Assembly: GCA_016177025.1 (NCBI GenBank)
Contig: JACOWB010000010.1
Coordinates: 1-33,767, forward strand
DNA: 33,767 bases
DNA from: Candidatus Aenigmatarchaeota archaeon
GTDB lineage: Archaea; Aenigmatarchaeota; Aenigmatarchaeia; CG10238-14; SCSR01
Direction of reading: 5' to 3'
Shown here: positions 1 to 33,767 of the stretch, piece after piece
Numbering within the stretch: position 1 is the first letter of the stretch
Layout: every line of letters starts with the position of its first letter
The notes under the pieces: model-generated
Database searches by the model: none
What the model was told of the DNA's origin: nothing
The model's input: the letters and a program-made list of their open reading frames with translations, nothing else
Translations under genes and position numbers: made by a program

Positions 1-449
1 AGAGAAGCACGTTCATTTATCAAATCTTGTTCGGGTGTCGATGTAGGTGTAGCTTCTCTGACTATCGGAGTGCTAGTCGGCGATAAAACAGGCGTAGCAG
101 TTCCAGTATTGCAGCCAAATACTGCCAAGGCTGCAGCTCCAGCAGCAACTGCGGGTCTTGCAATAGGCGGGACCAATCTGCCGGCATAACCAATAACATT
201 ACCGACCATATTTCCAGCATACCCCAGACTTCTTTCTAGTATGTTAGGTTTTCCATCCTGTGAATAGCTTTCATGACGTGGTTCGAACTGCTCCCAATAA
301 GTCTTGACATACGCCTCTGTCTTCAGCTCAGGATGCTCTTCAAGCAGTCGCGCCAATCCTTCCTCTCTTCTTACAGCTGTATTTCTCCCTCTTGACACTT
401 CTTCGGGCAGAAAGAGACCTGTTTGCAAATCCGATTCAAATCTATCCAT
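1..449 (-). CDS. Partial envelope protein with Thr/Pro-rich linker
   Basis: An open frame of 149 codons starts at an ATG (449-447), has a GGGTG Shine-Dalgarno-like stretch about 6 nt upstream, and runs off the left edge, so the C-terminus is missing. Residues 1-75 are charged and hydrophilic. Residues about 80-112 are hydrophobic, rich in Gly and Ala, and end in a lipobox-like VFGC at Cys113. A low-complexity Ser/Thr/Pro linker (SPTSTP, TPTSTPE) follows at about 119-140. I infer a membrane-anchored protein with an extracytoplasmic C-terminal part. The family is not recognised. The Cys followed by a TP-rich linker resembles the lipoprotein at 26280-26693. Confidence 0.7.
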   Translation of the reverse strand, partial: MDRFESDLQTGLFLPEEVSRGRNTAVRREEGLARLLEEHPELKTEAYVKTYWEQFEPRHESYSQDGKPNILERSLGYAGNMVGNVIGYAGRLVPPIARPAVAAGAAALAVFGCNTGTATPVLSPTSTPIVREATPTSTPEQDLINERAS

Positions 450-616
450 ACTCGACACCCACTAAAAATCTCTTGTCTTCGGGCCATATAAAGATTTCTA
501 TTCTGTACTACTTACAAGTGACATATTATCAAAAATTTTACACTATACTGAAAATTCCCTTACCATGATTATATACTATGATCTATAATATATATTTGCC
601 AGCTTCTGTTGATCGG

Positions 617-778
617 TTACTTTCTCTTCTTTCGCGGTATTAATTCCATTCTGTCGACTATGAGCTCTCCGATAGCAGCGAATGGTATTGCAACAAGGGC
701 TATTATGCCAAGAATTTTCCATGTTAAAGGTTCTCCTGTCGAAAGCGTGACGGCAATCAGGTCTTCTATAATTCCCAT
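617..778 (-). CDS. 53-aa single-pass membrane peptide
   Basis: The frame begins with an ATG (778-776) inside the last codons of the RtcA-like gene, a 13-nt overlap, which suggests translational coupling at the end of the operon. The product has a short polar N-terminus, one hydrophobic helix at about residues 21-40 (KILGIIALVAIPFAAIGELI) and a very basic tail ending RKKRK. The positive-inside rule would place the C-terminus in the cytoplasm. No family is recognised. A plus-strand open frame across the same DNA looks like a shadow. Confidence 0.6.
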   Translation of the reverse strand: MGIIEDLIAVTLSTGEPLTWKILGIIALVAIPFAAIGELIVDRMELIPRKKRK

Positions 779-1698
779 TTTATATCTTCGACTTTCACTT
801 CAGACCTGCCTTTTGCCAATGCAAGGAATGGAATAATCTGGTCGCTCATCCATTTGTCTAGCGCGGCAGCGGATTTCAAAGAGTTGACTAATTCTATCGC
901 GCATTCCTCGCCAATCCTTTCTGCGGGTTTACCGAGTTTGCCTATGGCATCAGAGCCTATAACAGAATTCCCGCAATCAGCCCACAATGTAATCGATGTC
1001 CCTGGCGATGCTGTATTTTCGATTTTCTTTTCGATTTGTGCACCCGGAAAATTGTTCTTAATTAAAGTTTTCTTCGCACTATTGGATTGTCTTTCGGCTA
1101 TGCCCTCTGGCAACGAGCCTACTACCGATACACCGTTAATTGATTTTATTTCTCCCCTTTCTAACAATCTCACTGAATTTAATTTTTCAACAGGATGAAA
1201 AGTTATTCTGACCTCACCTTGACCTTTCGGATAAAATCCTTCTCTGATAATTTCAATCTCTGGTAGTGGCACGCCGAATTTGTTCAACATAGGAAAAGTC
1301 ACATGTTGCATATACTGGATTGTAGGGGCGCCTAATCCTGCTGTGCCGCCGGTGACATCTAAAGTGATTTCTTTGTCAGCGAAAATTAACAGAGGGGTAA
1401 GGGTTTGTAATAACAATCCTATAGAACCAGCAGTGCCGATATCTATTTTCCTGCTCTCGATGCGGTGTGATTTTGGTATGAATTCAATTTCCGTAGAATG
1501 CAGTTCCAATCCTTTAATTTCCGCGTTAGTGAACTCGCCAGCGATTCGCACTCCTGTCAAATGCTGCATCTGCAACCCCGGATTCGGACGATTTTTTCTT
1601 ATATTGATGATTCTCACAGATTTCAATGTCAGAGCAGACAAAGCTATAGTAGTGCGTAAAACTTGCCCATATCCAATAGACCCGTCAATAGTTATCAA
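766..1698 (-). CDS. RNA 3'-terminal phosphate cyclase-like protein (RtcA family), C-terminus missing
   Basis: The 310-aa protein is clearly of the RtcA/Rcl1 fold: N-terminal DGS with GQVLRTTIALSALT, then NPGLQMQHLTGV, a central GGTAGLGAPTIQY, and a late DQIIPFLALAKG. RtcA enzymes convert RNA 3'-phosphate to a 2',3'-cyclic phosphate via a covalent histidine-AMP. Two things are odd. The usual GEGGGQ loop is shortened to SIGYGQ. The protein also stops at IKWEL, just where family members carry the His-x-x-Thr-Asn segment with the nucleophilic histidine. It could be an Rcl1-like non-cyclase or a truncated enzyme. Its ATG overlaps the stop of the upstream membrane gene (ATGA), so the two are coupled. 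Confidence 0.85.
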   Translation of the reverse strand: MITIDGSIGYGQVLRTTIALSALTLKSVRIINIRKNRPNPGLQMQHLTGVRIAGEFTNAEIKGLELHSTEIEFIPKSHRIESRKIDIGTAGSIGLLLQTLTPLLIFADKEITLDVTGGTAGLGAPTIQYMQHVTFPMLNKFGVPLPEIEIIREGFYPKGQGEVRITFHPVEKLNSVRLLERGEIKSINGVSVVGSLPEGIAERQSNSAKKTLIKNNFPGAQIEKKIENTASPGTSITLWADCGNSVIGSDAIGKLGKPAERIGEECAIELVNSLKSAAALDKWMSDQIIPFLALAKGRSEVKVEDIKWEL

Positions 1699-2333
1699 TG
1701 ACTCACACCGAACAAACCCAATACAAGTATCCCAATAAAACTAAAGATGAAGGAATAAATCACAACTAGCTGGGGCTTGTACCTTACAATGTTCCATAAA
1801 ACCGCAGCTATCAGTTCTGTAGGCACTGGCATTGCAGTCAAAATTCCAGCCAATGCAGGAACAAACAACCTCATTCCTTTGCTCTTCATCACGTTTCGCG
1901 TTAGAGTGATTTCGAATTTAGAGAATTCAAGCCTCAATTCTTCAGAGAGGATAAATCTTATTTCATCCAATAGCTGGTGTTTGACAAACAAATAAATCAT
2001 TAGATTTGAGATAGCCGCACCTACCGCGGCAATAAACGCCATCCCAAGGGGGTTTATGTGTTTCGCTAGGAAAAACAATGCGGCTGATGCAGGCGTTGTA
2101 GTGAATCCGAATGAAAAAAGAAACCCAAAGACAAAAGCGCTGATATACCCAAAGTCTCCCAAGAGTTCTACCGCAGTTTGAACTAGTCCAGTTTTTACCA
2201 GATAATATGTGAACGCAAAGCTGATCAGCAGCAAAACAGTATTCTGATGCTTCAAATGAAATGTCTTCACTTTATGAACTACTTTCTCAATTCTACGTTT
2301 TCGTTCGTTGACTGTATAGGAATATCTTTCCAT
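1695..2333 (-). CDS. Multi-pass membrane protein, possibly VTT/DedA-like
   Basis: The protein has 212 aa with a basic cytoplasmic N-terminus (RKRRIEKVVHK), then about five hydrophobic segments: near residues 31-48, 60-90 (FGFLFSFGFTTTPASAALFFLA), 96-115, 155-178 and 187-210. The layout with a Pro/Ala-containing re-entrant-like stretch recalls VTT/DedA or small multidrug-export families, but I do not recognise a defining motif. It lies directly after the enolase-like gene (TAA followed immediately by ATG) and overlaps the RtcA-like gene by 4 nt, so all three are one transcription unit. Function unknown. Confidence 0.75.
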   Translation of the reverse strand: MERYSYTVNERKRRIEKVVHKVKTFHLKHQNTVLLLISFAFTYYLVKTGLVQTAVELLGDFGYISAFVFGFLFSFGFTTTPASAALFFLAKHINPLGMAFIAAVGAAISNLMIYLFVKHQLLDEIRFILSEELRLEFSKFEITLTRNVMKSKGMRLFVPALAGILTAMPVPTELIAAVLWNIVRYKPQLVVIYSFIFSFIGILVLGLFGVSH

Positions 2334-3392
2334 TTATTCATTTATCCTGTTTATAGAGACATTATCCATGCCAAGTTTCATGTAGTCGGCTCCCAGCCCG
2401 GCAGCAAGGTCGGAAATCAACTTGTCATTTATTTCGTCCTGAATAATAGTCGCTATTTTATGCTTCTTTGCCTTTTCAATCAGCCTTGTCATATCGGTGA
2501 TCGTTCCCATTCTGGCGGGCGAAATATTTATGCCGCTCGTGGATTTTAATTCGACGCCTCTTTCAAACCTCTCAGAATTGTTCGAATACAATTCGTTACC
2601 TACTACCAAGCGTGTGGGTAGCCTATGCGTTAGTGTGGCAAATGAGACAAAGTCATCCTCATGAAACGGATCTTCGATATATCCGACAGGATAGTTTTTT
2701 ACGATGTCCTGCACAAGCAACAGCTGTTCTTGGGGTATCAGGTTCTCTCCTGTGCTATAGGTATATCTCCTGGTGTTCCAGAGATCTCCGGCACCAAAGT
2801 TGATTCCAAGATGAAGCGAATTCTTGGTTGTAACTGATGCAAGAGCTTTCAGCACCTTTTCATTCGTCATGCTTTTGTTTAGTTCAAGATTGCTGCGCAC
2901 ATCAACTAACTGCATTACGCTCTTGGAAAATAATTTCTTTTGGACCGGGTACAGCATGAGCTCTTTGAAATCAGTCTCAGTTTTCCTTTTGTCAGAGACG
3001 ACAAGTAATGGCATTGGAAGCTGGGGCTTTTTCGTCAGGTATTCAAAAACTTTGATTCCTTCCCACTGAGCAAAAGATTTCACGAATGCGGACGATATGG
3101 CAAATGCCAGATTCCCGCCGATTTCACGAAAGTCAACGGATATATCCAGAGTATGCAAGAACCTGTCCACTTCTTCGATATTGTCGAAGGTCTGATTGAC
3201 AAAATGCCGTTTTATTTCCAGAAACTCCGTTTCCATCTCTTCTGGAGAGTGCGACTTTATTTTGTATATCCCGTTCTTGTTAATAGGAGCTAAAGAATGC
3301 ACAATTCCTTTCTTGGTTTCTATTTCTACCTCTGTAGTTTCTTGAAAACCCATTGTGAGAGCTTTCCTTATGCTTATGTTCTCAATCCGCAT
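2334..3392 (-). CDS. Enolase-superfamily homologue lacking catalytic residues
   Basis: The 352-aa protein aligns by eye with enolase through its barrel: YIEDPFHEDDF matches the IEDP metal Glu segment, LVVGNELY matches VGDDLF, ISPARMGTITDM matches LKVNQIGT, and ADYMKLGM matches GQIKTGA. Glycolytic enolase needs the Lys of KxNQxG, the SHRSGE substrate loop, the N-terminal GASTG loop and three acidic metal ligands. Here the Lys is Ser, SHRSGE reads IQDEIN, GASTG reads PINKNG, and two metal Asp positions are Asn. Enolases are usually about 410-430 aa. I therefore infer a pseudoenzyme or a changed activity. It is the first gene of the operon 3392 to 617. Confidence 0.8.
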   Translation of the reverse strand: MRIENISIRKALTMGFQETTEVEIETKKGIVHSLAPINKNGIYKIKSHSPEEMETEFLEIKRHFVNQTFDNIEEVDRFLHTLDISVDFREIGGNLAFAISSAFVKSFAQWEGIKVFEYLTKKPQLPMPLLVVSDKRKTETDFKELMLYPVQKKLFSKSVMQLVDVRSNLELNKSMTNEKVLKALASVTTKNSLHLGINFGAGDLWNTRRYTYSTGENLIPQEQLLLVQDIVKNYPVGYIEDPFHEDDFVSFATLTHRLPTRLVVGNELYSNNSERFERGVELKSTSGINISPARMGTITDMTRLIEKAKKHKIATIIQDEINDKLISDLAAGLGADYMKLGMDNVSINRINE

Positions 3393-3443
3393 GTTTCCTT
3401 ATAGAGATTTAAACTTTGATACGCATAAAATCTTAAGAGACAG

Positions 3444-3746
3444 ATGACGAGAGTTTACAGACGAGGAGATCATACAACTCTTACTCATGTAGACGAAAGA
3501 TTTGGAGAAAACCTGAACGGTCGCATTGGATTTCTAGGCGACCACAGAATTGATGTTTATGCCTTTTTGGAAGATATCCCTATAGCTGTGTTTTCAGATC
3601 CTCAAGCCAGTATTGTGGTTAAGAAAGATCGTCTACAACCGAATCGAGATGTATACTTAATCAGAGTACCCTATCATCAATTTAGAGAATTAAAACCACA
3701 AGATTTCATTAAAGTGGAATTACCAGAATATATTGAAATCCATTAA
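3444..3746 (+). CDS. Orphan 100-aa protein
   Basis: An ATG-started frame fills the space between the divergent enolase-like gene and the convergent ferredoxin gene, whose stop lies 2 nt away. The product is mixed alpha/beta, with alternating hydrophobic strands such as RIDVYAFLED, IPIAVFS and DVYLIRVPY, and no membrane segment. No family is recognised. Leu and Arg codons of the TTA/AGA type dominate, as in the other orphan genes of the window. It is probably a real small soluble protein, since the opposite strand carries no better frame. Confidence 0.55.
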   Translation: MTRVYRRGDHTTLTHVDERFGENLNGRIGFLGDHRIDVYAFLEDIPIAVFSDPQASIVVKKDRLQPNRDVYLIRVPYHQFRELKPQDFIKVELPEYIEIH

Positions 3747-3747
3747 A

Positions 3748-4029
3748 TCACTCTTTCTTCTCTTTCCAAAACGCGTTTGTTCCTTTGACAATCAGTCCCA
3801 TCTGCTCAATTTCTTTTTCTGTATAAACACGCTTGGTGACTTTGAAATCTGCAGGAGGTTTTAAAACAGCTTCAGTCGGGCAGACAGGAACACAACTCCA
3901 GTCATCCTTGCATTTGTCGATAACTAATTCCGCTATATTATCCTCGTCCATTTCCAGAGCTTGATACGGACATACAGCTACGCAAGCACCACATCCAATG
4001 CATTTTTCTTGGACAATTATCGGCGGCAT
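3748..4029 (-). CDS. Ferredoxin with two cluster motifs, one Asp-substituted
   Basis: The 93-aa protein has a complete CxxCxxCxxxCP motif (Cys10, 13, 16, 20) for a [4Fe-4S] cluster. In the second motif (Cys40, Asp43, Cys46, Cys50) the second cysteine is aspartate. CxxDxxC motifs occur in archaeal ferredoxins that hold a [3Fe-4S] cluster or an Asp-ligated [4Fe-4S] cluster, so a 7Fe or Asp-ligated protein is likely. It would act as a small cytoplasmic electron carrier. A basic and acidic tail of about 35 residues follows the second motif. No partner oxidoreductase gene is adjacent. Confidence 0.92.
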   Translation of the reverse strand: MPPIIVQEKCIGCGACVAVCPYQALEMDEDNIAELVIDKCKDDWSCVPVCPTEAVLKPPADFKVTKRVYTEKEIEQMGLIVKGTNAFWKEKKE

Positions 4030-4077
4030 TATACCTGTTATTAATAGCTATGAGACTTTTAAATATTTAGTGATAAC

Positions 4078-4263
4078 TTGAGAAAACTTGTAGTTTGTGA
4101 AATCAATGAAACATATCTGAAGAATGTAAAGGAACAGATGAAAAAACAGAGGATGCCTATTCCTGAGGATGATAATCAGATAACTATCGCCCACAAGCCT
4201 ATAGCTGTAATAGATTCTAGGGATTTGTGTGATTGTAAAATCTGTAAAGAATTACTCGAGTAG
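4078..4263 (+). CDS. Small orphan protein with CxCxxC motif
   Basis: The frame opens with TTG (4078) and encodes 61 aa. The C-terminus has DLCDCKICKELLE, a CxCxxC that could bind zinc or an Fe-S cluster. The N-terminus is a short strand and a basic helix (YLKNVKEQMKKQR). The 3' end overlaps the convergent minus-strand gene ending at 4252 by 12 nt. No family is recognised, the start is uncertain, and no well-placed TATA box is visible. Confidence 0.45.
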   Translation: MRKLVVCEINETYLKNVKEQMKKQRMPIPEDDNQITIAHKPIAVIDSRDLCDCKICKELLE

Positions 4264-4572
4264 ACCTATCATTGGTAATTGGAAATTTGCTATATCATTT
4301 CCCCTTCTAGCGACAGGTTCTACAAGTTCATCAATATGTGCACGTAATTGTTCCATGGCCCACCTTGGCCTATAGTTAGCATTTCCCAATGTCGATAAGA
4401 ACTGTGTCATCGCTTGTCTCCTACTATACGCACTTGTATAAAAAAATCCCAGACGACCATCTTCCCAATATCTTGAATCACTTTCCGGTATAAGAGGTCC
4501 TAACTCGGGACACGTGTCAACAGTTCGAGCGACATTAATGCCATAAGGTGTTGTCATTTTTGCACGAGCCAT
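4252..4572 (-). CDS. Orphan 106-aa protein
   Basis: The ATG follows directly on the stop of the upstream 88-aa gene (stop at 4573-4575), so the two are translated as a pair. The product is soluble and mixed, with several aromatic and Arg residues (RYWEDGRLGFFYTSAYSRRQAM) and a helical C-terminal half (WAMEQLRAHIDELVEPVARR). No family is recognised. The coupling to a gene with a good TATA box supports it being real. Confidence 0.55.
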   Translation of the reverse strand: MARAKMTTPYGINVARTVDTCPELGPLIPESDSRYWEDGRLGFFYTSAYSRRQAMTQFLSTLGNANYRPRWAMEQLRAHIDELVEPVARRGNDIANFQLPMIGLLE

Positions 4573-4839
4573 TTAAATCTCCTTTATTCTCTCCTTAAGA
4601 TATTCACTTAGTTTCTTAGATAAATTTAATTTCGCCTTTATTAACTTTTCCTTCGTCTCGCTATCAGTCCTGGTCTGTTCAACAGCGCGCAAAAATATGA
4701 AAGCGGACCTCAGTTCCATCCAGAAAAACGCCCTTTCTAATGCTTTCTTGGATTCGTAAATGTCGCTGGTAAGCAATGCTTTATCCTTCCACATCTGGTA
4801 ATGTTCGCTGCATGTGGTTATTTGTGTCTCTATTGGCAT
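4573..4839 (-). CDS. Orphan all-helical 88-aa protein
   Basis: The product is almost entirely predicted helix: an N-terminal helix around EHYQMWKDKALL, a central ALERAFFWMELRSAFIFLRAVEQ and a basic C-terminal LKLIKAKLNLS-type helix, suggesting a small helical bundle or adaptor. A strong TATA-like box at 4863-4872 is centred 28 nt upstream of the ATG, as expected for a leaderless transcript, which supports the start. It is co-transcribed with the gene at 4252-4572. Function unknown. Confidence 0.6.
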   Translation of the reverse strand: MPIETQITTCSEHYQMWKDKALLTSDIYESKKALERAFFWMELRSAFIFLRAVEQTRTDSETKEKLIKAKLNLSKKLSEYLKERIKEI

Positions 4840-4862
4840 ATGTTACTGTATGGTAGTTACTA

Positions 4863-4872
4863 ATATATAAAC
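4863..4872 (-). promoter_or_regulatory. TATA box for the 4839 gene pair
   Basis: On the minus strand the sequence reads TTTATATATT, centred about 28 nt upstream of the ATG at 4839. This matches the spacing of archaeal TATA boxes on leaderless transcripts. Confidence 0.6.
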
Positions 4873-4928
4873 CTTTCGGTTTTCACTATTTATAAGTGAT
4901 GATAAATCTTTAAATAGGCTGATTCCGA

Positions 4929-5600
4929 ATGTTTTTTGTGCCTACAGAAATTACTGAGAAGAGGTTTGTGGATGAAGTGTGGAGGTTTGTAGCATCTTCT
5001 CCGGGTGGCATCTCAAAAGACGACTTGGAAGAAAGAGTAACGCAAAGATTAAAGCTGAGAACGAAGTTTCCCTACGAGTTTTGGATGCTGGTCGAAAATT
5101 TATTACTCCCAAGTTTAGTTATCGATTCTGACGAAACCGTTCGACCTAACTTGCCTGCCGGAATTCTCTACCATTCAGGCGGTTCCCAAAAACTTCCAGA
5201 TATACTAAACGACGGCTTAGTTGGGCGCTATCATGAAGACCGCCCTGCAACGGTTTTTCTGAGTGATAATCCTTCAACTTCTTTTACATTCGGAGCACGC
5301 AAAAAATGGGGTTCTTTCATGGTCGAGGTCAATCGGGAAACTTCCGAGAGACTTGGCAGTCCGATAGTAACCGTCGGTCCTACAGGCAGGTATGATGAAG
5401 CTTCGAACATTTATGGCGCACATAATCCGATACCACCACAAGCAATGCGAACAATTTATTTAGTTGGAAAGCAAAAAGAGTGGATTGAATATTTGTCGTC
5501 TGAGGTCAGATACAAGGGTTTTGATTTGGATATCGTGGAAAACCCTGGAATGCCAGGTGGCATGAATAGAATCGTTGCAACGCACCACGCTTGGAGATGA
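4929..5600 (+). CDS. Possible ADP-ribosyltransferase-fold protein with N-terminal winged helix
   Basis: The 223-aa protein has an N-terminal part (about residues 8-60) that looks like a winged-helix domain, with SPGGISKDDLEERV as the turn and helix. From residue about 77, GILYHSGGSQKLPDILNDGL and then ATVFLSDNPSTSFTFGA follow the pattern of ART-fold proteins (a strand ending YHG, a helix and GL, then VYLS with an alanine/phenylalanine helix), as in Arr and KptA relatives. The usual Tyr of VYLS is Phe here. The similarity is a by-eye pattern, so the function is inference. The stop at 5600 abuts the convergent beta-CASP gene. Confidence 0.5.
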   Translation: MFFVPTEITEKRFVDEVWRFVASSPGGISKDDLEERVTQRLKLRTKFPYEFWMLVENLLLPSLVIDSDETVRPNLPAGILYHSGGSQKLPDILNDGLVGRYHEDRPATVFLSDNPSTSFTFGARKKWGSFMVEVNRETSERLGSPIVTVGPTGRYDEASNIYGAHNPIPPQAMRTIYLVGKQKEWIEYLSSEVRYKGFDLDIVENPGMPGGMNRIVATHHAWR

Positions 5601-6863
5601 TTAAAGATTAAAAATCCTATTATTAGCCAGTGGCGCTGTAGCATCATATCCCTTTTCCTTCAACTCCCGTGCGAAATCTTCCGTGTGGTCGCCATGGACG
5701 CAAAATATCTTTTCGGGATCCAAACGGTTAATAAATCCAAACAGATCAGTTCTGCCCAGGTGGCTTGAAAAGTCCAGTCTTCTAATCGACATCTTGACTT
5801 CGACATCTATACCATCGTTGATATATCTCCCAGTTTCTAGCAATGTCTTGCCAGGCGTACCTTCAACTTGGAAACCGGTCAATGTAAGGCTGCAATTTTG
5901 CCTGTCGTGAAGCTTGCTCATATACCACATTATAGGTCCGCCGGACAGCATTCCACTAGTGGTCAGGATGACACATGGATTCTTGATTATTCTCTTTCTC
6001 ATTCCCTGGTCTTTCACGTACTCTACTTTCTCGAGCACCCTGTTCAAACTCTTCGGTTCCTTCAAAAGATGGTGATTCTGGTTGATTATCGTCAGGGCCT
6101 TCTTAGCCATGCCGTCGACATAAACAGGGTAGTCTATTCCGTATTGATTTAAAACAAGAAGCAGTTCGTCTATTCTGCCGACAGCAAAACCCGAAATCAG
6201 AGCTATGCCGTCATTTGCCAATGTGCTGTGGACAGTTCTCGCCAACTCCTTCTCCTGAGATTTCCTGTCAGGATGTTCGCGATCGCAGTAAGTTGATTCC
6301 GTTATCAGTGTGTCGACATCTGGTAGATTTGTGTCTGCACCTTTCATCAGTCTTGTAGGAGATATCTTGTAATCTCCTGTGTAGAGAATGGTTTTCTCTC
6401 CTGTATCCAGAAAAGGCATAGTGCTGCCAGGAATGTGTCCGGCATCGAATAAAGTAACTTTGGTCTTTTTTAGCGTGAATGATTTTCTGAAATCCGTAGG
6501 TACGAAATTATTCAGAGTTCTCCTGACGTCATCCTTATTGAATGGGAGATCCACTTTCTCTTCATGGCTTATTTTTATAGAGTCCAGCCACAGCAGTTCT
6601 GCCAGCTGTTTCGTTACATTGGGAGTATACACTCGTGCACCGTTTTTTTTAGCTTCCAAGACAGGTACTCCTCCCGAATGGTCCAAATGTGAATGCGAAA
6701 GCAGTATTGCATCTATCTTGCCTTGCACTGGTATCGGGAATAGTGGCGGTATTTCCTGTATTTTTGTCCCATAATCGAGAACTATCTTTTCAACGCCTGT
6801 GTCAACCAGAACAGAAGAGCATCCTACAGAAGCCATGGCACCATTGAAGCTAATTTGAACCAA
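5601..6863 (-). CDS. Beta-CASP metallo-beta-lactamase RNase (archaeal CPSF-like)
   Basis: The 420-aa protein has the metallo-beta-lactamase motif HSHLDHSG, the later DAGHIPGS, TGDYK and TEST motifs, then the beta-CASP insert and its C-terminal histidine motifs (SSHLGR and CVHGDH). Such proteins are archaeal CPSF or RNase J relatives that cleave or degrade RNA 5'-3'. No N-terminal KH domains are present, so it resembles the shorter aCPSF2 type rather than the aCPSF1 termination factor. Homology requires the start to precede ISFNGA, and the only start codon there is TTG at 6863. It diverges from the glycosyltransferase gene. Confidence 0.92.
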   Translation of the reverse strand: MVQISFNGAMASVGCSSVLVDTGVEKIVLDYGTKIQEIPPLFPIPVQGKIDAILLSHSHLDHSGGVPVLEAKKNGARVYTPNVTKQLAELLWLDSIKISHEEKVDLPFNKDDVRRTLNNFVPTDFRKSFTLKKTKVTLFDAGHIPGSTMPFLDTGEKTILYTGDYKISPTRLMKGADTNLPDVDTLITESTYCDREHPDRKSQEKELARTVHSTLANDGIALISGFAVGRIDELLLVLNQYGIDYPVYVDGMAKKALTIINQNHHLLKEPKSLNRVLEKVEYVKDQGMRKRIIKNPCVILTTSGMLSGGPIMWYMSKLHDRQNCSLTLTGFQVEGTPGKTLLETGRYINDGIDVEVKMSIRRLDFSSHLGRTDLFGFINRLDPEKIFCVHGDHTEDFARELKEKGYDATAPLANNRIFNL

Positions 6864-6874
6864 ACAATCACTCC

Positions 6875-6882
6875 ATTTAAAT
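6875..6882 (+). promoter_or_regulatory. TATA box for the glycosyltransferase gene
   Basis: The palindromic ATTTAAAT is centred about 28 nt upstream of the ATG at 6907. It supports that ATG over the in-frame TTG at 6883. The divergent TTG at 6863 is only about 16 nt away, too close for the same box to give a leaderless transcript there. Confidence 0.5.
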
Positions 6883-6906
6883 TTGTTTTCGAATGGTTAT
6901 CTTATT

Positions 6907-8148
6907 ATGGTCGACCTGAAACGGGTTATGTGGATATGCCATTGGGAAAGCCCGTATGAAGAGGAATGGAAAGGCGGCATGGGGATATACATGCGCACCG
7001 TCGGCAGAGAGTTGACACATCGTGGATATGATATAGACGTTTTTACTCCTCGTATCGGCGATCGTCCTGCTATACAAGAACTTGATCCTCATTTTCGTGT
7101 AATAAGAGTTGATGTAAATGGTACGCATGGGGACATAAGAAATTCGCAGCATATGCATGATTTTTCAGAAGCGGTTAGAGGTTATGTCCGCAGAAACGGT
7201 GAAAGATACGGGTTGGCACATGCACACTATTTTTCAAGCCATGGTACTGGCATAACAATGAAATCCGAAGGAATACCTTATGTCATACAGCTTCACCAGC
7301 TCTACAAACCCCGTCCGATATTATTTGCTGAAGCCGGAATAGAAATGGAAGTGCCGATTGATCCAAGGTTTTTCGAATATGAAATAACCGCAGTCGAAGA
7401 AGCTGACAAGGTTATATTTGTTTCTCATTCACAGAAAGAAGATTTCCGACAGTTTTATTATAATGGACAAATGCCAGAGCAAGTAGACAGGAAAATAACC
7501 GTGGTTCATAATGGCGTTGATACAAGACATTTCAGACCTGCAAAACCGGGGGAAATAAGGAGATTGAAGAGAAACTATGTCGGATATTCAGATGCATATG
7601 TATTGGGCTTTGTAGGTAGGCTCGCACCCCTTAAAGCAGCTGGAAGAATCCTCGAAGGGTTCAATCATTTGGATCCAAAGCATAGACAGAATACTCATGT
7701 AGCAGTAACAGGCGAAGGACCGGATATCCAACATCTTGAGAAAATGTCCCGTGACATAGGTGTATACGACCGAGTTCATTTCTATGGCTATCAGACAGGC
7801 GATGACCTCCTTGACAGATACCAAATGTCAGATATAGGCATCATACCGACCGTCCGCGAGACTTTCGGTCTCTGTGTCGCAGAATTTATGGCATGCGGAA
7901 AGCCGGTAATAGTTTGGAAAGGTTCAGGAGGTCCGGAAGAAGTTGTTGGAGAGTCTGGAATAGTTGTTTCGAGTTCAGAAGAATTGGCAAATACCGTTAC
8001 TAGATTATTGGATAATAAAAATGAGAGAAGGCAAATAGGAAGAATGGCAAGAGAAAGATGTGTTAATAACTTTGACATAAGATTTACAGCAGAAAATCTG
8101 GCAAAAATATATGGTGAACTATCCGAGAAAAACGTCCCTGTTTTTTAA
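6907..8148 (+). CDS. GT4-family glycosyltransferase (GT-B fold)
   Basis: The 413-aa protein shows the GT4 layout: an N-terminal glycine-rich loop (WKGGMGIYMRTVGREL), AHYFSSHG, a central VIFVSHSQKE, the start of the donor domain at VHNGVDTRHF and GFVGRLAPLK, and the E-x7-E nucleotide-sugar motif in PTVRETFGLCVAEFMACGKPV. It should transfer a sugar from a nucleotide-sugar donor, perhaps for surface glycans; the acceptor cannot be told. The ATG at 6907 is preferred because of the TATA box; eight more in-frame codons run back to a TTG at 6883. Confidence 0.92.
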   Translation: MVDLKRVMWICHWESPYEEEWKGGMGIYMRTVGRELTHRGYDIDVFTPRIGDRPAIQELDPHFRVIRVDVNGTHGDIRNSQHMHDFSEAVRGYVRRNGERYGLAHAHYFSSHGTGITMKSEGIPYVIQLHQLYKPRPILFAEAGIEMEVPIDPRFFEYEITAVEEADKVIFVSHSQKEDFRQFYYNGQMPEQVDRKITVVHNGVDTRHFRPAKPGEIRRLKRNYVGYSDAYVLGFVGRLAPLKAAGRILEGFNHLDPKHRQNTHVAVTGEGPDIQHLEKMSRDIGVYDRVHFYGYQTGDDLLDRYQMSDIGIIPTVRETFGLCVAEFMACGKPVIVWKGSGGPEEVVGESGIVVSSSEELANTVTRLLDNKNERRQIGRMARERCVNNFDIRFTAENLAKIYGELSEKNVPVF

Positions 8149-8179
8149 ATTTAGATAATAAACTACAATATAGGATAAA

Positions 8180-9268
8180 ATGGATTTAGAAACACGATTC
8201 GAATTGGTAAGAGGTGTTGGAGAAGAAATAATCACCGAACAAGAATTACGTGAGTTATTAGGAACTAATTTGCATCCTATAGCTTATGACGGATTTGAGC
8301 CTAGCGGATTAGCGCATCTACCGTTCGGGGTTTTCCGTCCATTGTTGCTGAAAGATTTGATCAAAGCCGGCGTTCATTTCAAACTCTGGCTTGCAGATTC
8401 TTTTGCGTGGATAAACAACAAGATAGGCGGTGATTTGAACCGAATCAGAAAAGTCGGGGAGTATTTTATAGAAGTTTGGAAGGCTGCAGGTGTGGATGAG
8501 AAGAAGGTTGAATTCCTGTGGGCGTCCGATGCTTTTTCTAACAAAGAATACTGGAAGAGAGTCATTCTCATCGCTAAGAACACAACGATGCATCGTGCTA
8601 CCCGCGCATTAACAATAATGGGAAGAAAAGAAGGTGAGCTGCAGGAAGTTGCGCAATATTTCTATCCGATGATGCAGACCGCGGACATATTTCATTTGGA
8701 TGCCGACATATGCCAACTCGGACTAGACCAGAGGCGAGCCAACATGCTGGCGCGCGATGTAGCTGAAAAAATGAAATGGAAAAAGCCAGTTGTAGCATCC
8801 CACCACATGTTAATGGGATTGGAAGGCGCAAAGCAACCGGAAGGTTATGAGGAAAACAAGGAAATGGATGTTGAGATTTCTTCAAAGATGAGCAAGTCAA
8901 AACCACAGACAGCAATATTTGTACATGATTCTCAAGAGGAAATAAAAAAGAAAATCAACTCTGCATTCTGCCCTGAGAAAGTTGTGGAAGGAAATCCTGT
9001 ATTGGAATACTCCAAATATTTGATTTTCAAGAAATTCAAGTCAATGAAAATCGAGCGGGATAAAAAATTCGGTGGGGACATTGAACTCGACAATTACCAA
9101 GAACTTGAAGAAACTTTCAGGCAAGGCAAACTACATCCAGTAGATTTGAAAAATGCCGTCGCTATGTATTTGGACCAGATGATAGAACCTATAAGGAAAC
9201 ATTTCGAAAAGGACAAGAAAGCTAAAAAGTTATACGAGTTTGTTAAGAAGCAAGAAGTTACAAGATAA
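8180..9268 (+). CDS. tyrS: Tyrosyl-tRNA synthetase
   Basis: The 362-aa class I synthetase is of archaeal/eukaryotic type: FEPSGLAHLPFG carries the HIGH-equivalent signature, and KMSKSKP is the KMSKS loop. YFYPMMQTADIFHLDADICQLGLDQRR and FCPEKVVEGNPVLEY follow the archaeal TyrRS pattern closely, as does the C-terminal LHPVDLKNAVA anticodon-binding segment. It charges tRNA-Tyr in the cytoplasm. It follows the glycosyltransferase by 31 nt and precedes the SET gene by 11 nt in the same direction, so the three may be one unit. Confidence 0.95.
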   Translation: MDLETRFELVRGVGEEIITEQELRELLGTNLHPIAYDGFEPSGLAHLPFGVFRPLLLKDLIKAGVHFKLWLADSFAWINNKIGGDLNRIRKVGEYFIEVWKAAGVDEKKVEFLWASDAFSNKEYWKRVILIAKNTTMHRATRALTIMGRKEGELQEVAQYFYPMMQTADIFHLDADICQLGLDQRRANMLARDVAEKMKWKKPVVASHHMLMGLEGAKQPEGYEENKEMDVEISSKMSKSKPQTAIFVHDSQEEIKKKINSAFCPEKVVEGNPVLEYSKYLIFKKFKSMKIERDKKFGGDIELDNYQELEETFRQGKLHPVDLKNAVAMYLDQMIEPIRKHFEKDKKAKKLYEFVKKQEVTR

Positions 9269-9279
9269 TTACTGTTATC

Positions 9280-9666
9280 ATGGACGTCATTGTCAAAAAA
9301 TCAAGAATACATGGGAAAGGAGTTTTTACAACCAGAGATTTCGAGAAAGGCGAAATCGTCTTAAAATGGGATACAAGTAGCGAGCTCACAAAAGAACAGG
9401 TAAAAAAACTGGCAAAGAAAGATAGGGACTTTGTAACTTACCTAAACGGCAAATATATTCTTATGAAATCGCCAGAAAAGTATGTAAACCATTCTTGTGA
9501 AGCAAATACAACAGCAAAAAACCAATGTGATATTGCAAGGAGATATATTAAGAAAAGCGAGGAAATAACTTCTGATTATTCTGAAGAAAGTGTTCCTAGT
9601 TTGAACATGAAATGTAACTGTGGAAGTAAAAGTTGTCGAGGAGTTATAAATCTAATTGACAAATAA
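9280..9666 (+). CDS. SET-domain protein lysine methyltransferase
   Basis: The 128-aa protein is a minimal SET domain: GKGVFTTRDFEKGE at the start, the pseudoknot motif NHSCEANT, then EEITSDYSE with the catalytic-site tyrosine, and a post-SET zinc cysteine cluster CNCGSKSCRG. SET proteins transfer methyl groups from S-adenosylmethionine to lysine; substrates here are unknown, and chromatin or ribosomal proteins are possible. It lies 11 nt after tyrS in the same direction and converges on the permease gene with a 3-nt gap. Confidence 0.9.
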   Translation: MDVIVKKSRIHGKGVFTTRDFEKGEIVLKWDTSSELTKEQVKKLAKKDRDFVTYLNGKYILMKSPEKYVNHSCEANTTAKNQCDIARRYIKKSEEITSDYSEESVPSLNMKCNCGSKSCRGVINLIDK

Positions 9667-9669
9667 CCT

Positions 9670-10956
9670 TTATTTAATAATCTTTCTTTCAATCAGCTGA
9701 TATAATATCAATCCAGCAGCCATAGCTACAGCTGTATAAAGCATTACAGTAAAACTAAACTGGAATATCATGAAAATGCACGTCAACAGTCCTAGGAATG
9801 CTAATATGGGAAATTTACCAATGTTCACAGGTGTCTTGAATGGTCTATCCATTTTCGGATATTTGAACCTAAGCCAGATTAAAGCGCCATTGACCAGCCC
9901 GAATGTGATAAACGCCCCGAGGCTTGTTATGTTGGCCACGATAGTTATCTCTCCAACGAACACGAATATCATGGAAAACAGCATGACAACAATTACAGCT
10001 ATATGAGGCGTTCCACGTATCTTGTGGACAATTCCCAGTAATTTTGGCAATGCACCGCCCTTACTCATGCCGTACATCATTCTCGAACCTACAATCAACA
10101 TTACTAGAACCGTGTTAGCTGTCGCGAATAGGGCTATGTAAGACATTATCGTGAATGCATTGTTGCCTAGGAATGTTTTTGATACGGCCACTGCCAAAGG
10201 TGATTTGGATGAGCTGAGCTCCTTTGAATCGGCTAAGGTAACAGCCGCTACAGAAGTCAATATGTACAATATCGTAGTTATGACGACTGCAATGATGAAT
10301 GCTTTCGCAAGAATTTTTTTAGGACGTCTTGCCTCCTCGGATATATTTGCAATTTCTTCAAATCCCAGGTATGCAAAGAATACTAATGCGGCTGCAGACA
10401 GCAACCCCTTCGTACCGTTACTGAATTCCAGATAATTAATTTGCGTCTTTCCGAAAGCTGTGAATCCCAGTATTATTACCGCAATAAGGCCGAACACCTC
10501 TACAGCCGTGAAGATTATATTAAACCGTGAGGATTCTTTTATTCCCATGAAATTGATGTAAGATAGGGCAGCAATCAATATTATGGCGATTAGAATTATC
10601 GGGAATCCGAATAGACCGTGGAAATATCCTGCAAACCCGAGAGCAACAGCCGCAGCAGCCGCCACACCAGTGAAAAGTATCAGCCATCCTATGAGGAATG
10701 AAAGCACTTTGCTGCCAGCTTTTTTGAGATAGTTATATTCCGCCGCCGCTTTCGGCATCATTGTCGCAAGTTCGGCGTAGCTCAGTCCTGTAAATGACGC
10801 GACGAGCGCACCGACTACAAATGACAACCAAACAGAATTGCCTGTCAATCCGGCCGCCTCACCAATCAAGGCGTATATCCCAGCACCAAGAATTATCCCT
10901 ATGCCATATACAGTAGTTTCGAACAACCCAAGTTCACGTTTTAATCCGATTGACAT
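9670..10956 (-). CDS. APC-superfamily amino-acid permease
   Basis: The 428-aa protein has about twelve hydrophobic segments and the APC signature near the N-terminus, GIGIILGAGIYALIGEAAG, followed by SYAELATMMPKAAAEYNYLK. The central FFAYLGFEEIANISEEARRP is the conserved TM6-loop motif of cationic-amino-acid-type permeases. It probably imports amino acids by ion-coupled transport, which would fit an organism that depends on external nutrients. It is the last gene of the unit 11493-9670, starting 5 nt after the MGMT-like gene. Confidence 0.92.
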   Translation of the reverse strand: MSIGLKRELGLFETTVYGIGIILGAGIYALIGEAAGLTGNSVWLSFVVGALVASFTGLSYAELATMMPKAAAEYNYLKKAGSKVLSFLIGWLILFTGVAAAAAVALGFAGYFHGLFGFPIILIAIILIAALSYINFMGIKESSRFNIIFTAVEVFGLIAVIILGFTAFGKTQINYLEFSNGTKGLLSAAALVFFAYLGFEEIANISEEARRPKKILAKAFIIAVVITTILYILTSVAAVTLADSKELSSSKSPLAVAVSKTFLGNNAFTIMSYIALFATANTVLVMLIVGSRMMYGMSKGGALPKLLGIVHKIRGTPHIAVIVVMLFSMIFVFVGEITIVANITSLGAFITFGLVNGALIWLRFKYPKMDRPFKTPVNIGKFPILAFLGLLTCIFMIFQFSFTVMLYTAVAMAAGLILYQLIERKIIK

Positions 10957-10961
10957 TAAAA

Positions 10962-11249
10962 TTATTTGAATTTGTAGAAATATCTTTTATCTATCTTATC
11001 GTTTGTGAATTCTATTCCGTCTCTCTCCAGCAGTTTTCTTTTCGTTTTCAATCCGCCCTTACCACTATACCCAATTAAATTGCCAGAACTGCCAACAACC
11101 TTGTAACATGGGTACAATTCAGGATGTTTGTTAGCTTTCATTATCATGCCAATAGCTCTGGGTGATGTTTTGCATAATTTACCCAAAATTCCGTAAGTAG
11201 TCACCTTGCCTTTCGGAATTTTTGTAAGAAGCAAAAGAACTTTGTGCAT
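10962..11249 (-). CDS. MGMT-like DNA alkylation-repair domain with altered PCHR motif
   Basis: The 95-aa protein is the DNA-binding/methyltransferase domain alone: IPKGKVTTYGILGKL, then SPRAIGMIMKAN, the active-site region YPCYKVVGSSGNLIGYSGK and a C-terminal K-x-LLERDGI. O6-alkylguanine methyltransferases accept the alkyl group on the Cys of PCHRV. Here the Cys is kept but His and Arg are Tyr and Lys (PCYKV). It may be a suicidal methyltransferase or an alkyltransferase-like protein that flags damage. Frames on either side lie within 5 nt, so it is co-transcribed. Confidence 0.88.
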   Translation of the reverse strand: MHKVLLLLTKIPKGKVTTYGILGKLCKTSPRAIGMIMKANKHPELYPCYKVVGSSGNLIGYSGKGGLKTKRKLLERDGIEFTNDKIDKRYFYKFK

Positions 11250-11253
11250 AGCA

Positions 11254-11493
11254 TTAGTATCGAGTTACAGTGTAATTAGGCACTGACTTCATAGTGATAT
11301 TAGAATCTATTTGACTAAAGGAAATTAAATTTGCTATCTTTCCATCTAAATAATCTGAACGCACACCAATACCTGCATTTGAACGCGGTATACGCATTCC
11401 CATTTCTTCTTCTAATTTACAGTATGCTTCTTCAAGATAAGGTGGCAATGAAGAAAGACCGATATGTTCACCGTATCTTCTCAGATAACCCAT
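11254..11493 (-). CDS. Orphan 79-aa protein
   Basis: The frame precedes the MGMT-like gene by 4 nt and is probably translated with it. The product is soluble, with a basic N-terminus (GYLRRYGEHIG), an acidic helix (YLEEAYCKLEEEMG) and a strand-rich end. No family is recognised. A GAGGAGG stretch lies about 13 nt upstream of the ATG, a little far for an ideal Shine-Dalgarno site. No alternative start is available upstream in frame. Confidence 0.5.
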   Translation of the reverse strand: MGYLRRYGEHIGLSSLPPYLEEAYCKLEEEMGMRIPRSNAGIGVRSDYLDGKIANLISFSQIDSNITMKSVPNYTVTRY

Positions 11494-11639
11494 CGCAGTA
11501 CTACTTCCTCCTCGGTAGTTTGTAGTGACAAAAAAAATTCTCTTATATGCGGATCTAATAATTTTCTTACATTTTTTATATCCATAGGTTTATTGTTATT
11601 TTGACCTATCCTTTTAATCTTGTAGCACAAATGCATATT

Positions 11640-12923
11640 ATGCTTGACATAAAACTCATAAGAGAAACCCCTTCTTTAATCAGGGAAAATATCAAGAAAA
11701 GAAATGATTTTGAAAAACTCAAATTTCTGGAGGAATTATTGAAGGTTGATACAAAATGGAGAAAAATGCAAACGGAACTCAATCAACTGAGGCAAAAAAG
11801 AAATCAGCTAAGTCTAGAAGTAGCTAAGCTAAAAAAGTCGGGAAAACCAGCGAAGAAACAATTGACAGAGGCTAGGAAGATTGATTCTTTGGTAAAAAAA
11901 AGTGAGAAAAAATCAACTGAACTAGAAACTAAAGAAAAATCTCTTTTGATGAATATACCAAACTTGCTTCATGAAAGTGTACCTGTTGGCAAGGATGATT
12001 CTGATAATGTTGAGATTAGGAAATGGGGAAACCCGCCGAAATTCGATTTCAAGCCTAAAGATCATCTAACAATTTTACAGGAGCTTGATCTGATAGACGT
12101 CGAACGCGGGGCTAAAATAGCTGGCGAGAGGTTCTATTATCTTAAGAACGAATTGGTCCTCTTGGACATAGCCCTGCAAAAGTTTGCACTTGATGTCCTA
12201 CGAAAGAAAAATTTCACAATAATTTCACCCCCGCTGATGATTAGAAGAAAACCATACGAAGGCGTGATTGATTTATCAGACTTCGAGATGGTTACGTATA
12301 AAATAGAAAATGAAGATTCTTATCTGATAGCCACTAGCGAACATCCTATGGCTTCTATGTTCATAGACGAAATACTGGATGCAGGTAAACTTCCAATAAT
12401 GTTTGCTGGTGTTTCGCCTTGCTTTAGGAAAGAAGTCGGGGCACATGGAAAGTATACGAAAGGTTTGTTCAGGATGCATCATTTCAATAAAGTCGAACAA
12501 TTTGTTTTCTGTCTACCAGAACAGTCATGGAAATTGCATGAAGAACTGCAAAGAAATTGCGAATTACTATACCAATCTCTAGGATTGCATTATCGCGTTG
12601 TCAATGTTTGCACTGGTGACATAGGAAATATAGCTGCAAAGAAGTATGATACAGAAGTTTGGATGGCTGACAAGCAATTCAGGGAAGTCGGGTCTAATTC
12701 TAACTGTACAGACTATCAAGCACGTAGATTAAGAATAAGGTTCAAAGAAGGCGAAGGCAAGCCTGTGAAGGGATTTGTCCACACCTTGAATAATACAGCA
12801 TTGGCTACAAGCAGGACTATGATTGCGATAATAGAACAATTCCAACAGAAGGATGGTAGTGTTGTAATTCCTAAAGTTTTGAGACCTTATATGTTCGGAA
12901 TTGAAAAACTGGAAAAGAAATAG
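11640..12923 (+). CDS. serS: Seryl-tRNA synthetase
   Basis: The 427-aa class II synthetase is of the common (not methanogen-type) form. It starts MLDIKLIRETPSLIRENIKKR, has the long N-terminal coiled-coil arm that reads the class II tRNA variable arm (about residues 25-105), then motif 2 FRKEVGAHGKYTKGLFRMHHF and motif 3 NTALATSRTMIAIIEQ. The ATG at 11640 matches the family start; codons back to 11601 are unlikely to be used. A TTTTAAT box near 11611-11619 is about 25 nt upstream, consistent with a leaderless message. Its substrate tRNA-Ser is at 26739. Confidence 0.95.
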   Translation: MLDIKLIRETPSLIRENIKKRNDFEKLKFLEELLKVDTKWRKMQTELNQLRQKRNQLSLEVAKLKKSGKPAKKQLTEARKIDSLVKKSEKKSTELETKEKSLLMNIPNLLHESVPVGKDDSDNVEIRKWGNPPKFDFKPKDHLTILQELDLIDVERGAKIAGERFYYLKNELVLLDIALQKFALDVLRKKNFTIISPPLMIRRKPYEGVIDLSDFEMVTYKIENEDSYLIATSEHPMASMFIDEILDAGKLPIMFAGVSPCFRKEVGAHGKYTKGLFRMHHFNKVEQFVFCLPEQSWKLHEELQRNCELLYQSLGLHYRVVNVCTGDIGNIAAKKYDTEVWMADKQFREVGSNSNCTDYQARRLRIRFKEGEGKPVKGFVHTLNNTALATSRTMIAIIEQFQQKDGSVVIPKVLRPYMFGIEKLEKK

Positions 12924-12929
12924 GATTTT

Positions 12930-13835
12930 ATGAAACCTAAGGATTACGGATTATTTTTTGGTGTTTTATCCCCACTGCTTTCCAGCATAGGTGTAGTTCT
13001 TATAGCAGCTGCGGCAAAATTGCTTCCGCCTCTTTTCGTAGCCAGTATCACTGGAATTTTAGGAGGCATCATCTTATTTTTTTCGATGTTTCTATTCAAA
13101 GAGAAATTCAATTTGCTCCAGCTCAAAGGAAATTCAAAAGATCTTCTCAAGATGTTATTCGTACGGGGAGTGTTTGGAGCCGGCATAATGACAATAGGAT
13201 TGAGTATGACGGACGGCATCAAGGCAATATTCTTTTCCAAAATGGAACCTTTTTTCGTTTTAGGTTGGCATTGGCTTTTGCTTGGAGAAAAAATAAGAAA
13301 GTCTCACATAATCCTTCTAACAGTGCACATGACAGGCGCTATCATACTGTCGACAGGGGGTAACTTTCTGACATTCGGCCGAACACAATTGGGCGACTTG
13401 CTTGTCATATTTGCGATGTTGCTTTTTGCGTTATCCTATATTTATGGGAGCAGACTTTCAAAAAGCATCGGATCAAGAGTGCCAAGCGCGGTGACAAGTG
13501 GAATAGGAGGCCTAATACTTTTGCCGATTTCACTTTTCTTTGTATCTTCGGCTGTATGGAACATAGCATCTATAGGGTGGGTGTACATGATTTCTTTCGT
13601 AATTTTGTGGAATGTTTTCGGTCTGACGTTTTGGTTCATCTCCTTGAAAACTGTGAAAGGATGGATGGTGTCGGCACTTCGTTCGATAGGTCCTATTGCA
13701 GGTGTGCCTTTCGCATATTTCCTCTTTGGAGAAACCCTTAATATAATTCAAATGCTGGGAGGAATAATTGTCTTGATAACTTCGGCACTAATTGCAAGAG
13801 AACATCTGCGCAAAGATAATTCTAAATCAAGTTAA
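12930..13835 (+). CDS. EamA/DMT-superfamily transporter
   Basis: The 301-aa protein has ten hydrophobic helices arranged as two EamA repeats; the second repeat has the typical GPIAGVPFAYFLFGETLN before the last helix, and the first has KMEPFFVLGWHWLLLGEKI at the equivalent place. Such proteins are inner-membrane metabolite or drug exporters; the substrate cannot be read from sequence. It begins 6 nt after serS, so it is probably co-transcribed, and its end overlaps the convergent prepilin peptidase gene by 14 nt. Confidence 0.9.
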   Translation: MKPKDYGLFFGVLSPLLSSIGVVLIAAAAKLLPPLFVASITGILGGIILFFSMFLFKEKFNLLQLKGNSKDLLKMLFVRGVFGAGIMTIGLSMTDGIKAIFFSKMEPFFVLGWHWLLLGEKIRKSHIILLTVHMTGAIILSTGGNFLTFGRTQLGDLLVIFAMLLFALSYIYGSRLSKSIGSRVPSAVTSGIGGLILLPISLFFVSSAVWNIASIGWVYMISFVILWNVFGLTFWFISLKTVKGWMVSALRSIGPIAGVPFAYFLFGETLNIIQMLGGIIVLITSALIAREHLRKDNSKSS

Positions 13836-14685
13836 TCAAAACCAAAATCAAATCACCGTAGAATAATGTGACCAAAAGAGCAAGTGGAAATGCAGGCGCA
13901 AATCTTACACCATCCTTGATTTCAACATATCTCTTGCCGGATTTTTTCAGTGCTTTAATTTGTTCTTGTGTTATCCCAATCAACTTCTTTTCAGACAAAA
14001 GCATGTCACCAATTTTCAATTTTGATACAGAAATCTTCTTTCTAAAACCATGAATTTCCACAGATTTGGCAAATCTCCAAACAACATACAAAGCACCGAC
14101 AGAAAACAAAGGATATAACGACATGTAAAACGCTCCTGCAAAATCCACCGAACCAGAAAATATTTTAGTAATGCTCAATCCTGCAATATAAAATAGAACA
14201 AAAAGTCCAATCAAGCCTATAAAAAGGACATTGGCACTTGATTTCAAATCCGAGACAAACCCGGATAATACAACTTTATTCCTTAAGGCAAAAATAAGTG
14301 CGTAAAGCATCATGTAAACAGCGCCAACTATGAACAAGTTGATGAAATAACTGAGAGAAAATGGGAAAATTGTTGATATGAAACCTTGCGGGACAGCAGG
14401 TAATAAAAATCCCACCGCTGCAAGAATCCAAGAATCAGCTCCGCCCCATTGACCGATGTAATACATGAAAGCGCCGAAACTGAGAAATGCCATGCCATAA
14501 ATCAAGCTGTTGGCAATAGGCCAGATATTCCATTCAACCAACGACTGATATCCGTAAAATAGCAAAGCTATGGCAATCATGATATACGGCAACTGATCGG
14601 GAACTTCGGTTGTTTTTAAATCCCAAATAGCCGCGATAGTCGTGCCCGTGAAAGTTACTATTACTGGTATCATCTCGATTGTCAT
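13822..14685 (-). CDS. A24-family prepilin/preflagellin peptidase
   Basis: The protein carries the two aspartates of A24 aspartic peptidases: Asp22 in AIWDLKTTEVPD, just after the first helix, and Asp84 in GGADSW, the GxGD equivalent. About six to seven hydrophobic helices follow. The family cleaves class III signal peptides of archaeal pilins or archaellins at the membrane. I chose the ATG at 14685 (287 aa) because the family starts with a helix directly before the first Asp motif, and CATTTAAT at 14708-14715 lies 26 nt upstream. An in-frame ATG at 14709 is possible. No pilin gene is adjacent. Confidence 0.85.
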   Translation of the reverse strand: MTIEMIPVIVTFTGTTIAAIWDLKTTEVPDQLPYIMIAIALLFYGYQSLVEWNIWPIANSLIYGMAFLSFGAFMYYIGQWGGADSWILAAVGFLLPAVPQGFISTIFPFSLSYFINLFIVGAVYMMLYALIFALRNKVVLSGFVSDLKSSANVLFIGLIGLFVLFYIAGLSITKIFSGSVDFAGAFYMSLYPLFSVGALYVVWRFAKSVEIHGFRKKISVSKLKIGDMLLSEKKLIGITQEQIKALKKSGKRYVEIKDGVRFAPAFPLALLVTLFYGDLILVLINLI

Positions 14686-14729
14686 AAAGATATTAATAAA
14701 TTGTTTCATTAAATGTTTAGTAGATTCAA

Positions 14730-15047
14730 ATGCGACCAAGAGGGACATTGAATTTCCCGATAATCGAGAAGACAAATTACGATTATAATATTCCAACTAA
14801 ACTAGCGTTTTCTTACGATGCAGATACAAATTGGGTATACTTTGTGGCCAGAATAATGGACGAAGGAAATGTCTATGCTGATAACCCCGGATTCGTGTTC
14901 GATAATAGTCTATGGCAGATATTAGGGTTAATACAAAGGACTCTGGAAAATAATCACATAATGTTGCGCGACGGGTACGGAGTTACTTATAGAGTTTTAC
15001 CTACAAAAAGATCAGGAAACGGACACAGTACTACCCGTATCTTTTGA
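14730..15047 (+). CDS. Orphan 105-aa protein
   Basis: An ATG frame diverges from the prepilin peptidase gene and overlaps the convergent uS14 gene by 17 nt at the 3' end. The product is soluble and strand-rich (TKLAFSYDADTNWVYFVARIMDEG), then a helix (LWQILGLIQRTLENN) and a short basic tail. No family is recognised. It marks the point where the ribosomal cluster breaks off after uS14. Possible TATA-like A/T runs lie 30-35 nt upstream, slightly far. Confidence 0.5.
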   Translation: MRPRGTLNFPIIEKTNYDYNIPTKLAFSYDADTNWVYFVARIMDEGNVYADNPGFVFDNSLWQILGLIQRTLENNHIMLRDGYGVTYRVLPTKRSGNGHSTTRIF

Positions 15048-15174
15048 ATCCCAAGCTTGATGCAACTTCTCGTATGCATCTCCTGCAGTAAAACAACCCG
15101 TATTTCCTAATCACGCCGCGAGAATTTCCACAGCGACGGCATTTGCGATTAGCCTTCCCAAATTTCGTCGGCAT
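15031..15174 (-). CDS. rps14: Ribosomal protein uS14 (zinc type)
   Basis: A short frame of 47 aa reads MPTKFGKANRKCRRCG, then YCRRCIREVASSLGF. Two CxxC pairs (Cys12/15 and Cys30/33) give the zinc-binding form of uS14, a small-subunit head protein that contacts 16S rRNA. The length matches short archaeal S14 proteins. The start overlaps the stop of the upstream 56-aa orphan as TAATG. In most archaea uS8, uL6, eL32, eL19, uL18, uS5, uL30 and uL15 follow; here none does. Confidence 0.93.
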   Translation of the reverse strand: MPTKFGKANRKCRRCGNSRGVIRKYGLFYCRRCIREVASSLGFKRYG

Positions 15175-15344
15175 TATCCACCCAGATTACCAAGAACTTG
15201 AAGAACTTCCGGATTGCCCGTAAATTGCAACTCGGCTATCTTTTCAAATACACGAGTGTATGTTTTCGTAAAGTTCTTTTCCCATTCAGCCTGCCTAAGA
15301 ATAGATCCGCTCACTTCAATCGCCATCTCCATCACATGATGCAT
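15174..15344 (-). CDS. Orphan 56-aa helical protein between uL5 and uS14
   Basis: The frame fills the gap between uL5 (stop at 15349) and uS14 (TAATG overlap). It could start at an ATG at 15344, chosen here, or at an overlapping TTG at 15356. The product is a single helical unit (MEMAIEVSGSILRQAEWEKNF, then RVFEKIAELQF) with a Gly-rich end. No family is recognised. In other archaea uL5 is followed directly by uS14, so this is an insertion kept in frame by translational coupling. Confidence 0.6.
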   Translation of the reverse strand: MHHVMEMAIEVSGSILRQAEWEKNFTKTYTRVFEKIAELQFTGNPEVLQVLGNLGG

Positions 15345-15348
15345 GTCT

Positions 15349-15855
15349 TCATTCAACTGTCACACCTCTCTGTTTAAGCCAATTTATCGTGTCGGCTTTA
15401 TTAATTTTGTGTTCTTTTCCTATAATAGCTTTTTTCACGCGCCTTCTTCTCACATGGTAGCCTGGACGCTCCAAAGTCACGGCCACGTCCATGCCCAGCA
15501 TTCCAATTTCTGGCGAATATCTGACATTCGGCAAATCGATGTATTCCTTGACGCCGACGCTTATGTTGCCGTCGTTATCTATCTGGGATCCTTTCACTTT
15601 ATTATCAATAGATTTTAGCACGGAATTGAAAAAATCACCGGCTTTGTTTTTTCTTAATGTGATTTTCACACCCAGTGGTCTGCCCTTCGCAACTCCGAAT
15701 GTGGATCTTCTCTTCGAATTTGTCACTATAGGTTTGCCCTCTGTGAGCTTTTCTAAAAGCTTCTGTGCTTTCTCAATTTTTTGCTTATCATCACCGCATC
15801 CTATATTAAGAGTCAACTTTTCTATCCTGATTTGACGCATTGGATTCTCATTCAT
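15349..15855 (-). CDS. rpl5: Ribosomal protein uL5
   Basis: The 168-aa protein shows archaeal uL5 features: IRIEKLTLNIGCGDD, KLTEGKPIVTNSKRRSTFGVAKGRPLGVKITLR, and SPEIGMLGMDVAVTLERPGYHVRRRR. uL5 binds 5S rRNA and helix 84 of 23S rRNA in the central protuberance. The start is the ATG at 15855 or a second one at 15840; MRQIRIEKL is where the conserved part begins. It follows eS4 by 31 nt. Confidence 0.95.
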   Translation of the reverse strand: MNENPMRQIRIEKLTLNIGCGDDKQKIEKAQKLLEKLTEGKPIVTNSKRRSTFGVAKGRPLGVKITLRKNKAGDFFNSVLKSIDNKVKGSQIDNDGNISVGVKEYIDLPNVRYSPEIGMLGMDVAVTLERPGYHVRRRRVKKAIIGKEHKINKADTINWLKQRGVTVE

Positions 15856-15886
15856 AATTTAACCACGATAACAAAGAATTTAATCT

Positions 15887-16582
15887 TTACGAAATTTTTA
15901 TTGCAGATCTCTCCTTCCCGACAACGATAAAACTGTGCTTGCTGACTGTCCTGTCCTCCTTGTCGACCTCGCAAACAACTTTCTGAGGTTCGCGTATAGT
16001 GCCTTTCACCAATTCCTTTACTTTGCCAAGTTTTCCAGAGCCCGTTCCATGCGAGATTAATCCGATATTTCCCTTTTCCAAGGGCAAATGCTCCACAATT
16101 TTAAGTGAAGGTAACTCCACCAGTAGCGAATCCCCTGTTTTATAATTGCCATTCTCTACTAATATGGTTTTACCGTCGTGGAGATTCAGCTGGGTTTTAG
16201 ACTTCCTAAGAACAGATTTATCGTCTATGGCGCAGATTTTCAAGTTCGCATCCTTCTCAATCCCAATTAATTCCAACCCTTTTCCACCAGGGACAACGCG
16301 ATAATGCTTCTTTAGTTTTGGTACCGATACGACATCAAATAATCCAACCGGATAAGCATAATCCTTCCTTCTCTTGCCGTCGACAAATATCTCGCCTTTT
16401 CTTATTATTTTCTTTGCTTCTGTGGTCGTATCTGCTATTTTTAGCATGTGTGTCAAAATTACTGACAATGGAATTGATTGCATTTTGGGATGTGGTCCGG
16501 CGTGTGGCGTGACTACCCATTTCTTTTCCTTCTTCGGTACCTTCCAAAATGATGGAGATAGCAATCTTTTCAAGTGTGCCAT
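15887..16582 (-). CDS. rps4e: Ribosomal protein eS4
   Basis: The 231-aa protein begins MAHLKRLLSPSFW and has the archaeal/eukaryotic eS4 order: WVVTPHAGPHPKMQSIPL, an S4 RNA-binding domain (AKKIIRKGEIFVDGKRRKDY), and a KOW-type C-terminal domain (GNIGLISHGTGSGKLGKVKEL). The ATG at 16582 is preferred over an upstream TTG because it starts at the family position. Its upstream neighbour on this strand (uL24) is separated by an antisense gene, so it needs its own promoter; a TATA-like box at 16608-16615 is suitably placed. Confidence 0.94.
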   Translation of the reverse strand: MAHLKRLLSPSFWKVPKKEKKWVVTPHAGPHPKMQSIPLSVILTHMLKIADTTTEAKKIIRKGEIFVDGKRRKDYAYPVGLFDVVSVPKLKKHYRVVPGGKGLELIGIEKDANLKICAIDDKSVLRKSKTQLNLHDGKTILVENGNYKTGDSLLVELPSLKIVEHLPLEKGNIGLISHGTGSGKLGKVKELVKGTIREPQKVVCEVDKEDRTVSKHSFIVVGKERSAIKIS

Positions 16583-16607
16583 ATCTTTCAACAATTGATT
16601 AGGAACA

Positions 16608-16615
16608 TTTATATT
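16608..16615. promoter_or_regulatory. Shared TATA-like box, eS4 / 16639 gene
   Basis: The plus strand reads TTTATATT and the minus strand AATATAAA. Its centre is about 27.5 nt from the plus-strand ATG at 16639 and about 29.5 nt from the minus-strand eS4 ATG at 16582, so one A/T element could position transcription both ways. Confidence 0.5.
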
Positions 16616-16638
16616 GTTTTGGTTTCAAATTTATATTA

Positions 16639-17199
16639 ATGGTACTAGCTGGAGAGAGAACTGAAATAGGTTCTTTAAGCTCAGCCAATGGTCAGGGACT
16701 TGTAGTATTAGCTCCGTATCTTGAAAAAATGGTTCGTGAAGGTTCTGGTATAGTATACGTCCCCGGAAAACTAAACCCAACTAGAGACGAAATAGAGGCC
16801 TACGAACTAGCTAGAACACTTGGTGTGCCGATGTATTCCATGTGCTTAGAAAGAATAGACAGAGCGGGTCTAATTCCAGGTGATATAACGAAATACGATC
16901 TAAGAGAGTTGTTCTCCCACCCACTTCTAATACTGAATGGCATTTTTGCTAATTGGTATTCAGATAGTTGCAGACTTGATGTACTTGCAAGAGGTGTAAA
17001 CACATTACAAAGAATAATGCCGCACACTAATTCGGCACTGCTTCTATATGTTGAACAAGATGTTCGGCGATTTGCTGGGGAGAACTCGGATATCACAATT
17101 GCGAAATTTATGCGTGAAGCTATAACGGCTTTAGACAATATCGACGTGATAGATTTTTGCACAGGAGCAGACCGACATTTACTTTTCCACCGGAGCTGA
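16639..17199 (+). CDS. Orphan 186-aa protein inserted antisense in the ribosomal cluster
   Basis: The ATG frame lies between uL24 and eS4 but on the opposite strand. It is soluble, with a strand-helix start that looks Rossmann-like (GLVVLAPYLEKMVREGSGIVYVP, then RDEIEAYELARTLGVPMYSM) and several Cys residues. No family is recognised; a nucleotide-binding or deoxyribosyltransferase-like fold is only a guess. A TATA-like box about 27.5 nt upstream fits a leaderless transcript. The last 21 nt overlap the end of uL24. Its TTA/CTA, AGA and ATA-rich codon use differs from the ribosomal genes around it, which may mark later acquisition. Confidence 0.65.
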   Translation: MVLAGERTEIGSLSSANGQGLVVLAPYLEKMVREGSGIVYVPGKLNPTRDEIEAYELARTLGVPMYSMCLERIDRAGLIPGDITKYDLRELFSHPLLILNGIFANWYSDSCRLDVLARGVNTLQRIMPHTNSALLLYVEQDVRRFAGENSDITIAKFMREAITALDNIDVIDFCTGADRHLLFHRS

Positions 17200-17583
17200 G
17201 GTTGTAACTTCTAACTTAATTCCTTTTCTTTCCAATATCTTCTGTCGCTTTTTATCATCCAAATTCAGATTAATTATTTTCACTTTACTCGGATGCAACC
17301 CAACCTGTGCTTCAGTCCCAACAGTTCTCTTTCTTGTCACCCCTTCGATATAAACACGATATTTTTTGTAATTCACTCGAGCAACTTTCCCTCTTCTGTC
17401 TTTGAACTTGCCACGCATTATTTGAATCTCATCACCTTTTCTTAAGGGCAAAGCTCGACGTTTGAATTTTTCTCTTAGTTCTTTTGATAGATGTGATGCT
17501 AGGATTTTTCTTCTCAGATGCAGTGGTGCGGTATATAGGAACTTTCTCTGTTTTCTAGATTTCGAAGATTTAGGTTGTCTCAT
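17179..17583 (-). CDS. rpl24: Ribosomal protein uL24
   Basis: The 134-aa protein has a basic N-terminus (KSSKSRKQRKFLYTAPLHLRRK), the archaeal/eukaryotic segment LSKELREKFKRRALPLRKGDEIQIMRG, and the KOW motif KDRRGKVARVNYKKYRVYIEGV. uL24 starts assembly of the large subunit by binding the 5' end of 23S rRNA. The ATG at 17583 overlaps the stop of the upstream orphan (ATGA), which favours it over an in-frame ATG four codons upstream. The C-terminus overlaps the antisense gene by 21 nt. Confidence 0.94.
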   Translation of the reverse strand: MRQPKSSKSRKQRKFLYTAPLHLRRKILASHLSKELREKFKRRALPLRKGDEIQIMRGKFKDRRGKVARVNYKKYRVYIEGVTRKRTVGTEAQVGLHPSKVKIINLNLDDKKRQKILERKGIKLEVTTSAPVEK

Positions 17584-17882
17584 ATAATCCCGCATCTCCT
17601 TTCTAAAGCCATTAATTTTCTTTCTTGCAAGCGGATACGGATACTAGGATTGACAAAAATCTGATCATGAGTTGGTCTAGGAAATCCTTCTGCGATAACT
17701 ATACCATTTATAGGAGTGAAATCCCCGATTAATCCTCCCGATAATCTATAAAATAATGATAGAGTCCTACTGCCAGAGTTTTGAACAGAGTACCGTAATT
17801 GTCCACCACCTATATCAACTCTTGAATCATACAGATGCTTCATTACAGATATTATTCTTTCTTCGTATTTAGCCCGATCCAT
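17580..17882 (-). CDS. Orphan 100-aa protein between uL14 and uL24
   Basis: The ATG lies 1 nt after the uL14 stop and the stop overlaps the uL24 start (ATGA), so it is fully embedded in the ribosomal translational relay. The product has an N-terminal helix (KYEERIISVMKHLYDS), then strands (RTLSLFYRLSGGLIGDF, INGIVIAEGFPRP), and a basic Arg-rich end (RIRLQERKLMALERR) that could bind RNA. No family is recognised. In archaeal genomes uL24 normally follows uL14 directly, so this is a lineage-specific insertion. Confidence 0.65.
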   Translation of the reverse strand: MDRAKYEERIISVMKHLYDSRVDIGGGQLRYSVQNSGSRTLSLFYRLSGGLIGDFTPINGIVIAEGFPRPTHDQIFVNPSIRIRLQERKLMALERRCGII

Positions 17883-17883
17883 A

Positions 17884-18282
17884 TCACACCACTATGCTCG
17901 CAATCTTTCCAATAGGTGAAAATCTTTCAACAACTTCTCTCGCTATCGGACCTTTGATTTCAGTTCCAGTTGGAGTGCCTTCTTCGTCTGTCAGTACAGC
18001 GGCGTTATCTTCAAACGAAACTCTCATTCCGTCCAATCGTCTGTACTCTTGTCGCTGTCTGACTATCACAGCATTGAACATCTGTTTTCTTACCTTCGGG
18101 TCGCCGACCTTGACGGTAATTTTTATCATATTTGCCACTCCGGCTTTCGGCACTCTTTTTCTTTTTCCTTTGTAACCTGAAACAGAAATTATTTGGACAA
18201 TTTTAGCTCCAGAGTTATCAGCACATATAAGCTTACTGCCTACATTCAACCCTCTTGTGACAGAAGCTTTAATCCCCTTCAT
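17884..18282 (-). CDS. rpl14: Ribosomal protein uL14
   Basis: The 132-aa protein starts MKGIKASVTRGLNVGSKL and has the conserved ICADNSGAKIVQIISV, then the basic loop GYKGKRKRVPKAGVANMIKITVK and the C-terminal FEDNAAVLTDEEGTPTGTEIKGPIARE. uL14 sits at the subunit interface. The ATG at 18282 overlaps the uS17 stop (ATGA) and matches the family start; the frame remains open upstream but lies within uS17. Confidence 0.96.
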   Translation of the reverse strand: MKGIKASVTRGLNVGSKLICADNSGAKIVQIISVSGYKGKRKRVPKAGVANMIKITVKVGDPKVRKQMFNAVIVRQRQEYRRLDGMRVSFEDNAAVLTDEEGTPTGTEIKGPIAREVVERFSPIGKIASIVV

Positions 18283-18608
18283 CCGCCCACCTTTTCTATT
18301 ACAATAAAATGCTTGGTTTTGCTTAGTGGCCGGCATTCGACTATAGTAACTATATCGCCTTCTTTCGCAGCTACGCACTCGGGATTGTATGCATGAATCT
18401 TCGAATGCCTTCTTTCATATCTTTCATATTTTGGCAGGTAATGCAGGAATTCACGCTTGATTATAGCTGTTTTTCTGGCTTTGGCAGAAACTACCTTGCC
18501 TTGAAGGACATTCCCTCTGACACTTATCTTACCGTGCCATGCGCATTTGCTGTCCGCACATTCGTTTTTAGGCGGCACTGCCTCTATCCCGATGTTTCTT
18601 GTCACCAT
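18279..18608 (-). CDS. rps17: Ribosomal protein uS17
   Basis: The 109-aa protein begins MVTRNIGIEAVPPKNECADSKCAWHGKISVRG, the archaeal/eukaryotic N-terminal extension with two cysteines, followed by the OB-fold body VLQGKVVSAKARKTAIIKREFLHYLPKYERYERRHSKIHAYNP. It is an early-binding small-subunit protein. It is followed by uL14 with a 4-nt overlap and preceded by Rpp29 by 41 nt. Confidence 0.95.
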   Translation of the reverse strand: MVTRNIGIEAVPPKNECADSKCAWHGKISVRGNVLQGKVVSAKARKTAIIKREFLHYLPKYERYERRHSKIHAYNPECVAAKEGDIVTIVECRPLSKTKHFIVIEKVGG

Positions 18609-18649
18609 GATTTCACTCTATTTATTACCAAAATATAGGTTTTTATAAG

Positions 18650-18931
18650 TTACCATTTAAGAAGTTTTTTCTTTATCCTGTCTTCTGGCCGAGAGACGAG
18701 AAGCTTGCCGTCGACTTGAACTTTGGTTTTATCAGGAAGTGTGAAAATAAAAACACAATTCTCTTTTATCACAGTCTTTTCTTTATCTTTAGTTTCGATT
18801 TTCAATGTGTTGTATGTCTCGTCGATAACTTTGCCGGTAATTCCTTTTTGTGTAGAGTCTGTAGATTTTACTATCTTTACTTTTAATCCAATCAGTTCAT
18901 GTCTTACGATATTTTGGGCTGTTATTGACAT
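18650..18931 (-). CDS. rnp1: RNase P protein component 1 (Rpp29/POP4)
   Basis: The 93-aa protein matches archaeal Rpp29: NIVRHELIGLKVKIVKSTDSTQKGITGKVIDET, TLKIET, then the Sm-like strand end CVFIFTLPDKTKVQVDGKLLVSRPEDRIKKK. Rpp29 pairs with Rpp21 and helps the RNase P RNA bind and cleave pre-tRNA 5' leaders. It is encoded between aIF1 and uS17, its usual place in archaea. The window contains two of its likely substrates, the intron-bearing tRNAs. Confidence 0.95.
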   Translation of the reverse strand: MSITAQNIVRHELIGLKVKIVKSTDSTQKGITGKVIDETYNTLKIETKDKEKTVIKENCVFIFTLPDKTKVQVDGKLLVSRPEDRIKKKLLKW

Positions 18932-18977
18932 GCAACACCTATTCTTAACATTATAAAATATTTTTCGTTTTCAATAT

Positions 18978-19310
18978 TTAACTAATCTCAATCTGCTCTT
19001 CAGAATAGCCAAGCTTAACAAGAATATCCTTCGCCTTAGTCTTATGGTCCCCCTGCAATTCTATATGTCCTTCTTTTACAGTCCCGCCGCATGCGAGCTT
19101 GCTCTTTAGTTGCTTGGAAACGTCCTTTGCGTTTTCGTCTATGCCTTCGATAACTGTTATCGGTTTGTTAAACCTTCTCATCTCGGTGGATATCCTGATT
19201 TTTTCCGCTTCTCTTTCTATTGTTACGCAGACGCACAAATCAAACGGTAGACCGCACTTAGAACAAGTATTCGCAGTCGCTTGAGATCCACACTTGGGGC
19301 AAACAGCCAT
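18978..19310 (-). CDS. Translation initiation factor aIF1 (SUI1) with N-terminal zinc ribbon
   Basis: The 110-aa protein has the SUI1 core: RRFNKPITVIEGID, LKSKLACGGTVKEGHIELQGDH and a final LVKLGYSEEQIEI. aIF1 guides start-codon selection on the small subunit. Its N-terminus has CPKCGSQATANTCSKCGLPFDLCVC; archaeal aIF1 usually begins at the second of these knuckles, so here there is an additional CPKCG unit. It starts 2 nt after the uL29 stop, so both are one message. Confidence 0.94.
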   Translation of the reverse strand: MAVCPKCGSQATANTCSKCGLPFDLCVCVTIEREAEKIRISTEMRRFNKPITVIEGIDENAKDVSKQLKSKLACGGTVKEGHIELQGDHKTKAKDILVKLGYSEEQIEIS

Positions 19311-19311
19311 C

Positions 19312-19503
19312 TTATTTCTTTACCTCTTTTTTTATGGTCAGTATGCGGGCTATGTCCCTCCTCAGAACTCGTATTCTCCCAGGATTCTTGACAGCCCGTC
19401 CGCGCTTGACATTGCCTTTTTCTTTCATAAGATCAAGGCGCAGTTCAGAAAGTTTATTGCCCAATTCTTTCTTGTCGATCGCGCGAATATCTTTCGTCTT
19501 CAA
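19312..19503 (-). CDS. rpl29: Ribosomal protein uL29
   Basis: The 63-aa two-helix protein shows LGNKLSELRLDLMKEKGNVKRGRAVKNPGRIRVLRRDIARI, the family pattern around the peptide exit tunnel. The start codon is TTG (19503), with GAGGG about 9 nt upstream, since no ATG is available at the homologous position. It follows uS3 by 21 nt. Confidence 0.93.
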   Translation of the reverse strand: MKTKDIRAIDKKELGNKLSELRLDLMKEKGNVKRGRAVKNPGRIRVLRRDIARILTIKKEVKK

Positions 19504-19524
19504 CTCGGAACCCTCTTTACTAAA

Positions 19525-20139
19525 TTATTCTGCAGTATTTAAATGTTTGACAGGCTTTTCAACCACGAGCTCCTTTGGCAGTGATTTCATTATCTTGACC
19601 TTGATGCCGATGATCCCCGCTTTTATAACAGCCTGCGTATATCCGACATCCACCAATCTTTCAGCATAGTCTCCGGAATGCGCGACAAATCCCGTTTTGA
19701 ATTTTTGTTCCCGTGACCTCTCAACGCCGCCTATCTTTCCGGCGACCTCTATCTGTATGCCGACGGCGCCGGCTTCCGTAACTTTCTCCAGATAATAATT
19801 GGCGACCTTCTTGTAGTTGACACCTTTCTCAAGCGAGAGCGCAATTCTTTTTGCAACGATATTGGAATCCAAGAACGGCTCCGGAACTTCCCTGACGTCC
19901 AACAAAGGGTTTTCGAAACTAAACTTTTCCTTAATCTCTTCTGTAATCTCGTTTATTCTCCTGCCGCTCCTGCCAATCACCAGCCCGGGCTTGTGCACAT
20001 GAACAATTATTCTTGTCCCCAAAGGCGTTCGTTGGATTTCTGTGTGGCTGTATCCCGCTCTCGCGAATCGTTTTCTTAGGAATTCCTCCACCTCGGATAC
20101 CTTTATTCCTTCTTTGACGAACATCTTCTCTACAGCCAT
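19525..20139 (-). CDS. rps3: Ribosomal protein uS3
   Basis: The 204-aa protein has an N-terminal KH domain with IIVHVHKPGLVIGRSGRRINEI, and a C-terminal half with GAVGIQIEVAGKIGGVERSREQKFKTGFVAHSGDYAERLVD. uS3 lies at the mRNA entry channel and contributes to the ribosomal helicase. The ATG overlaps the uL22 stop by one nucleotide (TAATG). Confidence 0.96.
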   Translation of the reverse strand: MAVEKMFVKEGIKVSEVEEFLRKRFARAGYSHTEIQRTPLGTRIIVHVHKPGLVIGRSGRRINEITEEIKEKFSFENPLLDVREVPEPFLDSNIVAKRIALSLEKGVNYKKVANYYLEKVTEAGAVGIQIEVAGKIGGVERSREQKFKTGFVAHSGDYAERLVDVGYTQAVIKAGIIGIKVKIMKSLPKELVVEKPVKHLNTAE

Positions 20140-20498
20140 TATCGCTCCTCCACAACAATTTCTATGCTTGCCGACTTGCCTATGCGCCCTCTATGCGGAG
20201 TCCTGCTCTTTGCAAGCATTCTTTTCTCTGCCTTGTCCGCTCTCGCATTTCGAATGAATAACCTGTCGACATTCATGGTCTTGTTTTTCGCGTTGGCTTC
20301 AGCCGACTTGACGATGTCCAGTATCTCTTTTGTGGTTTTCGTATGGTATTGTCCATCGATATCCCTTTTCTTGGATATCATGCCTTCCAGAAGTTTCTTC
20401 GCACTGCCGACTTTCTTCCCTTTTATTTCCTTCAGCAATAGCCTAGATGTTTTCAGGGATATTGCGGCATTTGTCACTTTTGCGATCGCGGTCTTCAT
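20139..20498 (-). CDS. rpl22: Ribosomal protein uL22 (short form)
   Basis: The 119-aa protein has the uL22 core: AAISLKTSRLLLKEIKGKKVGSAKKLLEGMI, then ILDIVKSAEANAKNKTMNVDRLFIRNARAD, and the exit-tunnel beta-hairpin SRTPHRGRIGKSASIEIVVEE. Archaeal versions are usually about 150 aa; here the N-terminus begins directly at the core and is shorter, which brings it near bacterial size. It starts 8 nt after the uS19 stop. Confidence 0.95.
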   Translation of the reverse strand: MKTAIAKVTNAAISLKTSRLLLKEIKGKKVGSAKKLLEGMISKKRDIDGQYHTKTTKEILDIVKSAEANAKNKTMNVDRLFIRNARADKAEKRMLAKSRTPHRGRIGKSASIEIVVEER

Positions 20499-20506
20499 TG
20501 TCTCAC

Positions 20507-20920
20507 TTACGTGGTTCTCATGGATGCGTGTTTCGTGGATTTAGAAGCACCGATACCAGGCGCCGAGTGCTGCACACGCTTTATAGGACTGGCAAAATCA
20601 CCAAGCCTGAACCCCACCATCTGCGGTGTCACAGAAAGTGTCACCCATTTGTTCGACTTGTCGCCTTCAGCCGCGCCACCTTTATACACGCCAAACTTCT
20701 TCCCGACCATCTCAGGCAAAATTATCATGCCTCTCAAATGGGTTTTATGGAATTTGTCAGGGGTTTTCTTTATTTTCTCCAAGAGTTTTTTCTGCATTTC
20801 AGTCAATCCCCTTCTCAGAGTTCTTCTTTCTCGGGACGACAACAGTCGTGCAAACTCTTCAATGGTCATGCCACTCACTTCGTCCCACGTTTTTCCCCTG
20901 AGTGCAAATTCTTTCGCCAT
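20507..20920 (-). CDS. rps19: Ribosomal protein uS19
   Basis: The 137-aa protein has the archaeal/eukaryotic N-terminal helices (FALRGKTWDEVSGMTIEEFARLL) and the conserved core KTHLRGMIILPEMVGKKFGVYKG, with HSAPGIGASKSTKHASM at the C-terminus. uS19 binds the head of the small subunit. The gap to uL2 upstream is 177 nt and contains a small antisense membrane-peptide frame. Confidence 0.95.
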   Translation of the reverse strand: MAKEFALRGKTWDEVSGMTIEEFARLLSSRERRTLRRGLTEMQKKLLEKIKKTPDKFHKTHLRGMIILPEMVGKKFGVYKGGAAEGDKSNKWVTLSVTPQMVGFRLGDFASPIKRVQHSAPGIGASKSTKHASMRTT

Positions 20921-20968
20921 ATTATCAATAGCATTACGTTTGTTGTCTATTTAAAAATTTCCATCGGC

Positions 20969-20976
20969 TTTATAAA
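20969..20976 (+). promoter_or_regulatory. TATA box for the 28-aa peptide gene
   Basis: TTTATAAA is centred about 26.5 nt upstream of the ATG at 20999, ideal for a leaderless archaeal transcript running against the ribosomal cluster. Confidence 0.55.
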
Positions 20977-20998
20977 CCGGTTTCCACATATTAATTCT

Positions 20999-21085
20999 AT
21001 GAGAAAAGCTGTAGGCAAACTTACATTGCTAATAATAGCAGCAGCGTTGGCTTTGGTAGGATACTGGTACTTTTTCATGCGATAA
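20999..21085 (+). CDS. 28-aa single-pass membrane peptide between uL2 and uS19
   Basis: The frame starts at an ATG (20999) and encodes 28 residues: a basic start (MRKAVGK), one hydrophobic helix of about 18 residues (LTLLIIAAALALVGYWYF) and a short end. It lies antisense in the uL2-uS19 gap. A TATA box at the right spacing precedes it and the helix is well formed, so it may be a real membrane peptide. It is the tail of a longer plus-strand open frame that is a shadow of uS19, but it can be read independently. Function unknown. Confidence 0.5.
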   Translation: MRKAVGKLTLLIIAAALALVGYWYFFMR

Positions 21086-21097
21086 GTAAACCTTTTC

Positions 21098-21793
21098 TTA
21101 TTTTCTTTTACCTGTCCTTCTAGCTGCAATGCTCCCTATCTTTCTTCCTGGAGGAGCATGCCTTGAGATAGTCTTGAATTTAGCGTGTTTCTTCCTTCCG
21201 CCATACGGATGGTCGACAGGGTTCATCGCGACGCCTACAGTTCTAGGATACAGTTTTCCTCTAGCCATCATGGCATGCGACCTCTTTCCCGCCTTTACCC
21301 ACGGCTTTTCCAACCTGCCTCCGCCTGCCGGAATGCCCACCATTGCCCTGCACTTGCCATCGACCGTCTTTTCCCTGCCCGTGGAGAATTGTATCGTCAC
21401 CTTGTTATCCGTCACGCTCATTACAGTGGAATAACTGCCAGAACTCCTGCATAATTTTGGTCCAGAGCCTGGCCATGTCTCAATCCCGAAAACACGCGTG
21501 CCAACAGGAATCATGGACAGCTCAACAACGCTTCCCACGCCAGAATATTGCCCATAATGCACAAAGTCGCCGACTTGGATTCCTTCCGGGGCTATGTGCA
21601 TAACCTTGCCGCCGTTTTCATCCTTGACAAACATCACAGGGGAATAATGCCCAGGGTCGTTCGCTATATTCACCACCTTTCCTGTAAAGTTGCTGTGAGA
21701 AAAATATCTAACCCTACCAAGGAACCTATGCGACGGTATTTTATATCTCGGTCCGCCTTTTCCTCTTGCTTGAACGATTAACCTTTTTCCCAT
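21098..21793 (-). CDS. rpl2: Ribosomal protein uL2
   Basis: The 231-aa protein has MGKRLIVQARGKGGPRYKIPSHRF at the start, the SH3-like middle (VMFVKDENGGKVMHIAPEG), and the active-site-proximal PWVKAGKRSHAMMARGKLYPRTVGVAMNPVDHPYGGRKKH with its conserved histidine in NPVDHPYGG. uL2 supports peptidyl transfer. Its first 16 nt overlap the end of the upstream orphan gene. Confidence 0.97.
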   Translation of the reverse strand: MGKRLIVQARGKGGPRYKIPSHRFLGRVRYFSHSNFTGKVVNIANDPGHYSPVMFVKDENGGKVMHIAPEGIQVGDFVHYGQYSGVGSVVELSMIPVGTRVFGIETWPGSGPKLCRSSGSYSTVMSVTDNKVTIQFSTGREKTVDGKCRAMVGIPAGGGRLEKPWVKAGKRSHAMMARGKLYPRTVGVAMNPVDHPYGGRKKHAKFKTISRHAPPGRKIGSIAARRTGKRK

Positions 21794-22023
21794 AAAACCA
21801 CTTGCAAATCATCTACCCCTTCCGCTAATCCGAGATAAAGCCTATGAGGGTTATTTGGATCTATGTAAACTTCGATAGCATCTTTTTCCATCAATCCAAG
21901 AATACCTGTTAATACGTCATTTCTAACTGTAATGTGATATCTGGTAATAGCATCTTGGATATCTTCAGGAGATTTCAATTGTTTATATTCCTTACGTGCT
22001 GTTTCTCTACTCACTATATCCAT
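21778..22023 (-). CDS. Orphan 81-aa protein between uL23 and uL2
   Basis: The ATG lies 8 nt after the uL23 stop, and the stop lies inside the first codons of uL2 (16-nt overlap). The product has a helical N-terminus (TARKEYKQLKSPEDIQDAI), then strands (YHITVRNDVLTGILGLM, AIEVYID, HRLYLGLAEGVDDLQVVLWE). No family is recognised. The overlap with uL2 means that ribosomes must read through it before reaching uL2. Archaeal genomes normally have uL2 directly after uL23, so this is an insertion. Confidence 0.65.
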   Translation of the reverse strand: MDIVSRETARKEYKQLKSPEDIQDAITRYHITVRNDVLTGILGLMEKDAIEVYIDPNNPHRLYLGLAEGVDDLQVVLWEKG

Positions 22024-22031
22024 AAAATCGC

Positions 22032-22292
22032 CTATACAGTCAATCCTAGCTTGACCGCAATATCAGCAGCCTTTGATTCCGGTCTTAATTTGATGTAAGC
22101 TCTTTTCTCCCCGCCTTTTATTTGAGTGTTCACTCTTGCCACCTTCACACCAAACGCCTTTTCTACAGCATTCTTGATCTGTGTCTTGTCGGCTTTCCTG
22201 TCTACAACAAATACCAACTTGTTCTCCTTCTCCACCAGTCCAACAGCCTTTTCTGTGAGATAGGCGTACGACAAAATCTTATACGGATCCAT
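22032..22292 (-). CDS. rpl23: Ribosomal protein uL23
   Basis: The 86-aa protein has the archaeal uL23 pattern: [53 protein letters not shown], then [24 protein letters not shown]. It forms part of the tunnel exit where signal recognition particle docks. It is separated from uL4 by 52 nt. Confidence 0.95.
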
Positions 22293-22344
22293 AGATTCAC
22301 TTGAAATTTTATTTACTTAAAGCATTAAATACTTTATAATTTTG

Positions 22345-23133
22345 TTAAAGCTTCTCAAGCGAACTTTTCGTAAAAATTGCTAATCGCCCTATGCTAGCCC
22401 CAGGCGCAAGAGCTTCTGCAGATAATTTTTCCACTTTGCAGACATCGCAGCCGGAAATGTTTTTGACGGCTTTATCAATCCCATTATCATTCGTTACAAC
22501 AAACAACGGACCGACTTTAATCTTGTATTTTCTTGATCTTGTTTTGCCTTTTCCTGCTCTGATTTTTCTTTCAGCAATTCTATCCAGTTCTTTTTCCAAC
22601 CCAATCTTAACTAAAAACTTTATGACATCTTTGGTTTTATTCAACTCCTGCACCTTGTCATTAACTACAATCGGGAACTCTTTCATGCTTTGAACTCGAT
22701 GCCCCCGCTTGACAACCAGTTCTTTTACAGCCGTTGCAGCCAAAGCGCTTCTGATAGCCTTTCTATTTTCATTCTTGTTAATCTTCTGCTCCCAAACTCT
22801 TTCAACTAAAGGAGGATGCGCTCTTCTTCCGCCTACTGCTTGCGGAACAAATCGTGCACGCATTGTTAAGAATGGGACTGTCTTGTTGTGCAACCTCGGC
22901 AATCTCGCCATCTCCCTGTTCATCATTGAATATCTGAATCTTCTTTTGCCATGATAGTGTGCTGAGGTTCTTTTGCCAGCCATAGGATCAGGCGAATATG
23001 GTTGTCTGCGCTTGCTTTGAGATGCGGATACAGCTCGCTTGACTAAATCTTCCCTGATTGGCTCTTCGAATACCTTTGGCAGCTCTATCTTCTCCGTTGG
23101 TTTGCCCTCCAAGTCTAAAACATCAACCTTCAT
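22345..23133 (-). CDS. rpl4: Ribosomal protein uL4
   Basis: The 262-aa protein has the archaeal/eukaryotic uL4 order: LPKVFEEPIREDLVKRAV, DPMAGKRTSAHYHGKRRF, the extended tunnel loop RLHNKTVPFLTMRARFVPQAVGGRRAHPP, and later RKIRAGKGKTRSRKYKIKVGPLFVV. It lies between uL3 (4-nt gap) and uL23. Confidence 0.96.
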   Translation of the reverse strand: MKVDVLDLEGKPTEKIELPKVFEEPIREDLVKRAVSASQSKRRQPYSPDPMAGKRTSAHYHGKRRFRYSMMNREMARLPRLHNKTVPFLTMRARFVPQAVGGRRAHPPLVERVWEQKINKNENRKAIRSALAATAVKELVVKRGHRVQSMKEFPIVVNDKVQELNKTKDVIKFLVKIGLEKELDRIAERKIRAGKGKTRSRKYKIKVGPLFVVTNDNGIDKAVKNISGCDVCKVEKLSAEALAPGASIGRLAIFTKSSLEKL

Positions 23134-23137
23134 ATAA

Positions 23138-24109
23138 TCACCTAACGATCTCCCTTATTTCTGGGAGATTAAACTTCACTTTTGTTGGCCTTATCGCAGG
23201 TCGCAACATGACCAACCTCTTCTTGCTCCCTGGGACAGAACCTTCCAACAAGATATAACTATTCTTTACTAAACCGTATCGTGTAAATCCGCTTTTCGGT
23301 GTTATATCGTCATCGCCAATCTTCAGGACCCTCTTGTTCAATTCCGTCCTTCTCCAGAAGCCCATCTGTCCTGCCATAGGCACGGTGTGTCTTACTTTTC
23401 CCGGTCTTTCTTGCCCGAGCGAGCCTACATGTCGCAATTTCTTTTTGGCGTGCCTGTTTTGTATCTTGACACCGAATCTTTTTACTGGTCCCTGAGTGCC
23501 TTTTCCCTTTGTCACAGCAACCACATCGACCAGATCGCCTTCACGAGTAAAGTCTTTGGCTGTAATCTCCTTGTTCATAAGAGTTTTGGCATAATCGAAA
23601 TTCTCCTTTGAATCCTTCCCGCCGACTTCAAGCTCGAAAACTTCGGGGGTTATCTTTCTTACACCGGACAATCGCGGTTGCGTGGCGACTATCAGCCTGA
23701 TTTTGGAGATTTTTTCTGCATTTTTCTCCATTTCAGCCAGCTTTTCTTCAGTTTTAAAATTACCGATTTTGAATTTTCTGGACATGTCCTTGGGCAGGTC
23801 TTTAACCATAGCCTCAGATAGAATTCTCAAACCATCAACAGAATTTTCATAAGCTCTGGCTCCAATAACTTTTAGCGGAGGACAATCCATGACTGTTACA
23901 GGAGTGGAGACTTCATGACCGAATGTAAGGGAGCCTTTCCTATTATCGAATACTATAGCATGCAGCATGCCAGACTTGTATCCAGCAAATCCCATTACTT
24001 TGGGCTTGTCAGCTTCCGGATATGTGGTCAGACTGGGATATATTCGTTTGCTTCTTTTCTTCGGCCAATATCCCTTGGAGCCTTCTCTAGGCTTCTTTAT
24101 TTCTGGCAT
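23138..24109 (-). CDS. rpl3: Ribosomal protein uL3
   Basis: The 323-aa protein has the archaeal/eukaryotic uL3 pattern: RKRSKRIYPSLTTYPE-like N-terminus, FAGYKSGMLHAIVFDN, then VVAVTKGKGTQGPVKRFGV and RHVGSLGQERPGKVRHTVPMAGQMGFWRRTELNKRVLKIG. uL3 starts large-subunit assembly and reaches the peptidyl-transferase centre. It is the first gene of the cluster; CATATAAT (24132-24139) is centred about 26.5 nt upstream of its ATG. Confidence 0.97.
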   Translation of the reverse strand: MPEIKKPREGSKGYWPKKRSKRIYPSLTTYPEADKPKVMGFAGYKSGMLHAIVFDNRKGSLTFGHEVSTPVTVMDCPPLKVIGARAYENSVDGLRILSEAMVKDLPKDMSRKFKIGNFKTEEKLAEMEKNAEKISKIRLIVATQPRLSGVRKITPEVFELEVGGKDSKENFDYAKTLMNKEITAKDFTREGDLVDVVAVTKGKGTQGPVKRFGVKIQNRHAKKKLRHVGSLGQERPGKVRHTVPMAGQMGFWRRTELNKRVLKIGDDDITPKSGFTRYGLVKNSYILLEGSVPGSKKRLVMLRPAIRPTKVKFNLPEIREIVR

Positions 24110-24131
24110 TTAAATCACATCACTATTTCAG

Positions 24132-24147
24132 ATTATATGTTTAAAAA
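24132..24147. promoter_or_regulatory. Back-to-back TATA boxes of the uL3 cluster and HIT gene
   Basis: On the minus strand CATATAAT (24132-24139) is about 26.5 nt from the uL3 ATG. Directly beside it TTTAAAAA (24140-24147) on the plus strand is about 25.5 nt from the HIT gene ATG at 24169. Both fit leaderless transcription. Confidence 0.6.
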
Positions 24148-24168
24148 TCTTAATAGTCTATTGAAATT

Positions 24169-24678
24169 ATGGAACAGAAATGCATTTTCTGCGCTATAGT
24201 AGGGGACCAGGTGCAGTCGTTCAAGGTGTACGAAGATGGAAATTTCCTAGCATTTTTAGATATACGACCCTTGAACAAAGGTCATACTTTAGTAATACCT
24301 AAAAAACACTATCGATGGACTTATGATGTTGATGCTTTTGGTGAATATTGGGAAGTTGCGAAAAAAATTGTACTGGCTCAATTAAAAGCTCTAGAAGCAA
24401 AATCTGTCCAGTTCATAACAGCGGGGTTTGCTGTTCCTCATGCACATATACATGTGGTCCCAAGATTTGAAGACGATGGCCATGGTGAATATCTGACACA
24501 TGGGAATGTAAAAGAATTTAGTGAGCAGGAGATGAAAGAAACTGCTGAAAAAATCAAAAGTTCTATTCCTGTCGAAAAACCGAAAGTAGAGGAAAAAATC
24601 GAAGTGCCTGTAAGAGAAGAAAAAAAATGGACTGAAGAAGAGCTTGAAACGATGAGGAAGGAATTGGAGCAGACTTAA
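24169..24678 (+). CDS. HIT-family nucleotide hydrolase with charged tail
   Basis: The 169-aa protein has an N-terminal zinc-type CIFC, then FLDIRPLNKGHTLVIPKKHY and the catalytic histidine triad AVPHAHIHVVPRF (His91, 93, 95). HIT proteins hydrolyse nucleotide conjugates such as dinucleoside polyphosphates or AMP-lysine. From about residue 110 the protein has a Lys/Glu-rich helical extension absent from minimal HIT proteins. It diverges from uL3 with its own TATA box and ends overlapping a convergent 51-aa gene by 4 nt. Confidence 0.93.
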   Translation: MEQKCIFCAIVGDQVQSFKVYEDGNFLAFLDIRPLNKGHTLVIPKKHYRWTYDVDAFGEYWEVAKKIVLAQLKALEAKSVQFITAGFAVPHAHIHVVPRFEDDGHGEYLTHGNVKEFSEQEMKETAEKIKSSIPVEKPKVEEKIEVPVREEKKWTEEELETMRKELEQT

Positions 24679-24830
24679 GTTGCAAACCGTTTTCTTTTCT
24701 TCACAGTTTTTATTCCTACTTCTTCGCCAGGCAAAGGAATCAGCTCTCTTTCCAGTTGCTTCTCATCAAATTCAGGATGGATGTCCTTCAGTTTTTTAAT
24801 TCTCCTTCGGATAATCTCTTCCACAGGCAT
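24675..24830 (-). CDS. Small basic 51-aa protein
   Basis: A short ATG frame reads MPVEEIIRRRIKKLKDIHPEF and ends in KTVKKRKRFAT; a helix with charged residues precedes a PLPGEEVGIK turn and a very basic tail, suggesting RNA or DNA contact. No family is recognised. Its stop overlaps the HIT stop by 4 nt, and tRNA-Gly begins 33 nt upstream on the other strand. Confidence 0.5.
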   Translation of the reverse strand: MPVEEIIRRRIKKLKDIHPEFDEKQLERELIPLPGEEVGIKTVKKRKRFAT

Positions 24831-24893
24831 ATTAATAAGTTGAATTTATTAAATTTAACATAAGCGCCGATAGTCTAGCCTGGTAGGACATCA

Positions 24894-24905
24894 AAATATG
24901 TGCAA
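24894..24905 (+). other. 12-nt tRNA intron at position 29/30 (noncanonical)
   Basis: AAATATGTGCAA interrupts the 5' side of the anticodon stem between positions 29 and 30 (boundaries can slide by one A). ACAT and ATGT on either side pair into a 4-bp helix with a small loop and a 3' bulge (GCA), a relaxed bulge-helix-loop substrate for archaeal splicing endonuclease. Confidence 0.75.
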
Positions 24906-24913
24906 GCCTTCCA

Positions 24914-24924
24914 AGTTAGGAGAT
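24914..24924 (+). other. 11-nt tRNA intron at position 37/38 (canonical)
   Basis: AGTTAGGAGAT follows CTTCCA and precedes AGCTGA. Its GGAG can pair with the anticodon-loop TTCC, leaving AAG and ATA as the splice-site loop and bulge. This is the usual archaeal intron position. Confidence 0.75.
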
Positions 24925-25005
24925 AGCTGAATACCTGGGTTCAAATCCCAGTCGGCGCATCGAAAAATAGATAGAAAATTAAAAAATTCTGAAAATTAAT
25001 TCCGA

Positions 25006-25161
25006 CTACTTTCCTGCTAATTTTTTCTTTTTAACAAAAGCCCACAATCGTTTAGTCATCTCACTTGGCGCTAAAGCAGCTGCACCGAAAACATCTTCAA
25101 GGCTTTCTTTGACTCCCTTGAAGTTTATGCTGTATCCACCAAATGGTTTCTTTTTTGCCAT
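25006..25161 (-). CDS. 51-aa protein resembling half a SWIB domain
   Basis: An ATG frame preceded by a perfect AGGAGG Shine-Dalgarno (25168-25173) encodes MAKKKPFGGYSINFKGVKES followed by a helix and EMTKRLWAFVKKKKLAGK. The last part recalls the SWIB/MDM2 motif (kkLWeYIKknnLq), but only half a domain is present, so that is tentative. A TATA-like box lies at 25191-25202. The product is basic and probably binds nucleic acid or a protein partner. It is one of the few genes here with a strong ribosome-binding site. Confidence 0.7.
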   Translation of the reverse strand: MAKKKPFGGYSINFKGVKESLEDVFGAAALAPSEMTKRLWAFVKKKKLAGK

Positions 25162-25190
25162 GTAAAACCTCCTATTAACAAATGGTATTC

Positions 25191-25202
25191 CTTATATAAA
25201 TT
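25191..25202 (-). promoter_or_regulatory. TATA box for the 51-aa gene
   Basis: The minus strand reads AATTTATATAAG, centred about 35 nt upstream of the ATG at 25161, which would leave a short leader able to hold the AGGAGG site. Confidence 0.55.
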
Positions 25203-25269
25203 GGTTTTTTCAGATCTTCCAAAGAAAACTGTATTTCATCGGCATACAAAAATTTATGCCCAGTCAAAT

Positions 25270-25524
25270 TTAGTAAACTTCATCTCTATGTTCGAATCTT
25301 AACAGAATTAATTTATCACCTTCGATTTTGTAAATCAATCTGTATGGTTTAACATAGATTGTCCATTCGCCTTTTAATTCGTACCTTAGAGGCTTACCAA
25401 AATTAGGATTTTCTGTTATTTTTGTTATTTGCTTTTTTAGTTTTTCTTTCAATCGTTCATCCTTAATTTTTTTAAATTCTCTTTCAAACTTTTCGGTAGA
25501 AATAACAAACTTGATTTCTACCAT
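25270..25524 (-). CDS. RelE/ParE-type toxin
   Basis: The 84-aa protein has the RelE pattern: EFKKIKDERLKEKLKKQITKI helices, then strands in GKPLRYELKGEWTIYVKPYRLIYKIEGDKLILLRFEHRDEVY, with basic residues and a final His-Arg-Asp region. RelE-type toxins cut mRNA on the ribosome; archaeal members may only bind. It overlaps the AbrB-type gene by 7 nt, the usual layout of a toxin-antitoxin pair. Confidence 0.88.
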   Translation of the reverse strand: MVEIKFVISTEKFEREFKKIKDERLKEKLKKQITKITENPNFGKPLRYELKGEWTIYVKPYRLIYKIEGDKLILLRFEHRDEVY

Positions 25525-25802
25525 TTCTTCAGCTCTTTGAAGAACTCTCTCACAGGATAAACTTTGTATCTACCCTTTTCAATATCTTCCCAGGCTTCTT
25601 CGATAAGTTTTAAGGTTTTCAAATCTTCAGGTTTCATTTTTGTATCGAGCTTTTTCATGACTATCATATCTTTCTTTGAAGTTACAGCAAATGTACTACC
25701 TTCTTTTATACCAAGTTTTTTTCTGACATCAGTTGGTATTACTATTTGGCCCTTAGAACTTACTCTTGTCAACTCAGGTATTTCGAATTGCTCCTTTTTC
25801 AT
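25518..25802 (-). CDS. AbrB/SpoVT-type antitoxin
   Basis: The 94-aa protein has an N-terminal AbrB swapped-hairpin DNA-binding domain (LTRVSSKGQIVIPTDVRKKLGIKEGSTFAV), followed by a helical C-terminus (LKLIEEAWEDIEKGRYKVY) that would wrap the toxin. It is upstream of and overlaps the RelE-type gene, so it is probably the antitoxin and autoregulator. AbrB with RelE is a mixed pairing seen in archaea and bacteria. Confidence 0.88.
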   Translation of the reverse strand: MKKEQFEIPELTRVSSKGQIVIPTDVRKKLGIKEGSTFAVTSKKDMIVMKKLDTKMKPEDLKTLKLIEEAWEDIEKGRYKVYPVREFFKELKKW

Positions 25803-25827
25803 ATTAGTAAGATATTCTTACTTGTAT

Positions 25828-26229
25828 TTAAACTTTCGCTTCCTTCCACAGGAAGGCATATTTCATCGGCAGGAACGACTCCAAATCACTCTGATATGCG
25901 CACTTGGTGCACTGATACCCAATTAAGACTTTCCTTTCAGCAAGATTTTTCACTTCCAATGGCTCTATTTTGGAATGACATACAGGACAGTGATTTATTT
26001 TCTGCAACCGAACAGCCTTTTTTGTTTTCGCCTTCACTTCAATTTTAGGCATATCCAATGCGATTCTTTTCACTCTCACAGGCGAGACAACATAATCTTT
26101 ATTTTCCCTTTTCAATCTCTTCAGGACCAATCTAGATAACTCTTCCTGTGAGTTAACCTTCAAATGCTGAGATAGAACTTGTTTGACTATTTGTGTTAAT
26201 TTTTCTTTAGAAGGAATCTTTTTATCCAT
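25828..26229 (-). CDS. Zinc-ribbon protein with N-terminal helical domain
   Basis: The 133-aa protein has an N-terminal helical region (SKEKLTQIVKQVLSQHLKVNSQEELSRLVLKRL) that looks like a winged or SAM-like domain, then CPVCHSKIEPL and, 25 residues on, YQCTKCAYQSDLESFLP: two CxxC pairs forming a zinc ribbon. I do not recognise the family name. TTTAAA at 26253-26258 is centred about 26.5 nt upstream of its ATG. Confidence 0.75.
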   Translation of the reverse strand: MDKKIPSKEKLTQIVKQVLSQHLKVNSQEELSRLVLKRLKRENKDYVVSPVRVKRIALDMPKIEVKAKTKKAVRLQKINHCPVCHSKIEPLEVKNLAERKVLIGYQCTKCAYQSDLESFLPMKYAFLWKEAKV

Positions 26230-26252
26230 GATAAGAATTTATGTCCAGAAGA

Positions 26253-26258
26253 TTTAAA
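26253..26258. promoter_or_regulatory. Palindromic TATA-like box, bidirectional
   Basis: TTTAAA is centred 26.5 nt from the zinc-ribbon ATG (26229, minus) and 24.5 nt from the lipoprotein ATG at 26280 (plus). It supports the second of two in-frame ATGs for the lipoprotein. Confidence 0.5.
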
Positions 26259-26279
26259 CTAGTTAAAGGATATGGAAAT

Positions 26280-26693
26280 ATGCCATCCTACAAACTAACT
26301 TTGTTGACGGCATTGGCAAGCTTAGTTTTATTATCCTCGTGCGGAAGAGGTTCGGCATCAATATCACCTACTCCAACGCCTCCACTGCGCTATGAATACC
26401 CTACTATTCAAGTGGAGATGGGCATAAGCGAATCTGCATATAACATTTATTTCTATCCGCCTTTGCCTGTAGACAGAGAATGCGTAGAACAACGTATGGA
26501 AAGTTACCGTCAAAGTAGGGACATTGTAATCCGGCATTTATTCCTTGACGGGGACTTGCCCAGAGGATTGGTTTTTGTAGGCATATCTCCGAGGGAGAGC
26601 GGGGAAAAATATAAAGGAGAAATACTGGATGAGATAGAGACCTGCAGGAAAGTGCCAGTTAACCCGTCTGCTGTCACAAACCAGTCAACCTGA
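26280..26693 (+). CDS. Putative lipoprotein
   Basis: The 137-aa protein begins with a signal peptide (YKLTLLTALASLVLLSSC) ending in a lipobox-like Cys, followed by GRGSASISPTPTPP, a short linker, and a soluble domain with two more cysteines. It should be lipid-anchored on the outer face of the membrane. An upstream in-frame ATG at 26241 would add 13 basic residues; 26280 is preferred for the signal-peptide length and the TATA spacing. The Cys-TPTP layout recalls the protein at 1-449. Function unknown. Confidence 0.65.
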   Translation: MPSYKLTLLTALASLVLLSSCGRGSASISPTPTPPLRYEYPTIQVEMGISESAYNIYFYPPLPVDRECVEQRMESYRQSRDIVIRHLFLDGDLPRGLVFVGISPRESGEKYKGEILDEIETCRKVPVNPSAVTNQST

Positions 26694-26738
26694 CTTTCAA
26701 TATAAGATAAAAACATATCTATCATAAATCTAAATGAT

Positions 26739-26833
26739 GCTCGGATCGCCTAATCTGGTATGGCACAAAAATAGTGTAAGCCTGGAAAGCTTGCGAGCGC
26801 AAGCTCTTGTGGGTTCAAATCCCACTCCGAGCG
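26739..26833 (+). tRNA. tRNA-Ser (anticodon GGA), one intron
   Basis: Acceptor GCTCGGA pairs with TCCGAGC, discriminator G as usual for serine. D-arm GCC/GGC, a class II variable arm GAGC-GCAA-GCTC, and T-arm GTGGG-TTCAAAT-CCCAC are all perfect. After removing 11 nt, CAA joins GC and the stem CAAGC pairs perfectly with GCTTG, with the loop CTGGAAA giving anticodon GGA. Read unspliced, the stem would be TAAGC with a weak T-G pair and 12 surplus bases before it. CCA is not encoded. Confidence 0.92.
26769..26779 (+). other. 11-nt tRNA intron at position 29/30 (noncanonical)
   Basis: AAATAGTGTAA interrupts the 5' anticodon stem of tRNA-Ser. GCAC and GTGT around it pair over an A-rich loop, leaving a 3' bulge. 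It differs from the tRNA-Gly 29/30 intron (AAATATGTGCAA) by one indel and one substitution. Confidence 0.78.
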
Positions 26834-26870
26834 CTTAATCTTTAAGAGTGTCGCATATCCTATCATATCT

Positions 26871-27809
26871 ATGAAAATACTTGTCATGTCCCCAGAGTAT
26901 TTCCCAGAAGAAATTTTATCAGAATTAAAACCGTTTGCCGATGTCGAATCGAAAAAACTATCTCGAGAAGAACTAATGGAAATTATACACAACTATCACA
27001 TCATATTGACCAGAATAGGGATAAAATTCGACAAAGAGCTGCTTGATAAAGCTGAAAATCTCAGAATTTTGGCAACTGCTACGACTGGGACTGACCACAT
27101 TGATGTGGAGTATGCTAAGCAGAAAGACATAAAAGTCATAAGCGCACCTGGCGCAAATGCTGTGGCAGCTGCCGAGTATGCTTTCGGACTGGTTCTTTCG
27201 CTTGCAAGAAATGTCCCGTGGGCATTCGATTCGATTAAAAATTTCGAGTTCAAGCGCTCGGAGTTTATAGGAAATGAATTGAACGGCAAAACAATCGGCA
27301 TAATAGGATTCGGTAGAATAGGCAGCCAGGTTGGAAGATATGCGAAAACTTTTGGGATGAAACTCCTAACTTACGATCCGTATATTAACAAGGAACTTGC
27401 AGATGAAGTCGGAGCTTATATAGTGAAACTGGATGAACTGATAAAAAATTCCGATGTCATAACACTGCATGCATTTGCGTCCCCTGAAAATGGGAATATG
27501 ATAAGCTATGACGAGTTTTCAAAAATGAAAAGGGATGCCATATTAATCAATGTTGCAAGGGGTTCTCTTGTTGATGAAGATGCCCTCTTGGATGCTTTGG
27601 AAAATAAGAAGATAAAAGGTGCTGCAGTAGACGTGTTGAAAGAAGAACCGCCAAGTACGAATAACAAACTCGTTCATTATTCGAATGAAAATAGTAATTT
27701 GCTAATCACTCCGCATCTAGGAGGTTCTAGCTGGGAAGCTATTTATAATGCCGCAAAAGAAATTGTGCAAAAGGTTAAGGAGTTTCTAATCAACCAAGGC
27801 TCTAATTAA
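26871..27809 (+). CDS. D-isomer-specific 2-hydroxyacid dehydrogenase (phosphoglycerate-dehydrogenase-like)
   Basis: The 312-aa protein has the family order: ILATATTGTDHIDVEYAKQKDI, the NAD-binding loop GIIGFGRIGSQVGRYAK, the catalytic Arg segment INVARGSLVDEDAL, the Glu in DVLKEEPP and the His in TPHLGGSSWEA. It oxidises or reduces a 2-hydroxyacid with NAD; serine-pathway 3-phosphoglycerate or a simpler 2-ketoacid are both possible. There is no ACT domain, so no serine feedback is expected. It starts 37 nt after tRNA-Ser, and its end overlaps the convergent CBS gene by 24 nt. Confidence 0.93.
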   Translation: MKILVMSPEYFPEEILSELKPFADVESKKLSREELMEIIHNYHIILTRIGIKFDKELLDKAENLRILATATTGTDHIDVEYAKQKDIKVISAPGANAVAAAEYAFGLVLSLARNVPWAFDSIKNFEFKRSEFIGNELNGKTIGIIGFGRIGSQVGRYAKTFGMKLLTYDPYINKELADEVGAYIVKLDELIKNSDVITLHAFASPENGNMISYDEFSKMKRDAILINVARGSLVDEDALLDALENKKIKGAAVDVLKEEPPSTNNKLVHYSNENSNLLITPHLGGSSWEAIYNAAKEIVQKVKEFLINQGSN

Positions 27810-28256
27810 GTCGCATCTGGAGATTATGCCTACAAGCTTTCCGCTTTCAATAACTGGTAACCTGTCGATGCTGTGCTTTTCCAGCAGATTAGCTGCTTCT
27901 ATAATGCTTTCATTAGGGGAGATGGAAACGATGCCTTTGGTCATGAAATCTTTGACGCGTATCTTTGACAGTTCCTCCAGATGTTTTTTTACATCCAGAT
28001 GGTCTTTTATCAATGACAGCAGAAGCACGCTAAGTGCATGCGGTTCGGCCGCAAGCTCAGAGTGTGTTTTGGACATGTCCAATTTCATGAATCGTATTAT
28101 ATCCGTTTCGGTGATTATGCCTACAACTCTATTTCCTCTGACCACCGGTGCGCCTGATATATGATATTTTGACAAGATTTCAGCCGCTTTGAATATAGAA
28201 TAAGTCGGTCTTAATTTTCTGACCTTGCTCTTCATGTAGTCTTTGACGAGCTTCAT
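27786..28256 (-). CDS. Two-CBS-domain protein
   Basis: The 156-aa protein consists of two CBS domains: MKSKVRKLRPTYSIFKAAEILSKYHISGAPVV with VGIITETDIIRF, then VKDFMTKGIVSISPNESIIEAANLLEKHSIDRLPVI with LVGIISRCDLIRAL. CBS pairs bind adenosine ligands and act as energy or second-messenger sensors; the partner is unknown. The ATG at 28256 is taken as the start because codons further upstream lie in the intergenic A/T-rich region. It converges on the dehydrogenase. Confidence 0.93.
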   Translation of the reverse strand: MKLVKDYMKSKVRKLRPTYSIFKAAEILSKYHISGAPVVRGNRVVGIITETDIIRFMKLDMSKTHSELAAEPHALSVLLLSLIKDHLDVKKHLEELSKIRVKDFMTKGIVSISPNESIIEAANLLEKHSIDRLPVIESGKLVGIISRCDLIRALVD

Positions 28257-28322
28257 GATATCTAATTGATTTATAAAGTTTGTAGGATTTATTGTTTTTA
28301 AGAGGCTACCAATTGAGATGAG

Positions 28323-30014
28323 GTGGTTTATTTGGTAACTCAAACCGAAGAAGAAATTACACTAAGCTCACTACTTCAAGAACTTAGAGGAGAACTACCG
28401 CCAAGTGTTATAAGAAACCCCGAATTTAGAAGAGTTTTAGACTTGTACAGAGAAAGTGCTTCTAGAAGAAGAATGGTTTTGCATAGACAAGGTGCCGATA
28501 CTGTTAGAAATAGAGTTTTAGTAAAAGCAAGAGAATCTGCTCAAAAATTTTTAGACTACAAGAGGGGGAAAAGATTGGGCGAAAATGATAGAAACCCTTT
28601 ATCTCAAATTGAAGCGTATTTAAAGAGGAGCAAAAAATTAAGAATTGAAATAAATGAAGAAAGTAGAAATAATGCTTTAGCAAGATTAGAAGAAAGAGTT
28701 ATGAACATATTGGGTCAAAATTCTTTACAGAAAATAACTAATTTTCACACATATGATTTTGACGATCTTCGATACGAGCTTAAAAAGAATGGGTTAACAT
28801 GGGTAGATGGGCTTGTTATACTATTTAGCGAGAGTCCCCCTGAAAGAGGGGATAAACAACTAAGAATAGAACAATATGGGAATAGACCTCTTAGCAGGTA
28901 CATGTTTACTGAATACAAAGGTGTATGGGACAATATAGTTAATCGGGTACTAGTTACCAGAGCTCTGGTTGATGGTGTATCTAGACAAAAAGATGTTCAT
29001 GATGTAGATTTGTTAGATTTTGTTAGCAAATCTAATCCTATTAATAGAAGCCTGAAACAACTTCTGATAACCATTCGACATGTCTATGGAACTAGATCGC
29101 ATTATATAGCTATGATTGAAGCTGGTATAATAACGCCAGAAAATTGGTATGAATTTAAAAAACATAATCCTTATGGTTTTCGATTTACGCCAGATCAAAT
29201 ACGAGAACTTGCTACCAAAAGAGAAGAACTTCTGAGAACCTCTCAGGATAAGGTTCGGGTAATTCAGGAGTTTCAGAGATCAGGCTATAGTGAAAGAGAA
29301 ATAGGTAAACTTTTTGGAGTGTCCAGAGGATCTGTTAGACGTTGGGTATATGACCAAGAAAGAGATGCTAGAAATAGGCGTAATTGGGCAAATAAAATTT
29401 TAAATGGGGTAGGTGTTAATGATGAATTGCCACAAGAGTCTATTGAACATATAAAATCTCTTCGGTGGTCATCTAGAAAAAAGGTTGCTTATGAACTATA
29501 TTTAAGAGGTTACTCGTTCGCAGAAATCGCAGGGATAATTGGAACCGAATCAGATCCTTATACACCTATATCACGACAGAGCGTCGAGCAATATGTAGAC
29601 CCAACGGAGTATGATAGTCGACTTCATGGAAAAAGAATGGCTGAAAGATTGTTAAAGAAAAGTGCAGATGCATTATGTGCCAAATTCGGCTTAACCAAAG
29701 ATGATTTAGAAAAGGTGGTCGAACCTAACTACAGTCATATGAGTATTCGAGGGATGGTTGAATTATCAGGTTTACCATATAGGCTAATTGCCGGATTCCT
29801 AAAACTTACAGACAGACAAGCATTATCATCTGAAGATGCTGATAAAAGAGAGTTCATTAAATTATATGAAGGTGGGGAAAATATATGGTTTTACGCCTTG
29901 CAGAAAGATGAACACAGACATAACTTACGTGATAGGTTAATTCATAGATACGGTTCTTTTCCGAATGTACTTGATACGTTTGGCATTCCCAAAGAAGAAG
30001 TTATTAGAAGATAG
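28323..30014 (+). CDS. Large orphan protein with two helix-turn-helix motifs
   Basis: The 563-aa protein starts with GTG (28323), 24.5 nt after a TTTTTAAG box. An AGGTGG stretch 6 nt before a TTG at 28332 gives an alternative start. A basic helical N-terminus (about 35-140) is followed by a central region of unknown fold. Two HTH units follow, one near residues 311-345 (SGYSEREIGKLFGVSRGSVRRWV) and one near 385-430 (LRGYSFAEIAGIIG to ISRQSVEQYV). A sigma/resolvase-type DNA-binding role is likely. No nuclease or integrase triad is visible. It uses AGA and TTA codons strongly. Confidence 0.75.
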   Translation: MVYLVTQTEEEITLSSLLQELRGELPPSVIRNPEFRRVLDLYRESASRRRMVLHRQGADTVRNRVLVKARESAQKFLDYKRGKRLGENDRNPLSQIEAYLKRSKKLRIEINEESRNNALARLEERVMNILGQNSLQKITNFHTYDFDDLRYELKKNGLTWVDGLVILFSESPPERGDKQLRIEQYGNRPLSRYMFTEYKGVWDNIVNRVLVTRALVDGVSRQKDVHDVDLLDFVSKSNPINRSLKQLLITIRHVYGTRSHYIAMIEAGIITPENWYEFKKHNPYGFRFTPDQIRELATKREELLRTSQDKVRVIQEFQRSGYSEREIGKLFGVSRGSVRRWVYDQERDARNRRNWANKILNGVGVNDELPQESIEHIKSLRWSSRKKVAYELYLRGYSFAEIAGIIGTESDPYTPISRQSVEQYVDPTEYDSRLHGKRMAERLLKKSADALCAKFGLTKDDLEKVVEPNYSHMSIRGMVELSGLPYRLIAGFLKLTDRQALSSEDADKREFIKLYEGGENIWFYALQKDEHRHNLRDRLIHRYGSFPNVLDTFGIPKEEVIRR

Positions 30015-30019
30015 AAAAT

Positions 30020-30346
30020 TCATCTTATCTTGCTACCTATTCCGATTTCTTTTTCTGGTTGTAACAAAACAATATTTTCATTACCATCATCTGCAGCAAG
30101 TATCATACACTGACTTTCTTCACCCATAAATTTTTTCCTTTCTAGATTAAGAATAAAAATAAAATTTTTATCAATCAAATCTCCCTTCGAATAATAATTT
30201 TTCAATCCAGCAACAGCTTGCCTTTCTTCACCACCGAAATCTACAATCATTTTAATCAAATTCTTGGAGCCCTCTATATCTTGCACGTCCTTCACCTTCC
30301 CAACACGCATATCCAGTTTCTTGAAATCTTCAAATGGAACTTCCAT
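30020..30346 (-). CDS. Free-standing MetRS C-terminal tRNA-binding domain (MetRS-beta-like)
   Basis: The 108-aa protein is the OB-fold tRNA-binding (EMAP/Arc1p-like) domain: FKKLDMRVGKVKDVQDIEGSKNLIKMIVDFG, RQAVAGLKNYYSKGDLI and ESQCMILAADD. Bacterial MetRS often carries it as a C-terminal extension; archaea often encode it separately. The MetRS gene at 31476-32948 lacks it, so the two probably form one enzyme that binds tRNA better. TTTATAAA at 30369-30376 lies 26.5 nt upstream of its ATG. Confidence 0.92.
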   Translation of the reverse strand: MEVPFEDFKKLDMRVGKVKDVQDIEGSKNLIKMIVDFGGEERQAVAGLKNYYSKGDLIDKNFIFILNLERKKFMGEESQCMILAADDGNENIVLLQPEKEIGIGSKIR

Positions 30347-30368
30347 AAGGAAATTTACTATCCTAAAC

Positions 30369-30376
30369 TTTATAAA
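30369..30376. promoter_or_regulatory. Palindromic TATA box shared by polymerase IV and MetRS-beta genes
   Basis: TTTATAAA is an exact palindrome centred 25.5 nt from the plus-strand ATG at 30398 and 26.5 nt from the minus-strand ATG at 30346. Both leaderless transcripts could use the one box. Confidence 0.65.
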
Positions 30377-30397
30377 GCGTTAGAATAGGTATGATGC

Positions 30398-31474
30398 ATG
30401 AGCAATGATAAAATTATATTACACCTTGATCTGGATGCATTCTTTGCTTCTGTAGAAGAAAGGGAACATCCTAAATATAAAGGAAAGCCTGTAATTGTTG
30501 GGGCTGACCCAAAGAATGGTCAGGGAAGAGGGGTTGTGGCCACATGCAATTATTTGGCAAGAGAGTTTGGTGTCAGATCGGCTATGCCTATATCAAAAGC
30601 GTGGAAATTATGTCCACGGGGAATTTATGTCAGGCCAAATTTTGAACTGTATGCTAAAGTTTCGCATGATATAATGTCGCTGATAAAGAAATATCCCGAT
30701 AAATTCGAGCAAGTGAGCGTAGACGAAGGATTTCTTGATGTAACTAATAAAGTGAAAGATTATGAAGAAGCTGAAAAACTAGCTGGAAAAATCAAAAAAG
30801 AAATTTTGAACAAAGAGAAAGTAACATGTTCTGTCGGCATAGGACCGAATAAATTAATAGCTAAGTTAGCATCGGATTACAAAAAACCATATGGTACTAC
30901 AGTTATCAAACCAGAGGATGCTAGAAAATTCATCTCAAAACTAAATGTTAGAAAATTACCCGGTATTGGTCCTAAAACAGAAGCGGTGCTGAAAGAATTA
31001 AAAATAGAAACTGTTAATCAACTGGCTAAAACTGATGTTAAAACTCTAGTAGATACTTTCGGTGTGTTCGGCTACCGGATGCACGAGATGTCTTTGGGTA
31101 TAGATGAAAGTGAAGTTACGGAAGAATACGAAACAAAATCTCTCGGTAGAGAAACTACGTTTGAAGAAGATGTTGACAATCCAGAAATAGTTTTTAACGC
31201 TATTGGTGAACTTGTCGATGAATTCCATGAAGAAATAATTGCTTCTGATATACAATTCAAAACTGTTAGCATAAAAATTAGATATGAAAATTTTGAAACA
31301 CATACTCGCGCAAAAACTTTTGAGTTTTATACAAATGAGAAGCAACTTGTAAAAGATGCTGCAAATCAGCTATGTCAACCATTCCTAAATATAGGCAGGA
31401 AAATCAGATTGGTTGGTGTAAGAGTTTCTGGCTTAAATCTTGGCGAGAAACAAAAGACTTTGAAAGAAGTTTAA
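30398..31474 (+). CDS. dinB: DNA polymerase IV (Dpo4/DinB, Y-family)
   Basis: The 358-aa protein has the Y-family motifs: LHLDLDAFFASVEE with the first metal Asp, YLAREFGVRSAMP, SVDEGFLDVT with the catalytic Asp-Glu, VTCSVGIGPNKLIAKLASDYKKP, a helix-hairpin-helix at KLPGIGPKTEAVL, and a little-finger domain from about residue 240. It copies past DNA lesions. The length matches Dpo4. The C-terminus (KQKTLKEV) is close to a PIP box but lacks the aromatic pair, so sliding-clamp binding is uncertain. It ends 1 nt before the convergent MetRS gene. Confidence 0.95.
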   Translation: MSNDKIILHLDLDAFFASVEEREHPKYKGKPVIVGADPKNGQGRGVVATCNYLAREFGVRSAMPISKAWKLCPRGIYVRPNFELYAKVSHDIMSLIKKYPDKFEQVSVDEGFLDVTNKVKDYEEAEKLAGKIKKEILNKEKVTCSVGIGPNKLIAKLASDYKKPYGTTVIKPEDARKFISKLNVRKLPGIGPKTEAVLKELKIETVNQLAKTDVKTLVDTFGVFGYRMHEMSLGIDESEVTEEYETKSLGRETTFEEDVDNPEIVFNAIGELVDEFHEEIIASDIQFKTVSIKIRYENFETHTRAKTFEFYTNEKQLVKDAANQLCQPFLNIGRKIRLVGVRVSGLNLGEKQKTLKEV

Positions 31475-31475
31475 T

Positions 31476-32948
31476 TCATTCCACTTTCTTGAATAGATAC
31501 GCTCCCTTCTTAATTCTACCGGTGAACTTTCCAAACTTGCAATCTTTCAGCTTACAACCTTTAACCCCGAGTTGTTTGTTTATTTTCTCAGCGGTTTCAG
31601 GTAAGAAAGACGACACCAAAATAGAAATTACCTTGCATGCTTCCAATAAATTATACAAAGCATTACCCAATTCTTCGCCTTCTAATTTCCACGCTTGCTT
31701 TTCATTAATGTATTTGTTGACGTATCTGACGAACTTCCAGACTGATTCTATAGCATTATGAAGTTCTAGATTTTCAATGTAGCTATCTATCGCTTCTATA
31801 TCCAGATTTTTATCAATCTCGGGTTCTCCTTCTATCTTTCCTTTGTATCTCTCAGCAAGAGTAAGAACTCGATAAATTAAATTGCCTAAATCGGCTACAA
31901 GCTCGCCATTAATCCTGTTGACAAGAGCCTTTTCGGAGAAATCACCATCCTCACCGAATGGGAATTCCCTTATCAGGAAATACCTTACAGCATCCACAGA
32001 ATATTTCTTTGACAATTCAACCGGATCTACAACATTGCCCAAGCTTTTGCCCATCTTTTGTCCGTTGACGGTAAAGTATCCATGTGCAAAAAATTGTTTT
32101 GGAACTTTCAATCCTATCGCAAGAAGTTCAGCAGGCCATATTGTCGCATGCACACGGAGTATGTCCTTGCCTATTAAATGCAAATCGACCGGCCAGTATT
32201 TTTCGAACGCTTTGTTTGGCCATCCTATGCCTGTGACATAGTTAAGGAACGCATCAACCCAAACGTACGATGTCAAATTTTCATCCCACGGTAATTTTAT
32301 TCCCCACTTGACCTTGCTTCTGGAAATGGATATATCCTCGAGTTTGTTGCTTTTGAGAAAGGAAATTATTTCATTCTTTCGGACTTCGGGCTTTATCGCC
32401 ATCTCGCCTTTTTCTATCTTGTTCAGAAGAATCGTGTGAAATTTAGATAGGCTGAAAAAATATGAATCTTCGCTCAGAACTTCGGGCTCTTTCAGATGAT
32501 CAGGGCATTTGCCGCCGACAAGCTCGGACTCGGTCAGATACTTCTCACACCCAACACAGTACAATCCTTGATACTTCCCTTTGTAGATATACCCGTTTTT
32601 GTATAGAATTTGCAGTGCTTTTTCGACAGCTTTCACATGGGATTCGTCGGTTGTCCTGATGAAATGGTCGTAGCTTATGTCCAATGCTTTCCACGCATCC
32701 TTGAATTTCTTGGCTATCTCATCGCAGAATTTTTTCGGCTGTTTGCCAACTTTCTCTGCAGCTTGCTGTATCTTTTCACCATGTTCGTCTGTACCTGTGA
32801 GAAAAAAAACATCCTCTCCTTTCAACCTGTGCCATCTGGCTATTACATCCGCTGCGATAGTTGTATATGCATGACCGATGTGAGGCACGTCATTGACATA
32901 GTATATCGGAGTTGTTATGTAAAATTTTTTCCTAGGTAAGTAAACCAC
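31476..32948 (-). CDS. metG: Methionyl-tRNA synthetase catalytic subunit
   Basis: The 490-aa class I synthetase has FYITTPIYYVNDVPHIGHAYT with the HIGH motif, a zinc knuckle (YCVGCEKYLTESELVGGKCPDH), LIGKDILRVHATIWPAELLA and the KMSKS loop as QKMGKSLGNVVDPVEL. The KMSKS serine is Gly here. It charges tRNA-Met. The protein lacks the C-terminal EMAP domain, which is encoded at 30020-30346. The start is GTG (32948); a CTTTTAAA box centred 28.5 nt upstream supports it. Confidence 0.95.
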   Translation of the reverse strand: MVYLPRKKFYITTPIYYVNDVPHIGHAYTTIAADVIARWHRLKGEDVFFLTGTDEHGEKIQQAAEKVGKQPKKFCDEIAKKFKDAWKALDISYDHFIRTTDESHVKAVEKALQILYKNGYIYKGKYQGLYCVGCEKYLTESELVGGKCPDHLKEPEVLSEDSYFFSLSKFHTILLNKIEKGEMAIKPEVRKNEIISFLKSNKLEDISISRSKVKWGIKLPWDENLTSYVWVDAFLNYVTGIGWPNKAFEKYWPVDLHLIGKDILRVHATIWPAELLAIGLKVPKQFFAHGYFTVNGQKMGKSLGNVVDPVELSKKYSVDAVRYFLIREFPFGEDGDFSEKALVNRINGELVADLGNLIYRVLTLAERYKGKIEGEPEIDKNLDIEAIDSYIENLELHNAIESVWKFVRYVNKYINEKQAWKLEGEELGNALYNLLEACKVISILVSSFLPETAEKINKQLGVKGCKLKDCKFGKFTGRIKKGAYLFKKVE

Positions 32949-32986
32949 CTTTAATTAAATTTACGGATGGAGTTTAAAAGCTAACT

Positions 32987-33090
32987 CTACCAGTTCATTC
33001 TAGTTGACAAGAGAGCACCGTCTGTTGCAGGTGGCATATTCCTATAATGCTCTTCCATAGACTGTGCAAAACTTTTTGCATTTTCTTCAG
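32987..33090 (-). other. Shifted-frame continuation of the 33344 gene
   Basis: After the TGA of the upstream frame, the next frame reads FPEENAKSFAQSMEEHYRNM and on to a TAG at 32987. It looks like genuine protein (acidic helix, balanced composition) and has no convincing start of its own beyond an internal ATG at about 33050. It is therefore probably the true end of the 33087-33344 gene, cut by a one-base shift. Confidence 0.5.
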
Positions 33091-33344
33091 GAAAAGGTAA
33101 AGAAAATAGTATTCCAAACTGGAGACCGTTCAAAATCACTTATATCACTTTTTATTTGCTTTTCTAATGGTTCTGGAAGATAGTAAACTACCCTAGGTCC
33201 CCCATAATAGAAATATTCTATAAACGGTAATCCTTGATGTTCAGCATGAAATGTTCTGCCTTTTACATTTATCCTGACATTAGCAGATTCAGAATTATAC
33301 GGAACTCTGTCACCATGAATAGTATAGGCCATTTTTAGAGTCAT
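33087..33344 (-). CDS. Orphan protein, probably frameshifted near its end
   Basis: An ATG frame (33344) encodes 85 aa: a strand-rich start (AYTIHGDRVPYNSESANVRINVKGRTFHAEHQ), then FIEYFYYGGPRVVYYLPEPLEKQI. The last residues (WNTIFFTFS) do not resemble the rest; one base less near the VW codons (33118) would continue into GILFSLPFPEENAK and the sequence to 32987. Either a sequencing error, a pseudogene or a recoding event is possible. No family is recognised. Confidence 0.55.
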   Translation of the reverse strand: MTLKMAYTIHGDRVPYNSESANVRINVKGRTFHAEHQGLPFIEYFYYGGPRVVYYLPEPLEKQIKSDISDFERSPVWNTIFFTFS

Positions 33345-33389
33345 ATAGTAAAATAGGTAATTAAAATATTAATCTTAATAATTAGTTTT

Positions 33390-33767
33390 GTGAAAGACTT
33401 CATCGAAATAACGGACAATCTAGCAAAAATTATCAGCGAGATGGAAACCCAGAGAAAGAATGTTGGCAACTTCTTGCGGGATACGAATTCACTTACAGAA
33501 TTGGAACTAACCGATGACATCCTGGAAAATAAGCTTATTGTTCAAATCCCTGAATCCAACCAAGAAAATCTGAAAGTGGCTGGTGTGGATGGTGGATTGT
33601 TAAAGAAATCTTTCCACGGCATCGACCTAATGCTTTTGAAGGCTGTTGGTGTAATTTTTTCTTACAACTGGGACAAACTGACGAACACAGAATATTACCC
33701 AAGTGCAATACCGTCACCAGAGCCAAGAACAATAATGGATCCTTTTAGCGATTTGGAATTTGAAATC
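33390..33767 (+). CDS. NurA-like nuclease, N-terminal part
   Basis: A frame of 126 codons starts at GTG (33390) and runs off the right edge. After a helical N-terminus (DFIEITDNLAKIISEMETQR) comes VAGVDGGLLKKSFHGIDLMLLKAVGVIF, which matches the first active-site strand of NurA domains (V-D-G-S type, Asp in VDGG). NurA works with the HerA translocase in end resection during DNA repair. TTAAAATA at 33361-33368 lies about 25.5 nt upstream of the GTG, which supports that start. Only the first half of the protein is visible. Confidence 0.72.
   Translation, partial: MKDFIEITDNLAKIISEMETQRKNVGNFLRDTNSLTELELTDDILENKLIVQIPESNQENLKVAGVDGGLLKKSFHGIDLMLLKAVGVIFSYNWDKLTNTEYYPSAIPSPEPRTIMDPFSDLEFEI

What the first reader, a model, noticed from the sequence alone, without database searches (positions are those of the whole stretch)
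24864..24959. tRNA-Gly(TCC) with two mini-introns in one anticodon arm
The anticodon arm folds correctly (TCAGC/GCTGA, loop CTTCCAA) only when a 12-nt insert at 29/30 and an 11-nt insert at 37/38 are both removed. Both are at the lower size limit known to me for archaeal tRNA introns. Only two bases of stem and the loop separate them, so the endonuclease must act on overlapping bulge-helix-loop structures, possibly in a fixed order.
Basis: partly seen in the sequence, partly recalled or inferred. Interest (0 to 1): 0.8.

Follow-up and report, generated by a model that had tools for sequence, protein, structure and literature searches.

The report
Archaeal glycine tRNA with two mini-introns
In an uncultured archaeon the gene for one glycine tRNA is interrupted twice, by 12 and 11 extra bases that flank an eight-base piece carrying the anticodon; relatives with the uninterrupted gene show that both inserts are real introns, of a kind already known from other archaea.

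Summary
Window 24864-24959 (+) is a tRNA-Gly(UCC) gene that folds only after removal of 12 nt at 29/30 (24894-24905) and 11 nt at 37/38 (24914-24924). No shuffle reached the same score (0 of 400). A same-genus genome keeps both inserts at the syntenic locus. Two other congeners have the 73-nt uninterrupted gene. A fourth has a 29/30 intron plus a 53/54 intron. The anticodon stem that insert 1 splits shows compensatory changes at three of five pairs. Both inserts have relaxed bulge-helix-loop splice motifs that share nucleotides 31-33, so they cannot form together. Folding favours removing intron 1 first, but does not prove a fixed order. No other UCC tRNA was found in the draft genome, and GGA is the commonest glycine codon, so the gene very likely works. 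The organism is an aenigmatarchaeote (DPANN) in which about 21 of 26 full-length tRNA genes carry one or two introns, mostly 11-21 nt. Multi-intron archaeal tRNAs, 11-nt introns and close introns needing sequential removal are already published, so this is a new member of a known kind. More surprising is the lineage's only detectable splicing endonuclease, which has alanine, serine or threonine at the catalytic-lysine position.

The parts
24864..24959 (+). tRNA-Gly(UCC) gene, 96 nt, with two introns
   Evidence: Rfam RF00005 47.8 bits; own intron caller
24864..24893 (+). exon 1: nt 1-29 (acceptor 5' strand, D arm, nt 26-29)
   Evidence: conserved in congeners
24894..24905 (+). intron 1, AAATATGTGCAA, 12 nt, position 29/30 (28/29 gives the same product)
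   Evidence: kept in G001, 15 nt in G003, absent in G002/G004
24906..24913 (+). internal exon of 8 nt, GCCTTCCA, nt 30-37, carrying anticodon UCC (24910-24912)
   Evidence: invariant in 13 relatives
24914..24924 (+). intron 2, AGTTAGGAGAT, 11 nt, canonical position 37/38
   Evidence: 12-nt counterpart in G001 with perfect CUUC/GAAG central helix; absent in G002, G003, G004
24925..24959 (+). exon 3: nt 38-73 (anticodon stem 3' strand, variable loop, T arm, acceptor 3' strand)
24843..24854 (+). A/T-rich box (AATTTATTAAAT) about 20 nt upstream, possible archaeal TATA box
   Evidence: sequence only; similar A/T boxes at the same place in G001, G003, G004

Best explanation
This is the functional tRNA-Gly(UCC) gene of an aenigmatarchaeote. 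The precursor carries two introns of the archaeal splicing-endonuclease type. Intron 1 (29/30) is presented by a relaxed motif: outer helix 21-23/31-33, central helix 24-27 with the 3' part of the intron, 3-nt 3' bulge A-A|G30, and no inner helix. Its outer helix uses nucleotides that intron 2 needs. In the preferred order, intron 1 is excised and its exons are joined by RtcB. The five-pair anticodon stem then closes, and intron 2 (37/38) is presented by its own bulge-helix-loop: anticodon stem, central helix 32-35/intron, bulge A-U|A38. It is excised and ligated, giving a 73-nt tRNA. Shown here: gene, inserts, their presence or absence in relatives, compensatory stem pairs, the ligase gene and an endonuclease-family gene. 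Inferred: actual cleavage, its order, and that the single endonuclease found does it.
For: Best of all 0-2 insert solutions, 0/400 shuffles. Syntenic orthologue in G001 (contig JACPJT010000004.1, Candidatus Aenigmatarchaeota) keeps both inserts. G002 and G004 have the intronless 73-nt gene, and G003 has a 15-nt 29/30 intron plus a 31-nt 53/54 intron, both with perfect four-pair central helices. The 29/30 introns of three further archaeal Gly(UCC) genes end in the same GUGUAA|GCC. Anticodon-stem pairs 27-43, 28-42 and 29-41 each show changes on both sides across 13 genes. Intron 2 keeps its central helix while changing U34-G to U34-A. About 21 of 26 full-length tRNA genes in G000 carry such introns. 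RtcB and an EndA-family gene are present. No second UCC tRNA was found in the draft genome, and GGA is the commonest Gly codon in the window (165 of 505). Precursor folding: motif 1 outer helix P about 0.92, motif 2 about 0.001; motif 2 becomes 1.8-2.7 kcal/mol cheaper once intron 1 is gone.
Against: No RNA data. In G000 and G001 the central helix of intron 1 has an A24.C mismatch, and RNAfold prefers a shifted pairing (ACAU/AUGU) with a 5-nt bulge. RNAfold does not give a cloverleaf even for the mature G000 sequence, so folding-based order is weak. The only endonuclease found lacks the triad lysine.
Confidence: 0.93

Rival explanations
1. A decayed or split tRNA pseudogene; another Gly(UCC) gene does the work.
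For: The genome is a draft, 86% complete, so a second copy could be missing.
Against: Acceptor, D, T and anticodon stems are intact with compensatory changes. G001, 93% complete, keeps the same two-intron gene, and the other Gly genes read there are GCC and CCC. Both inserts carry splice motifs.
Confidence: 0.03
2. A tRNA with a really enlarged anticodon arm that keeps one or both inserts when mature.
For: ARAGORN calls an odd anticodon, GTGC, in the unspliced form.
Against: Congeners have the exact gene without inserts; insert lengths and positions change freely between species while the exon stem covaries; most tRNA genes of the genome carry comparable removable inserts.
Confidence: 0.02
3. 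Same introns, but removal has no preferred order, or intron 2 goes first.
For: A pseudo-A29 at the end of intron 1 lets three outer pairs AGC/GCU form before intron 1 is removed, and motif 1 still forms after intron 2 is removed.
Against: In the full precursor motif 2 is nearly absent from the computed ensemble, and becomes easier to form once intron 1 is removed.
Confidence: 0.3

Closest known systems
Multi-intron tRNAs of Thermoproteales (e.g. Pyrobaculum islandicum tRNA-Pro(UGG), introns 25/26, 37/38, 56/57; PMC4090602)
   Same: Canonical plus noncanonical introns in one gene, relaxed BHB motifs, small introns
   Different: Here a DPANN archaeon; introns 29/30 and 37/38 separated by only 8 nt of exon; both near the minimum length
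Closely spaced archaeal tRNA introns needing sequential removal (tRNAscan-SE 2.0 paper, PMC8450103)
   Same: One intron must go before the second motif can form
   Different: Here both motifs lie in one anticodon arm and share nt 31-33; presence or absence of both introns is known across one genus
Broad-specificity endonucleases with CSL or ASL loop, (alpha-beta)2 and epsilon2 types (PMC12397907, PMC6379350)
   Same: Noncanonical and bulge-helix-loop introns are abundant in such genomes; a conserved Lys (K34) lies at the loop position
   Different: The endonuclease here is a single alpha-sized protein that lacks the triad Lys; no second subunit was found
Tri-split tRNA-Gly of Caldivirga maquilingensis (PMC4090602)
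   Same: tRNA-Gly isodecoders broken on both sides of the anticodon, leaving a short central piece
   Different: There trans-spliced from separate genes, with a 26-37 centre piece; here one gene with two cis introns

Membership tests
Archaeal BHB-type tRNA introns | Removal restores a complete standard tRNA | tested here: met
   73-nt cloverleaf, best of all solutions; equals the length of the intronless congener genes
Archaeal BHB-type tRNA introns | Central helix of about 4 bp between exon and intron with 3-nt bulges (BHB, or relaxed hBH/BHL) | tested here: met
   Intron 2: C-G, U-A, U.G, C-G, bulge AU|A (G001 all Watson-Crick). Intron 1: 3 of 4 pairs plus A.C; four perfect pairs in G003 and three other archaea. 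Strict BHB with inner helix is not met; these are relaxed BHL motifs
Archaeal BHB-type tRNA introns | Position and length within the known range | tested here: met
   29/30 and 37/38 are listed positions; published length range 11-129 nt (PMC4090602)
Archaeal BHB-type tRNA introns | Genome encodes splicing endonuclease and RtcB ligase | tested here: met
   PF01974/PF02778 protein and PF01139; activity not testable, and the triad Lys is absent
Archaeal BHB-type tRNA introns | Intron excised in the cell | not testable with these tools
   needs RNA
(alpha-beta)2 or epsilon2 broad-specificity endonuclease | Two subunit types, or one protein of about 390-400 aa | tested here: not met
   One 189-aa gene; no second match with PF01974, PF02778 or profile A1 at E<=10 in the near-complete congeners
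(alpha-beta)2 or epsilon2 broad-specificity endonuclease | CSL/ASL loop lysine next to the active site | tested here: inconclusive
   Invariant K34 after YG at the loop position in the alignment, followed by P35 in the window's own genus; no structure was solved or modelled

The most novel reading that the evidence does not exclude
Two overlapping relaxed mini-introns in one anticodon arm are removed in a preferred order by a single-subunit splicing endonuclease that has lost the catalytic-triad lysine throughout this lineage and uses another invariant lysine (K34 or K130) instead.
Probability: 0.25. Interest if true: 0.65.

Novelty: new member of a known kind. Interest (0 to 1): 0.38.

Why it matters
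It gives a clean natural series within one genus (no intron; 29/30 + 37/38; 29/30 + 53/54) in which gain or loss of tRNA introns, and the effect of one intron on splicing of the next, can be tested with matched substrates. It also shows that an aenigmatarchaeote, in a phylum for which a held-library search found no tRNA-intron study, has most of its tRNA genes interrupted by mini-introns while carrying an endonuclease that lacks a residue thought essential.

Tried and rejected
A named-genome search with ribosomal protein L3 found nothing, so a tRNA DNA pattern was used for names. The first regular expression for relatives was wrong and was redone. A single-intron solution and other anticodons were rejected: the best other-anticodon solution scores 18 against 26. 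The G002 gene first matched at 77% is Gly(GCC), not the orthologue; the orthologue is G002:C1:80896-80968. The G003 sequence first looked degenerate in its T arm, but is explained by a 53/54 intron. A second endonuclease subunit was sought and not found. tRNAscan-SE and SPLITS were not available. The papers by Sugahara et al. 2007/2008, Fujishima et al. 2011 and Marck & Grosjean 2003 were not read; the last two were looked up and are not held.

Full report
What is there. The Rfam tRNA model matches exactly 24864-24959 on the + strand. ARAGORN reports a tRNA of unknown identity there. The gene is GCGCCGA TA GTCT AGCCTGGTA GGAC A TCA [AAATATGTGCAA] GCCTTCCA [AGTTAGGAGAT] AGCTGA ATAC CTGGG TTCAAAT CCCAG TCGGCGC A. 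I wrote a caller that tries every removal of zero, one or two inserts and scores the mature fold plus the bulge-helix-bulge splice motif. Shuffles of the region gave a mean of 10.6 and a maximum of 21.0, with 0 of 400 reaching 26. In 1019 simpler shuffles only one gave two inserts of similar quality. The caller's scoring was designed by me after seeing the case, so the comparative evidence below carries more weight.

Comparative evidence. The window lies in a 571-kb draft genome (86% complete). At the syntenic place G001 has a 97-nt gene, 90% identical, with a 12-nt insert at 29/30 and a 12-nt insert at 37/38. G002 and G004, also same genus, have a 73-nt gene with neither insert. G003 has a 15-nt 29/30 intron with a perfect ACAC/GUGU central helix and a 31-nt intron at 53/54 with a perfect CUCG/CGAG helix, and none at 37/38. 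So the empty site is seen, and the two introns of the window are independent units. Outside the genus, an aenigmatarchaeote (WVZE01000017.1) and two Bathyarchaeota records have 29/30 introns in Gly(UCC) ending in the same GUGUAA|GCC. In 13 spliced or intronless genes the three outer pairs of the anticodon stem change on both sides (27-43, 28-42, 29-41), with the structure 98.9% paired overall. Intron 1 interrupts exactly this stem.

Splice motifs and order. Intron 2: C32-G, U33-A, U34.G, C35-G, 3' bulge A-U|A38, no inner helix; in G001 all four pairs are Watson-Crick. Intron 1: 3' bulge A-A|G30, outer helix 21-23/31-33, central helix A24.C, C25-G, A26-U, U27.G, no inner helix. Relatives have the better version of this helix, which fixes the register. 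RNAfold prefers a shifted ACAU/AUGU pairing in G000, but that loses a pair in G001, so I take the 29/30 register as likelier. The two motifs compete for nt 31-33. In the computed ensemble of the precursor the outer helix of motif 1 has probability about 0.92 and motif 2 about 0.001. Without intron 1, forming motif 2 costs 1.8 (G000) to 2.7 (G001) kcal/mol less. Without intron 2, motif 1 still forms. So intron 1 first is preferred, not obligatory. RNAfold does not give a cloverleaf for the mature G000 sequence, so this is inference.

Function. No other UCC tRNA was found in G000, which is a draft, and GGA is the commonest glycine codon in 22 genes of the window (165 of 505). About 21 of the 26 full-length tRNA genes called in G000 carry one or two introns, mostly 11-21 nt and often at 37/38, some at noncanonical places; this is the only one called with two. 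Individual calls for other tRNAs are from the same caller and some are uncertain (for example L012, L015, L016). RtcB is intact in G000.

The endonuclease. G000 has one gene of the family, 189 aa, with both Pfam domains. The near-complete congeners and other members of the family also have one each, and neither the N-domain model nor a 13-sequence profile finds another. In the PDB alignments shown, M. jannaschii, M. kandleri, ARMAN-2, N. equitans and 3p1y chains all have Lys at the triad position, where this protein has Ala. Among the Aenigmatarchaeota single-domain proteins read the position is Ala, Ser or Thr, while Tyr119 and His135 are invariant, as are K34 and K130. The 400-aa epsilon-like proteins of other families in the order keep Lys. 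Alanine at this position abolishes cleavage in the A. fulgidus and ARMAN-2 enzymes (PMC12397907). The loop lysine of CSL/ASL enzymes has been proposed as a possible catalytic residue (same paper), and K34 sits at that loop. That K34 replaces the lost lysine is my hypothesis.

Known or new. Published archaeal tRNA introns are 11-129 nt, occur at 29/30 and 37/38 among others, and can number up to three per gene (PMC4090602; PMC8450103). Sequential removal of closely spaced introns is stated in PMC8450103. A search of the held library for tRNA introns together with DPANN or Aenigmatarchaeota returned no dedicated study; subscription journals are not covered. The finding is real and correctly read, and is a new member of a known kind with an unusually short, 8-nt anticodon exon.

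Noticed in passing
L028:145-714 - (G000:C14): The only PF01974/PF02778 splicing endonuclease lacks the catalytic-triad lysine (Ala), as do the single-domain homologues read across Aenigmatarchaeota (Ala, Ser or Thr), yet most tRNA genes of this genome need splicing; K34 and K130 are invariant.
   Followed up: partly
L139 (G001:C6:165158-165245 -): Gly(GCC) of G001 has a 15-nt 29/30 intron (ACATAAATGGTGTAA) resembling the 29/30 intron of Gly(UCC) in G003, as if the intron moved between isodecoders.
   Followed up: partly
L143 (G002:C5:20420-20523 +): Gly(GCC) of G002 appears to have two introns (13 nt near 29/30 and 17 nt in the variable region).
   Followed up: partly
L148:223-3102 - (G001:C2): RtcB, the tRNA ligase, is interrupted by an intein (PF14890) of about 455 aa in G001 but not in G000 or G003.
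   Followed up: partly
G002:C2:74457-75833 -: The RtcB match in G002 contains five in-frame stops (1 TGA, 3 TAG, 1 TAA) within one match; insertion, misassembly or decay not resolved.
   Followed up: no
L025:1501-1603: tRNA-Ser(GCU) of G000 has a 19-nt intron at about 29/30 ending GTGTAA, the same 3' end as the Gly 29/30 introns.
   Followed up: no
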